This document shows positions 1 to 64,000 of a stretch of DNA of 64,000 nucleotides, piece by piece (within the stretch, counting starts at the first letter, position 1; each line of letters starts with the position of its first letter). The position numbers and the translations under genes were made by a program. This DNA is from Sinorhizobium mexicanum (GTDB lineage Bacteria; Pseudomonadota; Alphaproteobacteria; Rhizobiales; Rhizobiaceae), in NCBI RefSeq assembly GCF_013488225.1, contig NZ_CP041238.1, forward strand, positions 2,815,501 through 2,879,500, written 5' to 3'. Below the pieces are notes generated by a model. That model did no database searches. It was not told where the DNA came from and saw only the letters and a list, made by a program, of their open reading frames with translations.

Positions 1-291
1 GCCTTCTCCGGCACCGGCCTTGCCGATCTCGTCGGCCCCTCCGGCACGAAGGTCGTGATCGCCGGTTTCATGACCCACAACTGCGTGTCCTCGACGGCGC
101 GTGCCGCGCTCGATCTCGGTTACGAGATCACTATCGCGGGCGATGCCTGCGCCACCCGCGACCTCCCTTCGCCGGCGGGCCCCGTCACGGCGCGTGAACT
201 GCATATCGCCGAACTTGCCGCACTCGCCGATCGCCATGCCTGCGTCACCGACGTCGCGACACTCACCCTCCGGAAAGGCGAGGCAGCCTAA
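1..291 (+). CDS. Isochorismatase-family cysteine hydrolase, C-terminal part
   Basis: The frame is open from the first base, so the 5' end lies outside the window. The visible 96 residues are the end of an isochorismatase-like fold. The segment GFMTHNCVSSTARAAL carries the nucleophilic Cys in the usual CV-x-x-TA context, followed by the helix and strand AxDLGY-xITIAGDACAT that closes these domains. Members hydrolyse amide or ester bonds in small metabolites such as nicotinamide or isochorismate. Substrate cannot be inferred here because the N-terminal Asp and metal ligands are missing from view. Confidence 0.8.
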   Translation, partial: AFSGTGLADLVGPSGTKVVIAGFMTHNCVSSTARAALDLGYEITIAGDACATRDLPSPAGPVTARELHIAELAALADRHACVTDVATLTLRKGEAA

Positions 292-436
292 GCTGTTGGT
301 GAAGATGACATTTCGGGCGCCGGCCATCCGCCGGCGCATCGGACACATTACAAAAATATAATGATCTCAATGCTTTTCGCTGATCTCGTTCATCTCTATT
401 TTGAGAAGCAATGAACGCAAGCGAAGCGGTGAGGCC

Positions 437-1699
437 ATGAGCAAGGCAGCGAAGACGATCAGGGACGAGGCGACGGCGCTCAAGCCCACCCCCGCCAATG
501 TGCGTGTCATCCCGGCAGCCGCGCCGCCGGTTCGCCGGAAGCGCCGCTCGCGCCTCTGGATCGCCGTGCCCGTTATCCTCGCCGTGCTCGGCGCGGGCTA
601 TTATGCCTGGAGCCAATACGGGTCAGAGCCGACGACCGCCATGATCACGCAGGTCGTCGCTCGCGGCGACATCGAGGACAACGTCACGGCCGTCGGCACC
701 CTCGACGCCATCAACTCCGTCGATGCCGGCGCACAGGTTTCCGGCCAGTTGAAATCGCTCCATGTCGAGATTGGCGACAAGGTCGAAGCAAACCAGCTTG
801 TCGCCGAAATCGACCCGGCCACGATCGAAAACCGCATCGAAATCGACCAGGCGGAACTCGCTAATCTCGAGGCGCAGCTCGTCTCGAAGAAGGCGCAGCT
901 CGTGCTGAAGCAGGCGAATATCGAGCGCCAGCGCAATCTGGTCGCGACCAACAGCGTTTCGCAATCGACGCTTGACCAGGCGGTCGCCGATCATGCTGCC
1001 GCCGGCGCCGATGTGAAAGCCATCGAGGCGCAGATCCGCAAGCAGAAGGCGACGCTCGCCGGCGACAAGGTCGATCTCGGCTACACCAAGATCTATGCGC
1101 CGATGGCGGGCACGATCGTCGCCAATCCGGCCAAGGAAGGCCAGACCTTGAACGCCAACCAGACGACGCCGACGATCGTCACCATCGCCGATCTTTCGAC
1201 GATGACGGTGAAGGCGCAGGTCTCCGAGGCTGATGTCGGCAAGCTCAAGATGGGCATGGACGCCTATTTCACCCTGCTCGGCCAGCCCGGCAAACGCTTC
1301 ACCGGCAAATTGCGGCAGATCCAGCCGATGCCGGACACGGAAAACAACGTCGTCCTCTATTACGCCCTCTTCGACGTGCCCAACCCGACGGGCGAGCTGA
1401 TGATGTCGATGAGCGCCCAGGTCTTCTTCGTCGAGGCTGCGGCCAAGGACGTCCTCGTCGTCCCGAGCGCAGCGATCCATGCGAACGGCGAAGGCAGGGC
1501 GCAGGTGACCGTCGTCACGCCCTCGGGCGCGACCGAGAACCGCGCAGTCGAGGTCGGCATCCGCAACCGCGTCAGCGCCGAGATCGTCAGCGGTCTTGAG
1601 GAAGGCGACCGCGTCGTCGTCGACGCGGCGTCCGCCTCGACCGGCGACAGCGCCCGCGGTAACCGTGCGCGCGGCATCCGCATGCCGCCGATGTTCTGA
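437..1699 (+). CDS. macA: MacA-type periplasmic adaptor (membrane fusion protein)
   Basis: This 420-residue protein links an inner-membrane pump to an outer-membrane channel. It has a basic cytoplasmic tail, one membrane helix at about residues 40-58, an alpha-helical hairpin rich in Gln, Lys and Glu at about 135-215, a lipoyl-like segment ending [12 protein letters not shown], and beta-barrel and membrane-proximal domains to the C-terminus. ATG at 437 is preferred over the upstream TTG at 401 because GGTGAGG lies just before it. The stop is 8 bases before the macB-like gene, so the two are one transcription unit. The exported substrate, perhaps a peptide, macrolide or siderophore, is not shown by sequence. 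Confidence 0.85.
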
Positions 1700-1707
1700 G
1701 CGCGCCC

Positions 1708-3651
1708 ATGACCACGCTTCTCTCGCTCAGGGACGTCAGCAAGACCTATTTCAACGGCGATCTCGCCGTCGAGGTGCTGCACGATATCTCGCTCGACATC
1801 GAGGCCGGCGAATTCGTCGCGATCATCGGCCAGTCCGGCTCCGGCAAGTCGACGCTGATGAACATTCTCGGCTGCCTCGACCAGCCGACCTCGGGCGAAT
1901 ACCTGATCGATGGCGAACGGGTCTCCGGCTTCGACGGCGACGAGCTGGCGGCGCTGCGCCGCCGCACCTTCGGCTTCGTCTTCCAGGCCTACAACCTGAT
2001 CCCGACCGCGAGCGCCAGGGAGAATGTCGAGGTGCCGGCCGTTTATGCCGGCATGCCTGCGCGCGACCGGCACGACCGCGCCGAGGACCTGCTGAAATCG
2101 CTGAAACTCGGCGAGCGGCTTGACCATCGCCCGAGCCAGCTTTCCGGCGGCCAGCAGCAGCGCGTCTCGATCGCCCGGGCGCTGATGAACGGCGGCCGCG
2201 TGATCCTCGCCGACGAACCCACCGGCGCGCTCGACAGCCAGAGCGGCGACGAGGTGATGGCGCTCCTGCGCGAGATGAACGAGAACGGCCACACCGTGAT
2301 CGTCATCACCCATTCGCGTGAGGTCGCCGAGCAGGCGGACCGGCTCATCGAAATCCACGACGGCCGCATCATCGCCGACCGGACGAAGAAGGGGCGCAGC
2401 AATCCGGAGGCTGCAATCGGCCTCGCCCAGCGCACGCGCGAAGGCTTCGCCGCGATCGCCGATGTCTCCGAGGCGGTGAAGATGGCGATGCGGGCTTTGC
2501 GCGCCAACCTCTTCCGCACCATCCTCACCCTGCTCGGCATCGTCATCGGCGTCGGTTCGGTGGTCGCGATGCTGGCGATCGGCACCGGCGCGCAGGACTC
2601 CGTCCTGAGCCGCATCTCCTCGATGGGATCCGATCTCCTGCTTGTCCGCCCGAGCATGGCCAATTTCCGCGGCAGCGCCGGCGGCAGCAACGTCACGCTC
2701 GTGCCGGCCGATGCCGACGCGATCCAGGAGCTACCGAACGTCGCCTTCGCCGTGCCGGAAATGACAAGCACGGTGACGCTCAGGCGTGGCAATGTCGACT
2801 ACCAGACGACGGCGAACGGCACGGTGCCGCAGTTCACGGCGGCGAAATCCTGGAACATAGGTCGCGGCGAGTTCATCAACCGCAACGACATGGAAAGCTA
2901 CGCACCGGTCGCCGTCCTTGGCGAAACCGTGGTGAAGACGCTATTTGCGGACGGGTCCGACCCGATCGGCCAATATGTGCTGGTCAACAAGATCCCCTTC
3001 CAGGTGATTGGCGTGATGAGCGAAAAGGGCGCCAGCGCCGGCGGCAACGACCAGGACGACGTGGTCCTCGTACCGCTGACGACCGGCAGCATGCGCATCT
3101 TCGGCCAGCGCAACATCCGCACGATCACTGTCGAGGTGAAGGACTCTTCCGCCATCGACCTGACGCAGGATCGCATCCAGGCGCTGCTCAACGAGCGGCA
3201 CAAGAAGGAAGACACCCAGATCACCAACATGTCGTCCGTACGCGAGGCTTTCACCGAGACGTCGAACACGATGAAGCTCTTCCTGGGGTCGGTCGCGGCG
3301 ATTTCCCTGCTTGTCGGCGGCATCGGCGTCATGAACATCATGCTTGTCAGCGTCAGTGAGCGGACGCGCGAAATCGGCGTGCGCATGGCGACCGGCGCGC
3401 GCGAGCGCGACATCCTCGTGCAGTTCATCGTCGAGGCGCTGGTCGTTTCCGCGATCGGCGGAGCGATCGGAGTCGCTGCCGGACTGGGCACCGGCGCCCT
3501 TGCCAAGACCTTCGGCATGCCGGTGAGCTTCACCATCGGCCCCGTGGCGCTCGCCTTCGCCTGCTCCTTCCTCACCGGCCTGCTCTTCGGCTTCCTGCCC
3601 GCCCGCAACGCCTCCCGCCTCCAGCCAGCGGTGGCTCTCAGCGCGGATTAA
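1708..3651 (+). CDS. macB: MacB-type ABC transporter, ATPase-permease fusion
   Basis: The 647-residue protein combines an ABC ATPase and an FtsX-type permease. Walker A is GQSGSGKST, the signature is LSGGQQQRV, and Walker B is [12 protein letters not shown], all within the first 180 residues. One membrane helix at about 270-295 precedes a large periplasmic domain, and three more helices follow from about residue 530, one with the motif [18 protein letters not shown]. This is the usual MacB topology and length. It works as a mechanotransducer that drives substrate through the adaptor and a TolC-like channel. No tolC gene is in the window. Confidence 0.9.
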
Positions 3652-3768
3652 TCCGGATGAGGAAAGCTGGCGCTTCCGCCCGCATGGCGCCTTGTATCTG
3701 CCTCCCGGCGACGAGAAAGCACGCCACTCACAGCGCAGGACACCGGAGCCGCGAGGACACCTGTCGCC

Positions 3769-4734
3769 TCACACCGACGGTTCGATCACTGCGACGAATT
3801 TTTGCGCCAGATCCTGTGAAGCCGCCTTCCGCGGGTGGAGCTCATCGTTCCACCGCCCCTGCACGACGTTCTTCAGGTTGACGAGGGTGACATTGTCCTG
3901 GGCGCGTTCAATCCGCTCGAGCATGTCGTAGAGGCGGTCAACGAGATAGGTGAGAATGCCTTCGATGAGCGCGTCGTCGCCCCCCAGGCTGAAGCCGCGG
4001 CGGGTGAAGGGCTGGCCGAGCCACGGTCCGTTCGCCACCGGCTTTGGAACGTCGTAGCCATGGACCAGCATCTGCGTCCGCTTTGGAGTCGACAGGATCG
4101 CAACGTCGCGCGCGATCTCGTTATAGCCGTCCTCGAGCGAGCGCACCTTCCGGTCAAGGACATCCAGGCGGAGAAAACTTCTCGGATCGCCGGGCGTGCC
4201 GGAGGTCCGCGGCCGCAGCAGTTCCGTCAGGGCGCCGCCGCCGAGGATGTCGTTGCCGCCTCCGGAAAAGATGAAGAAGTCGAAGGAGGCGGATTTCACC
4301 AGCTGGCGGTAATCCTTCTTCTGCCGCATCTGCTCGAAAGTATCCCCCGGATAGGCGACGTTCTGGGCGTAGTAGCGCCCCTCGAGGATATCGAAGAATG
4401 TCGGCGCGTAGCCAGCCAGAGCCGACAGCGGCCAGAGGATGTTGATCCAGGAATCGCCATCCGCGCAGATGCGGATGCCGCTCGCCTTACGCGCGGCCAT
4501 CGTGTCTGCGGGCAAGGCCGAAGACTGTAGCGCACGCACGGCCTGTTCGTCCGTCAGGTAGCGGCCTTGCGCATCCTTGACGTGATAGACGAGACAGATT
4601 CCGGGGTCTTTCTCGAGGAACACCGACGCGGTGCCGGCAGCCTCCTTGGCCGCCTTCCGGCTGACCTCGCCCACATCTGCCTCGGCGGCCTTGCCGCCCG
4701 CCTTCCGCGATTTTTTCCCCTCCGCGCTTTCCAT
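3769..4734 (-). CDS. SGNH/GDSL-type hydrolase
   Basis: This 321-residue protein carries three SGNH hydrolase blocks: GDSW (residues 93-96, nucleophile Ser), SGGGND (157-162, oxyanion Gly and Asn) and a C-terminal DELH (Asp297, His300). It probably acts as an esterase or lipase on an unknown substrate. The first 35 residues are Lys- and Ala-rich, with no clear signal peptide, so a cytoplasmic location is likely. The ATG at 4734 was chosen because the longer frame up to 4884 has no family-like sequence. It is convergent with the macAB pair and divergent from the next gene. Confidence 0.75.
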   Translation of the reverse strand: MESAEGKKSRKAGGKAAEADVGEVSRKAAKEAAGTASVFLEKDPGICLVYHVKDAQGRYLTDEQAVRALQSSALPADTMAARKASGIRICADGDSWINILWPLSALAGYAPTFFDILEGRYYAQNVAYPGDTFEQMRQKKDYRQLVKSASFDFFIFSGGGNDILGGGALTELLRPRTSGTPGDPRSFLRLDVLDRKVRSLEDGYNEIARDVAILSTPKRTQMLVHGYDVPKPVANGPWLGQPFTRRGFSLGGDDALIEGILTYLVDRLYDMLERIERAQDNVTLVNLKNVVQGRWNDELHPRKAASQDLAQKFVAVIEPSV

Positions 4735-5247
4735 GATCGCGCCCCCGAACAATCGAAAATAAATAACACATATCCGGGTATCGGAACAGATCGGCGCAAT
4801 CCTGGATAGATTCGCTTCGGCCACCAAGGCGGGCTCTGTGGTGCTCGCGACGCGGAGAAATGGCGCGAATGGCGCCATTGCCACAATTTTGCTTCACGCA
4901 GTCGGCAAAGTTCGCTCGCTATCCAGCGGATGGCAGGGGAATACCGAATTTTTGTTTCGTTAGAGTTGGGCCAGAACCCTCGCGGTTCGCCCGCCTGTTG
5001 GGGCCGTGTTGCAGCGTTCGACGCAATACGGGAACGTCACCGTTCTGCGCGCTGGATAGAGAAACAGAACAAGAGCGGACTCGGCTCGGCCGAGCCCGAC
5101 GGTGTCTTATTGCGCGTTCGAGCGAGCGCGTAATGGCGTTCTAGTGCTTTGATTCCAAAGCACTTTACTCGCTTCCAGTGTCTCCGCGTAGAGGCGGACG
5201 GATCTAGCAGTGAACGCACACCGAAAGATGGCAAGGAGACTCAAGCC
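4735..5247. other. 513-base intergenic region between divergent genes
   Basis: No convincing gene is present. Small open frames on the plus strand (for example 4860-5144) are Arg- and Cys-rich and have no ribosome binding site. An inverted repeat, AGTGCTTT (5143-5150) and AAAGCACT (5157-5164) around a 6-base loop, is visible and may be the remnant of a dispersed repeat. The region must hold the promoters of both flanking genes, but no motif could be assigned. Confidence 0.5.
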
Positions 5248-5691
5248 ATGAGGGTTATAGCGTTTCTCGCCGCAATGTATGTCGCCTTTACAATGCCGGA
5301 TACGGCTACCGCCGGCATGTTGGCCCAGGCCCAGCAATTTACCGGACTGCATGAAGTCAAGAACAACAGGCGGCTGCGCGCCGCCCTCGGCATAAACCCC
5401 GCCCGCACGCCATGGTGTGGCCATTTTATGGGCATGATTGCCCGGAAGTCCGGCCGACAGCCGCCCAAAGCCTATAGTTTCGCAAGTTCTTGGCTGCACT
5501 TCGGCGCACCGGTGCGCCTCGCCTATGCGCGTCCAGGCGACGTCATCGTCGTGCGCACCGGTCGCGGCTACCACGTCGGGATCCTCTCCGCCCTATCCAG
5601 GTCGACCGCACAACTGATCGGCGGCAACCAATCGGGGCGTGTTCAGCTGTCGCAGTTCAGCCGAAGACAGGTCGTCGCCGTACGACGATAG
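5248..5691 (+). CDS. Secreted NlpC/CHAP-like cysteine peptidase (TIGR02594-type)
   Basis: The 147-residue product starts with a signal peptide (residues 1-22) and has a papain-like triad layout: Cys57 in TPWCGHFMG, His109 in GYHVGI and Asn127 in GGNQSG. This matches the TIGR02594 family, which resembles NlpC/P60 and CHAP amidases that cut peptidoglycan peptides. AAGGAGAC precedes the ATG. The natural substrate is inferred, not shown. A mosaic repeat separates it from the convergent gene that follows. Confidence 0.75.
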   Translation: MRVIAFLAAMYVAFTMPDTATAGMLAQAQQFTGLHEVKNNRRLRAALGINPARTPWCGHFMGMIARKSGRQPPKAYSFASSWLHFGAPVRLAYARPGDVIVVRTGRGYHVGILSALSRSTAQLIGGNQSGRVQLSQFSRRQVVAVRR

Positions 5692-5725
5692 CCGAGAGAA
5701 GCGGCCACTGCATGTCTCCTGAGAT

Positions 5726-5813
5726 CGGAGCCGATCCAGGGATAAAACATGCAGCAATTCGAAGTGCTACAGCGCCCTTCGCGCGTCTCATGAGACGCGC
5801 GCGCTGTAGCGCC
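5726..5813. repeat. Mosaic palindromic repeat, copy 1
   Basis: The copy includes the shared core AAACATGCAGCAATTCGAAG and a nested hairpin. CTACAGCGC (5768-5776) pairs with GCGCTGTAG (5801-5809), around a 20-base perfect palindrome at 5781-5800. It lies between two convergent genes and could end transcription in both directions. Related copies occur near 9.8, 31.0, 36.3, 36.5, 46.8, 48.4, 55.4, 56.7 and 57.4 kb. Confidence 0.8.
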
Positions 5814-6380
5814 TCAGATCCTCTGCGCGCCGGCGATCCGCTCCCAGCGGCGGCCGTTCGATTGAGACTGGCGGGCGAAATAATCATAAGGGGTCCTCGA
5901 CCAGTCGCGAACCGAGTTGGTCATGTTGTCGAGGACGAGGTCGCCTTCGCTGGTACGCACGGTCAGCACCGTGTGCCCCTCGCCGCGATAGCGGGCGACC
6001 GTCAAGAGCAGCGCCGAGGCGGGCCAGCCGCGCTTGAGCAATTCGCGCTTCTTCAGAATGGCGAAATCCTCGCAGTCACCGTAAGCCGTGGGCACGCGCC
6101 AATCATCATCCCGGCCGACATTTGCCAGATCGCTTCGCTCCCTGATGCGCGCATTGACCGCGCGGTTGATCTGCTGCAACTCGCTCGCCTTTTCCGGATG
6201 CAGGACGACCAGCTTGCTTCCGCCGCCGGTGCTGCACAGGCGCGGCTCGCGCGTGCAGAACGAGGAAAAGGCCGGTGGCGCAAAAGCCTTGCCGCCGGTC
6301 CTCATTGTCGTACCGGCATCGGCCACCTGCGGCATCACGAACAGCAACAGAGATGCGGCCTGAGCGATGAACAATTTCAT
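5814..6380 (-). CDS. Secreted transglutaminase-like cysteine peptidase (BTLCP, DUF920)
   Basis: The 188-residue protein has a signal peptide (1-22) and the bacterial transglutaminase-like cysteine proteinase core: Cys103 in YGDCEDFA, His136 in GEGHTVLTV, Asp151 in LVLDNMTN. The family is common in Rhizobiales and is thought to act in the periplasm; some members partner with LapA-like adhesins or secretion systems. No such partner is adjacent. The ATG at 6380 follows GAGGGAAAATTC. The unrelated secreted cysteine peptidase next door is convergent, so they are not an operon. Confidence 0.85.
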   Translation of the reverse strand: MKLFIAQAASLLLFVMPQVADAGTTMRTGGKAFAPPAFSSFCTREPRLCSTGGGSKLVVLHPEKASELQQINRAVNARIRERSDLANVGRDDDWRVPTAYGDCEDFAILKKRELLKRGWPASALLLTVARYRGEGHTVLTVRTSEGDLVLDNMTNSVRDWSRTPYDYFARQSQSNGRRWERIAGAQRI

Positions 6381-6507
6381 GAATTTTCCCTCCAACGGCG
6401 GGCGTAACGCTCCCGAGCCCAACTACACATAATCAATGGGGATTAACTCAAGGTTGATTAACCCGAAATTGGGCGATGTTATGGCCCAACTACTAATAAT
6501 TCGTAAC

Positions 6508-6536
6508 TTGACCCGTTAGCGCTTTACGCGAATTAT
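6508..6536 (+). promoter_or_regulatory. Candidate sigma-70 promoter of the GGGGNE repeat gene
   Basis: TTGACC (6508-6513) and AATTAT (6531-6536) are separated by 17 bases in a markedly AT-rich upstream region. An inverted repeat TTGGGC-N9-GCCCAA (6469-6489) and a direct repeat GATTAAC (6441 and 6455) lie just upstream and may be regulator sites. Confidence 0.45.
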
Positions 6537-6576
6537 TTACTACTTATTTCAAATATTTATTTGTTGGAGTTGTGTA

Positions 6577-8415
6577 ATGTCCAAATTAAACAAGTCCGTA
6601 TTAAGAATTTTCTTTATCCTCTCAACAGCATCAATAGCATCAGTAGTTCTCACGCCGGACGCGCATGCGGTACAGAGACAGCGTATGACTGCAAAACAAT
6701 GCGGCGCGCTGACGGAAGATAACTTCGCGGCCTGTTGTGTAGCGCTTAACCGCTCAAAAATCCTCACTCCCGCACAAATCAAGATGTGCCCTCCACTGTC
6801 GACAGCAACTATAAAGGGTGCCGCGACGGGCGGAGATGAGCGCAGCGACGCCAGCCCGCCCAAAGGCAGTGGCGGTGGAAAAGGCGGCGGCACTGGTGGC
6901 AGCGGCGGCACTGGCGGCAGCGGTGGTAGCGGCGGTGGCGGTGGCGGCGGCAGCAGCCCTCCCCCTCCTGACGACGGTGATGGCGGCGGCAACAATGGCG
7001 GCGGCAACAGCGGCGGCGGCGGCAACAGCGGCGGCGGCGGCAACAGCGGCGGCGGCGGCAACAGCGGCGGCGGCGGCAACAGCGGCGGCGGCGGCAATGA
7101 AGGCGGCGGCGGCAATGAAGGCGGCGGCGGCAACGAAGGCGGCGGCGGCAATGAAGGCGGCGGCGGCAACGAAGGCGGCGGCGGCAATGAAGGCGGCGGC
7201 GGCAACGAAGGCGGCGGCGGCAATGAAGGCGGCGGCGGCAACGAAGGCGGCGGCGGCAACGAAGGCGGCGGCGGCAACGAAGGCGGCGGCGGCAATGAAG
7301 GCGGCGGCGGCAACGAAGGCGGCGGCGGCAACGAAGGCGGCGGCGGCAACGAAGGCGGCGGCGGCAACGAAGGCGGCGGCGGCAACGAAGGCGGCGGCGG
7401 CAACGAAGGCGGCGGCGGCAACGAAGGCGGCGGCGGCAACGAAGGCGGCGGCGGCAACGAAGGCGGCGGCGGCAACGAAGGCGGCGGCGGCAATGAAGGC
7501 GGCGGCGGCAATGAAGGCGGCGGCGGCAACGAAGGCGGCGGCGGCAATGAAGGCGGCGGCGGCAACGAAGGCGGCGGCGGCAACGAAGGCGGCGGCGGCA
7601 ACGAAGGCGGCGGCGGCAACGAAGGCGGCGGCGGCAACGAAGGCGGCGGCGGCAACGAAGGCGGCGGCGGCAACGAAGGCGGCGGCGGCAACGAAGGCGG
7701 CGGCGGCAACGAAGGCGGCGGCGGCAACGAAGGCGGCGGCGGCAACGAGGGCGGCGGCGGCAACGAAGGCGGCGGCGGCAACGAAGGCGGCGGCGGCAAC
7801 GAGGGCGGCGGCGGCAACGAAGGCGGCGGCGATCAGGGCGGCGACCAGGACGACAACAACCAGGGCGACGACAAAGGCAAGGCCGGCGGCAAGGACAAGG
7901 CCGAGGGCAAGAGCAAGCACGAGGCCGGCGACAAGAACAAGGACAAGGCCGGCGGCAAGGGCAAGGACAAGGCCGGCGACAAGAACAAGGACAAGACCGG
8001 CGGCAAGAACAAGGACAAGGCCGGCGGCAAGAACAAGGACAAGGCCGGCGGCAAGGGCAAGGACAAGGCAGGCGACAAGAACAAGGACAAGGCCGGCGGC
8101 AAGGGCAAGGACAAGGCCGGCGGCAAGGGCAAGGACAAGGCCGGCGGCAAGGGCAAGGACAAGGCCGGCGGCAAGAACAAGGACAAGCCCGGCGGCAAGA
8201 ACAAGGACAAGGCCGGCGACAAGGCGCCCGGTAAAGGCGATGACAAGGCGCCCAGCAAGGGTGCTGACAAGACACCTGGCAAGGTTGATGACAAGGCACC
8301 CGGCAAAGGCGGCGATAACGGCGCAGGTGAAGGCGGGCAAGCCAATAATGGCAAAGGCAACGGCGGCAGTGACGGAATTCCCGGCAATTCCGAGCAAAGC
8401 GACGACAACCGTTGA
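6577..8415 (+). CDS. Secreted low-complexity protein with GGGGN(E/S) and Lys-rich repeats
   Basis: The 612-residue protein begins with a signal peptide (about 1-31, ending DAHA) and a small segment with four Cys, including ACC and KMCPP. Then come five GGGGNS and forty-one GGGGNE hexapeptides (18-base units), followed by about twelve octapeptides of the type AGGKGKDK, and a Lys/Pro/Gly tail. The middle block is acidic and the tail strongly basic, so the protein should be disordered and two-block in charge. TTGGAG precedes the ATG. I do not recognise the family. The reading frame is set by the signal peptide, the ribosome site, and codon variants AAT/AAC and GAA/GAG that are silent only in this frame. 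Confidence 0.8.
   Translation: MSKLNKSVLRIFFILSTASIASVVLTPDAHAVQRQRMTAKQCGALTEDNFAACCVALNRSKILTPAQIKMCPPLSTATIKGAATGGDERSDASPPKGSGGGKGGGTGGSGGTGGSGGSGGGGGGGSSPPPPDDGDGGGNNGGGNSGGGGNSGGGGNSGGGGNSGGGGNSGGGGNEGGGGNEGGGGNEGGGGNEGGGGNEGGGGNEGGGGNEGGGGNEGGGGNEGGGGNEGGGGNEGGGGNEGGGGNEGGGGNEGGGGNEGGGGNEGGGGNEGGGGNEGGGGNEGGGGNEGGGGNEGGGGNEGGGGNEGGGGNEGGGGNEGGGGNEGGGGNEGGGGNEGGGGNEGGGGNEGGGGNEGGGGNEGGGGNEGGGGNEGGGGNEGGGGNEGGGGNEGGGGNEGGGGNEGGGGNEGGGGNEGGGDQGGDQDDNNQGDDKGKAGGKDKAEGKSKHEAGDKNKDKAGGKGKDKAGDKNKDKTGGKNKDKAGGKNKDKAGGKGKDKAGDKNKDKAGGKGKDKAGGKGKDKAGGKGKDKAGGKNKDKPGGKNKDKAGDKAPGKGDDKAPSKGADKTPGKVDDKAPGKGGDNGAGEGGQANNGKGNGGSDGIPGNSEQSDDNR
7006..7830 (+). repeat. 18-base tandem repeat, about 46 units
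   Basis: The unit GGCGGCGGCGGCAACGAA repeats without a break. Asn codons fall every 18 bases from 7006 to 7816; the first five units encode NS and the next forty-one NE. Third-base changes (aat/aac, gaa/gag) are the main differences. The low divergence suggests recent expansion and likely copy-number change between strains. Confidence 0.95.
7920..8220 (+). repeat. 24-base tandem repeat encoding (A/P/T)G(G/D)K(G/N)KDK
   Basis: About twelve 24-base units follow the first repeat block inside the same gene. They encode Lys-rich octapeptides, with Gly/Asp and Gly/Asn alternation at two positions. Confidence 0.85.
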
Positions 8416-8883
8416 TGCACGCACGGCGCGTTCCAATGAACGCGCCGTGCAACCTGCGCACTCTATAACTTTATAAAAGCGCGCGCGGCAGGAAATCCCG
8501 CCGCTTTCAGGCCTAACCTGAATGCGGCGTGATCTGCCGAGATTGGCGGGTTCCCGTAGCCTTCATGCGACTGGAAAGACGCACGGCTACAAGGGCCCGC
8601 CTCTTTTCGCTCTTATCCATCCGGCGATGGTTTCTTTATACCGGCGGAAACCGCGGAGTGGTCGTCCCCGTAGACCCACGACATTTCTTGCGATGCGCGC
8701 AAACGCCCGCAATCAACGATCGTCAGTGGTCATGCGCGGATCGGGAGATCGGTGTGCTACACCAGACCGCCTCTTCGCATTGGGCCACGACCGACAGGTT
8801 CTCGGTGGTTCACCGCGCCGTTGACAGTGAGACCAATCCTTTGAAACGACGCGATTTCCAGGAAAATTCGTTACGAACTTCCT
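8416..8883. other. 468-base intergenic region between convergent genes
   Basis: Apart from the strong hairpin at its left edge, nothing could be assigned. An Arg-rich frame at 8522-8824 lacks a ribosome binding site and resembles no family. Confidence 0.5.
8421..8450 (+). terminator. Perfect 13-bp hairpin after the repeat gene
   Basis: GCACGGCGCGTTC (8421-8433) and GAACGCGCCGTGC (8438-8450) flank a 4-base loop, 6 bases after the stop codon. No T-run follows, so it may act as a Rho-aided terminator or mRNA-stabilising stem. Confidence 0.6.
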
Positions 8884-9675
8884 TCAGAAACGAATAGCGA
8901 CCCCGATGATCGGCCCGTGCTCGATCACGTCGTATGTGAAACCGTCATTGCTGTAGTCGACGCCCATGGCGCGATAGCCGGCAAGGGCAGAGATCCGGTC
9001 GTTGATGTTGTAGCCGATCGCCCCGACCAAGTCCCAGTCCAGGTCGGCCTCACCGGCGCCAACGAGCCCCCAGCCGGTAACGTACCACTCCGGCGTGAAC
9101 GAATAGAGGCCGCGCAGGCCGACCAGCCCGTCGACCCAGGTTTCCTTGTCTTCTCTCGAAACACCGTCCAGAATGCCGCCCCTGAACGAAATCTCCGTGT
9201 CCGCCGACCAGACCTTGACGCCGCCGATGACATCGAGACGGGCGCTGCTGTCGTCGACGACATTATAGCCGGCGCCGAGAAGACCGGAAAAGGTTGACGT
9301 TTTCACATCGACCTTGTCGGCGAAAATTCCACGCGGCGTGGCCGAATCGGTCGATACCTTCGAGTATTGCAGATCCGTGAAGATGCTGAAGCGGCCGTAT
9401 CTCGCTTCGCCCGCCGCCATGAGGCCGAAATCGAGGTCGGGAATGATGTCGCTGAAGCTCTGGTCGATCTCGACCGTCGGCAGGCCGAACGACGCCGTAT
9501 CTCCCTCGAGCCCGGCCATCCAGAAATAGGGCGCAAAGGAGAAGGTCCAGCCTTCGGGGCTCTCTTCGGGCTGAGGTTGAGGCGCCAGCGCCGGCAGGAT
9601 ATCCGCCGCGTGAACCGGGCCGCTTGTTGCCAGCGCGAGAAACGGAGCAAGGACGCAGATTGACGCAACTCTCAT
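8884..9675 (-). CDS. Outer-membrane beta-barrel protein
   Basis: The 263-residue protein has a signal peptide (about 1-24, ending VHAAD) and a chain of short amphipathic strands such as WTFSFAPYFWMAG, RYGRFSIFTDLQYSK and SGLLGAGYNVV. It ends in VAIRF; a C-terminal Phe is typical of BAM-dependent barrels. The size suggests an 8-12 strand barrel. The function is unknown; similar small porin-like proteins are numerous in rhizobia. GGGGGAA precedes the ATG at 9675. Confidence 0.7.
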   Translation of the reverse strand: MRVASICVLAPFLALATSGPVHAADILPALAPQPQPEESPEGWTFSFAPYFWMAGLEGDTASFGLPTVEIDQSFSDIIPDLDFGLMAAGEARYGRFSIFTDLQYSKVSTDSATPRGIFADKVDVKTSTFSGLLGAGYNVVDDSSARLDVIGGVKVWSADTEISFRGGILDGVSREDKETWVDGLVGLRGLYSFTPEWYVTGWGLVGAGEADLDWDLVGAIGYNINDRISALAGYRAMGVDYSNDGFTYDVIEHGPIIGVAIRF

Positions 9676-10130
9676 GACAGTTCCCCCCGCGCCGCTTGGC
9701 GCTTTCGCTGCGTGACCGCCCTCCAGGGGGAGCGGCGGCATTCCCTCTACTGCATGTTCCCTTAAATCTGAGCCGACTCAGGGACAAAAACATGCACCAA
9801 CTCAAAGTACCACAACGTACTTCGCACGTCGGATAAGACGCGCGGCGCTGTAGAGAGCCGTTGCGTGCTCCGACGATTCGCAAGGCCGATGCAACGCATT
9901 GAATTGCTGGATGATTTTCTCGGCAGGCCCGCGCTCGATCCAGCAAATCACAGAGCCGGACTATCCCACAGCTACGCAGCCTAGACAAGAATTCGCAGCT
10001 GACACACGCACGAGAGGATCTCCGTGTGGCTTTCGCGCACCTGCTCCATCGCCCACTTCGGCGGGCGGGATGGCAACCTTTCAGCAACCCCTAGTGCTGA
10101 TAATGCCGGCGCAATCGAGGACCGAATCGG
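9676..10130. other. 455-base divergent intergenic region
   Basis: It holds one mosaic repeat (9752-9853) and otherwise no supportable gene. The promoters of the outer-membrane gene and the nuclease gene must lie here. Confidence 0.5.
9752..9853. repeat. Mosaic palindromic repeat, copy 2
   Basis: It has the core ACAAAAACATGCACCAACTC and the end GCGGCGCTGTAG, in the same order as the copy at 56645-56752. TGAGCCGACTCA marks a short palindrome inside it. Confidence 0.8.
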
Positions 10131-10859
10131 ATGGCCAAGGCGAGTTCAAAAAGGCGGAAGCGCGGCACGAGCCGGAAGGGCAATGGCGGCGGCATGGTGC
10201 CGTGGTATGTCGCGGCGGTCCTTATGATCGGCGGGATCGCGGCCTATGACCATCGGGCGAAACTGCCGGATCTGCCCGGCGCCTCCGAGGTGGTCGCCAT
10301 GCTTTCACCGAGCGAGACGAAGACAAGACCGGTGGCCGCGCGGGCCACACCGAAGCCGAAAGAGCATACCGGCTCGATCGCCAGGAAGCCGGAGCTCGCC
10401 TCCCCTTCCCCGATCGTCGGAAAGCCAGCGCTCGTTCCTCCCGCTCCGGTCGGGCGACCGATGGAGCAGCCGACGCCCCGGTTTGCCGACGCCGACACCT
10501 TTTATTTTTGCGGCATTCGCAACGATAACTGCGTTGTCGACGGTGATACCTTCCTTTTCAAGGGCGAAACGATCCTGATCGCCGACATCGACGCGCCCGA
10601 GACGAAGGAGGCGAAATGCGAGGCGGAACGCGCGCGCGGCTTCTACGCCAAGCAACGGCTGCGCGAGTTGCTGAACGCTGGTCAATTCACGCTCGTCGCG
10701 TCCAGGGGCAGCGGCGGCAAGGAAGGCGGAACCCCGCATCTGGTGATGCGCAACGGAAGATCGTTGGGCGACGTTCTCGTCTCCGAAGGGCTTGTGCGCA
10801 AACGAGCCGGAGAGCCATCCTCCTGGTGCGGCCGCTCCGTCGCTCGCGTCTCCGGCTGA
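10131..10859 (+). CDS. Membrane-anchored SNase-like nuclease
   Basis: The 242-residue protein has a basic N-terminus, one membrane helix (about 24-39), a Pro-rich linker and a staphylococcal-nuclease-like domain from about residue 120. The motif VDGDTF (136-141) and the strand ILIADIDAPE (148-157) match the family, with Asp residues for calcium and Glu157 before the active-site loop. The domain ends early compared with full SNases, so activity should be tested. The Cys pair in FCGIRNDNC suggests a periplasmic disulphide. Confidence 0.75.
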   Translation: MAKASSKRRKRGTSRKGNGGGMVPWYVAAVLMIGGIAAYDHRAKLPDLPGASEVVAMLSPSETKTRPVAARATPKPKEHTGSIARKPELASPSPIVGKPALVPPAPVGRPMEQPTPRFADADTFYFCGIRNDNCVVDGDTFLFKGETILIADIDAPETKEAKCEAERARGFYAKQRLRELLNAGQFTLVASRGSGGKEGGTPHLVMRNGRSLGDVLVSEGLVRKRAGEPSSWCGRSVARVSG

Positions 10860-10889
10860 TCCATATCACCCCTTCATTTGGGCGCCCAC

Positions 10890-11780
10890 TCAGCCGAAGC
10901 GTTCGTGATCGGCGAGCACCGCCTCGATCACGCGGCGCGATTTCTCCACTTCGAGGCGATCGGTGCCTGGAACCTCGGCATAGACGATGAGCGCCTTCCA
11001 GAGCGTCCAGCCCCGCCCGCGCGCCCAAGTCGCTTTGTCGAGCGGCAGCGCGGCGCGGAACACCTCGCGACTCTCCCCGTGAAAAAAGGTCCAGGCGACC
11101 GAGAGGTCGCACGAGGGATCGCCGACGCCCGAGGTGCCGAAATCGATGACGGCGCTCAACCGGCCGTCCTCGACCAGAAGATTGCCGGAACTTACGTCGC
11201 CGTGGAACCAGACCGGCGCGCCGTACCAGGTCGCTGCGAGCGCCGCTTCCCAGACGGCGCGTGCCGCATCCGTATCGATCCTGCCCTCAAGGGCTTCAAG
11301 CGCGAGGCGCGTTTCCCCGTCATAGACGGTGAGCGGTCCGCCCCGGAAAAAATTGTGCTGCCCTGGCGGCGGCCCGTCGGTGGCGTCGACCTCCCGCAGA
11401 GCGACAAGGAACCTGGCCAAGGTCGTCGCGAAGGCACTGAGATCGGCGACAGGCGCATGGGTCGCGATCTCGCCCTCGCGCCACTTGTAGACCGACCACG
11501 GCCAGGGATAGCCTTCACCGGGCCGGCCTTGAGCCAAGGGCACGGGAATGGGAAGCGGCAGGCGCGGGGCAAGGACCGGCAGCCATCGCTGTTCCTTCTC
11601 GACCTGAAGCGCATAGGGCGCGGCGCTCGGCAGCCGCACGGTCATGTGGCTGCCCAGATGGAAGGTCCGGTTGTCCCACCCGCCGAACCGGACAGGGCTG
11701 ATCGGAAGATGCGCCCACTCTGAAAATTGCGCGGCGATCAACCGGCTGACGAGAGATGCGTCGATGTTCATCATATCCAC
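10890..11780 (-). CDS. Aminoglycoside phosphotransferase-like kinase
   Basis: The 296-residue protein shows the APH fold: the N-lobe motif FGGWDNRTF, the catalytic loop WFHGDVSSGNLLV (Asp and Asn) and the metal-binding IDFGTSGVGDPSCDL. The gene begins with GTG at 11780; ATG codons at 11774 and 11771 are alternatives. Most chromosomal members of this family in soil bacteria phosphorylate small metabolites or antibiotics of unknown identity, so a resistance role should not be assumed. Confidence 0.8.
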   Translation of the reverse strand: MDMMNIDASLVSRLIAAQFSEWAHLPISPVRFGGWDNRTFHLGSHMTVRLPSAAPYALQVEKEQRWLPVLAPRLPLPIPVPLAQGRPGEGYPWPWSVYKWREGEIATHAPVADLSAFATTLARFLVALREVDATDGPPPGQHNFFRGGPLTVYDGETRLALEALEGRIDTDAARAVWEAALAATWYGAPVWFHGDVSSGNLLVEDGRLSAVIDFGTSGVGDPSCDLSVAWTFFHGESREVFRAALPLDKATWARGRGWTLWKALIVYAEVPGTDRLEVEKSRRVIEAVLADHERFG

Positions 11781-12125
11781 AGTTGCATTTGACAGCGAAA
11801 GACATCAACCTTCTAGGGTATAACGCAGCAAAGCACAAAACCGCTTTCCGCGCTCGCGCCGCCTCTAAACTACGAGAATCCATCACATTTAGGCTTTCAA
11901 ATCGCCTTCAGGTGCTTCTTGTCATCGGCTGATGCCGCGCTAAGATGCGGAGGTTCTTTGACACGACCGGCCGCCGTGGGCCCAGCGTCCGTGACGGTTG
12001 CGCCTGCCGAACAGACAAAAGACATACCGCACGTCCGGCGCGCGACGAGGTCCGACCGGGGTTGCGACGAGCAAAGCCGGCGAAAGAACGAGAGGTCACA
12101 TGGGAAGCGGATGGGGGCTGAAAGC
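11781..12125. other. 345-base region upstream of the cbb3 operon
   Basis: The open frame reaching back to 11919 has no family-like sequence before the first membrane helix, so it is treated as non-coding. No TTGAT-N4-ATCAA box (FixK/FNR type) was found by eye. A TTGAC and an ATCAA occur near 11788, but their spacing is wrong for such a site. Confidence 0.5.
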
Positions 12126-13781
12126 ATGATCAGACAGCTAACCTCGGGCGAGCGGCGATCCGCAGCAAGCATTCTTGTCGCGCTGGCGATCATCGGCCTG
12201 GCAATGGCGGCAGCTGGACGGGCCGACACGCTTGGCGTTCACGGTGCCATCGTTTTCCTCTACAGCCTCGTCCTGCTCTTTTTCATCCTCTCCGTCATCT
12301 TCGAGCCGGAACCGGAGCCATCGCGTCTGTCGCAATATTACGACGATCCGAGCAAGGTCGGCATCGTGCTGACGATGATTTGGGCGATCTTCGGCATGGG
12401 GGTCGGCGTCTGGGTCGCGGCGCAACTCGCCTGGCCGGAGCTCGCCTTCGACGCGGCCTGGTCCAGTTTCGGCAGGCTGCGGCCGGCGCACACGACCGGC
12501 GTGATTTTCGGTTTCGGCGGCAATGCATTGATCGCCACCTCGTTCCATGTCCTGCAGCGCACCTCGCGGGCCCGCCTCGCCGACCAGCTCAGCCCCTGGT
12601 TCGTCGTGTTCGGCTACAACCTCTTCTGCATCCTCGCCGTCAGCGGCTATTTCATGGGTATCACGCAGTCCAAGGAATATGCCGAAGCCGAATGGTACGC
12701 GGATATCTGGCTGGTCGTCGTCTGGGTGACCTATTTCGTGCTCTTCATTCGCACGCTGGCGCGCCGGAAGGAGCCGCATATCTATGTCGCCAACTGGTAC
12801 TACATGGCCTTCATCCTGGTCGTCGCCGTCCTGCATATCGTCAACAACATCGCCGTTCCCGTATCGCTGACGGGTGCCAAATCCTATTCGATCTATTCCG
12901 GCGTTCAGGATGCGATGGTGCAGTGGTGGTACGGCCACAATGCCGTGGCGTTCTTCCTAACCGCCGGCTTCCTTGGCATGCTCTACTATTATCTGCCCAA
13001 GCGGGCCGAGCGGCCGATCTTCTCCTACCGACTGTCGATCATCAGCTTCTGGGGCATCACCTTCTTCTACATGTGGGCGGGATCGCATCACCTGCACTAC
13101 ACCGCCCTGCCCCATTGGGTGCAGACGCTCGGAATGACCTTTTCCGTCATGCTGCTCGTGCCGTCATGGGCCTCGGCCGGCAATGCGCTCGCGACCCTCA
13201 ACGGCGCGTGGCACAAGGTCAGGGACGACGCGACGCTCCGCTTCATCATGGTGGCCTCCGTCTTCTATGGCCTCACCACTTTCGAGGGCTCGTTCCTGGC
13301 GATCCGGCCGGTCAACGGCCTCTCCCACTACACCGACTGGACGGTCGGCCATGTGCATGCCGGCGCGCTCGGCTGGGTCGCCTTCATCACCTTCGGCTCG
13401 CTCTATAGCGTCATTCCCTGGCTATGGAAGAAGAAGTCGATGTATTCGGCGCGGCTGGTGGAGGTGCATTTCTGGCTCGCACTCATGGGCACCATCATCT
13501 ACGTCTTCGCGATGTGGAACTCGGGCATCCTGCAGGGCCTGATGTGGCGCACCTACAATGACAGCGGCACGCTGGCCTTTACCTTCCTCGAAACCGTGAT
13601 CGCGATGCATCCCTACTACATCGCCCGCGCCTTCGGCGGTCTCCTGTTTCTCGCCGGCGCCATCGTCGGCACCTACAATCTGTACATGACCATACGCTAC
13701 ACGCCCGAGGACCTGACCGAGAATGCGGCCGGCGATCTTCCCGTTCCCGGCCGTGGCGAAGCCGTTGTGGCGGGAGAGTGA
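12126..13781 (+). CDS. ccoN: cbb3-type cytochrome c oxidase catalytic subunit I
   Basis: This 551-residue membrane protein reduces oxygen to water while pumping protons. It shows the expected haem and copper ligands in WWYGHNAVAFF, GSHHLHYTALP and DWTVGHVHAGALGW, about twelve membrane helices, and the usual length. ATG at 12126 is used; ATG at 12111 is also possible. The gene leads ccoNOQP. In rhizobia several such operons (fixNOQP) serve respiration at low oxygen. No FixK box is visible here, so this copy may not be under the usual symbiotic control. Confidence 0.93.
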   Translation: MIRQLTSGERRSAASILVALAIIGLAMAAAGRADTLGVHGAIVFLYSLVLLFFILSVIFEPEPEPSRLSQYYDDPSKVGIVLTMIWAIFGMGVGVWVAAQLAWPELAFDAAWSSFGRLRPAHTTGVIFGFGGNALIATSFHVLQRTSRARLADQLSPWFVVFGYNLFCILAVSGYFMGITQSKEYAEAEWYADIWLVVVWVTYFVLFIRTLARRKEPHIYVANWYYMAFILVVAVLHIVNNIAVPVSLTGAKSYSIYSGVQDAMVQWWYGHNAVAFFLTAGFLGMLYYYLPKRAERPIFSYRLSIISFWGITFFYMWAGSHHLHYTALPHWVQTLGMTFSVMLLVPSWASAGNALATLNGAWHKVRDDATLRFIMVASVFYGLTTFEGSFLAIRPVNGLSHYTDWTVGHVHAGALGWVAFITFGSLYSVIPWLWKKKSMYSARLVEVHFWLALMGTIIYVFAMWNSGILQGLMWRTYNDSGTLAFTFLETVIAMHPYYIARAFGGLLFLAGAIVGTYNLYMTIRYTPEDLTENAAGDLPVPGRGEAVVAGE

Positions 13782-13782
13782 C

Positions 13783-14517
13783 ATGCCCGAGGCCCACAGA
13801 AAGCTCGAGCGAAACGCCATCGGCTTCGTACTCGCCATCATCGTGGTGTCGAGCATCGGCGGCCTTGTCGAGATCGCCCCACTCTACACGATCGACGAAA
13901 CGGTCGAGAGTGACCCCAACATGCGGGTCTATACCCCGCTCGAACTCGCCGGACGCAACATCTACATTCGTGAAGGATGTTATGCCTGCCATTCGCAGAT
14001 GATCCGTACATTGCGCGACGAGGTGGAGCGTTGGGGTCCTTATTCGCTCGCGGTCGAGTCGAAATACGATCACCCGATGCTCTGGGGCTCGAAGCGAACA
14101 GGTCCGGATCTCGCGCGCGTCGGCGGCAAATATTCCGATTTCTGGCATGTCGCCCACCTGATCAATCCGCGCGACGTGGTCGCGGGCTCCGTCATGCCCG
14201 CCTACGCATGGCTCGCGCGCAACCCGCTCAAGATATCCGATCTCGGCGACCACCTTGCGGCACTCCGCAAGGTTGGCGTTCCCTATACCGACGACATGAT
14301 TGCCAACGCCCCTGCCGATGCGTTCGGCCAGGCATCGCCGGATGCCTCGCAAGCGTCGGGCGTCACCGAACGCTATGGCAATGACACGACGGTTTCTGCG
14401 TTTGACGGTGTTCCGAATCGGGTCACCGAAATGGATGCGGTCGTCGCTTATCTGCAGGTTCTCGGCAAATTGACCAAGGCAGCCGAAACCGAAGGCGCCG
14501 CCGGGCAAGGTGGCTAG
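13783..14517 (+). CDS. ccoO: cbb3 oxidase monohaem cytochrome c subunit
   Basis: The 244-residue protein has one N-terminal membrane anchor (about 10-30) and a c-type haem site CYACH, with distal Met residues as the sixth-ligand candidates. It carries electrons to CcoN. The start lies 1 base after the ccoN stop, with GGGAGAG as ribosome site, so the two are translationally coupled. Confidence 0.93.
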   Translation: MPEAHRKLERNAIGFVLAIIVVSSIGGLVEIAPLYTIDETVESDPNMRVYTPLELAGRNIYIREGCYACHSQMIRTLRDEVERWGPYSLAVESKYDHPMLWGSKRTGPDLARVGGKYSDFWHVAHLINPRDVVAGSVMPAYAWLARNPLKISDLGDHLAALRKVGVPYTDDMIANAPADAFGQASPDASQASGVTERYGNDTTVSAFDGVPNRVTEMDAVVAYLQVLGKLTKAAETEGAAGQGG

Positions 14518-14533
14518 AGATGGGAGGCTAGCG

Positions 14534-14710
14534 ATGGACGTCGACCACAATACATTGGTGGCATTCGCCAAGAGCTGGGGGCTTTTCTATCTGATTGCCT
14601 TTGCCATCGTCGTGCTCGTCTACGTGTTTTGGCCGAAGAACCGGAAGAAATTCGACGACGCCAAGAAGAGCATCCTGGACGACAAGGACGACAAGCCATG
14701 GCAGCAGTAG
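14534..14710 (+). CDS. ccoQ: cbb3 oxidase small subunit CcoQ
   Basis: The 58-residue protein has one membrane helix (LFYLIAFAIVVLVYVFWP) and a charged Lys/Asp tail, as is typical of CcoQ, which stabilises the assembled oxidase. GGGAGG lies 8 bases before the ATG. Its 3' end overlaps ccoP by 13 bases. Confidence 0.9.
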   Translation: MDVDHNTLVAFAKSWGLFYLIAFAIVVLVYVFWPKNRKKFDDAKKSILDDKDDKPWQQ

Positions 14711-15600
14711 AACGGGATCCGGTGACCGGCCGGCAGACCACGGGCCATGACTGGAACGGCATTGCGGAACTCGACACGCCGATTCCCAAGGTGGTGATCT
14801 TCTTTCTCGTTGTGACGTTCCTGTTCTCGCTGGTCTGGTGGATCCTGATGCCGGCCTGGCCGCTCATCACGACCTATACCAGGGGTGCTCTCGGGATCGA
14901 CCAGAGGACCGAGGTGGAGGAAAGCATCGAGGCCGCGAACGCGGCACGGTCGATCTGGCTCAGCGATCTCGCGGCCAAGGACTGGAGCCAGATCCAGGCG
15001 GACGGAACCCTGATGGCGAAGGTCAAGGAGACCGGCCATCGCCTGTTCGGCGACAATTGCGCGGTCTGCCACGGCGCAAGCGGAACAGGCGGACCCGGCT
15101 TTCCGGATCTGACGGACGGCGACTGGATCTGGGGCGGCGACCCGGATGCGATCGCGCAGACGCTTCGCGTCGGGGTCAATTCGGCGGCCGAGGACACCCG
15201 CACTTCACAAATGCCCGCCTTCGGCCGCGACGGCGTTCTCGACAGGGCGCAAATCTCGGACGTGGCATATTATGTTCGCTCGCTCAGCGACCCGTCTCTC
15301 GCGACGCCCGAGACCGCCGACCGGATCGCAAAGGGCAAGGAGGTGTTCGCTGCCAATTGCGTTAGCTGTCACGGCGAGGATGCAAGAGGCAATGTGGACC
15401 TCGGAGCCCCGAACCTGACAGACAGCCACTGGCTTTATGGCCGCAGCGCAAACCAGATCGTCACCACCATATATGGCGGACGGATGGGGCACATGCCGAA
15501 CTGGGGGGCACGGCTTGCGCCGGAAGAGATCAAGATCCTCGCTCTCTACGTCGCGACTATGGGAGGTGAGAACCAGTTCACGGGAGAGCAGAGCCAGTGA
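14698..15600 (+). CDS. ccoP: cbb3 oxidase dihaem cytochrome c subunit
   Basis: The 300-residue protein has a short N-terminal domain, a membrane helix (about 32-54) and two cytochrome c domains with CAVCH and CVSCH. It receives electrons from soluble cytochrome c or the bc1 complex and passes them to CcoO and CcoN. It closes the ccoNOQP core. No ccoGHIS maturation genes follow, so maturation must rely on a second set elsewhere in the genome. Confidence 0.93.
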   Translation: MAAVERDPVTGRQTTGHDWNGIAELDTPIPKVVIFFLVVTFLFSLVWWILMPAWPLITTYTRGALGIDQRTEVEESIEAANAARSIWLSDLAAKDWSQIQADGTLMAKVKETGHRLFGDNCAVCHGASGTGGPGFPDLTDGDWIWGGDPDAIAQTLRVGVNSAAEDTRTSQMPAFGRDGVLDRAQISDVAYYVRSLSDPSLATPETADRIAKGKEVFAANCVSCHGEDARGNVDLGAPNLTDSHWLYGRSANQIVTTIYGGRMGHMPNWGARLAPEEIKILALYVATMGGENQFTGEQSQ

Positions 15601-15824
15601 GTGACGCGGCGCTCGATCGACAGTCCAGGCAAGCGGGCGAAGGCAGGAAGCTACGCCGCCCCTGGTGGGTGCTGCCGCTGCTCTTCACGGTGCTGGCGAT
15701 CTTCGCCGGTGCAAACCTCCATCTCATCTATGTCGCGGTCCGTTCCGACCCGGGCTGCGCGGCGCATCTTAAGGAACGCTCAGGCGTTGAAGGCGTGTAC
15801 CGGGCGGCAGGGTCCGCCTGCTGA
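15597..15824 (+). CDS. Small single-pass membrane protein, cco operon
   Basis: The 75-residue product starts with GTG inside the ccoP stop (GTGA overlap), which argues for real coupled translation. It has a basic N-terminus, one helix (PLLFTVLAIFAGANLHLIYVA) and a short periplasmic tail with two Cys. I do not recognise the family. FixH, which sits after fixG in other operons, is larger and different. A role in assembly or stability of this oxidase is an inference from position only. Confidence 0.65.
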   Translation: MSDAALDRQSRQAGEGRKLRRPWWVLPLLFTVLAIFAGANLHLIYVAVRSDPGCAAHLKERSGVEGVYRAAGSAC

Positions 15825-15928
15825 ACTCCTTGGATCGGCAACGATTCGAGGGAGGAAATTGTGCAGTAATTCAAGAGGTTGCGGCGATCCTTGCGCAAAC
15901 GACGCGCGGCGCCGCAGGAGGAAGCGGG

Positions 15929-16702
15929 ATGGGACCGAACGAAATTGTCGAACCCTATGAGTCGCCGAGGGCACGCCATCTGCCTCCCGCCACCGTGTTT
16001 CAGTGGTTGCGCAAGGGATGGGAGACGCTGACCGTCGACCCGGTGCCGAGCCTGATTTACGGCGTCGGTGTCTTTCTCGTCTCGGTCGTGGTCGTCTGGA
16101 CGCTGTTCACCTTCGGCTACGACTACATCCTGTTTCCGGCGCTTGCCGGCTTCATGGTGGTCGCCCCGTTTCTCGCGATTGGTCTTTATGAGAAAGCGCG
16201 CCTCACCGATGCCGGCGAAAAGGCGACGCTCGCAAAAATGCTCTTCGTGCGCCCCGCCTCCGGGGCCCAGGTACTTTTCGTCGGCGTGCTGTTGATGCTG
16301 TTGATGGCGACCTGGATGCGCGCCGCGGTCATCGTCTATGCGCTGTTCTTCGGCGTACGGCCGTTTCCGGGCCTTGACCATATCGCGCCGGTGCTCTTCG
16401 GGACGCCGACCGGATGGGCCATGCTCGTCACGGGCTGTGTAATCGGCGGTCTCTTCGCCGCCTTTTCCTTCGCGATCGCCGTCGTCTCGTTTCCGATGCT
16501 GCTCGACCAACGGCTCGACGCCTTCACGGCGATGGGAACCAGCATTTCGACCGCCTGGAACAACATGCCCGTGATGATCGCCTGGGGCTTCATCGTGCTC
16601 TGCGCCTTCCTCATATCGATCCTGACGGTAGGCGCAGCGATGATCGTGCTCTTTCCCGTCATCGGGCATGCGACCTGGTACGTTTATCAGGACATGAAAT
16701 AA
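15929..16702 (+). CDS. DUF2189 polytopic membrane protein
   Basis: The 257-residue protein has about six to seven hydrophobic helices and matches the DUF2189 pattern (WLRKGWETLTVDPVPSLIYG near the start, ending in GHATWYVYQDM). AGGAGGAAGCGGG precedes the ATG. It lies about 100 bases after the small cco gene on the same strand and may be co-transcribed. The family is often found next to respiratory genes in alpha-proteobacteria, but its function is unknown. Confidence 0.75.
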   Translation: MGPNEIVEPYESPRARHLPPATVFQWLRKGWETLTVDPVPSLIYGVGVFLVSVVVVWTLFTFGYDYILFPALAGFMVVAPFLAIGLYEKARLTDAGEKATLAKMLFVRPASGAQVLFVGVLLMLLMATWMRAAVIVYALFFGVRPFPGLDHIAPVLFGTPTGWAMLVTGCVIGGLFAAFSFAIAVVSFPMLLDQRLDAFTAMGTSISTAWNNMPVMIAWGFIVLCAFLISILTVGAAMIVLFPVIGHATWYVYQDMK

Positions 16703-16727
16703 GCGCGGATCTTGCCTTGTAACGCCG

Positions 16728-17996
16728 CTATCCTTCCTGCCGCAGCGTCTCTTTCTGGGTGATCAGCCGGGCACTGTGCTGGCCGCTCAGGTAGATCCAC
16801 AGCCAGCTCCAGGCGACGGCGAAACGGCTGCGCGTGCCGATCAGGAAGTAGATATGGGCAATGCCCCAGATCCACCAGGCGAGCGCGCCCTTGAGCTTGA
16901 TCCTGCCGAAATCGATGATCGCGGCACGCTTGCCGATCGTGGCGAGGCTCCCCTGATGGCGATAGCGGAACGGTCCGGGCGCCGGCTTGCCCTCGAGCCT
17001 GGCGCGGATCACCCGGGCAACATAGGCGCCTTGCTGCTTGGCGGCGGGCGCGATGCCCGGCACAGGCTTGCCCCCCTCCTGGATGACCGAAGCCGTGTCG
17101 CCGATGACGAAAACATCGGGCAGCCCGGGAGCGCTCAGATCCTTTTCAACGATGGCGCGACCGGCGCGATCGGCCTCGATGCCGAGCCAATGGGCGGCCG
17201 GCGAGGCCTGCACGCCTGCGGCCCAGACCAGCGTGCGGCTCGGCACGAAGGCGTCGCCGATCATCACGCCGGCATCGGTGCAGTCGGTGACGGCAGCCCC
17301 CGTGCGCACCTCGACGCCGAGTTTTGCGAGTTCCCGGGCCGCATAGGCGGACAGTTGCTCGGTGAAGGCGGGAAGGATGCGCGGGCCTGCCTCGACGAGC
17401 ACCACCCGTGCCTGCCGCGTATCGATGCGGCGGAACTCGCCCGGCAGCGTCCGATGGGCCATTTCGGCAATGATGCCGGCAAGCTCCACCCCAGTCGGCC
17501 CTGCACCGATGACCGTGAAGGTCAGCAGCGCATCGCGTTCTGCCGGGTCGTCCTCGAGCTCTGCCCGCTCGAAAGCGAGAAGCACGCGCCGGCGAATGGT
17601 CGTCGCGTCCTCCAGCGTTTTCAAGCCGGGCGCTACCGGTGCCCATTCGTCGTGGCCGAAATAGGCATGTGTCGCGCCGGTCGCGAGCACCAGCGTGTCG
17701 TAGGGGACGGGCTTGCCGCTGGTCAGGATCACGCTCTTGTTAGCCGGATCGACACCCACAACCTCTCCCAGCAGCGTGGTCACCTCCGGCCGGTCGCGAT
17801 AAAGATTGCGGATCGGCCACGCGATCTCCGAGGTCGCCAGCAGCGTCGTTGCCACCTGGTAGAGCAGCGGCTGGAAAAGATGGTGGTTGCGCCTGTCGAT
17901 CACTGTTATCTGGACCGGCGCGCCGCGAAGATCGTTGACGAGTTGCAGCCCGCCAAAGCCTCCGCCGACGACAACGACATGATGTTTTTCCTGCAT
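16728..17996 (-). CDS. ndh: Type II NADH:quinone oxidoreductase (NDH-2)
   Basis: The 422-residue flavoprotein has two dinucleotide-binding motifs, VVVVGGGFGGL near residue 7 for FAD and FTVIGAGPTGVELAG for NADH, then the FAD segment PDVFVIGDTAS, and a C-terminal amphipathic or membrane segment (WWIWGIAHIYFLIG). It oxidises NADH and reduces quinone without pumping protons. It is convergent with the cbb3 cluster. Together they would form a short route from NADH through quinone and bc1 to a high-affinity oxidase. Confidence 0.88.
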   Translation of the reverse strand: MQEKHHVVVVGGGFGGLQLVNDLRGAPVQITVIDRRNHHLFQPLLYQVATTLLATSEIAWPIRNLYRDRPEVTTLLGEVVGVDPANKSVILTSGKPVPYDTLVLATGATHAYFGHDEWAPVAPGLKTLEDATTIRRRVLLAFERAELEDDPAERDALLTFTVIGAGPTGVELAGIIAEMAHRTLPGEFRRIDTRQARVVLVEAGPRILPAFTEQLSAYAARELAKLGVEVRTGAAVTDCTDAGVMIGDAFVPSRTLVWAAGVQASPAAHWLGIEADRAGRAIVEKDLSAPGLPDVFVIGDTASVIQEGGKPVPGIAPAAKQQGAYVARVIRARLEGKPAPGPFRYRHQGSLATIGKRAAIIDFGRIKLKGALAWWIWGIAHIYFLIGTRSRFAVAWSWLWIYLSGQHSARLITQKETLRQEG

Positions 17997-18093
17997 CGCA
18001 TTCCGCCTTGTTTCTCGGCAGAGTGTCTATCTTCGCGCATCGGCGCACAAATGCCTGTTCGGCATGGCTCCCCTGCAATAGATCGGCGCCGAG

Positions 18094-18558
18094 CTATTCC
18101 GCATAACCGACCGGCACGGCCGTGCCGCTTTTCAATACTTCCATGGAAATGGAGGCGGAAACGTCGAACAGCTCGACCTTTCGGACGATCTGCTTATAGA
18201 CGACGTCGTAATGCTCCACGCGCGGCAGCACCACCTTGACGATATAGTCGTAGTTGCCGGTCAGCCGGTGCGCCTCGACGATCTCGGGGATATCGCTGAT
18301 CGCGCGCCGGAACTTTTCGATCCATTCGTCGGAATGATGCGCGGTCTTGATCAGCGCGAATACCGTGGTCGGCACACCCATCTTTTCCCGATCGAGCACG
18401 GCGATGCGCCGCGCGATGTAGCCTGCCTCCTCCAGTCGCTGGATGCGCCGCGAACAGGCGGAAAGCGACAGGTTGACGCGCTCCGCCAGGTCGCTCATGG
18501 CCACACTGCCATCCTCCTGCAGGAGCGCCAGGAGCTTCCGGTCTCTCTCATCCAACAC
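18094..18558 (-). CDS. Lrp/AsnC-family transcriptional regulator
   Basis: The 154-residue protein has an N-terminal winged HTH (AMSDLAERVNLSLSACSRRIQRLEEAGYI) and a C-terminal RAM/ACT-like ligand domain including HRLTGNYDYIVKVV. Such proteins sense amino acids. It is divergent from an amino-acid racemase gene 220 bases away, which it probably regulates. The start is GTG at 18558. Confidence 0.85.
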   Translation of the reverse strand: MLDERDRKLLALLQEDGSVAMSDLAERVNLSLSACSRRIQRLEEAGYIARRIAVLDREKMGVPTTVFALIKTAHHSDEWIEKFRRAISDIPEIVEAHRLTGNYDYIVKVVLPRVEHYDVVYKQIVRKVELFDVSASISMEVLKSGTAVPVGYAE

Positions 18559-18778
18559 GCCAGTGACTCCTCGCTGCCGACCAAATTGACGCCAATAATT
18601 TGCGGAAAATGCGACCGTGACACAAATATTGCGCGCAGATTTCCCTAGATCTCTTCATCAAAGCAAACACATCCGGTCAAAGCCGCGCCATACTTTTAAC
18701 AATGGAACGGGATCAGAAGGTGGCAAGACAGCATCTTCTTCGTCCCGATGTCGATGCCTGTTCAAGAACGAGGGAACC

Positions 18779-19498
18779 ATGGAAATGCGCAAGATCGGCC
18801 TTATCGGCGGCATGAGCTTCGAGAGTTCGGCGGTTTACTACCGCATGGTCAACGAGGCCGTGCGCGAGCGCCTGGGAGCGCTGCATTCGGCCGAAGTGTT
18901 GCTTCATTCGGTGGACTTCCAGAAGATCGTCGACCTGCAGAAGGCCGGCCGTTGGGACGACGCCGCTCAGCGCCTCTCCGACGTTGCGCGCGGGCTGAAG
19001 GCCGCCGGCGCGCAATGCGTGCTGATCTGCACCAACACCATGCACCTGATTGCCGATGAGGTGCAGGCATCGGTCGACGTGCCGCTAATCAATATCATCG
19101 ACGAGACCGCTGCGCGATTGAAGGCGGCTGGCAGCCGCAAGCCGCTACTGCTCGCCACGCGCTACACGATGGAGCACGGCTTCTATGCCGAGCGCATGAA
19201 AGGGCACGGGATCGAGTTGATGGTCCCGGATGCCGATGGTCGCACGCTGACCCACAACGTCATCTTCGACGAGCTTTGCGCCGGCAAGGTGCAGGAGCCG
19301 TCGCGCAAGGCGCTGGTCGCCCTCATCGAGACGGCCAAGGCCGAAGGCGCCGACGCGGTCATTCTCGGCTGCACCGAGATCTGCCTCATCCTCGATCCCG
19401 CAAACCTGCCGCTGCCGGGCTTCGATTCCACTGCCATCCATGCCGAGGCCGCTGTCGAATTCGCGCTTGGTCGTGAGAAGGCAAGCCGGGCCGCTTGA
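18779..19498 (+). CDS. Aspartate/glutamate racemase-family protein
   Basis: The 239-residue protein has the N-terminal GLIGGMSFESSAVYY motif and two catalytic-type Cys in ICTNTMHL and ILGCTEICLIL, which are the paired acid/base thiols of the Asp/Glu/hydantoin racemase superfamily. The nearest type is the YgeA/aspartate racemase group. AGGGA precedes the ATG. The neighbouring Lrp-type gene suggests control by an amino acid, perhaps the substrate itself. Confidence 0.8.
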   Translation: MEMRKIGLIGGMSFESSAVYYRMVNEAVRERLGALHSAEVLLHSVDFQKIVDLQKAGRWDDAAQRLSDVARGLKAAGAQCVLICTNTMHLIADEVQASVDVPLINIIDETAARLKAAGSRKPLLLATRYTMEHGFYAERMKGHGIELMVPDADGRTLTHNVIFDELCAGKVQEPSRKALVALIETAKAEGADAVILGCTEICLILDPANLPLPGFDSTAIHAEAAVEFALGREKASRAA

Positions 19499-19629
19499 AA
19501 ACGGCTCACCGGCGGCGCAATCGATCGCGTGGAGTCGCTCCGCCCTCAATGCGTGTCGCCCAAAGGCACGCTGTGGTTTCAGACATCAATGAAGACAAGG
19601 CGCGTTGCCTGCATACGCTTGACGCGACG

Positions 19630-19738
19630 CGCTCTTTTTAGGTCTGCGACCTAAGATCATAAACGTGAACGATTCTAATAAGTTACCCGGGATGCGGGCG
19701 GAAAACCGCACACATTTTTCCTTATCCCGCGCTAAACA
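19630..19738. repeat. Dispersed intergenic repeat, second family, copy A
   Basis: It shares the blocks GATCATAAACGTGA, CGATTCTAAT and GCGGGCGGAAAACCGC, and a closing CTTATCCCGC, with a second copy at 23008-23114. The GGCGGAAAACCGC part forms a small hairpin. Confidence 0.8.
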
Positions 19739-20076
19739 CCGTCCGGGGGCGCGAAGAAGCAATTCATGTGATCCTCGGTCGGGTGAAGACAGATGTGAAA
19801 ATCGCTGTCGCCCGAGGGGATCTCGTCGCCATAGGGAACCTTGAACATGTGGTCCTTCGTCACGAGATGGTGATCCCCGGGGTGAAGAATGATCGAAAAC
19901 CCGTGCGGCCCTTTTTTGACGCTGACGCCAGGAATGCGTTCGCAATCGCCGCCTACTTCACTGCCTCGACAGCAGGCAGGCGGATACGTCCAGCCACTGT
20001 GCGCGGGATGGGCATCACTATAGGGAGGAAAACCGACAATCGCTGCAGCGACAAATGAGGTAACCTTGCAGGCCAT
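19732..20076 (-). CDS. Small secreted Cys-rich hypothetical protein
   Basis: The 114-residue protein has a short hydrophobic N-terminus (signal-like to about residue 22) and the pattern HSGWTYPPACCRGSEVGGDC, seen in a family of small exported proteins of unknown function in Rhizobiales. Six Cys and several His (HPGDHHLVTKDHMF, FHICLHPTEDHMNC) hint at disulphides or metal binding, but nothing proves this. It stands alone, with a dispersed repeat at its 3' end. Confidence 0.65.
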   Translation of the reverse strand: MACKVTSFVAAAIVGFPPYSDAHPAHSGWTYPPACCRGSEVGGDCERIPGVSVKKGPHGFSIILHPGDHHLVTKDHMFKVPYGDEIPSGDSDFHICLHPTEDHMNCFFAPPDGV

Positions 20077-20171
20077 CAGACGACTCCGATCACATGGATA
20101 GCAGTCATCAACAGGCAGATTTTATGCCAGCTGGCCCACAAGCCTAGTAATCAATTCGGGAGTAGCACCGC

Positions 20172-20576
20172 TCACGCTATCTGGTCATACTCCGCCCGCG
20201 CCTTGCGGATCGTGTCGTGGTTTTGGAGCGACCAGTCGACGAACAGTTTGAGCGGCACGAGAAACGACCGGCCGAGATCGGTGAGGCTGTATTCCACACT
20301 CGGCGGCTGCGTCGGGTAGACCGTGCGGCTCAGATAGCCGTCGCGCTGCAGGTCGCGCAGCGTCTGCGTCAGCATGCGCTGCGAAATGTCCGGGATCAAC
20401 CGCCGTAGTTGCGAGAACCGCAAGGGGCCATCGGCGAGCGACAGGATCATCAGCGAATTCCATTTGCCGCCGATATTGTCCATCACGTCACGAACCGGAC
20501 AATTGGCCATATCCATCGGTACACCGCACACCATCACCACCCGCTTGCCCTTCACTGCGCCAGTCGTCTTGTTCAT
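20172..20576 (-). CDS. HxlR-family regulator, redox-sensor-like
   Basis: The 134-residue winged-helix protein shows [20 protein letters not shown] and the HxlR wing ([23 protein letters not shown]). Cys26 sits where QorR/HypR-type members carry their redox-active Cys. It is divergent from an NmrA-type quinone-oxidoreductase-like gene, the same arrangement as qorR-qor type pairs. It probably represses that gene until reactive electrophiles or oxidants appear. Confidence 0.83.
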
Positions 20577-20744
20577 GGCGGTACCCCTTCCGTAACCACC
20601 GCAGAAAAAACTGCCTCCTTTACAGCTCTTAGCAGATTACGGGATAAGAGCAAATCTCAAAAAGAGACCAGCACTCGAAACCATGCCAACACTCTATGGA
20701 AGACGGCAAACAGGAGGCTGGAAGGCGAAACGAAAGGAAAGTCC

Positions 20745-21632
20745 ATGTCCGAAACATTGCTCGTGACCGGCGCCGCAGGCCAACTCGGCAAGCTCGTGCT
20801 CGATACGCTGCTTGCTTCCGCCAAGGTGAAGCCGGCCGATATCATCGCCGCCAGCCGCGACACCACCAAGCTCGCCGCCTACGCCGCCAAAGGCGTGCAG
20901 ACGCGCGCGGCGGACTTCGACGACGCAGCCTTGCTTGAAAAAGCATTCGCCGGCGCCGACCGCATCCTCATCATCTCGACCGACGTGCTGGGTCAGCCCG
21001 GGAAGCGGCTACAACAGCACCTGAATGCCGTGGCCGCAGCCAAGAAAGCCGGCGCCAGACACATCCTCTACACTTCGATGCCGAACCCGGAGACGTCGGT
21101 CATTCCGTTCGCGCCCGATCATCTCGGCACTGAAAACGCCATCAAGGCGACCGGCATTCCCTACACGATTCTCAGGAACGGCTGGTACATGGAAAACCTC
21201 TTCATGGCCCTGCCGCACGCGCTTGAAACCGGGCAGTGGTTCTCCTCCGCCGGTGCCGGCCGTCTCGCCCATATCGCCCGCAGCGACGCGGCCGAAGCGG
21301 CGGCAGCAGCACTCCTTTCCGGCTCCACGGAGAGCCGGACCTATACGCTGACTGGCGCCGAGCTGCGCTCGACCGACGAGGTCGCGGCCCTCGTCGCCAG
21401 CACCACGGGCAAGAAGCTCGAAGTCGTCCACATTTCCGACGAGGCGCTCGCCGGCGGCCTCAAGGGCGCGGGCCTGCCCGACTTCCTGGTCCCTATCGTC
21501 GTCTCCTTCGACAGCAACACCCGCGAAGGCCACATCGGCATGGTGACCGGCGATTTCGCCGCGCTGACCGGCAAGACGCCCATCAGCCTTCCCGCATTCC
21601 TCGAAGCGAGCAAGGCAGCGCTCGTCCAATAG
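20745..21632 (+). CDS. NmrA/QorB-like NAD(P)-dependent oxidoreductase
   Basis: The 295-residue atypical short-chain dehydrogenase has an N-terminal Rossmann motif VTGAAGQLGKLV and the RNGWYMENLF motif of the QorB/YtfG quinone reductase group. It likely reduces quinones or similar electrophiles using NADPH. GAAAGG precedes the ATG. It is divergent from the HxlR-type regulator and closed by a clear terminator. Confidence 0.82.
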   Translation: MSETLLVTGAAGQLGKLVLDTLLASAKVKPADIIAASRDTTKLAAYAAKGVQTRAADFDDAALLEKAFAGADRILIISTDVLGQPGKRLQQHLNAVAAAKKAGARHILYTSMPNPETSVIPFAPDHLGTENAIKATGIPYTILRNGWYMENLFMALPHALETGQWFSSAGAGRLAHIARSDAAEAAAAALLSGSTESRTYTLTGAELRSTDEVAALVASTTGKKLEVVHISDEALAGGLKGAGLPDFLVPIVVSFDSNTREGHIGMVTGDFAALTGKTPISLPAFLEASKAALVQ

Positions 21633-21644
21633 TTCGCCGGACAC

Positions 21645-21676
21645 AAAGCCCCGGTCACAACCGTCCGGGGCTTTTT
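21645..21676 (+). terminator. Rho-independent terminator
   Basis: AAAGCCCCGG and CCGGGGCTTT form a 10-bp stem around a 10-base loop, and the second arm runs into a T-run. Confidence 0.85.
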
Positions 21677-21772
21677 GTCGAAGGTCGCATTGGCGTGCAG
21701 TGTCCGGGCTCTATCTACCTCCCCTGCGTCCTATGCCGACGTAGGCAATCGTGTAGCAGGGGAGGAAGAGCA

Positions 21773-22384
21773 ATGACGGCGCCGATCGACTTCTGGTTCT
21801 CGATAGGAAGCCCTTATACCTTTCTGGCCGTCATGCGGCTGGCAGAAGTCGCCGAGAGGGCGGGCGTCGAGGTTCGTTGGAGGCCCTTCGACGCCCACGC
21901 AATCCAGCTTGACGCACACGACGCTCCATTCGCCGACAAACCGCTCAAGGCCGCCTATATGTGGCGCGATATCGAGCGGCGCGCCGCGAGATTCGGCCTG
22001 CCGCTGAGGCTGCCTATCCCCTATCCATTGCCCGAGTTGGAACAGGCCAACCGCGTTGCGATGCTCGCCGCCGAAGAAGGCTGGTGCCCGGCCTATGCGA
22101 TCGCCACCTATCGCCGCTGGTTCGTCGAACGCGACCCGGCCGGCAGCGAGCCGAACCTGTCGGCGAGCATCAGGGAAGCCGGACAGGACCCCGCCCGCGT
22201 GCTGAAGCAGGCAGGCTCCGCCGCCATGGCCGATGCGCTTGGCGCCGCCACCAGGGAGGCGAAAGAGATCGGCATCTTCGGTTCGCCTTCCTTCGTCTCG
22301 GACGGCGAGCTGTTCTGGGGCCACGACCGCCTGGAGGACGCGGTTGAATGGCAGCACAATCTGGATCTGGGAAACCCGGGGTGA
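21773..22384 (+). CDS. DsbA-like 2-hydroxychromene-2-carboxylate isomerase family protein
   Basis: The 203-residue thioredoxin-fold protein starts MTAPIDFWFSIGSPYTFLA. The Ser in place of the DsbA Cys pair is the hallmark of the HCCA isomerase/kappa-GST group, which uses glutathione. The late segment GIFGSPSFVSDGELFWGHDRL is the conserved cis-Pro loop and C-terminal motif. GGGGAGGAAGAG is a strong ribosome site. The real substrate is unknown; naphthalene degradation is not implied. Confidence 0.83.
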   Translation: MTAPIDFWFSIGSPYTFLAVMRLAEVAERAGVEVRWRPFDAHAIQLDAHDAPFADKPLKAAYMWRDIERRAARFGLPLRLPIPYPLPELEQANRVAMLAAEEGWCPAYAIATYRRWFVERDPAGSEPNLSASIREAGQDPARVLKQAGSAAMADALGAATREAKEIGIFGSPSFVSDGELFWGHDRLEDAVEWQHNLDLGNPG

Positions 22385-22477
22385 AGACTGGTAGCAACCC
22401 GTGACGACGCCGAGGAATGCCCTTGTCCCTCTCCTGGCTGATGGAATGAACGTGGCGGCGGGAATGATGGCGTAAAA

Positions 22478-22984
22478 TCACGTCCTTCCCGATCCAGTGG
22501 CCAGCCAGCCATCGACAGAGAGCTTGCCCGCGCCCCAGGTGACGATGCCGAGCGCCATCGCCGCCCATGTCAAATGGATCGGCCATCCATCCGGAACGGT
22601 GAGCTGGATAACAATCGTCATGGCAAGCAGTCCGAGTGCGACGAGCCTTGTCGCCAACCCCAAGACAAGGAACGTCGGCAACAGCACTTCCGCGCAAGCG
22701 ACGGCAAATGCCGTCGCGGCCGGAGCCGGAAAGGCATAGGGGCCACCCGGCAGATGCAGTTGGAATTCCGAGGTAAAGAGCAAGACGGCGACATCGTTCA
22801 GTTGCAGGAAGCCGTCCCATTTGCTCATGCCCGAGCGCCAGAAGGGCACGGCCAGCCCCAGGCGCAAGACAAGCTGGGCGAGAGACGTCGGCGCGATGGC
22901 TGCAATCAGGCCGTCGATCCGGCCGAGCCAGCCTGCGCCGCCCCAATTATCATGTCTTTCGAAGAACTTCGGTACGAGAGTCAC
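22478..22984 (-). CDS. DoxX-family membrane protein of the bufferin locus
   Basis: The 168-residue protein has four hydrophobic helices and DoxX motifs (LVLRLGLAVPFWRSGMSKWDGF, CAEVLLPTFLVLGLATRL). GTG at 22984 follows GGGAGGATGAGAAG. DoxX genes commonly close bufABC operons, and an electron-transfer role has been suggested for them. A dispersed repeat lies between bufC and this gene, so expression may be uncoupled in part. Confidence 0.8.
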   Translation of the reverse strand: MTLVPKFFERHDNWGGAGWLGRIDGLIAAIAPTSLAQLVLRLGLAVPFWRSGMSKWDGFLQLNDVAVLLFTSEFQLHLPGGPYAFPAPAATAFAVACAEVLLPTFLVLGLATRLVALGLLAMTIVIQLTVPDGWPIHLTWAAMALGIVTWGAGKLSVDGWLATGSGRT

Positions 22985-23007
22985 CTTCTCATCCTCCCTA
23001 GATCTCG

Positions 23008-23114
23008 ATGATTTGAGGTCGAATCGACCCAAAATCATAAACGTGATCGATTCTAATGAGTTAGAGCGGGACGCGGGCGGAAAACCGCCCACACTTTTCC
23101 TCATCCCGCTCTAG
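23008..23114. repeat. Dispersed intergenic repeat, second family, copy B
   Basis: It matches copy A at 19630-19738 through AATCATAAACGTGATCG, ATTCTAATGAGTTAGAG and CGGGCGGAAAACCGCCC, closing with TCATCCCGCTCTAG. It contains a stem pairing AGAGCGGGA with TCCCGCTCT-like sequence. It sits between bufC and doxX. Confidence 0.85.
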
Positions 23115-23902
23115 CGAACCGCGGCAAAAGCACCGGCCTCAAGCATCACGGCAATGGCAGTCGCGAGATCGAATTGCGGACAGTGCGCGCTTGCCGCCGC
23201 GGCAGCGCTTCCAAGCGGTTCGGCTGCCAGGAGGCTGCCGAGGAAGACATCGGCGCCCGGTGAAAGACGGCGAACCTCCACGTCGAGCGCCGGTCTCGTT
23301 ATCAGCGCGTTCTCCGGCTCCCGGGCCTCGATGCGGCCGACCGGGCCGCTGTCGCGGTTCACGGAAAAGATCGTCACCGCCGGATAGACCGAGCGGACCA
23401 AGCGTGTTGACGGATGCGCCTTGAGGGCCGTGTCGGCGAGCGCGTCGGCCGGAAACGACGTCAGGGCCTGCGGCGACAGGACGGGCGCATCCGCCGCGTG
23501 ATAGGCATCGAGCCAGGCCCGTTCGATGCGGGCGACATCGGCAAGCCACGGCATCGATTGCGCATATTCGTAACGCTCTATGAAGGCGGGAAAGTCCCGG
23601 CCGTACTCGAAGAGGAGCGGCGACGTCGGCAGCGTCTCCCGCACGTGAAACCGGGCCATCGCGCGAAAGAAGGTCTCGCCGGTGATGTGCATCGTCGCGG
23701 GAAACGCCGCGGCGAGCGCGTCGATCAGGCTGACAGTGACGTTGTTACGATAGACGCTGAATCGCTTGTCGGCGGTCTTGCCCACCGGCCCCCCAACGAG
23801 GGTAGGCGTGGCGCGACCGGGATCGAGCAGCGCCGGCGCGAAACGCCCCGGATAACCGAGATCATCAGCGCTCGCGGCAAGAGCTTCCCTAGCCGCACGC
23901 AT
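23111..23902 (-). CDS. bufC: BufC-type DUF2063 partner protein
   Basis: The 263-residue protein has the DUF2063 N-terminal pattern ([48 protein letters not shown]) followed by a second variable domain. In known systems this protein binds the precursor and assists the MNIO enzyme. Its ATG overlaps the 3' end of bufB by 14 bases, as expected for a two-protein modification complex. Confidence 0.85.
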
Positions 23903-24818
23903 GGCTCTTCCCCCGCAGGAATACGCTCGCGTGCCGGTCCAGAATCGCTTGTGCCGCTATCGCTTCGGCCTTCAGCACCGGCCAGTCGGGAATTGCGCTG
24001 TCCCATTCAATGAGCGTCGGAAGCGGACCGCACCGGCCGATGACGATGTCGAAGAGCGTCCAGACCGCGTCGGCGACCGGGCCGTCGTGGCTGTCGATCA
24101 GAAGGAGATCGCCCTCGTCGTCCTCTTGCTCGGCGTGGCCGGCCAGATGGATCTCGCGGACATGTTCGAGCGGATAATCCGCGAGATAGTCGAGCGCGGA
24201 AAAGCCATGATTGGTCGCGGAGACGAAGACATTGTTGACGTCGAGCAGCAGGCCGCAGCCTGTACGCCCGACCAACTCGCGGATGAACGCGGTCTCGCTC
24301 ATCGTCGATTCCCTGAAGAGCAGGTAGGTCGACGGGTTCTCGATGAGTATCGGCCGCTGGATCGTCTCCTGAACCTCGTCAACATGGTCGGCGACGCGCT
24401 GCAGGGTGGCTCCGGTGTAGGGCAGCGGCAGCAGGTCATTGTAATAGGTCGTCTCATGCGTCGACCAGGCCAGATGCTCCGAGACAAGCGCCGGCTCGTA
24501 TCGCTCGATCAGCCGCGCGAAACGGCCGAGATGGGCCTTATCCAGCGGCTGCGGCCCGCCGATCGACATGCAGACGCCGTGAAGCGAAACCGGATAATCC
24601 GCTCGTATTCGCGCGAGCGCCGCGTGCCGCGGCCCGCCCGCGCCCATGTAGTTTTCCGCGTGAACCTCAAAGAAGCCGCGGTCGGCCGCCTGATCTTCCA
24701 GAATGGATGTGATGTGCTGATGTTTGAAGCTGGTGCCTGCCAGTCCGTCGATCGCATGCGCCGGAAAACGGGAGTTTTCCGACGCGCCACGATCCGCGTG
24801 TATTGCCAATTTGGCCAT
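23889..24818 (-). CDS. bufB: BufB-type multinuclear iron oxidase (MNIO, DUF692)
   Basis: The 309-residue TIM-barrel enzyme has the DUF692 landmarks [95 protein letters not shown] and [10 protein letters not shown]. They supply the His, Asp and Glu ligands of a two- or three-iron site. MNIO enzymes oxidise Cys residues in precursor peptides, giving thiooxazole-type groups in bufferins. GGAGG precedes the ATG at 24818. It sits directly after the precursor gene. Confidence 0.92.
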
Positions 24819-24855
24819 CGTCGCCTCCGCTTTCCGGCGCTTGTCTGAAGGTCGT

Positions 24856-25179
24856 TTAGGAGGGAAGATCGCGCGACAGCGGCTCCGGCGAACCCTTGCG
24901 ACCGGCCGGCAGGTCCATTGTCGTGCAGGTGCCGCCATCGACGAATTTCCAGGCATTGCCCTGATAGTCGACCGTCGACGTTGCCTGGCAGGTCGTACCC
25001 GGTCCGGCCTTGCAATCGTTCTGGCCCTTGAGCGCGACGCCGAAGCACTTCTCCTTGCCGGCTTCCGTTGCGGCCTTGACCTGGGCCTCCGTGAGCGGTG
25101 CGGCGATCGCCAGCGACGACACCGCTGCGGCAACGGCACTCGCCAGCATGGCCGCGCTTATCGAGGTTCTGGTGGACAT
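24856..25179 (-). CDS. bufA1: Bufferin-type precursor (DUF2282, BufA1)
   Basis: The 107-residue precursor has a signal peptide (about 1-27) and a Cys-bearing core with Cys45 ([11 protein letters not shown]), Cys56 (NDCKAG), Cys64 (TTCQAT) and Cys85 (GGTCTTM). This is the DUF2282 signature. In Caulobacter such peptides are modified by BufB and BufC and bind copper in the periplasm. ATG at 25179 is preferred over 25188 because GGGAG would otherwise touch the start codon. The tail after residue 90 is Pro/Lys-rich. Confidence 0.9.
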
Positions 25180-25234
25180 CGTTTCCATCTCCCTTGTTGG
25201 TGCGTGCGCCTTTGCGTCGGCACACAGACCTTCC

Positions 25235-25261
25235 TTCGTCGCCGGCGGGAGAGATGTTACA
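25235..25261 (-). promoter_or_regulatory. Candidate SigF-type promoter of the buf operon
   Basis: On the minus strand TGTAAC (25256-25261) and CGAA (25235-25238) are 17 bases apart. This matches the GTAAC / CGAA form recalled for Caulobacter SigF targets. The expected start site is about 48 bases before bufA1. Confidence 0.6.
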
Positions 25262-25378
25262 CTTTGCGGCTACACGCTTTCGTGAGCGCATTCCGTTCCG
25301 AATTCACGGTGTTTTTGGGTTGACTCGGGTCGAACAAGAGCCACCGTTTTCGAAGGCGCGAAGCATTTGTTGCGGGCA

Positions 25379-25404
25379 TGTAACAAGCGGCGCCAATTGG
25401 CGAA
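25379..25404 (+). promoter_or_regulatory. Candidate SigF-type promoter of the sigma gene
   Basis: TGTAAC (25379-25384) and CGAA (25401-25404) are 16 bases apart. The predicted start site is only about 10 bases before the TTG codon at 25421 and would fall near the ribosome site, so this promoter is less certain than its divergent partner. Confidence 0.45.
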
Positions 25405-25420
25405 TTGGGAGGAAGCGCAA

Positions 25421-25957
25421 TTGAACGGCGCGGACGACGGCGATCTCGCCCGGCTCTTTCGCACCGCACTTGGCGGCGACGAGAAGGCTTACGGCGATTT
25501 TCTGCACGAAGCCGCAGCGCTCGTCCGCGTCTGGGCGCGGCGCAGGATCGCATTTGCCGGCCTCGACCCGGAGGATATCGTGCAGGAAACGCTAATGGCC
25601 GTCCACGTGAAGCGTCACACGTGGCGCAGCGACTGCCCGGTCAAGCCATGGCTCTACGCGATCGCGCGCCACAAGCTTGTCGATGCCTTGCGGCGACATG
25701 GACGCCATGCCCTGATCGAACTCAGCGAGGTGGAGAATGAGATTGCGACCGAGGAAACAGAAACGGCTCGGGATTGGGAGATCGGCCGCGCCCTCGAAAC
25801 GCTGACGCCGGGTCAGCGTTCGGTGGTGACGGCGATATCGGTCGAAGGGCGCACGATCGCGGAGGCTGCCAGAAGCCTTCGCATGAACGAAGCTGCAGTT
25901 CGGGTCGCGCTTCATCGCGGCCTTGCCGCCATCGCCCGGCGATTTGGACGAGGCTGA
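25421..25957 (+). CDS. sigF: ECF sigma factor, SigF type
   Basis: The 178-residue protein has sigma region 2 (DPEDIVQETLMAVHVKRHTWRSDCPVKPWLYAIARHKLVD, in parts) and region 4 (RTIAEAARSLRMNEAAVRVALHRGL). The next gene is an NrsF-type anti-sigma, which assigns it to the Caulobacter SigF group that answers heavy-metal stress. TTG at 25421 follows GGGAGGAAG. The buf operon is divergent and carries a similar promoter, so this sigma factor probably drives both. Confidence 0.85.
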   Translation: MNGADDGDLARLFRTALGGDEKAYGDFLHEAAALVRVWARRRIAFAGLDPEDIVQETLMAVHVKRHTWRSDCPVKPWLYAIARHKLVDALRRHGRHALIELSEVENEIATEETETARDWEIGRALETLTPGQRSVVTAISVEGRTIAEAARSLRMNEAAVRVALHRGLAAIARRFGRG

Positions 25958-25958
25958 C

Positions 25959-26597
25959 ATGGAAACGCACGAACTCATTAAGGCCCTGGCGGCGGACACG
26001 AGACGAAGCGGCATGCCGATGGCCATCGCCTGGTCGGGCGCCGCCGTCGCCTCCCTCGCCGTCGCCGCAATCGTCTTCCTCGCCCTGCTCGGCCCGAGGC
26101 CGGACATCGCAAACGCACTGGAGACGTTGCGTTTCCCGTTCAAGTTCGTGGTGACGATCGCCCTTGCCGCAAGCGCCTTCGGCCTCCTGCGCATGTTGTC
26201 GCGACCCGAAACCGAGCCGCGCCCGCTGCTGCCCTATCTCGCGATCGCACCGGCTCTGCTTGCAGCAGGTGTTCTCGCTGAGCTCGTCGTTTCGCCCGCG
26301 AATGCGTGGTCGGCCAAGCTCGTCGGAACGAACAGTCTCGTATGCCTGACCTACATTCCACTGATCGGCACCGGCCCGCTCGCCCTGCTGCTGCTTGCGC
26401 TGCGCCATGGGGCGCCCTCGCGGCCCGCGATTGCGGGCGCGCTTGCCGGGCTCACCGCCGGCGGCGTCGCCGCGGCCTTCTATGCAACTCACTGCCCGGA
26501 CGACTCGCCCCTGTTCGTCGCAACGTGGTACACGATCGCAATCGCGTTCCTGGCGCTTCTCGGGGCCTTCGGCGGCCGCTGCGTCGCCCGATGGTGA
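25959..26597 (+). CDS. nrsF: NrsF-type membrane anti-sigma factor (DUF1109)
   Basis: The 212-residue protein has six hydrophobic helices and the DUF1109 pattern. Two Cys in the second half, Cys129 (SLVCLTYIP) and Cys179 (ATHCPDD), stand 50 residues apart and are the likely metal- or redox-sensing pair reported for Caulobacter NrsF. A third Cys lies near the C-terminus. The start is 1 base after the sigma stop, so the pair is coupled. Confidence 0.87.
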   Translation: METHELIKALAADTRRSGMPMAIAWSGAAVASLAVAAIVFLALLGPRPDIANALETLRFPFKFVVTIALAASAFGLLRMLSRPETEPRPLLPYLAIAPALLAAGVLAELVVSPANAWSAKLVGTNSLVCLTYIPLIGTGPLALLLLALRHGAPSRPAIAGALAGLTAGGVAAAFYATHCPDDSPLFVATWYTIAIAFLALLGAFGGRCVARW

Positions 26598-26652
26598 CGC
26601 GTCGGCCGCATCGCAATCAGGAGGCCGCGCTCGCCTTTGGCCCTTCCGGCGC

Positions 26653-27042
26653 CTACGGCAGGGCCTTGCGCACGACCTTGCCCTCTTCCGCCTTGTAGAA
26701 GAACTGGCTTGCGACCAGCCAGCCCTTCAGCGGCCTGAGCGGCGGGATGCAGGTGAGAAGCATGAAGGGGCCGGTCGTCAGCAGATGCACCCAAAGCGGC
26801 GCGGCATACTGCACTTCGAGCCAGACACCGAGGAAAACGCTCGGCACACAGGCGAAGCAGATGACGAAAAAGGCCGGGCCGTCGGCCGGATCGGCGAAGG
26901 AATAATCGAGGCCGCAGACCTCGCATTCCCGGCGGAGCTTCAGGAAGCCTTCGAACAGATGCCCTTGGCCGCACCGCGGGCAGTGGCCGCGCAGGCCCGT
27001 CTGCAGCGGCGGAAGAGCCGGCCAATCTTCGTGTGAAGACAT
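26653..27042 (-). CDS. DUF983 zinc-ribbon membrane protein
   Basis: The 129-residue protein has a zinc-ribbon-like N-terminus (GHCPRCGQGHLFEGF, RECEVCGLDYS) and two membrane helices, as in the DUF983 family. This family is often linked to cytochrome oxidase or membrane functions, but its role is unknown. AAAGGAAAG precedes the ATG at 27042. The promoter region carries half-sites also found at the MocR gene. Confidence 0.8.
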   Translation of the reverse strand: MSSHEDWPALPPLQTGLRGHCPRCGQGHLFEGFLKLRRECEVCGLDYSFADPADGPAFFVICFACVPSVFLGVWLEVQYAAPLWVHLLTTGPFMLLTCIPPLRPLKGWLVASQFFYKAEEGKVVRKALP

Positions 27043-27167
27043 TGTCTTTCCTTTCCAGGGTTTCGTCGGCGGCAAGTGCAGGTGCGCAATCGCGGTAGCG
27101 CTCGTCGGCGCCGACATGCCGGATGGCAGCGGACAATCCGCCCCCGCCGGCTTCCGGAATAGTGAGC

Positions 27168-27201
27168 CATACAAAACATACATTGTCAAATAATTGTATG
27201 C
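27168..27201. promoter_or_regulatory. CATACA half-site cluster, possible MocR operator
   Basis: CCATACA (27168), ACATACATTG (27176) and, inverted, AATTGTATGC (27192) lie together upstream of the DUF983 gene. A matching CCATACATTG (minus strand, 28656-28665) lies at the 5' end of the mocR gene. Confidence 0.45.
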
Positions 27202-27243
27202 ATTCGACCCTGCGACAATTGCGCCGGACGTCGGCGCTGCCGT

Positions 27244-28635
27244 TCAGACGACGAAGTTTACCGCAGCCGGCGATTGCACGAGAAGATCGGCGATGACGGC
27301 GAGGCTGCGCTCAAGCTCATGGCGCGTTTCTGCGGCGCCCAGTCCGAGCCGCACCGCCTCCGGCGGGTTGGCAAGCGCGAATGCATCGCTTGTGACGATG
27401 CTGATCCCGGCCGTCCGCAGGCGGGCAGTGAACTCACCGCGTGTCCAGCCGGCAGGCAGGGTAAGCCAAAGGTGAAAAGCCTCGGGATTGGTCAGGACGC
27501 GATCGGCCGGCAGGATCTCCGCCGCGATCCGCTGGCGCCGCCCGGCCTCGGCGCGAATGGCAGCAAGCACGGCATCCGCCGTTCCATCCTCGACCCAGCG
27601 CGTGGCGACCGCCGCCGAAAGCGGCGAGGCCATGCCGGCGGTCGCGCGGATCGCGCCCTCGAGACGAACGGAACTCACCGCATCCGGGACGACGAGATAG
27701 GCGATGCGCAGCGCCGGTGAAAGGCACTTGGCAAGCCCGGCCACGTAATAGACAAGGTCGGGAGCGAGCGCAGCAAGCGGCGGTGCCGGATTTGTCGGCA
27801 GCGCGCCGTAGGCGTCGTCCTCGATGATCGCGACGCCGTGCCTGCGGGCGATTGCGACAACCGCCTCCCTGCGCTTGAGCGACAGAGTCGCCGTCGTCGG
27901 ATTATGAAGCGTCGGATTGCAGTAAAGCGCCTTCGGTCGGTGCTTGACGCAGGCGGCCTCGAACGCCTCGGGCAACAGCCCCTGTTCGTCCACCGCAACG
28001 GCAGCAAAGCCTATGCCGAGATGAGCCGCGAGCGACCGCAGTCCCGGATAGGTCAGTGCCTCGGCGCAGATCACGTCGCCGCGCGCTGCAAGCATGCTGA
28101 CCGTGGCAAGCAGCGCCCCTTGCGCGCCGGGGCAGACGAGCACCCGCTCCGCCGCCACCTCGCCGAGCCTCGGCCTCAGCCAGGCCGCCCCCGCCGTTTT
28201 ATCCGGCAGCGAGCCACCGACCGCCTGGTAGCGCATCAGGAGGTCCAGGCCCCGCTCGTCCTCTAGGGCATCAATGCCGCCCCACATCCGGGCGATAAGC
28301 TTAGGGTCATCGAAGAGCGGCGGCAGGTTCATGCTCATGTCGACGAGTCCGCCGCCGGACGATCGGCCGCCATTCTTCCGCCGCGCCTTGACATAGGTGC
28401 CCTGCCCTACGCGGCCCTCGATCAAACCCCGCGTCCGCGCCTCGTTGTAGGCACGGCTGACGGTGGTGAAGTCGATGCCGAGAACGCCCGCGAGCGCCCG
28501 CTGCGGCGGCAGGCGCGTTCCCTCCTTCAGCCCGCCGGCCGCGATATCCGCCGCCAGCGCATCCGCGATCGCCAGATAAAGCGGTCCGGCCTCTCTGCTC
28601 AGCGCCGGCACCCAGGAAAGACCCGCCTTGTCCAT
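27244..28635 (-). CDS. MocR/PdxR-family regulator (GntR HTH plus aminotransferase fold)
   Basis: The roughly 463-residue protein has an N-terminal GntR HTH (RLPPQRALAGVLGIDFTTVSRAYNEARTRGLI) and a fold-type I aminotransferase domain with the PLP lysine in AGLAKCLSPALRIAYLV. It would bind PLP and respond to amines or PLP supply. The frame continues to 28674, but ATG at 28635 or 28644 is preferred because the earlier codons overlap a likely operator. pdxJ lies about 2.5 kb away, separated by an acyltransferase gene. Confidence 0.85.
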   Translation of the reverse strand: MDKAGLSWVPALSREAGPLYLAIADALAADIAAGGLKEGTRLPPQRALAGVLGIDFTTVSRAYNEARTRGLIEGRVGQGTYVKARRKNGGRSSGGGLVDMSMNLPPLFDDPKLIARMWGGIDALEDERGLDLLMRYQAVGGSLPDKTAGAAWLRPRLGEVAAERVLVCPGAQGALLATVSMLAARGDVICAEALTYPGLRSLAAHLGIGFAAVAVDEQGLLPEAFEAACVKHRPKALYCNPTLHNPTTATLSLKRREAVVAIARRHGVAIIEDDAYGALPTNPAPPLAALAPDLVYYVAGLAKCLSPALRIAYLVVPDAVSSVRLEGAIRATAGMASPLSAAVATRWVEDGTADAVLAAIRAEAGRRQRIAAEILPADRVLTNPEAFHLWLTLPAGWTRGEFTARLRTAGISIVTSDAFALANPPEAVRLGLGAAETRHELERSLAVIADLLVQSPAAVNFVV

Positions 28636-28740
28636 CAACAACATCCCATTTTCCACAATGTATGGATATTGCATGGATGCGGCGCTCAGCGCAAGCGCTG
28701 CGGGCGAAGGCCGACCGCAGGCGGACTGCGGCGCAGTCGA

Positions 28741-30747
28741 TCATCTCACTGATCTGATGGGGTCTTGAACGGTGGCTATGGCATCCTTCATCATCATCGG
28801 CACCACGGTTGTGGCACCGAAAACACTAAGGTGGTGCTCGTCTGAATAGAGCGGGATGCCGTCCTTTGCGACCATGCAAACAGGCCTGCACAGCAGCGGG
28901 ACGGCACTGACGCGCTGCACGCCTGCATCCTTGTCCGCGATCTCGAGCACCCGGTTGACGCGCGCGTTACGCGCCTCGACTACCGCCCGCGTCGGGACAG
29001 GCGGCAAGGCGGCATCGATAAAGTGGTTGAGACCGAGAACGCGAGGGACGGACCAGCCGATATCCGGAATATCATCGACAATGATGACCTTTCGGCCGGT
29101 GCTGCGGATCGCTCTCACCGTCTTCAGCAATGCAGTCGCGAAGAGGGCATACTCCTCCTCGGGGCCGCTTTCGCCGCCACCCTTGCGGACGAGTTGCGCC
29201 TGCGGGCCGCTTCTTTCACTGTCGGGATCGCTATTGACGATATGCGACCAGCGGGCACTGAGGACGACCACGGGCGAGTCGCGGCCCTTTCGCAGCATCG
29301 ACATGACCGCCGCGTTGAAGTCGGAGCAATCATGGTCCGGCCCTTTGTCCAGCCGTTCCACGCCAAGAAGGGGCGGGCACCCGCCCTTGAATGCAACCGC
29401 GCCTTGTTTGTGGCTTCTCTCGAGCAGCACATCGAGGCCGGACATGATTGCTCCCGCATGGGAATCCCCCCAGAGCAGGATGCTGTCCTTGCCTCTTGCT
29501 GCGCCGGTGTCCGCCCCGATGCGGCAAAGGCCTTCCGGCGGCGTCTTGCCGCCACAGCGATCGCGTTGCCCGTCAATGTCGAAGGTGCCGGAATAGGCCA
29601 GTTGCGCATCGCGCGAGAGGCGCCCCGGAAAGCCGTCCCACACATTCACTGTGGCCGCCACGACCGCGACGGCCAAAACGGCGGCCGACGAAGAGGCCAG
29701 AATGAAGTGGGGCGTAAATCCATTCGGCGCCCGGCGGCGGAACGGCGTTTCGATGAACCGCCAACTCGCATAGGCGCCGGCAAGTGATAGGGCGATGGCG
29801 ATCAGCATCTGCTGCGGCGTAATTTCCATCGTGCCGCCCACCAGCTTGAAATAGACGATGATCGGCCAGTGCCAGAGATAGAGCGAGTAGGAGATCAGCC
29901 CGATCGCCACCGGGATGGACGCGGACAGCATCCGGCCGACGACTGTTACCCTCTGCTCGCCCGCCCATAATAGCGCCAAGGCGCCGAAAGCGGGCAGCAT
30001 CGCGCTGAACCCGGGCAACAGCGTTGTATTATCAAAGGATGCGACCGCCGCCAGTATTGCGCCCAGCCCGAGCAGCGACGCCGCGTGACCAAGCCTTGCA
30101 CTGCGACAGGCCGGAAAGGCGCCGACGGCAAGGAGCACGCCGAGCCCAAGCTCCCAGGCCCGCGTCGGCGCAAGGTAGAAGTTGGCCCGCGGGTAAGCGC
30201 CGCTTGCCCAGACGGAAAGCAAGAACGACGCGACACACAAGCCGGCGAATGCCAGAATCATGGACCGTCGCGGCAACCGGAAGAGCCACCATAACACCAA
30301 GGGAAAGACGATGTAGAACTGCTCCTCGACGCCCAGGGACCAGGTATGAAGCAGCGGTTCCAGATCCGCATCCGGGGCGTAGTAGTCCGCATTGGCATAC
30401 CAGAACCAGATATTGGACGAGAAGAACATCGCGGCCAGCGCGGACCGTGCCAACCCGACGAACATGTCCGGCAGCAGCAGCAGTGCCGCCGCCACCAGGC
30501 AGGCAGCAATCGCGAAGAAAAGCGCCGGCAATATTCGTCGCGCTCGCCGCTCATAGAATGAGATCAGCGAGAAGCGCCCTGCTGCAAGCTCACGGTGGAG
30601 AATTCCGGCAATAAGGAAACCCGAAACGACAAAGAAAACGTCGACGCCAACCAACCCACCGGAAAAACCAGGAACTCCAGCATGGCAGAATACAACCGAC
30701 ATCACGGCGATGGCTCGCACGCCGTCAATATCCCTGCGGTATTTCAC
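28741..30747 (-). CDS. OafA-type acyltransferase with C-terminal SGNH domain
   Basis: The 668-residue protein has an acyltransferase-3 membrane domain of about ten helices (YRRDIDGVRAIAVMSVVFCHAG with the catalytic His; FIETPFRRR at the domain end) followed by a periplasmic SGNH domain (LLWGDSHAG, late DEHHLS). It would add acetyl or similar groups to a surface polysaccharide. GTG at 30747 follows a G-rich ribosome site. No polysaccharide genes adjoin it, so the acceptor is unknown. Confidence 0.87.
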   Translation of the reverse strand: MKYRRDIDGVRAIAVMSVVFCHAGVPGFSGGLVGVDVFFVVSGFLIAGILHRELAAGRFSLISFYERRARRILPALFFAIAACLVAAALLLLPDMFVGLARSALAAMFFSSNIWFWYANADYYAPDADLEPLLHTWSLGVEEQFYIVFPLVLWWLFRLPRRSMILAFAGLCVASFLLSVWASGAYPRANFYLAPTRAWELGLGVLLAVGAFPACRSARLGHAASLLGLGAILAAVASFDNTTLLPGFSAMLPAFGALALLWAGEQRVTVVGRMLSASIPVAIGLISYSLYLWHWPIIVYFKLVGGTMEITPQQMLIAIALSLAGAYASWRFIETPFRRRAPNGFTPHFILASSSAAVLAVAVVAATVNVWDGFPGRLSRDAQLAYSGTFDIDGQRDRCGGKTPPEGLCRIGADTGAARGKDSILLWGDSHAGAIMSGLDVLLERSHKQGAVAFKGGCPPLLGVERLDKGPDHDCSDFNAAVMSMLRKGRDSPVVVLSARWSHIVNSDPDSERSGPQAQLVRKGGGESGPEEEYALFATALLKTVRAIRSTGRKVIIVDDIPDIGWSVPRVLGLNHFIDAALPPVPTRAVVEARNARVNRVLEIADKDAGVQRVSAVPLLCRPVCMVAKDGIPLYSDEHHLSVFGATTVVPMMMKDAIATVQDPIRSVR

Positions 30748-31168
30748 GACAACGCCCCCCAACAAGAGCGTGTTCTTAAATGTATTGAGTACGCATGATT
30801 TGAGTGTTCAAAATCGGCGCTGCTTATACGGCGGCTTTTGGACACATTTGTGGAACCGGCACCGCTTTACACGGGGCGGCCGTTTTTCGACCGACGCTCC
30901 CTGCGCCCCGGATCGCCGTTGGTCGCGACGGCTCAGACGCACAAGGAGCGCTGGAACAACTTGAATTTCTACGGGATTCTTCCCTTGAGCGACTCCGGTT
31001 CGGAGACCATGCAGCCGCTCGGCGCGCTCCAAAGAACGCGCAGCAGCGGCTCTTCAAAATCCCGTTACCGCTTGGCCATGCATGTCACCGAAAGTGTGCA
31101 GCGGTTTTGGGAAAGCGCCATGCACAAGGCCAAGGATGTAAAAGGCGTCGAATACGACGCCCTTTGAC
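30748..31168. other. 421-base intergenic region with a diverged repeat
   Basis: No gene is supported. Overlapping frames here are in low-quality sequence. A worn copy of the mosaic repeat occupies about 30940-31030. Confidence 0.5.
30940..31030. repeat. Mosaic palindromic repeat, diverged copy
   Basis: Blocks such as GACGCACAAGGAGCGCTGG, AACTTGAATTTCT, CCCTTGAGCGACTCCGG and ACCATGCAGCCGCT follow the same order as the intact copy at 55316-55436. Confidence 0.6.
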
Positions 31169-31921
31169 CTAGATCGCTTCACCGCAGGCGCGGCGGAAGC
31201 GGCGCACTGTCTCGGCCATGCCGTATTCCAGCGCGTCCGCCGTCAGGCCATGGCCGATCGAAACCTCGGCAAGCGCCGGGATGTGTCTTGCCAGCAACGG
31301 CAGATTGGCGACGGTGAGGTCGTGGCCGGCATTGACGGCGAGGCCGAGGCCAAGCGCGATCTCCGCGGTGCGGCCGAGTTCTGCGGCGATCCGCTCGGCC
31401 TTCTCGGGGTCATCGTAGCAGCCGCCATAGGGGCCTGTATAAAGCTCGATCCGGTCCGCTCCGGTTTCCTTGGCGATCTTCAACGCCTCCGGATCGGGAT
31501 CGCCATCGGCGAAGAGCGAAACGCGGAAGCCCTTTTTCTTCAGCCGCCCGACCACATTCCCAAGCAGGTTGTGGCTCTTGCGAAAATCCCAGCCGTGATC
31601 CGAGGTCGCCTGCGCCGGATCGTCCGGCACCAGCGTCACCTGCTCCGGCTCGTGTCGTTCGACCAGTTGGAGAAAATCCTCGTTCGGAAAGCCTTCCATG
31701 TTGAATTCCGCCTGCGGAAACTCGTCGTCGATCAGGTCGCGGATAGGCTGGAGGTCGGAGAAGCGGATATGGCGCTGATCCGGGCGCGGGTGAACGGTCA
31801 GCCCGCACGCCCCCGCCTGAAGTGCGATGCGGCCGAGTCCGGTAACGGACGGCCAGGGAAGATCGCGCCGGTTGCGCAGCATCGCGACGGCATTCAGATT
31901 CACGGACAGTTTTGCGGGCAT
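31169..31921 (-). CDS. pdxJ: Pyridoxine 5'-phosphate synthase
   Basis: The 250-residue TIM-barrel enzyme condenses 3-amino-2-oxopropyl phosphate with deoxyxylulose phosphate to give PNP. It has [14 protein letters not shown] at the start, [13 protein letters not shown], the NMEG segment, [19 protein letters not shown] and the C-terminal [15 protein letters not shown], all strongly conserved in PdxJ. Length is normal. Confidence 0.95.
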
Positions 31922-32023
31922 GTCGACACTTTCAAAGAGGCGGGCAACATCATCGATGCCGCTGTTCTACCGCAGATTTTATAAAACCGGAATCGTCCTT
32001 TTGCACGGTTTCGTCCCATGTTT

Positions 32024-32053
32024 TTGACATGGTGAAACTATGTTGATATCAAC
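32024..32053 (+). promoter_or_regulatory. Promoter with palindromic operator before the DUF899 gene
   Basis: TTGACA (32024-32029) and TATCAA (32047-32052) are 17 bases apart. The -10 box sits in a perfect 12-base palindrome, GTTGATATCAAC (32042-32053), a good site for a repressor. Confidence 0.6.
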
Positions 32054-32104
32054 GTTAATCAGGTAGGATGAAGGTAAATCGCAGAGAGCGAGAGGAGAGC
32101 GATC

Positions 32105-32809
32105 ATGACGACCACACTCATCCCGGCAAAGGAAGTGGCGGCAAGGAACCACGCCAGCTTTCCGAACGAAAGCGCCGACTACCGACGGGCGCGCAACGCG
32201 CTTCTCGCGGAGGAAATCGAGCTCAGGCGCCATATCGAGCACGTGGCAGAGTTGCGCCGGCAGTTGCCGCCGGGCGGTGAAGTGACCAAGGACTATCGTT
32301 TCGAGGGCGAAAACGGGGCTGTCACGCTTGCCGATCTTTTCGGCGGCAAGGACACGCTCGTCATCTACAGCTACATGTTTGGCCCGCAGCGCGAAAGACC
32401 CTGCCCCATGTGCACCTCTCTGATGGGAGCATGGGAACGCAAGGTACCGGATATAGAGCAGCGCGTGGCCCTCGCACTGGTTGCCCGCTCGCCGATCGAA
32501 CGGCTGGTGGCCGCGAAGAAGGAACGCGGCTGGACGCAACTGAGGGTCTATTCCGACGGAGACGGCGCCTTCACCCGCGACTATGTCAGCGCCGAGGATG
32601 CCGACGTCCCCGGCTACACCGTCTTCACCCGCCGCGATGGCACCATCCGGCACTTCTGGAGCAGCGAAATGAACGGCAAGATGGCCGACCCCGGCCAGGA
32701 CCCGCGCGGCGCACCGGACCTCGACCCGCTGTGGACCCTGCTCGACACCACGCCGGAAGGTCGCGGCAAGGACTGGTATCCGAAGCTCGAATACCGGAAC
32801 GGTGGGTGA
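32105..32809 (+). CDS. DUF899 thioredoxin-like protein
   Basis: The 234-residue protein shows the DUF899 layout: an N-terminal helix region with LRRQLPPGGEV, then DTLVIYSYMFGPQRERPCPMCTSLMGAW with a CPMC redox pair, and a C-terminal HFWSSEMNG...LDPLWTLLD segment. It is thioredoxin-fold and probably redox-active, but the substrate is unknown. AGAGGAGAG precedes the ATG. No regulator gene adjoins its palindromic promoter. Confidence 0.83.
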   Translation: MTTTLIPAKEVAARNHASFPNESADYRRARNALLAEEIELRRHIEHVAELRRQLPPGGEVTKDYRFEGENGAVTLADLFGGKDTLVIYSYMFGPQRERPCPMCTSLMGAWERKVPDIEQRVALALVARSPIERLVAAKKERGWTQLRVYSDGDGAFTRDYVSAEDADVPGYTVFTRRDGTIRHFWSSEMNGKMADPGQDPRGAPDLDPLWTLLDTTPEGRGKDWYPKLEYRNGG

Positions 32810-33060
32810 GAAGCCCGGCGGACCGTGCCCAATCTCGCCTTCGCGACCGACAGGACCGCGCTTCCCTGAAAAGCGACGGGGAGCGCGGCCCGGGACCCAA
32901 CCGACCGCCGTGAGTCGCGTATTTCAGAAAAAATGCGATTAGTCGCCATCTAACCTGACAACCGCCATTTTTGGGCTTAAGCTCCGAATCAGTTTTAGGT
33001 TGTTTTCTTCCCGGCAATCTCCGTTCCGGCATTCCGTCTTTATCTTTTGGAGCTACATCG

Positions 33061-34164
33061 ATGACGCCAGCCGAAAGGCCCTGCGACGAGACGATCCGGC
33101 TGGCGCTCCGCCGGATTCTCGACAGTCGCGGCTTTCGGCGATCCGAAAGGTTGCGCGCTTTCCTCGCCTATGTCGTCGAAAAGGAGATGATCGGCGAAGG
33201 CGCCCAGCTCAAGGGATATTCGATCGGCGTCGACGTCTTCGGCCGCGACCAGAGCTTCAATGCCGACGGGGACCCCCTCGTCCGGGTCCACGCCGGCAAA
33301 TTGCGCAAGCTGCTCAAGACCTTCTACGACACCGAAGGCGCCAGCGAGACGTGGCAGATCGTCATTCCGAAAGGAACCTACGTGCCGGAGTACCGTCGCG
33401 CGCATGTCGCCGACGCCGGCGCGGTTTCGGTCCAGCAGGAAAAGGGCGCTGGCCGGTCCCGGCGCCGCGCCCCCTGGCAGCCGGCTCCCTTTTCTTCTCC
33501 ATGGGCCGTACTCAGTGTGTTGCCGCTGCTCCTCTTCGCCCCCCTGCCCTCGCCCGAAATGACGCTGGATATCGACGCGGAGGCAAAGCTCGTCCAGGGT
33601 CCTATGGCGGCCATCCGCGGCCTGCCGTCCGTCAGCGTCGGCGTGTCCGGGCCCGAGCATAAGGGCACCAGGCAATTCGCAAAGGCGCTGCACGAGGCGG
33701 CGCTTCGCCACAAGACGCTCGCCAAGGCGAGCGCGGTCGAGGACGAAGGCACAGCCGCCGCAAGCAATCAGGCTCTGGCTTTCTCGATCGATCTCGCCTG
33801 GTATGATGCGCCCGCGGCTGGCATCCGCGTCACGCTCTCGCATGACGGTGTAGGCATACCGCTGCGGCGCGACTTCATCACCGCGGAACGGCTAATGAGC
33901 GAGCCGGACATTCTCTTTGAAAGTACCTCGCTTGCCGCAGAGCTTTTTGCGCTCGACGGCGAGATCTACACCCATGCCGCCGCGGAGAGGATCCAGAGCA
34001 CGCTTATGGAATGTATGACGGCGACGGCGCGCTACCGCCGGCTGCTGACACGCGACAGCTTCCAGAAGGCTTGGGACTGTCAGCAGAAGCTCGGTCCGCT
34101 GAGGGGCGACGAGCCGCTCTTCATCATTTCCGCCAACAGCCCGCTCAAGGTCATCGGCCATTGA
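33061..34164 (+). CDS. Membrane protein with N-terminal winged-helix-like domain
   Basis: The 367-residue protein starts with a domain (about 1-125) containing RRILDSRGFRRSERLRAFLAY, LKGYSIGVDVFGRD, DPLVRVHAGKLRKLLKTFY and IPKGTYVPEY. This pattern is found at the N-terminus of many rhizobial cyclase-like or TPR proteins and is thought to bind DNA. A single membrane helix (about 142-157) follows, then a periplasmic domain I do not recognise. This is a one-component signalling layout. GGAG lies 8 bases before the ATG. Confidence 0.65.
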   Translation: MTPAERPCDETIRLALRRILDSRGFRRSERLRAFLAYVVEKEMIGEGAQLKGYSIGVDVFGRDQSFNADGDPLVRVHAGKLRKLLKTFYDTEGASETWQIVIPKGTYVPEYRRAHVADAGAVSVQQEKGAGRSRRRAPWQPAPFSSPWAVLSVLPLLLFAPLPSPEMTLDIDAEAKLVQGPMAAIRGLPSVSVGVSGPEHKGTRQFAKALHEAALRHKTLAKASAVEDEGTAAASNQALAFSIDLAWYDAPAAGIRVTLSHDGVGIPLRRDFITAERLMSEPDILFESTSLAAELFALDGEIYTHAAAERIQSTLMECMTATARYRRLLTRDSFQKAWDCQQKLGPLRGDEPLFIISANSPLKVIGH

Positions 34165-34473
34165 TGCACGCCGCGCTGTCGGGCACTGCGTCCGAAGCCG
34201 CTTTTTCCCGGCAATATTAAGGACTGTTCATTTGCGTGATTCGCACTTACCGTGAGTGCGTGCGTTGGATTTCATGCCGGGTTGCTCACTGGAGCACCGC
34301 GCGTTCGGGCGAATGCGTGACGGGGCTCCAGCTAACGGACCTGCGGCGTCAGTTTTTCGTCGCAGTCATGCACATTGGTCAGCAGTAACCGTGCTTGCGC
34401 ACGGATGTGTCCCGCGAGCAACAGGTGTCGAGGTCGGCGACTGGCCGGACGCTTAAACGGGGGACATTTGAAA
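34165..34473. other. 309-base intergenic region
   Basis: No gene or clear repeat is seen. CGCAC and GTGCG around 34243-34262 form a weak inverted repeat. The promoter of the MerR-like gene should lie here. Confidence 0.45.
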
Positions 34474-35139
34474 ATGTCGCAGGATTCCAGGAAACAAGCC
34501 GACGACGCTTTCGGCTTTCTGCCGCAACTGCCCGCACCCTACCATGGTCCCGACGACCGGCTCGCTATCGCCGAGATGGCGGAGGTTTTCGGCGTGACGC
34601 ACCGGACGCTGCATTTCTACGAAGAGAAAGGCTTGCTCACCGCCGCCCGCATGGGGCCGATGCGCGTTTATGGCGAGGACCATATCCGCCGCATGGCGGT
34701 AATCAATGCCTGCCGTGAGATCGACATGCCGATCGCCGCGATCCAGGAACTGATGGAAACACTCGATCGGGCCGAAAGCCAGACGCGGGCAGACGAATTG
34801 TTCGATGCAGCCTTGCAGGCGCGTCGCCGCGAGCTTGCTGCCCAGCAGTCGATCCTGCGTCGCCAGATGCAGAAGATCGCGGAACTGCTCGAAACCAGAT
34901 CGGTGGACGGCGAAGATAGTCCGACGGCAGCGGAGCGTGTCCACCTGTCGCCGATCGAGTCCGATTGCCTCGGCTTCATGGCCGAAGGTTATCCCGCCTC
35001 CCGCATCGCCGGGCTGATGGACATGGATCTGACCGCGGCACTCATGCTGGAATCCGGGATCATCCGCAAGTTCGGTGCCCACAATCGCTTTCAGGCCGTC
35101 GCCAAGGCCGTTCTCGCCGGCCTGATCACATCGGAATAG
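34474..35139 (+). CDS. MerR-type regulator with a C-terminal LuxR-like HTH
   Basis: The 221-residue protein has a MerR HTH at about 30-100 (IAEMAEVFGVTHRTLHFYEEKGLL), a coiled linker (about 100-150), and a C-terminal segment SPIESDCLGFMAEGYPASRIAGLMDM...RKFGAHNRFQAVAKAVLAGL that follows the LuxR/GerE HTH pattern. Two DNA-binding heads on one chain is uncommon. There are no MerR metal-binding Cys. GGGGGAC precedes the ATG. Confidence 0.75.
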   Translation: MSQDSRKQADDAFGFLPQLPAPYHGPDDRLAIAEMAEVFGVTHRTLHFYEEKGLLTAARMGPMRVYGEDHIRRMAVINACREIDMPIAAIQELMETLDRAESQTRADELFDAALQARRRELAAQQSILRRQMQKIAELLETRSVDGEDSPTAAERVHLSPIESDCLGFMAEGYPASRIAGLMDMDLTAALMLESGIIRKFGAHNRFQAVAKAVLAGLITSE

Positions 35140-35428
35140 AGAACAAAACGTTCGGTTGACCACAAACCGATACAACTTGTCGTAATATTTGACGGGCAGA
35201 ATAGGCCCCGGCAATTGTCACCGCCTTGGCGCGGCAGTAATATTTGGATGCGACCGGGGACGTCTTTAGCGACGATTTGTATGTCTGGTCAGCGATATGC
35301 TTCTGACCGAGCAGAAGAGCTTCTCGTTATTCGAGACGCATATTCAGAAGCTTATTTCCATCCGGCGCCAGAAAATGGCGCGTCCGTCGATCTTTATTGC
35401 ACTCGCGCGGATATACTTGGAGGAAAAT

Positions 35429-35668
35429 ATGAACAAGCTCACGGTAATTTTCATTCTCGCAGGCGGCCTCGCCTTGTCCAGCTGTCAGTCCGCGACGACC
35501 TCCAGCACACGCGCCGGCGAGTTCGGCTGCATCGCCGGTACCGTCGGCGGAGCGGTCGTCGGCGGCTTTGCCGGTGCGGCGATCGGCTCGGGCACCGGTC
35601 AGCTCTGGGCTGTTGGCAGCGGCGCCACGCTGGGCGCAGCGGGCGGCAACGCCTTGACCTGCTATTGA
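35429..35668 (+). CDS. Small glycine-zipper lipoprotein
   Basis: The 79-residue product has a lipoprotein signal ending in the lipobox LSSC (Cys19) and a Gly/Ala-rich zipper (GTVGGAVVGGFAGAAIGSGTG) able to pack into membranes. Similar Gly-zipper lipoproteins (SlyB/Rick_17kDa type) are envelope proteins. TTGGAGGAAAAT is the ribosome site. Its TGA overlaps an ATG of the next gene frame. Confidence 0.75.
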   Translation: MNKLTVIFILAGGLALSSCQSATTSSTRAGEFGCIAGTVGGAVVGGFAGAAIGSGTGQLWAVGSGATLGAAGGNALTCY

Positions 35669-35682
35669 TGCGAAGGGCCGGG

Positions 35683-36039
35683 ATGATGAAAGGAATCGTG
35701 CTACTGACCGCATTCGCACTTTCACAGGCCGTTGTGGCCACGGCGCAGGATCGGCCGGCGGCCATGAACCAAGGCCAAATGGATCGGCTCGACCGTAACC
35801 GGAACGGCGCGGTCGACCAGTCCGAGTACGAGTCCTTCATGACCTCGGCCTTCGCCAGCCTGGACAAGAACAAGGACGGCAGCCTGCGCCCTGAAGAAGT
35901 GGGCCCAATTCTGAACGCGCAACAATTTGCCGCCACTGACGCCAACCGCGACGGCAGGCTCACTCAAAGTGAGTTCCTGAACAGGGTCATGGCCGACTTC
36001 AAGGCCGCCGACCGCAGCAGCGACGGCAAACTTCAGTAG
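35683..36039 (+). CDS. Secreted EF-hand calcium-binding protein
   Basis: The 118-residue protein has a signal peptide (about 1-21) and three full EF-hand loops, DRNRNGAVDQSE, DKNKDGSLRPEE and DANRDGRLTQSE. A fourth loop, DRSSDGKLQ, is cut off by the stop codon. It should bind calcium in the periplasm or outside. ATG at 35683 has AAGGG five bases upstream; ATG at 35668 overlaps the stop of the lipoprotein gene and is an alternative coupled start. Confidence 0.8.
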   Translation: MMKGIVLLTAFALSQAVVATAQDRPAAMNQGQMDRLDRNRNGAVDQSEYESFMTSAFASLDKNKDGSLRPEEVGPILNAQQFAATDANRDGRLTQSEFLNRVMADFKAADRSSDGKLQ

Positions 36040-36261
36040 CCCCGCCGGCGGGCCGCCGGCGGCGTTGTGCGCCTCTTGTGCGTTCAAGAAAGCGCGAGAG
36101 ATTGCTGCATTCGGACGTTAAGCCGCCGTGCGTTACTGTTCCCTTTGAACGCGGCACCCCTTCCCGCCATCGACTCGCGCGATCGCCACAGCTTTCTCCA
36201 TGTAGAGCGAACCTCGGAAGAATCGTTCGCGAGCATGACTGGCGCAACGCGAGAAACACCT

Positions 36262-36390
36262 TGCACTCGCCTTTACAGCGCCGTGCGTCCATCAGGACGC
36301 ACAGAGGACGCTGTAAGTCTTTGAATCTACGCACCGTGCTTTCCGAAAATCGATTCCGATTTTCGGGCCGATGCGCTAGCCGCCGCTTAA
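36262..36390. repeat. Mosaic palindromic repeat with CGAAAATCG hairpin
   Basis: TTTACAGCGCCGTGCGTCC begins the copy and GACGCTGTAAG follows. It ends with the palindrome CCGAAAATCG-ATTC-CGATTTTCGG (about 36341-36364), a block also found in part at 48355-48415. Confidence 0.8.
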
Positions 36391-36451
36391 CGCTAAATCA
36401 ATGATTTTGGCAAATTCTGGCCGCGTAAGTTGCGGGCCGGGAAACGCTTCA

Positions 36452-36545
36452 TTGCACAACCTCTACAGCGCACGCGTTTTGTCAGACGCGCAAAAGTCGC
36501 TGTAGCACTTTGATTTTGCGGCATGTTCTTGTCCTTTGGGCAACT
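36452..36545. repeat. Mosaic palindromic repeat
   Basis: It contains CTCTACAGCGCACGCG, CAGACGCGC, GTCGCTGTAGCACTTTGAT and GGCATGTTCTTGTCCTTTG, collinear with the copy at 55316-55436. Confidence 0.8.
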
Positions 36546-36575
36546 TGTAATAGAGGAAAACGGGAAATACCGGTC

Positions 36576-36920
36576 ATGGCGATCCGCCAGGATGATCACG
36601 GACGGCGCGGGGAGCGTCCGGTCAGCAAAGCAGCGCTTTGCATCCATTTTCTGCTCTTCATTCTTCTTGTTGTTTTCGTTTGGGCAATACCCCGCGGCCC
36701 CTTCGTGCTTGTCGTCACGCATCCGAACGACCCGCCGCAAAAGGCCATATCGCTGATTGCCGCCGCCGGCGGTTCCTTCGTCGGCAGCCGGGGGCTGCCG
36801 TGGATTTCGCTGGCGCATGCCGATTCGGAAGATTTCCCGGCGAGGTTGCTTCGCGCCGGCGCACTGCTCGTTCTCAACGCAGGCCTTTCCATGACCTGCT
36901 CGCAGGAAGGTTCAAAATGA
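36576..36920 (+). CDS. Small single-pass membrane protein coupled to a chemoreceptor
   Basis: The 114-residue protein has a charged N-terminus, one helix ([19 protein letters not shown]) and a periplasmic domain of about 75 residues with [38 protein letters not shown]. Its stop overlaps the chemoreceptor start (ATGA), which implies coupled synthesis. I do not recognise the family. An accessory or ligand-sensing role for the receptor is an inference. Confidence 0.6.
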
Positions 36921-38545
36921 GCGCTCTCGAAAAAATTCGCCAAAAGGTCTCGCCGGGAATCGTTGCGCTCCTTTGGATCAATGTCGCACTGATCATTCTG
37001 ACGACTGCCATGCGCGCGGACGGGTTCGACCGCTTCGCCGCCGGCGCCGCGCTCGTCATCGTGGCATCAGCAACCGTCGGCTGGATCCGCGACAGAACGG
37101 GGCCGACCACCCGGATCGTGACCGCAATGGCCCACGCCGCCACGGTTGCCCTGCTTGTCTTTGCCTTCTCCGGTTCGCCGCTGCAGATCGACATGCACAT
37201 GTATTTCTTCGCCAGCCTCGCGATCTGCGCCGCTTGGATCGATTGGCGCGCGATTGTCGGCTATGCCGCGCTGGTCAGCGTTCATCATCTGCTTCTCTAT
37301 TTTGTCTCGCCTTTCGCGGTTTTCCCGCAAAGTTCTGATTTTTCGCGCGTGCTGCTCCACGCAGTCATCCTGACGCTGGAAAGTGCAGTCCTCATCGCGA
37401 TGGTCTTTTCGCTGGTTTCCGCATTGGTGTCGGCGGAAAAGGCGACGCAAGAGGCGGAGGAAGCCCATCGCCAGAACGCCGAGATGGCCGAGCAAGCAAG
37501 GGCTGCCGACCTCGCGGCCGAAGCCGAGCGCGTGCGTTTGACGGCGGAAGCGGACGATGCCGCTCGGATGCGCCTGCAAGAGGCGACCGCAGGGCTTGCT
37601 ATCGGCCTGCGCCGGCTGGCAGCGGGTGATCTCGCCTTTCAGCTCACCGAGCCTTTCGCACGGGATTTCGAAGCGCTGCGCCACGATCTCAACGGAGCGG
37701 TCTCGCAACTCAGCGAAACCTTGAAAGGCGTGGCAAACGCCGCAAGCGCGATCGACGGCAACTCGCGCGATATCAGCCGGAGCTCAAGCGAGCTTTCGAC
37801 GCGCACCGAACGACAGGCGGCATCTCTGGAGGAGACGGCAGCCGCCCTTGATCAGATCACCGCCAATGTCACCCACGCGTCCAAACGGGCGGAGGAAGCC
37901 CGCCTTGTCGTGGCGCAGGCCAATAGCAGCGCCATGCAGTCGGGCAGGATCGTCGCGGAAGCCGTCAACGCCATGGGCCGGATCGAACAATCGTCGACGC
38001 AAATCTCCAGCATCATTGGCGTCATTGACGACATCGCCTTCCAGACCAACCTGCTCGCATTGAACGCCGGTGTGGAGGCCGCAAGGGCGGGCGAAGCGGG
38101 CAAGGGATTTGCCGTCGTTGCGCAGGAAGTGCGCGAACTCGCACAACGTTCGGCGCAGGCGGCCAGGGAGATCAAGGAACTCATCCGCAATTCAAGCACC
38201 GAGGTCCAGAACGGGGTAAAGCTTGTCAGCGAGACCGGTGCGACACTGCGCGCGATCGAAACCTATATCGTGACCGTCAACGAACACATGGACGCAATCG
38301 CGCTCTCCGCGCGCGAACAGTCATCGGACCTCGCCGGAGTCAACGCCGCCGTCACGCAGATGGATCAGGTTACCCAAAGGAACGCAACAATGGTCGAGGA
38401 AGCGACCGCGGCAGGCGTAGCGCTTGCCGACGCGGCGGCTCGGCTTCGCGAGTTGATCGCCCACTTCCAACTGGGAGACACGTCGCTCGCACGGGTCACC
38501 GTCGGGACACCTCGCGCCTTCTCCAACACGCAGAAGGTCGCGTAA
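36917..38545 (+). CDS. Methyl-accepting chemotaxis protein with multi-helix sensor
   Basis: The 542-residue receptor has about six hydrophobic helices in its first 175 residues in place of a periplasmic ligand domain, then a long coiled coil with a HAMP-like segment, and the signalling tip [37 protein letters not shown] (given in part by family pattern). There is no C-terminal pentapeptide tether. Membrane-embedded sensing of a small or hydrophobic signal, or of energy state, is plausible. Confidence 0.87.
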
Positions 38546-38658
38546 GACTCTGAACAACAACATAATATCCCCCACGCCGTGGCGATCGCAATGATCCGGA
38601 TTGAAGGTTCGCTGCCCTTGCCCTCGTTGGAGAAACAACGCCGTATCTGCACCAAGCA

Positions 38659-39522
38659 CTAACGCGGGCGTCCCGTAACTGCCCTGCGCAGAAAGCTTTC
38701 GAAGTCCTCTGCGGGTCTGCCGACCAGACGCTCGAAATCCGGAGAAACGGTTCCGTAGCGTCCTTCTGAAATCGATCGGCACAGTGACGAAAAGGCGTGC
38801 GGCCAAGGGTCGGACGCCTCGGCCCAGAGGCGCGCCAGATAGTCGGCCGGCGCGCAAGGGACGTAGCGCACGGTCACACGGAAAACGGTGCTCGCGGCCA
38901 CCGCGATCTCGTCGAAGGAACAGGCCGTAGGTCCGGTCAGGTGATAGAGGCCGCCGCCGGGTGTTTCCGACGCGGCGACGTTCGCCAGCGCCTCGGCCAC
39001 ATCATCGCGCGAGATCGGCGCAACGCGGGCTTCGGCGAGCGGCAGGGCGATCTCCCCCGTTTCGCGGGCAGGACGCAGCCAGTTGGAGAGGATGAGATCC
39101 GCGTAGAGGCCGCAGCGCAGGATCGTCGCCCCTGCCCCACGCTCGGCGAGCCGACCCTCGGCATCCCGGTAAACCGGCGTGAAATAAAACGTAGATGCCG
39201 CATCCATGTCGACGATACTCGTAAAGACGATGTGGCCGATCCCGGCATCGGCGGCCGCGTCGATGACGTTCGCGTGCTGACGCATCACGGCGCGGGCGTC
39301 GCCATCGCTGGCGACGAAGACGAGGCGGTCGACACCCTCGAAGGCCCGCTCGAGGCTCGACCGGTCGTCATAGTTGGCGATCCGTATCGGCACGCCGGCG
39401 GCGCGAACCTCGGCCGCCCCGCCGAGATTGCGCACCATCGCGGAAACGGAATGCCCCCTTTCGGAAAGCCGCTTCAAAACGGCCCCGCCGACATATCCCG
39501 AGGCTCCCGTGACAAGGATCAT
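38659..39522 (-). CDS. NmrA-type NAD(P)-binding oxidoreductase
   Basis: The 287-residue atypical SDR has a Rossmann start ILVTGASGYVGGAVL, the IGHIVFTSIVDMD strand and ATILRCGLYADLIL, matching the NmrA/QorB group. The substrate is unknown. It resembles the gene at 20745 in fold but is clearly distinct. It lies after the five-gene YcaO cluster on the same strand, about 155 bases downstream, and probably has its own promoter. Confidence 0.8.
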   Translation of the reverse strand: MILVTGASGYVGGAVLKRLSERGHSVSAMVRNLGGAAEVRAAGVPIRIANYDDRSSLERAFEGVDRLVFVASDGDARAVMRQHANVIDAAADAGIGHIVFTSIVDMDAASTFYFTPVYRDAEGRLAERGAGATILRCGLYADLILSNWLRPARETGEIALPLAEARVAPISRDDVAEALANVAASETPGGGLYHLTGPTACSFDEIAVAASTVFRVTVRYVPCAPADYLARLWAEASDPWPHAFSSLCRSISEGRYGTVSPDFERLVGRPAEDFESFLRRAVTGRPR

Positions 39523-39677
39523 GATCGCTCTTTGGGCAATTCCGGGAAAATGCGTAACGCCTGTCCGTCCGGAATTGCCTGGTTGCCAGGACACTACAAT
39601 CTTCCCGCCGACAGCAACGCCGCGCGGCAAAACGCCGACGATTATCGCCGCATCAAGCGACTTGCCAAGACATCACG

Positions 39678-40391
39678 TCAGTCGCGGTTACGCTGCGGCG
39701 CGAGCGACAGCGCCTGGGCATAGGCCAACGGCGAACGGTTGCCGGGCATGTTTTCGTCCAGGATCAACGTCTTCAGATTATCGGAGCGAACGTCAAGAGC
39801 CACCGCCCGTTCAAGTTTGTCGACCGACCAAACGACGTAGCCGAGTTTCGCGCTATATCCACACTCGCATCCGCAGTTGCAGTCACGTTCGCGCTCATGC
39901 TCGTGTTCTCCTTCGCATGTACATCTTGCTGCGATGATTTTGTGCGGGGAGACAGGCAGAATCATGATTTGCGGCTTCGGGAGTTTGTAGCAATGCCCTT
40001 CATAGGCATAGCCGTAAATTACCCCAACACTTTCAAAGCCACCACACACCCCGGTATCAACGGATATATAATGGAAATATTCGGATGACTTCACCGCAAT
40101 TATAACATTATCTGTACCAATACTTGTTTTTTTAATCATATCATCGATAACTACTCCCATTACATCAATAACATCTCCATAATTTTCGGGTGAAATTTTT
40201 GAATTGCTTCTCAACAGTTCTTCTATTTTTTCCTTGTAATAACCATGCGTCTCCGTTGAATCTTTCTGTTTCTTAAAGATATTACCAGGCCTTCCGTAGA
40301 GCCTTATTTCTCCGGGATTGTAGGGCCCCCTACGTCCCGTTATCTCACCCGGGTCAGTGAACAAGCTTGGATTTCCACAACAATCACTCAT
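39678..40391 (-). CDS. Cys-rich protein of unknown family, last gene of the YcaO-TfuA cluster
   Basis: The 237-residue protein has ten Cys: CC at 4-5, single Cys at 116 and 134, CTC at 157-159 and CNCGCEC at 171-177, with a charged EHEHERERD stretch between the last two groups. I do not recognise it. By hand count GC is 137 of 360 bases (38%) across 39961-40320, against 40 of 60 (67%) in 40501-40560, so it looks acquired or under different constraint. GAAGGAGAGGG precedes the ATG. The metallopeptidase gene ends 19 bases upstream. It may be the substrate or cargo of the YcaO/TfuA enzymes; this is an inference. Confidence 0.7.
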   Translation of the reverse strand: MSDCCGNPSLFTDPGEITGRRGPYNPGEIRLYGRPGNIFKKQKDSTETHGYYKEKIEELLRSNSKISPENYGDVIDVMGVVIDDMIKKTSIGTDNVIIAVKSSEYFHYISVDTGVCGGFESVGVIYGYAYEGHCYKLPKPQIMILPVSPHKIIAARCTCEGEHEHERERDCNCGCECGYSAKLGYVVWSVDKLERAVALDVRSDNLKTLILDENMPGNRSPLAYAQALSLAPQRNRD

Positions 40392-40410
40392 GTCCCTCTC
40401 CTTCCCAGCT

Positions 40411-41595
40411 CTATCTTCGAGTCATAATCTCACGCCATGCGAAATTGGCTTCCAGCACGTCGGCGGTCGCCCCGCCTGCAGCGGAAATGATGGCGTTTGC
40501 CGCCTGATCAAGCCGTAACGTGTTCGGATCGAGCACCTGCAGCGCGCCCGCCAGCGCTTGCCCAACTGCATCGCGGGCGGCGGTCAGCGCCAATCTGAAG
40601 ATCATCGGCTTGACCTGGAAGGCCCCTGCTGTCATCTGCCGGAAACGGTCGAAATCATCCAGTTCCAGATCCCGAATGTCGAAATCCAGTAGACGCGTGT
40701 CCGCGCAATCGCGCGCGACGAGTTCGCGATGATAAAGCTCGACGATCGTGTCAAAGATGGCGCCGATGAAGGGAAGCGCGCGGTCATGCACCTCGCGCGA
40801 TGTCTCCGACATGCGACGAAAATTGGTGGCGAGGCGGATCTGGGTCTCCGGGCTCGTCTCCGCAAAGCGGTTGAGCTCGTTGTAGAGCAGCAGATTGCCT
40901 CTCGTTCGGCGCAGCAGCCGGTCGATGGCGGAGTCGAAATGCAGGAACGAGATCAACGAAACCACGTCCGAAAAGGCTTCGGAGAACGGGAAGAAGTCGC
41001 TGTCGCGCGACGGAGCCGTCGGGATCCCTGCTTCGGATAGCAAGATCGTGTGACCGATCTCGTGGGCGATCGTGTCGAAATTCAACGCATAGGGCCGCCT
41101 TACGCCTTCGATGTCGGAGCAACCCAATTCCAGGAAGCCATAGCCCGCGTGTGCGTTGTCCCAGTTAACGAAGGCGACGATCTCAAGCCGCGGAAAGGTC
41201 TGGCGAAAGAACCAGCGGATCGGGTGGCCCAGATAGCTCTGCCAGATGTCGAGAACGAAACGGACGCAGGCATAGGCATGCACGTCAAGAAATGCCCTCG
41301 AGTCAGGCCGTAGATTATCGAAGTGACGGTCCGGACCGGGCCTTGGTGGAGCACGCTTGGCTCCGCCAAACGGCGGGAGTTGATTGAAGCCGTATGGCTC
41401 CTTGTCGGCGAGCGGATCGACCACATACATGGTGGGGTCGCTCGGCCCCTCGCCGATTTCGTCGCGCGGTATCGAAAGCCACACGCGATCCGGTTCTTCA
41501 TATCCGGGAATGAACGGCGGTTGGGGGAATATCCAGAAACGCGTACCAAGACGCGCGTTTGCCGAGTCGAGGGCATCGTCTCGAAGCAGACGCAT
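40411..41595 (-). CDS. Gluzincin-type zinc metallopeptidase
   Basis: The 394-residue protein has HEIGH (178-182) in TIAHEIGHTILLSEAG, and 24 residues later Glu206 in FPFSEAFSDVVSL, the spacing and SEAxSD context of thermolysin-like gluzincins. There is no signal peptide, so it may act in the cytoplasm. GAGGGGGGC lies 9 bases before the ATG. It is 35 bases after tfuA and 19 before the Cys-rich gene. In a RiPP setting it could be the leader protease. Confidence 0.75.
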   Translation of the reverse strand: MRLLRDDALDSANARLGTRFWIFPQPPFIPGYEEPDRVWLSIPRDEIGEGPSDPTMYVVDPLADKEPYGFNQLPPFGGAKRAPPRPGPDRHFDNLRPDSRAFLDVHAYACVRFVLDIWQSYLGHPIRWFFRQTFPRLEIVAFVNWDNAHAGYGFLELGCSDIEGVRRPYALNFDTIAHEIGHTILLSEAGIPTAPSRDSDFFPFSEAFSDVVSLISFLHFDSAIDRLLRRTRGNLLLYNELNRFAETSPETQIRLATNFRRMSETSREVHDRALPFIGAIFDTIVELYHRELVARDCADTRLLDFDIRDLELDDFDRFRQMTAGAFQVKPMIFRLALTAARDAVGQALAGALQVLDPNTLRLDQAANAIISAAGGATADVLEANFAWREIMTRR

Positions 41596-41630
41596 AGCAC
41601 AATTGCCCCCCTCGATAGAAAATCCGGCAA

Positions 41631-42410
41631 TCAGGGATTCAATTTATAAGTGTTTACTAAATTTGAGTCAATGCCGCCGGCTTCCAGATCGCGGATGAAG
41701 GTGTTCGTCGCAACCCAGTCAACGGGGCCGCGCGCCTTTGGGCGCTGCCGTGCAAGGGCCGGTGCGCGTTCCAGAGCAAGGAGCGCGTCGCGCTTCTTCT
41801 GCCTTTCGATTTCATTTCTCAACCTCCTTGCGTCATCGTCGCTCCATCCGCCGGCCCGCAGGACCGCGTTGAACGAGCGCTCCCGAAAGTTCATCTCTAG
41901 CGCGATCGTTGTGAGCAGGCGACGCTCTTCGGCTTCGATAAAACCGCGGCGCATCAGGCTCGATAACGTCCGCTGAATATCGACCAGCGAGTCCGTCAGC
42001 GGCGGGAAGCCCAGTTCGGCGGGCCCCGAGTGGACGGCGACCGCATCGTCGGGCGCCAGCCGCCAGCGCCGATACCATCGATAGATCAGGCCGACGCCGA
42101 CCATGCCGAACGCGTCGAGTTCCGCCGCCCGGAGCGCCCCCATGCTGGCGGCCCCGATCATCACGATCCCCTGCCCCATCGCCCACAGGATTTCCTTATG
42201 CCTAACGGATGGCCTATCCTCGAATTGTCCGTCGATCAGGACCATCGCGCGCGGGTGAAATGCATGGGCGGCAAGCAGAATGTCGCCTTGCGCAGCCGGC
42301 TGCAGATAGATGGCGTCGAGCACGGCCTCCGCTTCCGCGAGCCTGAGGGTTGGACCAAGAAACACCAGGATCGGACCTTGATTGCTCGAATCGGCCATTG
42401 CCGCGCTCAT
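41631..42410 (-). CDS. TfuA-like protein, YcaO partner
   Basis: The 259-residue protein has the TfuA core: VFLGPTL (16-22), PPA-like QPAAQGDI, LIDGQFEDRPSVRHKEILWA (58-77) and GAASMGALRAAEL (86-98), then FGMVGVGLIYRWY. TfuA proteins pair with YcaO enzymes and are thought to supply sulphur for backbone thioamide formation; the first was found in the trifolitoxin cluster of Rhizobium. The ATG overlaps the ycaO stop by 4 bases (ATGA). The longer frame back to 42881 is rejected because it lies inside ycaO. Confidence 0.9.
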   Translation of the reverse strand: MSAAMADSSNQGPILVFLGPTLRLAEAEAVLDAIYLQPAAQGDILLAAHAFHPRAMVLIDGQFEDRPSVRHKEILWAMGQGIVMIGAASMGALRAAELDAFGMVGVGLIYRWYRRWRLAPDDAVAVHSGPAELGFPPLTDSLVDIQRTLSSLMRRGFIEAEERRLLTTIALEMNFRERSFNAVLRAGGWSDDDARRLRNEIERQKKRDALLALERAPALARQRPKARGPVDWVATNTFIRDLEAGGIDSNLVNTYKLNP

Positions 42411-43618
42411 CGCAGGATGGAAAAGGGCGTGGCTCCCGGGAGGATAACCCTCACGCAGTGCACGCCTGTCTCGTCGTCGGCGCCCACCGGAACCGCCAGG
42501 ATTGGTCCCAGTCCGGCCTCCAGCGTCCTTTCCATGAGTGAGGCAAGATCGGCCACCACGGGTGCCTCCGCCGAAGCAATCGGCATCGCGGGTGCTCCCT
42601 CGAGAATGAGCTGGCGCGCCATCGAGACGAGGGTGTCGGTGCTTCTTCGATAATGTCCTCGGCTCTGGTCGTCGCGCGCGCCCGATATCGCACCTGCACG
42701 CGCCGAGAGCGCCTCGAGCATTGCGCTCGCCGCGGCTGCGGCGATGCTTGGACCGGCCGCATAGCCCTCGGTCGGGAGCGCCAGGATCGGTTCGCCGGGC
42801 CCCGTTTCGATCGACTGGCACCAGACGACCGGAACACCGGTTGGCGAGGGCGCCAACCACAGGCCGAAAGACACCCCACACACGCCGGCAACGGATCGGA
42901 TGTAGTCGACCCGGTCCCCCAGCCCCGAGGGCGCGATCCGCATCCGGTCGAAGAAGCCATGCGTGACGAAGGCCCGCGCGATGGCGTCACGCTCGATGCA
43001 TTCGAACAACCCGTGCAGGAACGCACCGTGGGCCGACGTATGACAGGCAAGACCGGTGGTCGTGCGCGTGAAGAGGCCGTCGCGGGCGGGCGGCGGCTCG
43101 GTATAGCAGGTATGGACAAGTTCAAAAGGAACCGGCTGCGCGGCCCCGGAGGAGACGTCCGCTCCAGCGACCCAAGGGATTTCCTTCTTCCGCCAGTTCG
43201 CCCCGCCCGCGGGTACCAGAAGATTATCAAACAGGCCTTCCGTCAGTCCGAGTTCGTCGGCAGTCGCAAGGAAGACGCGCGTCCCTGGAATGGACTCGGC
43301 GAAGAACCGCTCAAGCGATTCCATGATCGCGCCCACTGCCGCCTCCACCATGACGAGTCCGCGCCCGAGAGACGTCACTTCCGAGAGCGCTGCCGGACGA
43401 ACCGCCTGGACGACCGGAAGGCCGATCCGGTCGAGCCCGGTCAGATCCGCGACCCGCGTTATCCGCGCCTGGCGACAGAGTGGCAGGATCCTCCGAAGGC
43501 GCTGTTCGGCCTCTTGCGGCCCTGCGTGGGCCGCAAAAGAACTTCGCAGGTCTGCAAGGATCGCATCGCGAAATCCGGGTAGCGCGCCATCGGAGCCCTG
43601 CCGGCCCCTCACCCGCAT
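42407..43618 (-). CDS. YcaO-domain ATP-dependent cyclodehydratase/thioamidase
   Basis: The 403-residue protein shows the YcaO nucleotide-binding signatures ESLERFFAE (100-108), GLACHTSAHGAFLHGLFE with IERDA (189-212) and LEALSARAGAISGARDD (301-317). YcaO enzymes activate peptide amides with ATP; with a TfuA partner they make thioamides. ATG at 43618 is 11 bases after the cyclase stop, though the upstream ribosome site is weak and an earlier start is possible. The tight order cyclase-ycaO-tfuA-protease-Cys protein suggests one operon. Confidence 0.9.
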   Translation of the reverse strand: MRVRGRQGSDGALPGFRDAILADLRSSFAAHAGPQEAEQRLRRILPLCRQARITRVADLTGLDRIGLPVVQAVRPAALSEVTSLGRGLVMVEAAVGAIMESLERFFAESIPGTRVFLATADELGLTEGLFDNLLVPAGGANWRKKEIPWVAGADVSSGAAQPVPFELVHTCYTEPPPARDGLFTRTTTGLACHTSAHGAFLHGLFECIERDAIARAFVTHGFFDRMRIAPSGLGDRVDYIRSVAGVCGVSFGLWLAPSPTGVPVVWCQSIETGPGEPILALPTEGYAAGPSIAAAAASAMLEALSARAGAISGARDDQSRGHYRRSTDTLVSMARQLILEGAPAMPIASAEAPVVADLASLMERTLEAGLGPILAVPVGADDETGVHCVRVILPGATPFSILR

Positions 43619-43628
43619 ATGTTCGGCT

Positions 43629-46600
43629 TCAACGCCCGATGGCAACGCCAAGCTCCCGGATCGATTGCCTGGCCCGCTCGGCAAGCGCCTCGGCGCCTTG
43701 AGCCTCCGCGATTTTCATGGCAGCGCGCAAATCCGCGGCAACAATATCGTGGGGCGCGTGGGCCTGCGCGTGGAGAACGGCTCGGCACCGGTGGAGTTCG
43801 GGAAGCCAATAGGCGTGGTGTGTTTCCTTGGCCTTCTCTATCGCTTCGTTGGCGACGTCGATCGCCGGCTCATGTTTCCCCGCCAGGCCCAGCATCGTCG
43901 CGTGCATGTAGAGATAAATCGGGAGGTCTATGACCGTGCCGAGCTGCTTCAAAAGCGAAAGGCCGCTTTGAAACGTCTCGTGTCCGCCGGCGAGATCTTG
44001 GAGATGCGCCTCGGCCCAGCCGCCGAAAAGAAGCGACAGGCCGGAAAGCGACTGCATCTCGTGCCTCCTCGCAAACTCGGCCATCCGTCCGGCAACGTCC
44101 GTGAGTCGCTGAAAGTCGTTGCGGTAAAAGGCGGACACCGCTTCCGTGTCCAGCGAGTGCGCCTTGCTCGGCGCATGCGCGATCCCGTCGACAAAGGCGA
44201 TCATTTGCGAAAGCGCCGCGTCCGATGCCTTTGGTCGGCCCGTCAGCCACAACGAAAGCGCCAGTTGTCCGAGGCCGCAAACCTTGGCGTCGTGGCCGCC
44301 ATAGAGCGTGCGGCTCGTCTTGGCCGATTGCTCGTCATAAAGCGCCAGACCCGCTTCGATCGCTTCCTGAGTCTCGCGATGGTGGCCGAGATTGAAATCG
44401 ATGGCCCAGATGCAATGGTTGACCTGCAGCCTGACCTCCGGATCTTCCACGCCGGCCAGCATGGTCTGCACCTCCAGGGCGCGGTCGTGCATGGCAGGAA
44501 AATCCGCGCCCGTCAGCCACCAGCCCCAATAGATCGGAAACCATTTAGACTGGTCCTCCATCGGTTGCCGGCGGGTGATTGCCACGCCTTTTTCATAGAG
44601 CTGACGCGCCGGCTGCGAACTCATTCCCACCATTCCGATAAGGATCGGCCCGAGTGCGACCAGCGCAGAAAGCTGCAGCGGCTCGACCCTGTGCCCGTCA
44701 CCCATCTGGTCCGCAAGCGTCAGGGCATGTTCGAGATACTGCCGCGCCTCGACCATCGCCGAGCGGCTCGATCTCTCCTTCCCCGCCGCGATGAACAGCT
44801 CGATCGCGTTTTCGAGAAGACCTGCCCGTTCCGCATGCTCGGCGAGCTCGCCGGTGTCGATCCAGGCTGCGACCTGGTGGTCCTGGCTGACGGCGCCGAA
44901 AAGGCGGCGGTGCAATGTCTGCCGCTGCTTGCGCAACAATGCGTTGTAGATCGTCTCCTGGATCAGCACATGCCGGAAGCCGTAGGCGATGCGCCCTGGC
45001 GCCCTGATCCGGATCAGAAATCCCGTCTCGCAGAGGGTATCGGCGGCACTTGCCAGCGACTTCTTGCTGAAATCCGGCAACAGCGCGTGCAGCAGCGGCA
45101 GCGTGAACTGAGAGCCCGCAATCGCGCCGGCCCGCGCCACGTCCCGGGCGGGCCCTAAATGCTGGAGGCGCGCGTCAAGAATGTTCTCGAAGGCCGAAAC
45201 GTGACTGGGCTTGACGCTTTCCGGGAGGTTGATCGTGTCGGCACCCACATTCTGCGACGCCCATTGGCAGATCTCTTCGATGAACAGCGGAACGCCGCCC
45301 GATATCCTCTCCGTCACATCGAAAAGTTCGGGAAGCATGGTGAGCCTGTGCTCCGGCCATCTCGCCCTGATCGCCAGCCGCGTCTCGTCGCGATCGAGCG
45401 CGCGCAGGGAAATACGGGTCGGATTTGCCGCATCGAGCCAGTGCACCGGGCTACCAGCCGGCTGGTAGCCCGTCGCCTGCGACTGCGGGCGCGAAGAGAC
45501 GACGAGGAGGATCGGAAGCTCGCGCAAGACCTGTGCGGCTTCCGCCAGCAGGTCCTGCGAGGTGGGATCGATCCAGTGCACGTCTTCTACCACGACGACG
45601 ATCGGTCCGTTTTGGCAGGCCGCCTTGAGCGTGCGGAACACGGCGCGATGCGCCTTTTCGCGGACCGCCTTCGGATCGCTGCCCGACAAATACTCGTTTC
45701 CTCCCTGCGCTCCGAGCAGATAGGCGAACACCTCCGTGGCTTCTTGATCGTAGATCCCGTTTCGCTCGAAGAGGTTCGTAACCGCGGCCGCCGTCAGTTG
45801 CCCGCCGACTTCCGACATGCCGCCGGGAAAACTGTTGCGCAACGGATGCAAGGTCGAGCGGAATCCGCCGGGAAGGCACTGGAAGAAAAACAGCTTGGAC
45901 CGCCGGTCGCGCGTCTTGCGGCGGACCTCCCGCAACAGCCGGGACTTGCCGATACCAGCCTCTCCCATGATCAGCAGCACCTCGCCCTGGCCGCCAAGCA
46001 CGCCCTCCCAGGTCTCGGCGATCGCAGCCAGCTCGCTTTCGCGTCCGATGAACGGACCGCCGAGCCTTCCATACGCGTAAAAGCGATTGACCTCGATCTT
46101 GTGCCCGAGCGCGCGCCACACCTTTTCCGGCTCTGTGAATCCCTTGAGCGTCTTGCTGCCCTGGAACACGAAGGCATGCGACCGGCCCGCCAGGTTGCGC
46201 GTGTCCTCGGAGACCAGCACGCTGTCCGGCACGGCGATCGCCTCCAGCCGCGCCGCCATCGCGAGCGCCGCGCCGGTGACAGCTTCCTGCGTCCAGTTCT
46301 CCATCTTGGCTTCGTTGACGAGCGCGATCGACGTCGCGACACCGACTCGAACGTGCAAATCGGCGCGCCTCGCCTCCTGGCCGACGCGCCGGCAGCCCTC
46401 GATGATGTCGAGCCCGGCGCGAATGGCGAGCGAAGCCGCATCCTTGGCATCGAGCTCGATCGGAAACAGCGCCACGCCGCCATCGCCGGCCTCGTGCTGG
46501 ATGATACCGGAACGAGAGGCGATCGATTGTCTCGCCGCAGCCGCAAAGGCGGACATCAGCTCCTGGTAGTCCTCGATATCCATACGTTGGAAGAGATCGG

Positions 46601-46724
46601 TAGAACCGACGAGATCGTAGCACAGCGCGGTTACGATGCGCCGCTCGCTGTCATGCGTGGATGAACCGCGCCGTGAGCGCTTGGTCGATCGTCGTGGCGT
46701 GTTGTTCCGGCTCTCGCGAAGCAT
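43629..46724 (-). CDS. Class III cyclase-AAA ATPase-TPR signalling protein
   Basis: The 1031-residue protein has a class III nucleotide cyclase domain (about 30-200; CYDLVGSTDLFQRM, HEAGDGGVALFPIE, RVGVATSIALVN), then an AAA/STAND ATPase with Walker A GEAGIGKSRLL and Walker B VVVVEDVHW, and a long helical TPR-like half. Rhizobia carry many such proteins. The stop is 11 bases before ycaO, so it probably leads that operon. It may make cAMP in response to a protein signal, or the cyclase part may be degenerate; key purine-binding residues need alignment. Confidence 0.85.
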   Translation of the reverse strand: MLRESRNNTPRRSTKRSRRGSSTHDSERRIVTALCYDLVGSTDLFQRMDIEDYQELMSAFAAAARQSIASRSGIIQHEAGDGGVALFPIELDAKDAASLAIRAGLDIIEGCRRVGQEARRADLHVRVGVATSIALVNEAKMENWTQEAVTGAALAMAARLEAIAVPDSVLVSEDTRNLAGRSHAFVFQGSKTLKGFTEPEKVWRALGHKIEVNRFYAYGRLGGPFIGRESELAAIAETWEGVLGGQGEVLLIMGEAGIGKSRLLREVRRKTRDRRSKLFFFQCLPGGFRSTLHPLRNSFPGGMSEVGGQLTAAAVTNLFERNGIYDQEATEVFAYLLGAQGGNEYLSGSDPKAVREKAHRAVFRTLKAACQNGPIVVVVEDVHWIDPTSQDLLAEAAQVLRELPILLVVSSRPQSQATGYQPAGSPVHWLDAANPTRISLRALDRDETRLAIRARWPEHRLTMLPELFDVTERISGGVPLFIEEICQWASQNVGADTINLPESVKPSHVSAFENILDARLQHLGPARDVARAGAIAGSQFTLPLLHALLPDFSKKSLASAADTLCETGFLIRIRAPGRIAYGFRHVLIQETIYNALLRKQRQTLHRRLFGAVSQDHQVAAWIDTGELAEHAERAGLLENAIELFIAAGKERSSRSAMVEARQYLEHALTLADQMGDGHRVEPLQLSALVALGPILIGMVGMSSQPARQLYEKGVAITRRQPMEDQSKWFPIYWGWWLTGADFPAMHDRALEVQTMLAGVEDPEVRLQVNHCIWAIDFNLGHHRETQEAIEAGLALYDEQSAKTSRTLYGGHDAKVCGLGQLALSLWLTGRPKASDAALSQMIAFVDGIAHAPSKAHSLDTEAVSAFYRNDFQRLTDVAGRMAEFARRHEMQSLSGLSLLFGGWAEAHLQDLAGGHETFQSGLSLLKQLGTVIDLPIYLYMHATMLGLAGKHEPAIDVANEAIEKAKETHHAYWLPELHRCRAVLHAQAHAPHDIVAADLRAAMKIAEAQGAEALAERARQSIRELGVAIGR

Positions 46725-47042
46725 GCACCACTCCCGCCTCTGCTGTCGCGCGGTTGTCCGGTCGCGCTAAGGTCGCTGCAACACCCTGATGGCTGCATGA
46801 TCTAGTCATGAACAGCACCGCGCCCGCTCAAAACGCACAAGGTGCCGTCTTCCTCTCGCGGAAGCATAAGCAAATACTGATCTTTGGCGGTGGAATGTCA
46901 ATCGGCCTGCGGCGTCAATCGGATGCGCCGAGGTCGCCGCCGCACTTCGACCACTATAGGGCTTGTCCTTGACCAGCTCCGATCGAAGGAATCATGCGGT
47001 CGAGCGTCGCGCATCCCCGCTCGCCAGCGCCGGCATCCTGCC
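46725..47042. other. 318-base region upstream of the cyclase operon
   Basis: It should hold the operon promoter. A diverged mosaic repeat is present at 46762-46815. No gene is supported. Confidence 0.5.
46762..46815. repeat. Mosaic palindromic repeat, partial
   Basis: TAAGGTCGCTGCAACACC, CTGATGGCTGCATG and ATCTAGTC match the order of the core in the copy at 55316-55436. Confidence 0.6.
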
Positions 47043-48170
47043 TCACCGGACGATCGTCAGCCGCTCCGCCGCGCGGGTGATCGCCGTGTAGAGCCACCGT
47101 TCGCGCGTGTCGCGAAACGCGAAGCTCTCGTCGAAGAGCACGACATTGTTCCACTGGGAGCCCTGTGCCTTGTGCACCGTCAGCGCGTAGCCGTAGTCGA
47201 ACTCGTCATAGCGCTTGCGGGTGGACCAGGGGATCTCGCCCTCGACATCCTCGAAGGCGGCCTTCAGGAGCTTGATCTTCGCAGCACCGCGATCCATGTC
47301 GTCGTCTTCCGGGCGGATCATCAGGTTGATGCCCGGCTTCACCGTTTCCTTTGAGGAACTCATCACCTGCCAGAGCGAACCGTTGAGCAGCCCCTTGGCC
47401 GGGTCGTTCCGCAGGCAGACCAGCTTGTCGCCGGATTGCGGATATTCGCTGGTGAAGCCCTTCAGCTCGCGGAGCCGCTGGTTGTAGCGCCGCCGCGTCC
47501 GGTTCGTGCCGACGAGCACCTGGTCGGCCTCCAGCACCAGGTCCTGCGTCACCTGCCCGCGGCCGATCACCTGGGCGGTGCCGTAGTCGCCATGCATGAT
47601 CTCGCTGCCCTCACGCACCTGCATGGCCAGCTGGATGATCGGGTTGTCGCGGGCCTGCCGGTGGATGTCCGTCAGCAGGTAGTCCGGTTCCTGATTGGTG
47701 AAATAGCCGCCGCCCGAGACCGGCGGCAACTGTCCCGGATCGCCAAGAACGAGGATCGGCGTGCCGAAGCTCATCAAGTCCTTGCCGAGCGACTCGTCGA
47801 CCATCGAGCATTCGTCGACGATGATCAGCGCTGCTTTTGCGACCGGGCTCTGCCGGTTGATCGAGAACATCGGCGCGATCGAGGTCTTGCCGGTCTCCTC
47901 GTCCTCCACCTCCTCCTCTCCACGCGGCCGGTAGATCAGCGAATGGATGGTCTTGGCATTGCTCGCCCCCTTGGAGCGCAGCACCTGCGCCGCCTTGCCG
48001 GTGAAGGCGGCAAACAGCACCTCGCCGTCCACGTGCTCGGCGAAATGGCGGGCGAGCGTTGTCTTGCCGGTTCCGGCATAGCCGAACAGCCGGAAGAGCG
48101 GCGAGCGCCCTTCCTTCAGCCAGCGTGAAACGGCCTGCAAGGCCTCATCCTGTTGCGGAGCGAACTGCAT
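47043..48170 (-). CDS. RecD-like SF1 DNA helicase
   Basis: The 375-residue ATPase has Walker A GYAGTGKTTLA, Walker B LIIVDECSMVDE, motif III GDPGQLPPV and the C-terminal VHKAQGSQWNNVVLF and TAITRAAERL motifs of RecD/Dda-type helicases. It is shorter than RecD2, resembling phage Dda, and probably acts in DNA repair or fork restart. The ATG at 48170 begins a domain that aligns from its first residues; longer frames are rejected. Confidence 0.85.
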   Translation of the reverse strand: MQFAPQQDEALQAVSRWLKEGRSPLFRLFGYAGTGKTTLARHFAEHVDGEVLFAAFTGKAAQVLRSKGASNAKTIHSLIYRPRGEEEVEDEETGKTSIAPMFSINRQSPVAKAALIIVDECSMVDESLGKDLMSFGTPILVLGDPGQLPPVSGGGYFTNQEPDYLLTDIHRQARDNPIIQLAMQVREGSEIMHGDYGTAQVIGRGQVTQDLVLEADQVLVGTNRTRRRYNQRLRELKGFTSEYPQSGDKLVCLRNDPAKGLLNGSLWQVMSSSKETVKPGINLMIRPEDDDMDRGAAKIKLLKAAFEDVEGEIPWSTRKRYDEFDYGYALTVHKAQGSQWNNVVLFDESFAFRDTRERWLYTAITRAAERLTIVR

Positions 48171-48484
48171 GGCCCGCAGTGTCAGGATTCGGGGGCAGTG
48201 CGCAAGTGCGGATTTCTCAATCGTGCTCTGCGAGCCCGCTTCGAGAAAAAGGACCATCCGGCTGTGGCACTTTTTTGCAGTGCACCTTGAACCATCGCCA
48301 CGAATGCTTCTACGCTGCGCTGCATCCAATGCAGTGCAGAGGGCAACGGCGCCGTGAAATCGCGCAAACGCTTTTTCCGAAAATCGGTTTCCGGCTTTCC
48401 GGTTATGCGCTACCAACCGTTACACATCCTGCGCCGCCATATCGTTCGTCGTCGCACCCGCCGGAGAGTACCCGGAGAAGGCCC
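48171..48484. other. 314-base divergent intergenic region
   Basis: It contains a partial repeat at 48355-48415 and no supported gene. Confidence 0.5.
48355..48415. repeat. Partial mosaic repeat with CGAAAATCGG hairpin
   Basis: CTTTTTCCGAAAATCGG and CCGGTTATGCGCT resemble the right-hand end of the repeat at 36262-36390. Confidence 0.6.
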
Positions 48485-49573
48485 TTGAGACCGGAACACC
48501 CAGCAACGCCCGCCCCGCCGGAAAACGCAGGGATCGGCCGCTTGCGGCCGGCTTTGCAGTGGTGCGCGCTCGCGCCCCTTTCGGCCGTGTTCGCGGCGAT
48601 CCTCGAGGCGATCGGCCTTCCGGCCGGCCTGCTGATAGGCCCGATGCTCGCCGGCGCGCTCGTCGGCATGAACGGCGGCACGATCCGCCTGCCGCGCCAG
48701 CTCTACTTCTGCGTCCAGTTCATCCTGGCGATGATGATCGCCGGCTCGATGACGCCGGGCCTGCTGGTCGCCTTTTCCGGCAACTGGCTGCTCTTCCTCG
48801 CCGTCGTTCTCGCGGTCATAGGTGTCAGCACGCTTTGCGGCTGGACCATGACGCGGATGCGCATCCTGCCTGGCACGACGGCGATCTGGGGCTCCTCGGC
48901 CGGCGCCGCTTCGACCATGCTCTTGATGGCGGACGCCTATGGCGCTGATGCAAGGTTGGTCGCCTTCATGCAATACTTGCGCGTTGTCTTCGTCGCCAGC
49001 GCGGCGACGCTGGTCGCCCACCTGTGGGTCTCCGGTGCCGAGGTCCGCGCCACGGCCGGCTGGTTCGCGCCGGTCGCCGGCCTCCCCTTCCTGGCGACGC
49101 TTGCCGTCGGCGTTGCCGGCGGCTTCCTCGGCAAGGTCCTGCGCGTACCGGCTGGCGTCTTCCTCGTGCCGTTTGCCATCGGGTCCGTTCTCAACATCAC
49201 CGGGGCGCTGACGACGGAGCTGCCGCGATGGCTGATTGCCCTGTGCTCCGTCATGCTCGGCTGGAACATCGGCCTCGGGTTCACGCGTACGATCCTGGTA
49301 CACGCCCGCCGGGCACTGGTGCCGACGGTCATTTCCATCCTCGCCTTGATGTCCTTTTCCGGATTGCTTGCGGTTCTACTGATCGTAGCCGCGGGCATCG
49401 ATCCGCTGACGGCCTACCTCGCCACCAGCCCCGGCGGCCTCGATTCGATCGCCGTGATTGCCACCTCGAGCAATGTCGACGTGTCCTTCGTCATGGCGCT
49501 ACAGACGGTGCGGGTGCTGATCATCACCATGCTCGGCCCGGCCCTCGCCCGCTTCGTCGCCGATCGGGCTTAA
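48485..49573 (+). CDS. AbrB-family (PF05145) membrane protein
   Basis: The 362-residue protein has about ten hydrophobic helices in two related halves, each with a Gly-rich signature (GLLIGPMLAGALVG near the start, TSPGGLDSIAVIA near the end; GSSAGAASTMLLMA in the middle). This is the pattern of the AbrB duplication family, named after AbrB but also called ammonia monooxygenase-like regulators. TTG at 48485 is chosen because GGAGAAGG precedes it. The function is unknown. Confidence 0.8.
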   Translation: MRPEHPATPAPPENAGIGRLRPALQWCALAPLSAVFAAILEAIGLPAGLLIGPMLAGALVGMNGGTIRLPRQLYFCVQFILAMMIAGSMTPGLLVAFSGNWLLFLAVVLAVIGVSTLCGWTMTRMRILPGTTAIWGSSAGAASTMLLMADAYGADARLVAFMQYLRVVFVASAATLVAHLWVSGAEVRATAGWFAPVAGLPFLATLAVGVAGGFLGKVLRVPAGVFLVPFAIGSVLNITGALTTELPRWLIALCSVMLGWNIGLGFTRTILVHARRALVPTVISILALMSFSGLLAVLLIVAAGIDPLTAYLATSPGGLDSIAVIATSSNVDVSFVMALQTVRVLIITMLGPALARFVADRA

Positions 49574-49661
49574 TTCGCAGGCCTCTCGCTTAGCCGATAT
49601 CGCACGCGTGAATGGTTGCTTCGACAACCATCGCCCCGCCCCGACCATCACGAGCGCATAG

Positions 49662-49688
49662 GGAATAAACCCTGCATCCTCCGTGTCT
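49662..49688 (+). promoter_or_regulatory. Candidate ECF promoter of the COG4315-sigma operon
   Basis: GGAATAA (49662-49668) and GTCT (49685-49688) are 16 bases apart, a spacing common for ECF sigma factors of rhizobia. It lies about 90 bases before the first gene of an ECF operon, so autoregulation is likely. Confidence 0.45.
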
Positions 49689-49783
49689 TATCAGCGAACC
49701 GGCCAGAACGCGGTTCCGCTTCGGCGGGAGCGGGATAAACTCCTCGCCCCGCTGCAGAAACCTATTGAGGAAGGAAGGTCCCC

Positions 49784-50158
49784 ATGAGAACGTTTCCAAT
49801 AGCCATCGCCATTTGCCTTGCTGCGAGCGCTTCCGCCTTTGCCGCGCCGCCGGTCAAGTCGGTCGAATCGAAAAAGGGCAATGTGCTGGCCGCAGCGAAC
49901 GGCATGACGCTTTACACGTACAAGGATGATCACGGTGGCGTTTCCAGCTGCTACGACAACTGCGCGAAGAACTGGCCGCCCTTCATGGTCGAAGGAAAGG
50001 CCACGGCCGAGGGCGCCTACACGATCGTCGACCGCAAGGATGGCAGCAAGCAGTGGGCGAAGGATGGCATGCCGCTCTATTTCTTCGTCAAGGACAAGAA
50101 GATGGGTGACATTACCGGCGACGGCGTGAAGGGCGAATGGGATGTCGCACGGCCGTGA
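49784..50158 (+). CDS. Secreted COG4315-type repeat protein (PF03640)
   Basis: The 124-residue protein has a signal peptide (1-20) and two copies of the short PF03640 motif (LAAANGMTLYTYKDDHGGVSSCYDNCAKNWPP in parts, and GKQWAKDGMPLYFFVKDKK-like). The Cys pair C-x3-C is typical. The family is exported and of unknown function. GAGGAAGGAAGG precedes the ATG. It overlaps the following sigma gene by 17 bases, so it belongs to a stress-response operon. Confidence 0.85.
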   Translation: MRTFPIAIAICLAASASAFAAPPVKSVESKKGNVLAAANGMTLYTYKDDHGGVSSCYDNCAKNWPPFMVEGKATAEGAYTIVDRKDGSKQWAKDGMPLYFFVKDKKMGDITGDGVKGEWDVARP

Positions 50159-50696
50159 CGGTCAAGAGGGGAGCGCGGGGACGGATCCTTCCGCTCCCGA
50201 CGCCTTCGAGGAAGGGGTGCTGGCCCTGATGCCGGCGCTCCGGCGCTATTCGCGCAGCCTCACACGATCCGACCCGGACGGCGAGGATCTGTTGCAGGAT
50301 TGCGTCGAGAAGGTCCTGGCGCGCCGCGCACAGTGGCGCGGGGTGAATCTGCGCGCCTGGGCCTTCACGATCATGACCAATCTCTACCGCAACACGCACC
50401 GGCACAGGGCGCAGCACCCCGAGGTCGAACTCAATGACGAACTCGGTCTCGCCGCCGCTGAAGACAATGCCGACCCGCTGGAGAAGCTGCGCCTCGAACG
50501 CGCGCTCGACAGGCTTTCGGCCGAAAACCGCTCGGTGCTGATGCTGGTCGTGATCGAAGGTTACCGCTACCAGGACGTGGCGGAGATGATGGCGATCCCG
50601 ATCGGCACGGTCATGTCGCGCCTGTCGCGTGCCCGCCGCCAGCTCGCCGAAGCAATGAAGGACGGCAACGTGGTTGCCCTGCGGAGACCGAAATGA
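50142..50696 (+). CDS. ECF sigma factor
   Basis: The 184-residue protein has region 2 (GEDLLQDCVEKVLARRAQW, LRAWAFTIMTNLYRN) and region 4 (LMLVVIEGYRYQDVAEMMAIPIGTVMSRLSRARRQL). It starts inside the preceding gene and ends in the start of its anti-sigma gene. The signal is unknown; oxidants are common for this type in rhizobia. Confidence 0.88.
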   Translation: MSHGRDGQEGSAGTDPSAPDAFEEGVLALMPALRRYSRSLTRSDPDGEDLLQDCVEKVLARRAQWRGVNLRAWAFTIMTNLYRNTHRHRAQHPEVELNDELGLAAAEDNADPLEKLRLERALDRLSAENRSVLMLVVIEGYRYQDVAEMMAIPIGTVMSRLSRARRQLAEAMKDGNVVALRRPK

Positions 50697-51505
50697 CTGA
50701 CGAATTCAACACTGTCTCCGAAGACGAGCTGCACGCCTATGTCGATGGCCAACTGAGCCAGCCGGAGCGAGAGCGCATCGAGGCATGGCTCGAAAGGCAC
50801 CCGGCACGCGCAGAGGAAGTGCGGCAGTGGCAGGCGCAGGCCGCGGCGCTGAAATCGCATTTCGCCAGCTATGCCCGCAGTGACGACGGGGACCGCTCGC
50901 TCGTCGCCACGGGCCGGGCAACGCCGAAGGTCGGGACGAGATCCTCCCGCGGCCTGCTTGGACGCGCCGCCGCCGGTCTGCTGATCTTCGCCGCAGGCGC
51001 CCTCACCGGCCTCTATGGACCCGCGATCATGGCTCCCGACAGGCCGCTTCAGATCGCGGAAGAGCCCGACACGCTGCCCGGGCAGGCACAGTCGGCCTTC
51101 CTCATCTATGCGAGCGAGGTGCGCCACCCGGTCGAGGTGGGCGCCGACGACCAACCGCATCTGGCGACCTGGCTCGGCAAGCGGCTCGACTATGCGCTGA
51201 GGATCCCCGATCTTTCCACGCTCGGCTTCTCGCTCGTCGGCGGCCGGCTCGTTCCGGTCAACGGCAAGGCGGGCGCCATGCTGATGTACGAGGATGGCAC
51301 CGGCCAGCGGCTGACCGTCCTTCTCGGTCGCAACACCGAGAACCGCGAGACGAGCTTCCGCATTGCGAGCCAAGGCGGCGTCGAAACCTTCTACTGGATC
51401 GATGGCGGGATCGGCTACGCCGTCACCGGCGAAGTGCCGCGCGAGCTTCTGCAGAAGGTCGCCGACGAATGCTACCGGCAGTTCGAGGGCTCGTCAGCGT
51501 CGTGA
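50693..51505 (+). CDS. Membrane anti-sigma factor
   Basis: The 270-residue protein has an N-terminal anti-sigma helix domain (SEDELHAYVDGQLSQPERERIEAWLERHP, in parts) lacking the zinc Cys and His, one membrane helix (about 88-106) and a periplasmic domain. Its ATG overlaps the sigma stop (ATGA). It should hold the sigma factor until a periplasmic signal acts. Confidence 0.87.
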   Translation: MTDEFNTVSEDELHAYVDGQLSQPERERIEAWLERHPARAEEVRQWQAQAAALKSHFASYARSDDGDRSLVATGRATPKVGTRSSRGLLGRAAAGLLIFAAGALTGLYGPAIMAPDRPLQIAEEPDTLPGQAQSAFLIYASEVRHPVEVGADDQPHLATWLGKRLDYALRIPDLSTLGFSLVGGRLVPVNGKAGAMLMYEDGTGQRLTVLLGRNTENRETSFRIASQGGVETFYWIDGGIGYAVTGEVPRELLQKVADECYRQFEGSSAS

Positions 51506-52052
51506 GTCTGAGGCGCGGGCCTGTCAAGGAATTCACGGTCGAGCAAGCCCATCATGATATCGTCGTGCCAGGTTCCGTTGACAAAGGCAGCCTCGCGCTC
51601 TCTCCCCTCCACAACAAAACCGCACTTTTGATACGCCCTGATCGCTCGTTCGTTGTAGCTGAGCACACGTATGCCAATTCGATGAAGCCCCATCGGGCCA
51701 AAGGCGTGCCTCAGAAGAAGGTGGATTGCCTCGCTGCCAAACCCACGCCCGAGCATGGCGCTGTTGAAGATTCCGATTGCCATTGAGGCGCGGCGGTCAT
51801 GCTGGTCGACACGGTCCAGCCGGATCTCCCCGGCGCAAGTCCTTGAATTTCAATGACCCAGGCATGCGACTGCTCAACAAGGTTGCGCACCCAGGCTGCC
51901 GCCCTTTCTCTCGTTATCGGCCGCACGTCTTCTATACCAACGCCGAACATTTCGGCGATGTCGGGATCGCTTCCCAAGAGAAAACGAGCCTCTGTGTCCG
52001 CTTTACAAGGCGGCCGGAGCCTGATGTTCGGTCCTTCGAGAATGGGTGGCAC
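51472..52052 (-). pseudogene. GNAT acetyltransferase with a frameshift
   Basis: The N-terminal half (from GTG at 52052, PPILEGPNIRLRPP to AWVIEIQGL) and the C-terminal half (GEIRLDRVDQHDRRASMAIG, FNSAMLGRGFGSEAI, to the end) are in different frames. Joined, they give a normal GNAT protein of the RimJ/RimL type with the acetyl-CoA motif GRGFGSEA. The break lies in the GCCGGGGAG stretch near 51826-51840. It is a one-base change or a sequencing error. The 3' end overlaps the anti-sigma gene by about 34 bases. Confidence 0.75.
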
Positions 52053-52230
52053 CCTTCGTCTCCTCGCTCGTATCCTCGGCCTGAAGAAGATATCGCCGAT
52101 AACGAAAACCGCCAGCCGCAGACCGTCCCGTGGGGATTTCCGCTTTGCAAAGCACGATTTAGACATTGACGTTAGCGGCAAGGTTGCAGCCGGCGCTTTC
52201 GCGCCTACCGGTTTCAGCTAAGGTCGTGCC

Positions 52231-52500
52231 ATGAACATCCTGATTCTCGGCGCGACCGGGTTCATCGGCTCCGCCATCGCCAGAAAACTCGTCAATGATG
52301 GCCACCGGGTGACCGGGCTTGGCCGCGATCCTTCGCGCGCCGCACTGAAAATGCCCGCGCTTCACTGGATCAGCGCCGATCTTGCCGGCATGACGCGGAG
52401 CGACGACTGGCAAGATGCGCTCGAGGGCCACGACATGGTCGTCAATTGCGCCGGCGCCCTGCAGGACGGCCTTGCCGCAGCGATCACAGGCGCACACGCG
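52231..52500 (+). pseudogene. Truncated NAD-dependent epimerase/dehydratase
   Basis: The first 83 or so residues form a clean extended-SDR Rossmann start (ILILGATGFIGSAIARKL, HWISADLAGM, DMVVNCAGALQDGL). After this the homology stops, although complete relatives run to about 300-430 residues. The open frame continues by chance into the next gene, so the 306-residue frame is not one protein. Confidence 0.7.
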
Positions 52501-52665
52501 CTTTTCGCTTTTCGCCGCGACTACGAGGCCAGCCAGCCTCGAATTCGCGCTGTGATGAAACAACGTGACCCCGCCAAGGATATCCGTAAATTTACCGTTA
52601 CGTACTTAACCGGTGGGCTCATTTGTGGTTCGATGCTACCAGAGGGTCAGTCTAAGGAGAATTCC

Positions 52666-53151
52666 GTGAGAAGGATATTCGGCCTTGCGGCCATCTTTTG
52701 CTCGTTTTCTATTTCTGCTTTCGCTGCCGCGCCCAATGATATCGCCGATCTCGTCGGTTCTCGCGCGGCAGACGCCGAATCCGAGATGCGGGCGCGTGGC
52801 TACGAACACGTGGGGAGCTATAGCGCGTGGTGGAACGACGAGACCGGCACTTGCGTTAGGGTGCGCGTGTCGAATGGCCGCTACTCGCGTATCGATCGGT
52901 TGAAGCCGTCCGCATGCGGCCAAACTTCCGCCGCATCGCCGCCCCCTGATTTCAGCAACGTCCCGGCTCGCGCTCTACGGGCGTGCAGCCGACGTGCCAA
53001 TCGATATCAGAGCCCTCAAGGTGGAGCGAGCGTCGTCAAAGCAGCCGAGCGAACTGGTCCCACCTGGTTACTGACGATGGCCACCCGACACTACATTCTC
53101 AAATGCACAGTTACGGGTTCCGGACGCGTAATTCGAATGGAAACGGGGTAA
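52666..53151 (+). CDS. Secreted hypothetical protein
   Basis: The 161-residue product starts with GTG after AAGGAG and has a signal peptide (about 1-20, ISAFAAAP). The domain DLVGSRAADAESEMRARGYEHVG...WWNDETGTCVRVRVSNGRYSRI is a small repeat-like module seen in exported proteobacterial proteins. A second part has Cys and TRHYILKCTVTGSGRVI, a likely beta-strand end. Function unknown. Confidence 0.6.
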   Translation: MRRIFGLAAIFCSFSISAFAAAPNDIADLVGSRAADAESEMRARGYEHVGSYSAWWNDETGTCVRVRVSNGRYSRIDRLKPSACGQTSAASPPPDFSNVPARALRACSRRANRYQSPQGGASVVKAAERTGPTWLLTMATRHYILKCTVTGSGRVIRMETG

Positions 53152-53185
53152 GGGGCCAAGGGACGCGATGAAGCGTTCGACCGGC

Positions 53186-53278
53186 TCACCGCTGCCTGAT
53201 GTAGCCGTTGTCCTCGAGCAAGACGGCCTCGCCGCGGACCAGCACCTCGTCGCCCTTGTCGATCTTCTGCTTTGTCAT
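53186..53278 (-). CDS. Small 30-residue protein
   Basis: The short frame encodes MTKQKIDKGDEVLVRGEAVL and ends DNGYIRQR. GGGGGGGTG lies a few bases before the ATG at 53278. The sequence reads like a small SH3-like or KOW-like strand domain, but it is short and alone. It may be a remnant of a longer gene. Confidence 0.4.
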   Translation of the reverse strand: MTKQKIDKGDEVLVRGEAVLLEDNGYIRQR

Positions 53279-53435
53279 CGTTCACCCCCCCAAACGCATC
53301 GATGATAGCCGATAGCGAAAGGCAAGGCAGGCCGAACTCGATATCGGCGCGATGGTGGCAACTGTACGTTGATCGGCATTCCCTTCTCTCGTTAAGTTGC
53401 CGATTGCGATTCGGGGAATTGGGGAAAGTGACTGG

Positions 53436-53957
53436 ATGGAAATGAACGCTGAAGCGTGGATTGCTATCTACGCGGCCATCGTGGCGACTGGCGCGCTTTT
53501 TTTGGAAATCAGAAGGTGGGTCGAAAGCGGCCCGAAGCTCTACATATCCGCCAAAGCCAATATGGTGATGCTCGATGGCATCGGGAACAAGACCGAGGGA
53601 TTGCTTGTCGTAAATGCCACCAACAGAGGCGACGCGCCCACGACGATTACAAACCTCTGCCTCTTGAGATATCCGAGCTGGTTTTCGCGACTTAGGAAGA
53701 AAGCGGACAAGTCGTTTGTTATCCCGCATCCACAAGCGAAGGGTAGCACCAGCTATGCGCTGCCCTACGTGCTTTCACCGGGCCAGCAGTGGATTGGAAT
53801 GGCGCACGACCGGCAAGACGCGACCGGCGATATCCAAACGGGACGGTTCTGGGTCGCGCTCTATACTACGGATCGCAATGCCCCATACGTGGTGCATATT
53901 CCAAAGCGGAGCGCCAACTCGGAATTATCGGCTGCCAAACCGCTGATGCGGCATTAA
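53436..53957 (+). CDS. Single-pass membrane protein, unknown function
   Basis: The 173-residue protein has an N-terminal helix (AWIAIYAAIVATGALFLEI) and a beta-rich domain with LVVNATNRGDAPTTITNLCLLRYPSW, a pattern common in orphan proteins of mobile or phage-rich regions. GGGGAAAG precedes the ATG. It lies within a stretch of broken genes and is probably accessory. Confidence 0.6.
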   Translation: MEMNAEAWIAIYAAIVATGALFLEIRRWVESGPKLYISAKANMVMLDGIGNKTEGLLVVNATNRGDAPTTITNLCLLRYPSWFSRLRKKADKSFVIPHPQAKGSTSYALPYVLSPGQQWIGMAHDRQDATGDIQTGRFWVALYTTDRNAPYVVHIPKRSANSELSAAKPLMRH

Positions 53958-54048
53958 GCGCTTCCCCGGCTTCGCTTGTGGCGAATGCAATGGGGATAGA
54001 GCAGCGCATAGGCGCGCGCCTTCGTCAAAAACGTAGAGGAAATCTACC

Positions 54049-54327
54049 TTACCGGCTCGCCCTCGGCTGGCATCCCGGCGCGAACCGTGTCGGCTTTTCC
54101 GGCTCGAACCGCGTCAGCGTTTCCGGCTCGCCCCCCGGAAAGTTTTTCCTGTGGAAGCGCTTGATCGCGGCAACCAGCCGGTAACTCGGCGCGGTCGCTA
54201 TGCCGGTCGCGATCCGGGTGATCGAACTCGGCGCGACGTTCGCCCCCTCGGCAATCTGCCTACGCGTCATTCCGGCGGACTCGAGGCGGCGGATCATCTG
54301 GACGATTTCGGCAAGATCGGAGGACAT
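54049..54327 (-). CDS. Small phage-type HTH (XRE-like) regulator
   Basis: The 92-residue protein has the HTH LESAGMTRRQIAEGANVAPSSITRIATG and a basic tail. Such small regulators are typical of rhizobial prophages and islands. The frame is open to 54465, but the upstream part contains a palindrome and a promoter-like sequence, so ATG at 54327 is chosen despite a weak ribosome site. Confidence 0.55.
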   Translation of the reverse strand: MSSDLAEIVQMIRRLESAGMTRRQIAEGANVAPSSITRIATGIATAPSYRLVAAIKRFHRKNFPGGEPETLTRFEPEKPTRFAPGCQPRASR

Positions 54328-54674
54328 GGCGGGCAATATGCGCCCGAAACGGTCGAGGGAAAAGCTCGCGCCAAGCCAGCGGGCGATGGCGACGGCTTTC
54401 GCCTTTCCAGAACCGATGACGGTCAAACGCCGTTCTTTAGCGGCTAAAGAACTGGCAACCGTCAATCAAGGTGCCCTGTCTCAGGCACGCACCGTCTACC
54501 GCGAGAACCGGCAAACGTCGCAAAGGGCGCGGGATCGGTCCAGATGCGTTCCCGCCGATGCCGCGCCCCGGCCTTATTGGGAAGGCGGCGCGAATCATAC
54601 GCCGATTTCCGAGCATTTGGGTAAAACGTTGGGTAAAACGCGATTCGCGGCGATTTCCGTCGGCAGGACGCCTA
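54328..54674. other. 347-base region between the HTH gene and lysE
   Basis: It holds the palindromic operator at 54432-54452 and two tandem copies of TTGGGTAAAACG (54617-54640). No gene is supported. Confidence 0.5.
54432..54452. promoter_or_regulatory. Perfect palindrome, likely HTH-regulator operator
   Basis: GTTCTTTAGC and GCTAAAGAAC flank one base. On the minus strand it overlaps the region between a TTGACG (about 54461-54466) and a GCTAAA, so the HTH protein could repress itself. Confidence 0.55.
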
Positions 54675-55274
54675 TTAACCACCTAATAACACATAAAAAT
54701 TAGATGAAACTAATAGAAGAGCCATGGTGATGTTGAACCATTTGAGCCGCGACGGTTCGGAGAGCCATTGCCGGAGAGCCGAGCCGAAGCCAGCCCAGGT
54801 CGAAACGCTCGGCACGTTGACGAGCGCGAAGACGAGGCCGACGGCGAGTACGCTCAATAGATAGCTGTCGCCGCTCGTATAGGTGGCCATCGCCGAGACT
54901 GCCATGACCCAGGCCTTCGGATTCACCCATTGAAAGGCAGCGGCCTGCAGGAAGGTCATTGGCCGCGCGCTCGCCTTGCCCTCACCGAGCGATCGCGAGG
55001 TCCCGATCTTCCAGGCGATCCACACGAGATAGCCGCCGCCGGCAAATTTCAGCGTGGTGTAGACGAGCGGCACCGAGTGGAGCAGCGCGCCAAGCCCGAG
55101 ACCGACTGCGAGCAGGAGCACGAAGAAGCCGACGCCGATGCCTAGCATATGCGGAATGGTGCGCGCGAAACCGAAGTTCACGCCTGAGGCAAACAGCATC
55201 ATGTTGTTCGGCCCCGGCGTAATCGACGTCGTGAAGGCAAACAGGAACAGGGCGAGCAGCGTATCCAGTTGCAT
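54675..55274 (-). CDS. LysE/RhtB-family exporter
   Basis: The 199-residue protein has six hydrophobic helices and the family start FTTSITPGPNNMMLFASG, with FQWVNPKAWVMAVSAM in the middle. It exports amino acids or related small molecules. The last twelve residues after MALLLV (SSNFYVLLGG) come from AT-rich DNA and are unlike the usual family ending, so the original 3' end may have been replaced. Confidence 0.85.
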   Translation of the reverse strand: MQLDTLLALFLFAFTTSITPGPNNMMLFASGVNFGFARTIPHMLGIGVGFFVLLLAVGLGLGALLHSVPLVYTTLKFAGGGYLVWIAWKIGTSRSLGEGKASARPMTFLQAAAFQWVNPKAWVMAVSAMATYTSGDSYLLSVLAVGLVFALVNVPSVSTWAGFGSALRQWLSEPSRLKWFNITMALLLVSSNFYVLLGG

Positions 55275-55644
55275 GCATTTCCTCCTGCAGCGCAGCGCCG
55301 CCGTGGCGACGCGCCCATTTGCAGCGCCGTGCGTCTCTCTTCAGACGCACAAAGGTCGCTGTAACACTCTGAATTGCTGCATGGTTTTGTCCTTCAATCG
55401 TTTCCGATTTAAGGAACCATGCAGCGGCTGATTTATCGTGGCAATCCGTCAGAACCGGAATCGGTTCCAGGTAATTTAAGTCAGCCTACCTGACCTAAAG
55501 GCAAAGACCAGCTGGTATTTGTCATGGTGATAAAACCGGAATTGATGGGCGGTCTTCCGTCAGCGAATCCGGCATTCGACAGTTGCCTTGACAACATCCC
55601 GAACGCGTGGAAATTGGCCGCGTTCGCGATGAGGAAACGCTCAG
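55275..55644. other. 370-base divergent region with a repeat
   Basis: A full mosaic repeat fills 55316-55436. The rest contains no supported gene. Confidence 0.5.
55316..55436. repeat. Mosaic palindromic repeat, most complete copy
   Basis: It runs TTTGCAGCGCC, then the hairpin GTGCGTCT-N6-AGACGCAC (55329-55350), GGTCGCTGTAACACTCTGA, ATTGCTGCATGGTTTTGTCC and TTAAGGAACCATGCAGCGGC. The two GCATGGTT and AACCATGC blocks pair into an outer stem. Confidence 0.85.
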
Positions 55645-56373
55645 ATGGCACAAAATATCTACGACAAACGCGAATTCTTCGCAGGCTACAGCCAGCTCCC
55701 GCGATCTGTGCACGGGCTCGATGGCGCCCCCGAATGGCCGGCGATCCGGGCCATGTTGCCGGACCTCAAGGGCCTGCGTGTGGTCGATCTCGGCTGCGGC
55801 TTCGGCTGGTTTGCCCGTTGGGCACACCAGAACGGTGCGGCCCATGTGCTCGGACTGGACGTCTCCGAGAACATGATCGCGCGTGCGAGGAAGGATACCG
55901 GCGACATGGCGATCGAATATCGGATTGCAGATCTCGATCATCTCGTGCTGCCGGAAGCGAGCTTCGATTTCGCCTATAGCTCGCTCGCCCTTCATTATAT
56001 CGAGGATTTCGACCGGCTGGTGCGGACCGTCCATGCCAGCCTTGTGCCCGGCGCGCATTTCGTCTTCACGATCGAGCATCCGATCTACATGGCGCCGACC
56101 AAACCGGGCTGGTCCAGCGATGCGGACGGCGGCAGGATCTGGCCGCTCGATCGTTATTCGGTCGAGGGGAAACGTATCACCGATTGGCTGGCCAAGGGCG
56201 TCGTCAAATATCACCGCACGATCGGCACGACATTGAACGCGCTCATCAAGGCTGGCTTCTCGATCCGCCACGTCGAGGAGTGGAGCCCGACGGCGGAACA
56301 GATCGCCGCCACTCCCGATCTCGCGGAAGAGGTGGACCGCCCAATGATGCTTCTGGTCGCCGCCCAGCGTTAG
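55645..56373 (+). CDS. Class I SAM-dependent methyltransferase
   Basis: The 242-residue protein has SAM motif I VVDLGCGFGWFARWA, motif II LGLDVSENMI and the post-motif segment FDFAYSSLALHYIEDF, typical of small-molecule methyltransferases (UbiE/type 11). The substrate is unknown. GAGGAAACG precedes the ATG. Confidence 0.85.
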   Translation: MAQNIYDKREFFAGYSQLPRSVHGLDGAPEWPAIRAMLPDLKGLRVVDLGCGFGWFARWAHQNGAAHVLGLDVSENMIARARKDTGDMAIEYRIADLDHLVLPEASFDFAYSSLALHYIEDFDRLVRTVHASLVPGAHFVFTIEHPIYMAPTKPGWSSDADGGRIWPLDRYSVEGKRITDWLAKGVVKYHRTIGTTLNALIKAGFSIRHVEEWSPTAEQIAATPDLAEEVDRPMMLLVAAQR

Positions 56374-56398
56374 GAATGAACATCCAGAAAGCGGATAC

Positions 56399-56629
56399 CT
56401 ATTTCCGTTTTTGTGCCTTTCGCTTCTCTTTCGGCGCAGCGCCCGGATTTGCCGCCTCCTCGGCGGCTTCCTTTTCCAGCCGCAATTGCCGGAGGCGGGC
56501 CGTCTTCTTCTCGCGGGCAATCTTCTCCTGTTCCATGATGGCGCGTGAAGCGACCGTCGCCTGGTCGGCGCGGTCGGATGGAGTTTTCTTGGCCGGCTTG
56601 AACACGCCGTTGCCCTGATTTTCCTTCAT
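56399..56629 (-). CDS. Small charged coiled-coil protein
   Basis: The 76-residue protein is Lys/Glu/Ala-rich with a predicted helix from ASRAIMEQEKIAREKKTARL onward and a basic end (KEKRKAQKRK). Proteins of this kind are common small genes in Rhizobiales with no assigned function. GGAGGAAG precedes the ATG. It converges with the methyltransferase. Confidence 0.6.
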   Translation of the reverse strand: MKENQGNGVFKPAKKTPSDRADQATVASRAIMEQEKIAREKKTARLRQLRLEKEAAEEAANPGAAPKEKRKAQKRK

Positions 56630-56644
56630 TAATCTTCCTCCTTT

Positions 56645-56752
56645 CCTACTGCATGTTTCCTTAAATCGTAGGCGACTCAAGGACAAAAACATGCAGCAAT
56701 TCAAAGTACTACAGCGGCCTTTGCCCGTCCGATAAGAGGCGGCGCTGTAGGA
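56645..56752. repeat. Mosaic palindromic repeat
   Basis: CTGCATGTTTCCTTAAATCG, GGACAAAAACATGCAGCAA, AAGTACTACAGCGGC and AGGCGGCGCTGTAGG are collinear with 9752-9853. Confidence 0.85.
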
Positions 56753-56757
56753 CAAAT

Positions 56758-56783
56758 AAAAAAGGCCGGGCGAACCCGACCTT
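56758..56783 (-). terminator. Terminator downstream of the cold-shock gene
   Basis: On the minus strand AAGGTCGGG and CCCGGCCTT pair around TTCG and run into a T-run. It lies about 105 bases after the cspA stop. Confidence 0.8.
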
Positions 56784-56886
56784 CCCTCATCATCTCAACC
56801 TGCCAGTGCCAGTACATCCGTGGTCAAAGGCAGGGAGATGATAATCTCGTCCGATGCGATCATGGAGCACAATCGCGTGCGCAACC

Positions 56887-57096
56887 TCAAAGGGCGCGCA
56901 GGTTTTCCGCGGAGGACTTGCCCGTGCGCCGATCCTGGGTAAGTTCGAAGCTCACCTTCTGACCATCCTTGAGGGTGGACAGGCCGGCGCGCTCGACAGC
57001 CGAGATGTGCACGAACACGTCAGGCGTGCCGTCATCCGGCTGGATGAAACCAAAGCCCTTGGTGCTATTGAACCACTTTACTGTTCCGGAAGCCAC
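56887..57096 (-). CDS. cspA: Cold-shock protein
   Basis: The 69-residue single cold-shock domain has RNP1 KGFGFIQP and RNP2 VFVHIS, and binds single-stranded nucleic acid as an RNA chaperone. GTG at 57096 follows AAAGGATATC. The 5' region is long, as is common for cold-inducible csp genes. Confidence 0.93.
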
Positions 57097-57490
57097 GTCG
57101 ATATCCTTTCAATCGCTCATGAAAAACACCATCACGTTTCCGCGACGTATTGAAACCGATTTTGTCAGGATCTTCGTGACGATGCGCCAAGGCGCAGAAA
57201 CAAATATCGTCGATCAACATCGATTTAATCTAGGTAGGTCACAATTGTGTCTCTTGCAAGGCGCGGTTTGTTTTTATTTCTCGATGACTTAGCGGCACCG
57301 CCTCACCATTTCGTTGTTGCGCCTGTACGAGCGCCGGGTGCGCCGCACCGATTAGCGACGCTTGTCCTTATGGACTTTCTTCGATCGCATCTTAATCTTG
57401 GATCGTCTACAGCGCCGCGCGTCCTATCAGCCGCGCCAAGGACGCTGCAGCACTTTGACTTGCGTAGCCAAACCCCCGGGGCGATTTCCG
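57097..57490. other. 394-base divergent region with the csp leader
   Basis: It holds the presumed long 5' leader of cspA on the minus strand and a mosaic repeat at 57405-57470. No gene is supported. Confidence 0.5.
57405..57470. repeat. Mosaic palindromic repeat, partial
   Basis: CTACAGCGCCGCGCGTCC and AAGGACGCTGCAGCACTTTG correspond to the left half of the 55316 copy. Confidence 0.75.
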
Positions 57491-58336
57491 ATGCACGATA
57501 TTATCCCGACCACCACTTTTCCCGATGGGCGAAAGGTTCCTGTACTGGGCCAGGGCACCTGGCGCATGGGCGAGAACCGCGCAAGGGCGGCGGAGGAAAT
57601 CCGCAGCCTGCAAGCCGGGCTCGAACTCGGCATGACGCTGATCGACACAGCGGAAATGTACGGTGATGGCGGCGCGGAACGCATCGTCGGCGAGGCGATC
57701 AAAGGCCGGCGCGACGAAGTCTTTCTCGTCAGCAAGGTGCTGCCCTCCAATGCCAGCCGTTCCGGCACCGTTGCCGCCTGCGAGCGCAGCCTGAAATATC
57801 TCGGTACCGACCGGATCGATCTCTATCTTCTGCATTGGCGGGGCGGATACCCGCTTGCCGAAACCGTCGCCGCCTTCGAGATGCTGAAGAAGGCCGGCAA
57901 GATCGGTGCCTGGGGCGTCTCGAATTTCGATGTCGACGATATGGAGGAGTTGGAATCGGTGCCGGACGGCCTGAATGTCGCGGCCAACCAGGTCCTCTAC
58001 AACCTCGCCCGCCGCGGCATCGAATACGATCTCGTGCCCTGGTGTCGCGACCGCAGCGTGCCGGTCATGGCCTATTCGCCGCTCGACGAGGGGCGGCTGC
58101 TTCACAACGCCGACCTGATCCACATCGCCAAGGCACATCAGGCGACGCCTGCGCAGGTGGCGCTCGCCTTCCTCAAGAGCCGCCCGGACGTGATCTCGAT
58201 CCCGAAGACCGGCTCGGCCGACCGCGCCCGCGAAAACCGCGACGCGATGGACATTCATTTCACGGCGGAAAACCTCGCCGAGCTGGATCAACTCTTCCCA
58301 CCGCCAAGGAGGAAGATGCGGCTGGAGGTTATATAG
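57491..58336 (+). CDS. Aldo/keto reductase
   Basis: The 281-residue TIM-barrel NADPH oxidoreductase has [10 protein letters not shown], the catalytic [16 protein letters not shown] (Asp, Tyr), FLVSKVLP (Lys), DLYLLHWRG (His) and the cofactor segment [18 protein letters not shown]. It reduces aldehydes or ketones; the substrate is unknown. Confidence 0.9.
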
Positions 58337-58359
58337 CGCCGGACATCATTATTCGTTTG

Positions 58360-58530
58360 AATTTGCCCCTCATCCGCCTGCCGGCACCTTCTCCCCGCAC
58401 GCGGGCCGAAGGAAACAGGTGGCGCCGCCTCGATCCAGTCCCCTCTCCGCGCGGGCCGCGCGCGGGGAAAGGGCTAGTCCTCGGGTTAAACCCGAGGAGA
58501 GGGGCAACTGCTATTCAGCGACGCCACTTT
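58360..58530. repeat. Dispersed intergenic repeat, third family
   Basis: CCTCATCCGCCTGCCGGCAC and TTCTCCCCGCACGCGGGCC, followed by inverted GGGGAAAGG and GAGGAGAGGGGC blocks, are typical of a long imperfect palindrome common between rhizobial genes. It lies between convergent genes. Confidence 0.65.
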
Positions 58531-58540
58531 CAGGCAGCCA

Positions 58541-59113
58541 TCACATCCCCTGCGCGCCCCGGTTCATCGCGGCGATGCCGGTGCGGCAGACCTCGATCAG
58601 GCCGAGCGGCTTCATGATGGCGATGAACTGCTCGATCTTCGACGGCTTGCCGGTGATCTCGAAGACGAAGTGCTCGATATTGGCGTCGATGACCGAAGCA
58701 CGGAACGCATCCGCGAGCCTGAGCGCCTCCACGCGGTGGTCACCGGAGCCGTGCACCTTGACGAGCGCCAGTTCGCGCTCGATCGGCCGATCGTGACCGA
58801 GGCTGGAGGCGCGAACCGTGAGGTCGACGACCCGATGCACGGGCACCAGCCGTTCGAGCTGGTTCTTGATCTGCTCCAGCACGTGCGGCGTACCGCGCGT
58901 GACGATGGTGATGCGCGACAGATGCGCCTCATGTTCGGTCTCGGAAACCGTCAGGCTTTCGATGTTGTAGCCGCGGCCGGAAAAGAGGCCGATGACGCGG
59001 GCGAGCACGCCCGGCTCGTTGTCTACGAGAACGGAGAGCGTATGCGTTTCGGCAAGTTCCGTCTCCTTGGCGATGAAATAGGCAGAGCCCGTCGGCTGAA
59101 GATGTGCACTCAT
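58541..59113 (-). CDS. ilvH: Acetolactate synthase small (regulatory) subunit
   Basis: The 190-residue protein has an N-terminal ACT domain (HTLSVLVDNEPGVLARVIGLF) and a C-terminal ACT-like domain. It activates the large subunit and gives valine feedback. The start at 59113 lies 22 bases after ilvI. Confidence 0.95.
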   Translation of the reverse strand: MSAHLQPTGSAYFIAKETELAETHTLSVLVDNEPGVLARVIGLFSGRGYNIESLTVSETEHEAHLSRITIVTRGTPHVLEQIKNQLERLVPVHRVVDLTVRASSLGHDRPIERELALVKVHGSGDHRVEALRLADAFRASVIDANIEHFVFEITGKPSKIEQFIAIMKPLGLIEVCRTGIAAMNRGAQGM

Positions 59114-59135
59114 TTTGTTCTTTCCTACCTTTTCA

Positions 59136-60914
59136 TCAGACGAGCTGGCGGCCCTTGGCGTCGATCGCATTGGCGACCGCTTCGTCCGTCGCCTCGTCGG
59201 GCAACAGCATTTCGTTGTGCGCCTTGCCCGACGGGATCATCGGGAAGCAGTTGGCGAGGTTAGCGACGCGGCAGTCGAAGATGACCGGCTGCGGCGTGTC
59301 GATCATCTGGCGGATCGCCTCGTCCAGTTCGCCCGGCTTTTCGCAGCGGATGCCGACGCCGCCATAGGCCTCCGCCAGCTTGACGAAGTCCGGCATCGCT
59401 TCCGTATAGGAGTGCGACAGGCGGTTGCCGTGGAGCAGCTGCTGCCACTGCCGGACCATGCCCATGTACTGGTTGTTGAGGATGAAGATCTTGACCGGCA
59501 GCCCATATTGGACCGCGCAGGACATTTCCTGGATGCACATCTGGATCGACGCATCGCCGGCGATATCGATGACGAGGCTCTCCGGATGCGCCACCTGGAC
59601 GCCGACGGCGGCCGGGAAGCCGTAGCCCATGGTGCCGAGGCCGCCCGAGGTCATCCAGCGGTTCGGCTGTTCGAAGCCGAAGAACTGCGCCGCCCACATC
59701 TGGTGCTGGCCGACTTCGGTGGTGATGTAGGTGTCGCGGTCCTTGGTGAGTTCATAGAGCCGCTGGATCGCATATTGCGGCATGATGACGTCGTCGTTCG
59801 GCGTGTAGGCCAGCGAATTGCGCGCCCGCCACTTGGCGATACCGGTCCACCAGTTTTCGAGCCGCGCTTTGTCGACAGTCTTCGCCGCAGCGCGCCACAG
59901 GCGGACCATGTCCTCGAGTACCGTCGCGACATCGCCGAGGATCGGAATGTCGACGCGGACGTTCTTGTTGATCGACGACGGGTCGATGTCGATGTGGATC
60001 TTCTTCGAGTTCGGCGAAAACGCATTGAGGCGGCCGGTGATGCGGTCGTCGAAGCGCGCCCCGATGCAGACCATGACGTCGCAGTCGTGCATGGCCATGT
60101 TGGCTTCGTAGGTGCCGTGCATGCCGAGCATGCCGAGCCAGTTCTTGCCGGAATGCGGATAGGCGCCGAGGCCCATCAGCGTCGAGGTGATCGGGAAGTC
60201 GGTGAGTTCGACCAGCTCGCGCAGGAAATGCGATGCCTGTGGGCCGGAATTGATGACCCCGCCGCCGGAATAGATGATCGGCCGGCGCGCCGTCTTCATC
60301 AGCTCGACCGCTTCCTCGATCTTCTTCAGATCGCCCTGCGTCTTCGGCTGGTAGCTCTTCTGGGTCGGAACGGCGGACGGCGGCGTGTAGGTGCCGGTCG
60401 CGAACTGGACGTCCTTCGGAATGTCGACGACGACCGGCCCGGGACGGCCGGACTGCGCGACGCGGAAGGCCTCGTGGATGATGCGGGCGAGATCGTTGAC
60501 GTCTTTTACCAGCCAGTTGTGCTTGGTGCAGGGCCGCGTGATGCCCACGGTGTCGCACTCCTGGAAGGCGTCCGAGCCGATCAGCGGGGTCGGGACCTGG
60601 CCGGAGATGCAGACGAGCGGGATCGAATCCATCAGCGCGTCCTGGAGCGGCGTGACCGCATTGGTCGCGCCGGGGCCGGAGGTGACCAGCATGACGCCGA
60701 CCTTGCCGGTGGAGCGGGCATAGCCCTCGGCCATATGGCCGGCGCCCTGCTCGTGGCGAACAAGAATGTGTTCGATCTCTTCCTGCTGGAAGATCTCGTC
60801 ATAGATCGGAAGCACGGCACCGCCGGGGTAGCCGAAGATATGCTTGACGCCATTGTCCTTCAGTGCCTGGAGAACGATCTCCGCGCCGGTCATCTGGTTT
60901 TCTGTTCCGCTCAT
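59136..60914 (-). CDS. ilvI: Acetolactate synthase large subunit
   Basis: The 592-residue TPP enzyme makes acetolactate or acetohydroxybutyrate, the first common step to Val, Leu and Ile. The catalytic Glu lies in VRHEQGAGHMAEGYAR; the TPP motif is GDASIQMCIQEM to NNQYMGMVRQWQ. ATG at 60914 begins the family-like sequence. Expression is likely controlled by the attenuator upstream. Confidence 0.96.
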   Translation of the reverse strand: MSGTENQMTGAEIVLQALKDNGVKHIFGYPGGAVLPIYDEIFQQEEIEHILVRHEQGAGHMAEGYARSTGKVGVMLVTSGPGATNAVTPLQDALMDSIPLVCISGQVPTPLIGSDAFQECDTVGITRPCTKHNWLVKDVNDLARIIHEAFRVAQSGRPGPVVVDIPKDVQFATGTYTPPSAVPTQKSYQPKTQGDLKKIEEAVELMKTARRPIIYSGGGVINSGPQASHFLRELVELTDFPITSTLMGLGAYPHSGKNWLGMLGMHGTYEANMAMHDCDVMVCIGARFDDRITGRLNAFSPNSKKIHIDIDPSSINKNVRVDIPILGDVATVLEDMVRLWRAAAKTVDKARLENWWTGIAKWRARNSLAYTPNDDVIMPQYAIQRLYELTKDRDTYITTEVGQHQMWAAQFFGFEQPNRWMTSGGLGTMGYGFPAAVGVQVAHPESLVIDIAGDASIQMCIQEMSCAVQYGLPVKIFILNNQYMGMVRQWQQLLHGNRLSHSYTEAMPDFVKLAEAYGGVGIRCEKPGELDEAIRQMIDTPQPVIFDCRVANLANCFPMIPSGKAHNEMLLPDEATDEAVANAIDAKGRQLV

Positions 60915-60971
60915 TGGCCTGCTTCCGTCCCTTTTCAAGGTTTGGGGTGTGATTAGCTTTTCTCAGGGCAT

Positions 60972-60994
60972 AAAAAAAGGCCCCTTCAGGAGCC
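60972..60994 (-). terminator. ilvIH attenuator terminator
   Basis: On the minus strand GGCTCC-TGAA-GGGGCC followed by seven T. GGTAGCC just upstream can pair with GGCTCC (one bulge) as an antiterminator. A 9-bp pair, GCGCATGGG in the leader and CCCATGCGC at 61001-61009, would keep GGTAGCC busy. Confidence 0.75.
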
Positions 60995-61027
60995 TCGTTC
61001 AGCGCATGGGTGGCTACCGCCGGATGG

Positions 61028-61084
61028 TTACACCATCCCGCCCATGCGCCGTCCCACCACAAGAATAACCGCGAAATTTTTCAT
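61028..61084 (-). CDS. ilvIH leader peptide
   Basis: The 18-residue frame MKNFAVILVVGRRMGGMV has five branched-chain codons in a row (V-I-L-V-V). It ends inside the stem structure of the attenuator, so ribosome stalling for lack of charged Val, Leu or Ile tRNA would favour read-through. No ribosome site is present. Confidence 0.75.
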   Translation of the reverse strand: MKNFAVILVVGRRMGGMV

Positions 61085-61092
61085 GGGGCGAT

Positions 61093-61121
61093 TTGATAAA
61101 CAGAAAAATCCTGCCCGTCAA
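61093..61121 (-). promoter_or_regulatory. ilvIH promoter
   Basis: TTGACG (61116-61121) and TATCAA (61093-61098) are 17 bases apart on the minus strand. Only 8 bases separate the -10 box from the leader ATG, so transcription should start at or next to the A of ATG. Confidence 0.75.
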
Positions 61122-61241
61122 CGCCTTTTCCGACTGCGCGCAAAGGGCGAAAGAAACAGGGATATTTCGATAAAAGCGCGAAACCACTTATTAAATCCCC
61201 TCCGCTAATCTATCGAGCTATTCGTCGCGTGAGGTGCTGAA

Positions 61242-63278
61242 TTGCTTGACAGTGATCGTCATTCCTCGGTCCCTGCCGGAGAGCAGGATCGCCGTGACAA
61301 CCTTAAGCCCGGCAATCGCTTTCTCGGTCGTGTCGTTGGCTGCAGCGGCTCGCGCGCAACGATCGCCGCAGTTGCCGAAGACGGCGAAACCTCGCTGACG
61401 GAACTGTGGTCCGTCGGTCGCCTGATTTCCATTTCCGTCGGCGCCAACCGCGTCGTGGCGCTCGTCTACGCCATGCAGACCGTCGCCAGCGAATGGGGCG
61501 AGCAGACAAACAACACCTTCCGCATCGAGGTCGAACTGATGGGCGAGGTCCATGTTGATCCGGATGGACGCGAGTCGTTCTCCACCGGCATCAGCCAATA
61601 TCCCTATCTCGGCGCCATCGCCCACCGCATCCGCGCCACCGACCTCGCCCGCATCTACGAGACGGGCCAGACGGACAGCTGCGTCATCGGCAAGCTGACC
61701 CAGGACGAGAGCCTCGACGCCACGATCCACGTGCCGTCGATGCTCGCCAAGCACTTTGCCATCGTCGGAACGACCGGCGTCGGCAAATCGACCGCCGTCA
61801 CGCTGCTGTTGAACAAGGCGATCGCCGCCGATCCGAAGCTGCGCGTGCTGATCCTCGATCCGCACAACGAGTTCGCCGCCGCCTTCCCGGAGCATGCGGT
61901 CGTCATCGACACGGACACGCTCGACCTCCCCTTCTGGCTTTTCCGGCTGGAAGAGTTCGCGGAAGTCGTCTTTCGTGGACGCCCGCCCGTGCCGGAAGAG
62001 CTCGACATCCTGCGCGACATCATTCCCGATGCGAAGAAGGCCTTCAAGGGCGGCGAATCCGGGCTGATGCGCCGTCAGAACGAGAAGAGTTCAATCACCG
62101 TCGATACCCCGGTGCCCTACCGGATCGCCGATCTGCTGGCGATGATCGATGAGCGCATCGGCCGTCTGGAGGGCAGGACGGACAAGCCGCACCTGCGCTC
62201 GCTCAAGATCAAGATCATCTCGGCGATCAACGATCCGCGCTACCATTTCATGTTCTCGTCGAACACGATCCAGGACACGATCCAGGACACGATCGCCAAG
62301 ATCTTCCGCATTCCGGGCGAAGGCAAGCCGATCGCCACCTTTGAGCTCGCTGGGATTCCTTCGGAAGTCGTCAACTCGGTCGCCTCGGTGCTCTGCCGCA
62401 TGGCCTTCGAAATCGGGCTCTGGAGCGACGGCGGCATCCACATGCTGGTCGTTTGCGAAGAGGCGCACCGCTACGTGCCGGCCGATGCCTCGCTCGGCTT
62501 CCTGCCGACCCGCCAGGCGATCGCGCGCATCGCCAAGGAAGGCCGCAAATACGGCGTCTCGCTCGGCATCATCACGCAACGCCCGGGCGAGCTCGACCCA
62601 ACAATCCTGTCTCAATGCTCGACCGTCTTCGCCATGCGGCTTGCCAATGATCGCGACCAGGAGATCATCCGCTCGGCGATCTCGAATTCGTCGATCTCCA
62701 CCACCAGTTTCATCTCCTCGATCGGCAATGGCGAAGCGATCGCCTTCGGCGAGGCGGTCGCCGTCCCGATGCGCATGCGCTTCACCCGCGTCGACGACCG
62801 GCGCCTGCCGCGTGCCCACGGCATCACCGACAACGTGGACGACGACGACGCGCCTAGCGTCGACTTGCGATCGATCGTCAGCCGGATGCGGGCGGTCGCC
62901 GGGCCGGACATTTCAAACTTCCAGCAGAGCTATCTGGCAGCGCAGACCGTCAAGGCGTCGACCTTTGAGGACGACGAACCCATTGAGGACGCCGCCCGCG
63001 GCGCCGATCTGCCATCTGAGGCTGAAGCCTGGCACGAGCCGGAGTTCGAGCCTTACCGGCCGGACATGCTTCCACGCCCGGACCCGGTCAACCCGCAGCT
63101 CGAGCGTTTCAACCAGATCCGTGAGCAGATCCTCTCCGGCCAGGCCGAAAGGGAAGGCAGTCCCAGACCACAGGCACCGGATCCGCGCCTCGCGCACCCC
63201 ACCACCGAGCCGCGCCGCGAGGGCTCGCTGCGCGAAAGCCTGCTCAAGCGCCCGCTCGGCAGCCTCATCCGCAAATAG
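61242..63278 (+). CDS. HerA-type ATPase/helicase (DUF87) with HAS-barrel
   Basis: The 678-residue protein has an N-terminal HAS-barrel-like part, Walker A GTTGVGKSTAVTLL, Walker B MLVVCEEAHRYV, and conserved ITQRPGELDPTILSQCSTVFAMRL. It is a FtsK/HerA-superfamily motor, probably hexameric. The C-terminal 150 residues are acidic and Pro-rich, likely disordered. TTG at 61242 follows GAGGTG. No NurA nuclease gene adjoins, so its partner is unknown. Confidence 0.85.
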   Translation: MLDSDRHSSVPAGEQDRRDNLKPGNRFLGRVVGCSGSRATIAAVAEDGETSLTELWSVGRLISISVGANRVVALVYAMQTVASEWGEQTNNTFRIEVELMGEVHVDPDGRESFSTGISQYPYLGAIAHRIRATDLARIYETGQTDSCVIGKLTQDESLDATIHVPSMLAKHFAIVGTTGVGKSTAVTLLLNKAIAADPKLRVLILDPHNEFAAAFPEHAVVIDTDTLDLPFWLFRLEEFAEVVFRGRPPVPEELDILRDIIPDAKKAFKGGESGLMRRQNEKSSITVDTPVPYRIADLLAMIDERIGRLEGRTDKPHLRSLKIKIISAINDPRYHFMFSSNTIQDTIQDTIAKIFRIPGEGKPIATFELAGIPSEVVNSVASVLCRMAFEIGLWSDGGIHMLVVCEEAHRYVPADASLGFLPTRQAIARIAKEGRKYGVSLGIITQRPGELDPTILSQCSTVFAMRLANDRDQEIIRSAISNSSISTTSFISSIGNGEAIAFGEAVAVPMRMRFTRVDDRRLPRAHGITDNVDDDDAPSVDLRSIVSRMRAVAGPDISNFQQSYLAAQTVKASTFEDDEPIEDAARGADLPSEAEAWHEPEFEPYRPDMLPRPDPVNPQLERFNQIREQILSGQAEREGSPRPQAPDPRLAHPTTEPRREGSLRESLLKRPLGSLIRK

Positions 63279-63449
63279 AGTCGCGAACGCAACGCGGCTC
63301 TTCGGCAAATCGTCCATCCGTGTTTGCAATCGTGAGTTGACATTCCTGTCACGCGGACGAATCCTTCCTGCTGCAATATCGAGGCGACCGAACTTCAAGG
63401 AATGCAGAGACTGGACAGGAAGTAGCGACGGCAATTTCGGGAGGAGCAG

Positions 63450-64000
63450 ATGTCCGTTTTGTCGACCATGCCTCCGCGCAAGCTCCGAATCTTCGCCTTC
63501 GATCCGAGCATGGGGCGGCGACACGAAACGCTGCCGCTCAACGAGGTCATCGTTTCGATCCCTTGGGAAATGGACAAGCTCGACCCCGGCGTGCCGTTCG
63601 TCGGTCCTGTCGGGGAATATGTCGAGGTGATCGACTTCGACCCGTCGCTCGATCTCGTCTACGCGCCGGTCAACCTGCATGATCCGAGCCTGCTTGCCGA
63701 CAATGGCCTCAGGCCCGCGGAATGGAACCCGCAATTCCACCAGCAGATGACCTATGCGGTAGCGATGAACACCATCGTCAATTTCGAGATTGCCCTCGGC
63801 CGGGTCGCGCTCTGGGCGCCGCGCGACCGCGACGAGCAAGGCCGGTGGATCAATCCGCAATATGTCCAGCGCCTGCGCATCTATCCGCACGCGCTTCGTG
63901 ACGCCAACGCCTATTACAGCCCCGAAAAGAAGGCGCTCCTCTTCGGCTATTTCGCGGCCGGCGAAGGCCAGTCGGGCGCACCCGCCGGAACGATCATATT
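63450..64000 (+). CDS. Hypothetical protein, possible gluzincin-like, 3' end outside
   Basis: ATG at 63450 follows GGGAGGAGCAG. The visible 183 residues are soluble, with RRHETLPLNEVIVSIPWE, a region QRLRIYPHALRDANAYYSPE and KKALLFGYFAAGEGQ near the cut. In my recall, similar rhizobial proteins continue into a HExxH zinc motif, but that part is not in the window. No signal peptide is seen. Confidence 0.6.
   Translation, partial: MSVLSTMPPRKLRIFAFDPSMGRRHETLPLNEVIVSIPWEMDKLDPGVPFVGPVGEYVEVIDFDPSLDLVYAPVNLHDPSLLADNGLRPAEWNPQFHQQMTYAVAMNTIVNFEIALGRVALWAPRDRDEQGRWINPQYVQRLRIYPHALRDANAYYSPEKKALLFGYFAAGEGQSGAPAGTII

Follow-up and report, generated by a model that had tools for sequence, protein, structure and literature searches.

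A conserved five-gene YcaO-TfuA cluster of Sinorhizobium mexicanum with a putative RiPP precursor and a linked thermolysin-like peptidase

The locus under study raises the question of what is made by a set of genes in which a nucleotide cyclase protein, YcaO, TfuA, a metallopeptidase and a Cys-rich protein follow each other, and of whether the five genes constitute a single system. We have analysed it within a window of 64,000 nucleotides of the nitrogen-fixing soil bacterium Sinorhizobium mexicanum, NZ_CP041238.1 (2,815,501 to 2,879,500), to which all positions refer (cluster 39678..46724; Table 1). A sequence-only reading had recognised this five-gene cluster and taken it for one system; the former is confirmed and the latter supported by the identical order of all five genes in 80/80 loci fetched via the gene 4 peptidase (the best 80 of 124). 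Also, the putative precursor (gene 5) and the peptidase each occur in 18 of 297 genomes of the order, and 17 genomes have both; the two mismatches correspond to a contig end (G183) and a C-terminal remnant (G187). Beyond the five genes, every neighbour family is limited to 23 of 97 loci at most and none that is common resembles an exporter; among short ORFs in the vicinity, each family is present in 10 of 80 loci or fewer. This last count yields no conserved small neighbour as candidate for a ThiS-like carrier, which counts against a thioamide-RiPP. No earlier description of the five-gene system was found in the open-licence literature, and the cluster would represent a new variant of YcaO-TfuA RiPPs. 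We assign a probability of roughly 60% to the five genes being a self-contained operon for a thioamidated RiPP, whose core is cut out by gene 4 and whose production is under the control of gene 1.

Table 1. Positions of the five genes and of their main features within the window
Feature	Position	Strand	Basis
Gene 1, class III nucleotide cyclase domain + AAA_16/STAND-type ATPase + C-terminal region, 1031 aa	43629..46724	-	profile matches
Gene 1 cyclase catalytic domain, residues 31-195	46140..46634	-	PF00211 match
Gene 2, YcaO, 403 aa, putative ATP-dependent backbone-activating enzyme	42407..43618	-	PF02624, 165.7 bits
Gene 3, TfuA, 259 aa, putative sulfur-delivery partner	41631..42410	-	PF07812, 140.3 bits
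Gene 4, thermolysin-like (M4/M36 fold) zinc peptidase, 394 aa, putative core-releasing protease	40411..41595	-	predicted fold
Gene 4 HEXXH zinc site, H178-E179-I-G-H182	41050..41064	-	alignment
Gene 4 E206/D210, downstream of HEXXH	40966-40980	-	alignment
Gene 5 ('Cys-rich'), putative RiPP precursor of 237 aa made up of a leader domain and a C-terminal core	39678..40391	-	homology, repeats
Gene 5 conserved leader block 1, residues 119-147 (IYGYAYEGHCYKLPKPQIM)	39951..40037	-	mean top-residue fraction 0.77, 81 sequences
Gene 5 Cys-rich insert, residues 148-176, poorly conserved	39864..39950	-	occupied in 0.41 of 81 sequences
Gene 5 conserved leader block 2, residues 177-211	39759..39863	-	mean top-residue fraction 0.65
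Gene 5 putative core, residues 212-237 (DENMPGNRSPLAYAQALSLAPQRNRD)	39681..39758	-	aligns with repeats of distant homologues

The assignment of genes 2 and 3 to a YcaO-TfuA peptide-modification pair, proposed from the sequence, is supported by their Pfam matches. The two genes are adjacent, as in YcaO-TfuA thioamidated RiPPs, and overlap by 4 bases; residues E100, E103, E206, E209, R210, E302 and R307 of YcaO are present in at least 97% of 81 sequences. The best NCBIfam models are those of the McrA-glycine thioamidation pair, TIGR03266 for YcaO (129.2 bits, cut-off 365) and NF033432 for TfuA (171.5 bits, cut-off 235.2), yet neither gene reaches the curated cut-off, which counts against thioamidation. 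Relatives keeping ycaO-tfuA without the last two genes had been expected to argue against one system. Such pairs do exist, since 18/30 TfuA loci returned by a search have no peptidase within about 1.5 kb, one of them being a second pair of the S. mexicanum genome itself. In the YcaO tree, 17 of the 18 fall together in one group (support 90/73) that is distinct from the two peptidase-linked ones; of the latter, the 27-row group with S. mexicanum has support 100/100. Judged from this tree, they look like other YcaO-TfuA systems and not like decayed forms of the five-gene one.

The product of gene 5 had been suggested to be a large substrate, and its comparison with distant relatives supports this. 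With hhalign, gene 5 is matched by the distant genes located after the peptidase (96.9%, E 1.6e-10, 78 columns), and a profile built from 13 distant leaders has gene 5 as sole match in the S. mexicanum genome (E 4.2e-6). C-terminal tandem repeats are found in 112/120 listed distant relatives, compared to 2/2400 shuffled tails, the other 8 lying below the repeat threshold; the same test detects repeats in 1/120 peptidases and in 0/116 S. mexicanum-type homologues. Repeat tails and homologous leaders together lead us to read gene 5 as the RiPP precursor of the cluster, with a leader of ~210 residues and a C-terminal core. In the S. mexicanum branch, being devoid of repeats, the identity of the core rests on position and leader homology. 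There the core is a single conserved segment, N-x-P-G-x-R-[STA]-P-x-x-Y, in which N214, P216, G217, R219, P221 and Y224 are kept in 81/81 sequences. A core conserved to this extent is unusual among RiPPs and counts against such a reading. AF2 predicts that the large leader domain folds and has low confidence over the core; that the leader matches no recognised fold is a further point against. The importance attributed to the Cys residues is not supported: the Cys stretch is poorly conserved, and Cys is absent from the tail 212-237 and from the repeat units (0/112). This makes the proposed cyclisation (-18 Da) of Cys residues in the core unlikely and favours thioamidation.

A distinct scenario is found in the distant relatives, whose precursors have 149-322 aa versus 237 aa in S. 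mexicanum. Units include VSGAR, GASVR, AVMASR and GMNV, and 31 distinct ones, three of them double units, occur among the 112 arrays, which suggests that the enzymes may accept varied short sequences. The period is five in 101/112 arrays and 7 or 9 in 8/112, and periods of 4 or 6 occur at loci L138, L111, L113, L114, L136 and L137; in L113, L136 and L137 the five-gene order is found together with a repeat-type precursor. In the 14 arrays examined there are 4-12 units, conserved at the peptide level, with 978 synonymous versus 143 non-synonymous pairwise codon differences (raw counts of non-independent pairs, set against no neutral expectation). Gly is present in 112/112 units and Ser or Thr in 91/112. 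The motif G-x-[RK] is found in 78/112 units, compared to 27% of shuffled ones; its absence from the other 34, and the lack of Gly in the AVMASR unit of L136, count against the thioamide-RiPP reading. A strict five-residue period, as in a pentapeptide-repeat protein, does not hold across the family, as S. mexicanum has no repeat and other periods occur. At one repeat locus (G527) YcaO is not adjacent, the single YcaO of that genome lying on another contig, which also counts against the proposed system.

Concerning gene 4, the presence of a built-in protease in the cluster is supported by its predicted model, which has a thermolysin fold and matches M4/M36 peptidases at 11-15% identity. H178, E179 and H182 of the HEXXH site, as well as E206 and D210, are invariant in 47/47 aligned sequences, in keeping with the HEXXH plus distal Glu of an M4-like gluzincin. 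A profile search gave no Pfam M4 match, and no signal peptide was seen by eye. In the proposed mechanism, the gene 5 leader (about residues 25-211) would present the core (about 212-237, centred on PGNRSPLAY) to YcaO, which would swap backbone oxygen for sulfur at or next to G217-N218-R219 (G-x-R), the sulfur being delivered by TfuA; the thermolysin-like peptidase would then release the modified core from the leader. In the second branch, a core built from short units in tandem, for the most part five residues long, would result in many product copies per precursor.

Gene 1, through its cyclase/STAND ATPase product, would control production or activity. A cyclase-type regulator attached to the pathway had been anticipated, in agreement with the PF00211 domain and its two metal-binding residues, D37 and D81, as in class III cyclases; the ATPase keeps the Walker A motif GEAGIGKS. 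Ala occupies the position of the usual transition-state Asn in S. mexicanum and likewise in each of 14 variants listed. Over profile positions 275-1267 gene 1 aligns with the TOMM kinase/cyclase fusion TIGR03903 (292.6 bits, under the cut-off of 705.75), to which it is related, but it lacks the N-terminal kinase part of that fusion. Gene 1 may place the pathway under the control of a signal, as had been proposed from the sequence. In the passages of PMC2887384 on Burkholderia TOMM precursors, these adjoin a large Ser/Thr kinase, and a nucleotide cyclase is not mentioned.

Other explanations have to be weighed against a released thioamidated peptide. Gene 5 could be a dedicated protein substrate that is kept whole, its tail being thioamidated as in McrA or ribosomal protein uL16, with the peptidase as a regulator or quality-control protease. 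The six invariant core residues, the large leader predicted to fold, the lack of a common exporter-like neighbour and the best scores of McrA-type models for YcaO and TfuA all agree with this. However, arrays of 4-12 units fit the release of many short peptides, and a thermolysin-like endopeptidase adjoins the precursor in all 80 loci found via the peptidase and in 17/18 when the search starts from the precursor; we consider a whole substrate unlikely, albeit the most serious of the alternatives.

Much less probable is that the repeats are structural, forming a beta-helix of the pentapeptide-repeat kind, and that YcaO-TfuA act on another substrate. The prevalent period of five would suit such a fold, as would the PF00805 or PF05671 (pentapeptide-repeat) labels on 11/120 listed relatives, the score of L112 above the PF00805 cut-off (24.1 versus 20.2), and units like ANVRG, which resemble the A(N/D)LXX consensus; nevertheless, the periods of 4, 6, 7 or 9 misfit a five-residue coil and S. 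mexicanum-type members have no repeats. The pathway might also produce azol(in)e heterocycles (TOMM) instead of thioamides, considering the relatedness of gene 1 to the TOMM kinase/cyclase model and the Ser or Thr residues of most units and of the S. mexicanum core. Against this, the units lack Cys, TfuA is present in 80/80 loci, and the counts of neighbour families (at most 23 of 97 loci) give no sign of an E1-like C protein or dehydrogenase that regularly accompanies the cluster; we consider this the least probable of the three.

The closest known system to the thioamidated RiPP here proposed is that of the thiovarsolins. These derive from the var cluster of Streptomyces varsoviensis, described as having repeating [A/G]PR cores with a thioamide between Pro and Arg and belonging to a precursor family that ranges from non-repeating to up to five imperfect repeats (PMC6511847). 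As described there, adjacent YcaO and TfuA are common to both systems, and the short [A/G]-P-R cores are similar to G-x-R; a difference is that the search for precursors there covered ORFs of 20-120 aa, while those reported here are longer and have a large leader domain. In the methanogen McrA thioamidation, Gly is given as the modified residue (PMC5589413). Unlike that pair, the five-gene cluster links a dedicated putative precursor, a peptidase and a regulator to the two enzymes. Presumably, the five-gene loci are among the Rhizobium TfuA clusters catalogued with antiSMASH. More than 500 such clusters are reported in PMC8120280, according to which the YcaO-TfuA thioamidated RiPPs then known were all from Actinobacteria; in its main text the words 'repeat', 'adenylate', 'cyclase' and 'protease' are absent, and the one 'peptidase' is Peptidase S9, prolyl endopeptidase. 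Precursors were sought there with RiPPER at standard settings, and this tool is described as searching 20-120 aa ORFs in apparently non-coding regions. Since both precursor types described here exceed that length, such precursors may be overlooked. With a concrete candidate precursor, core and protease, the product of this large Alphaproteobacterial YcaO-TfuA group can be searched for directly.

The invariance of six core positions in 81 sequences suggests a function that merits a search, given how well studied this genus of symbionts is. Very tentatively, and with more doubt than belief, we suggest that the S. mexicanum-type product could be one fixed thioamidated peptide, an intracellular cofactor or signal-like molecule rather than an antibiotic, the repeat-type relatives being its diversifying cousins. 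This suggestion draws on the conservation of the core across rhizobia and other Alphaproteobacteria, and also on the lack of a conserved exporter and on the link to a nucleotide-cyclase/STAND sensor.

The five genes are tightly packed, with spacings of 10, −4, 35 and 19 bases, in a host genome of 7.14 Mb whose proteins are nearest to those of Sinorhizobium, the zinc peptidase (gene 4) being 89% identical to that of S. terangae. An alignment of the peptidase was scanned against 84,980 species genomes, yielding 124 confirmed stretches, and in the best 80 of these all five genes are present (tblastn, 80/80) and their order is kept (80/80), with median gaps of 7, −2, 47 and 21 bases, the largest being 775. 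The proposal of the sequence-only reading that the genes form one system is thus borne out by their order across genomes. No family from outside the cluster (ORFs of at least 100 aa) occurs in more than 23 of 97 loci. Within the order sample of 297 genomes, a strong peptidase match (E <1e-60, counted from the match table) is found in 18, gene 5 in 18 and both in 17; the exceptions are genome G183, where the contig stops just past the peptidase, and genome G187, in which gene 5 is reduced to a C-terminal stretch. Strong matches occur in 8/385 genomes of the class sample and 7/398 of the phylum sample, the window's own genome being included in both, and those of the phylum sample all fall in the window's class.

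The unit has been transferred horizontally, because L116 and L117, clusters of two genomes that belong to the same family as the window's, group in the YcaO tree with Paracoccaceae and Methylobacteriaceae versions, and because the plasmid database PLSDB holds 124 records with a peptidase match, of which 115 are from Rhizobium, some records being chromosome-sized.

Coordinates of the cluster and of related or variant features
Feature	Location	Strand	Description
Five-gene run	39678-46724	minus	cyclase/AAA protein, YcaO, TfuA, zinc peptidase, 237-aa protein
Low-G+C stretch	window 40001-42000		55.6% G+C vs 62-66% on both flanks; spans part of gene 5, peptidase, 3' part of tfuA
Second YcaO-TfuA pair, window's genome	L167 9680-11871 (G000 C4:1740879-1743070)
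Possible short precursor	L167 9680-9898		72-aa ORF just ahead of YcaO
Cluster of genome G527	L138 8493-11861		TfuA, peptidase and (GMNV)x4 precursor together
Precursor homologue	L135 8659-9291		no tandem repeat; Arg-rich tail RRRPRVRSRRRRW
Reduced precursor, genome G187	L166 1501-1647	minus	48-aa ORF; leader end and full window-type core

Gene 5 matched no Pfam or NCBIfam family. Its alignment (81 sequences, namely the 80 loci and the window) shows that the leader is conserved in two blocks (119-147 and 177-211). The tail is conserved as well, with N214, P216, G217, R219, P221 and Y224 identical in every sequence. The Cys-rich stretch between the two blocks (148-176) is mostly absent. No family of short ORFs near the cluster rivals gene 5 in the 80 loci, and gene 5 is probably the RiPP precursor, with a putative core (212-237) assigned by position. 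Genome G187 has no peptidase match and its short ORF looks like a decayed remnant.

In distant clusters from the order and class samples, the gene following the peptidase also encodes this leader, but behind it comes an array of tandem repeats, with units VSGAR, VSGSR, VSGSK, GASVR, GAKVS, SGANLG, GRSMMT, SGGKAY, AVMASR, DLVGRS or GMNV. The two leaders are homologous (profile comparison, 96.9%, E 1.6e-10, 78 columns): a profile of 13 distant leaders only has gene 5 as its single match in the window's genome (E 4.2e-6), and among 308 class genomes it matched 3 further ones, each time adjoining a peptidase. Three loci (L113, L136, L137) carry the repeat-type precursor within the window's full five-gene order. 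A database search with the distant-leader profile returned 1067 relatives and, among the matches listed, 112 of 120 have C-terminal tandem repeats, with periods of 5 (101 arrays), 7 (7), 10 (3) and 9 (1); controls gave 2/2400 shuffled tails, 0/116 window-type homologues and 1/120 peptidases. Unit-versus-unit codon comparison in 14 arrays counted 978 synonymous and 143 non-synonymous differences (pairs being non-independent, and the count being without a neutral expectation), and therefore the amino acid sequence of the unit is maintained as its nucleotide sequence diverges. Gly occurs in 112/112 units, Cys in none (0/112), and G-x-[RK] in 78/112 against 27% of shuffled units; the unit of L136, AVMASR, which lies outside these 112 arrays, has no Gly. 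The invariant P-G-x-R of the window's core has this motif in common with the G-x-[RK] units.

We propose that the leader would dock the precursor onto YcaO-TfuA, that a thioamide would be introduced into the core, either at G-x-R or close to it, that the peptidase would then free the core, and that the cyclase/ATPase may sense or time the process. The product may instead be the modified protein itself rather than a released peptide, as the window-type core is conserved to a degree unusual for a RiPP.

Thiovarsolin is the nearest precedent for the proposed pathway: according to PMC6511847, adjacent YcaO and TfuA accompany a precursor family ranging from non-repeating to five repeats, and the thioamide lies between Pro and Arg of the core [A/G]PR. 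This likeness is at the level of motif and proves nothing on the thioamide position; that account describes a cluster without a dedicated protease. PMC8120280 reports more than 500 TfuA clusters from Rhizobium, and therefore the present loci have probably been counted before; its main text does not mention 'repeat', 'adenylate', 'cyclase' or 'protease'. A search of an open-licence library found no paper with both YcaO and gluzincin and, judged against that literature, the cluster is a variant within the known YcaO-TfuA kind and not a new kind.

Other arrangements were observed. The second YcaO-TfuA pair of the window's genome has no peptidase or precursor relative within 20 kb. In G527 the sole YcaO sits on a different contig from the cluster. 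TfuA ORFs of L103, L105-L108, L110-L114 and L138 have about 430-515 aa versus 259 in the window; in the three scanned (L106, L113, L138) only TfuA reaches the Pfam cut-off. In seven loci (L105, L106, L111, L112, L114, L132, L135) the large cyclase is missing and a class III cyclase-TPR protein adjoins the precursor, its gene being convergent to it in 6/7; this protein has 861 aa in L135, where the precursor is the non-repeat form, and about 590 aa in the other six, which keep the Asn of the cyclase motif.
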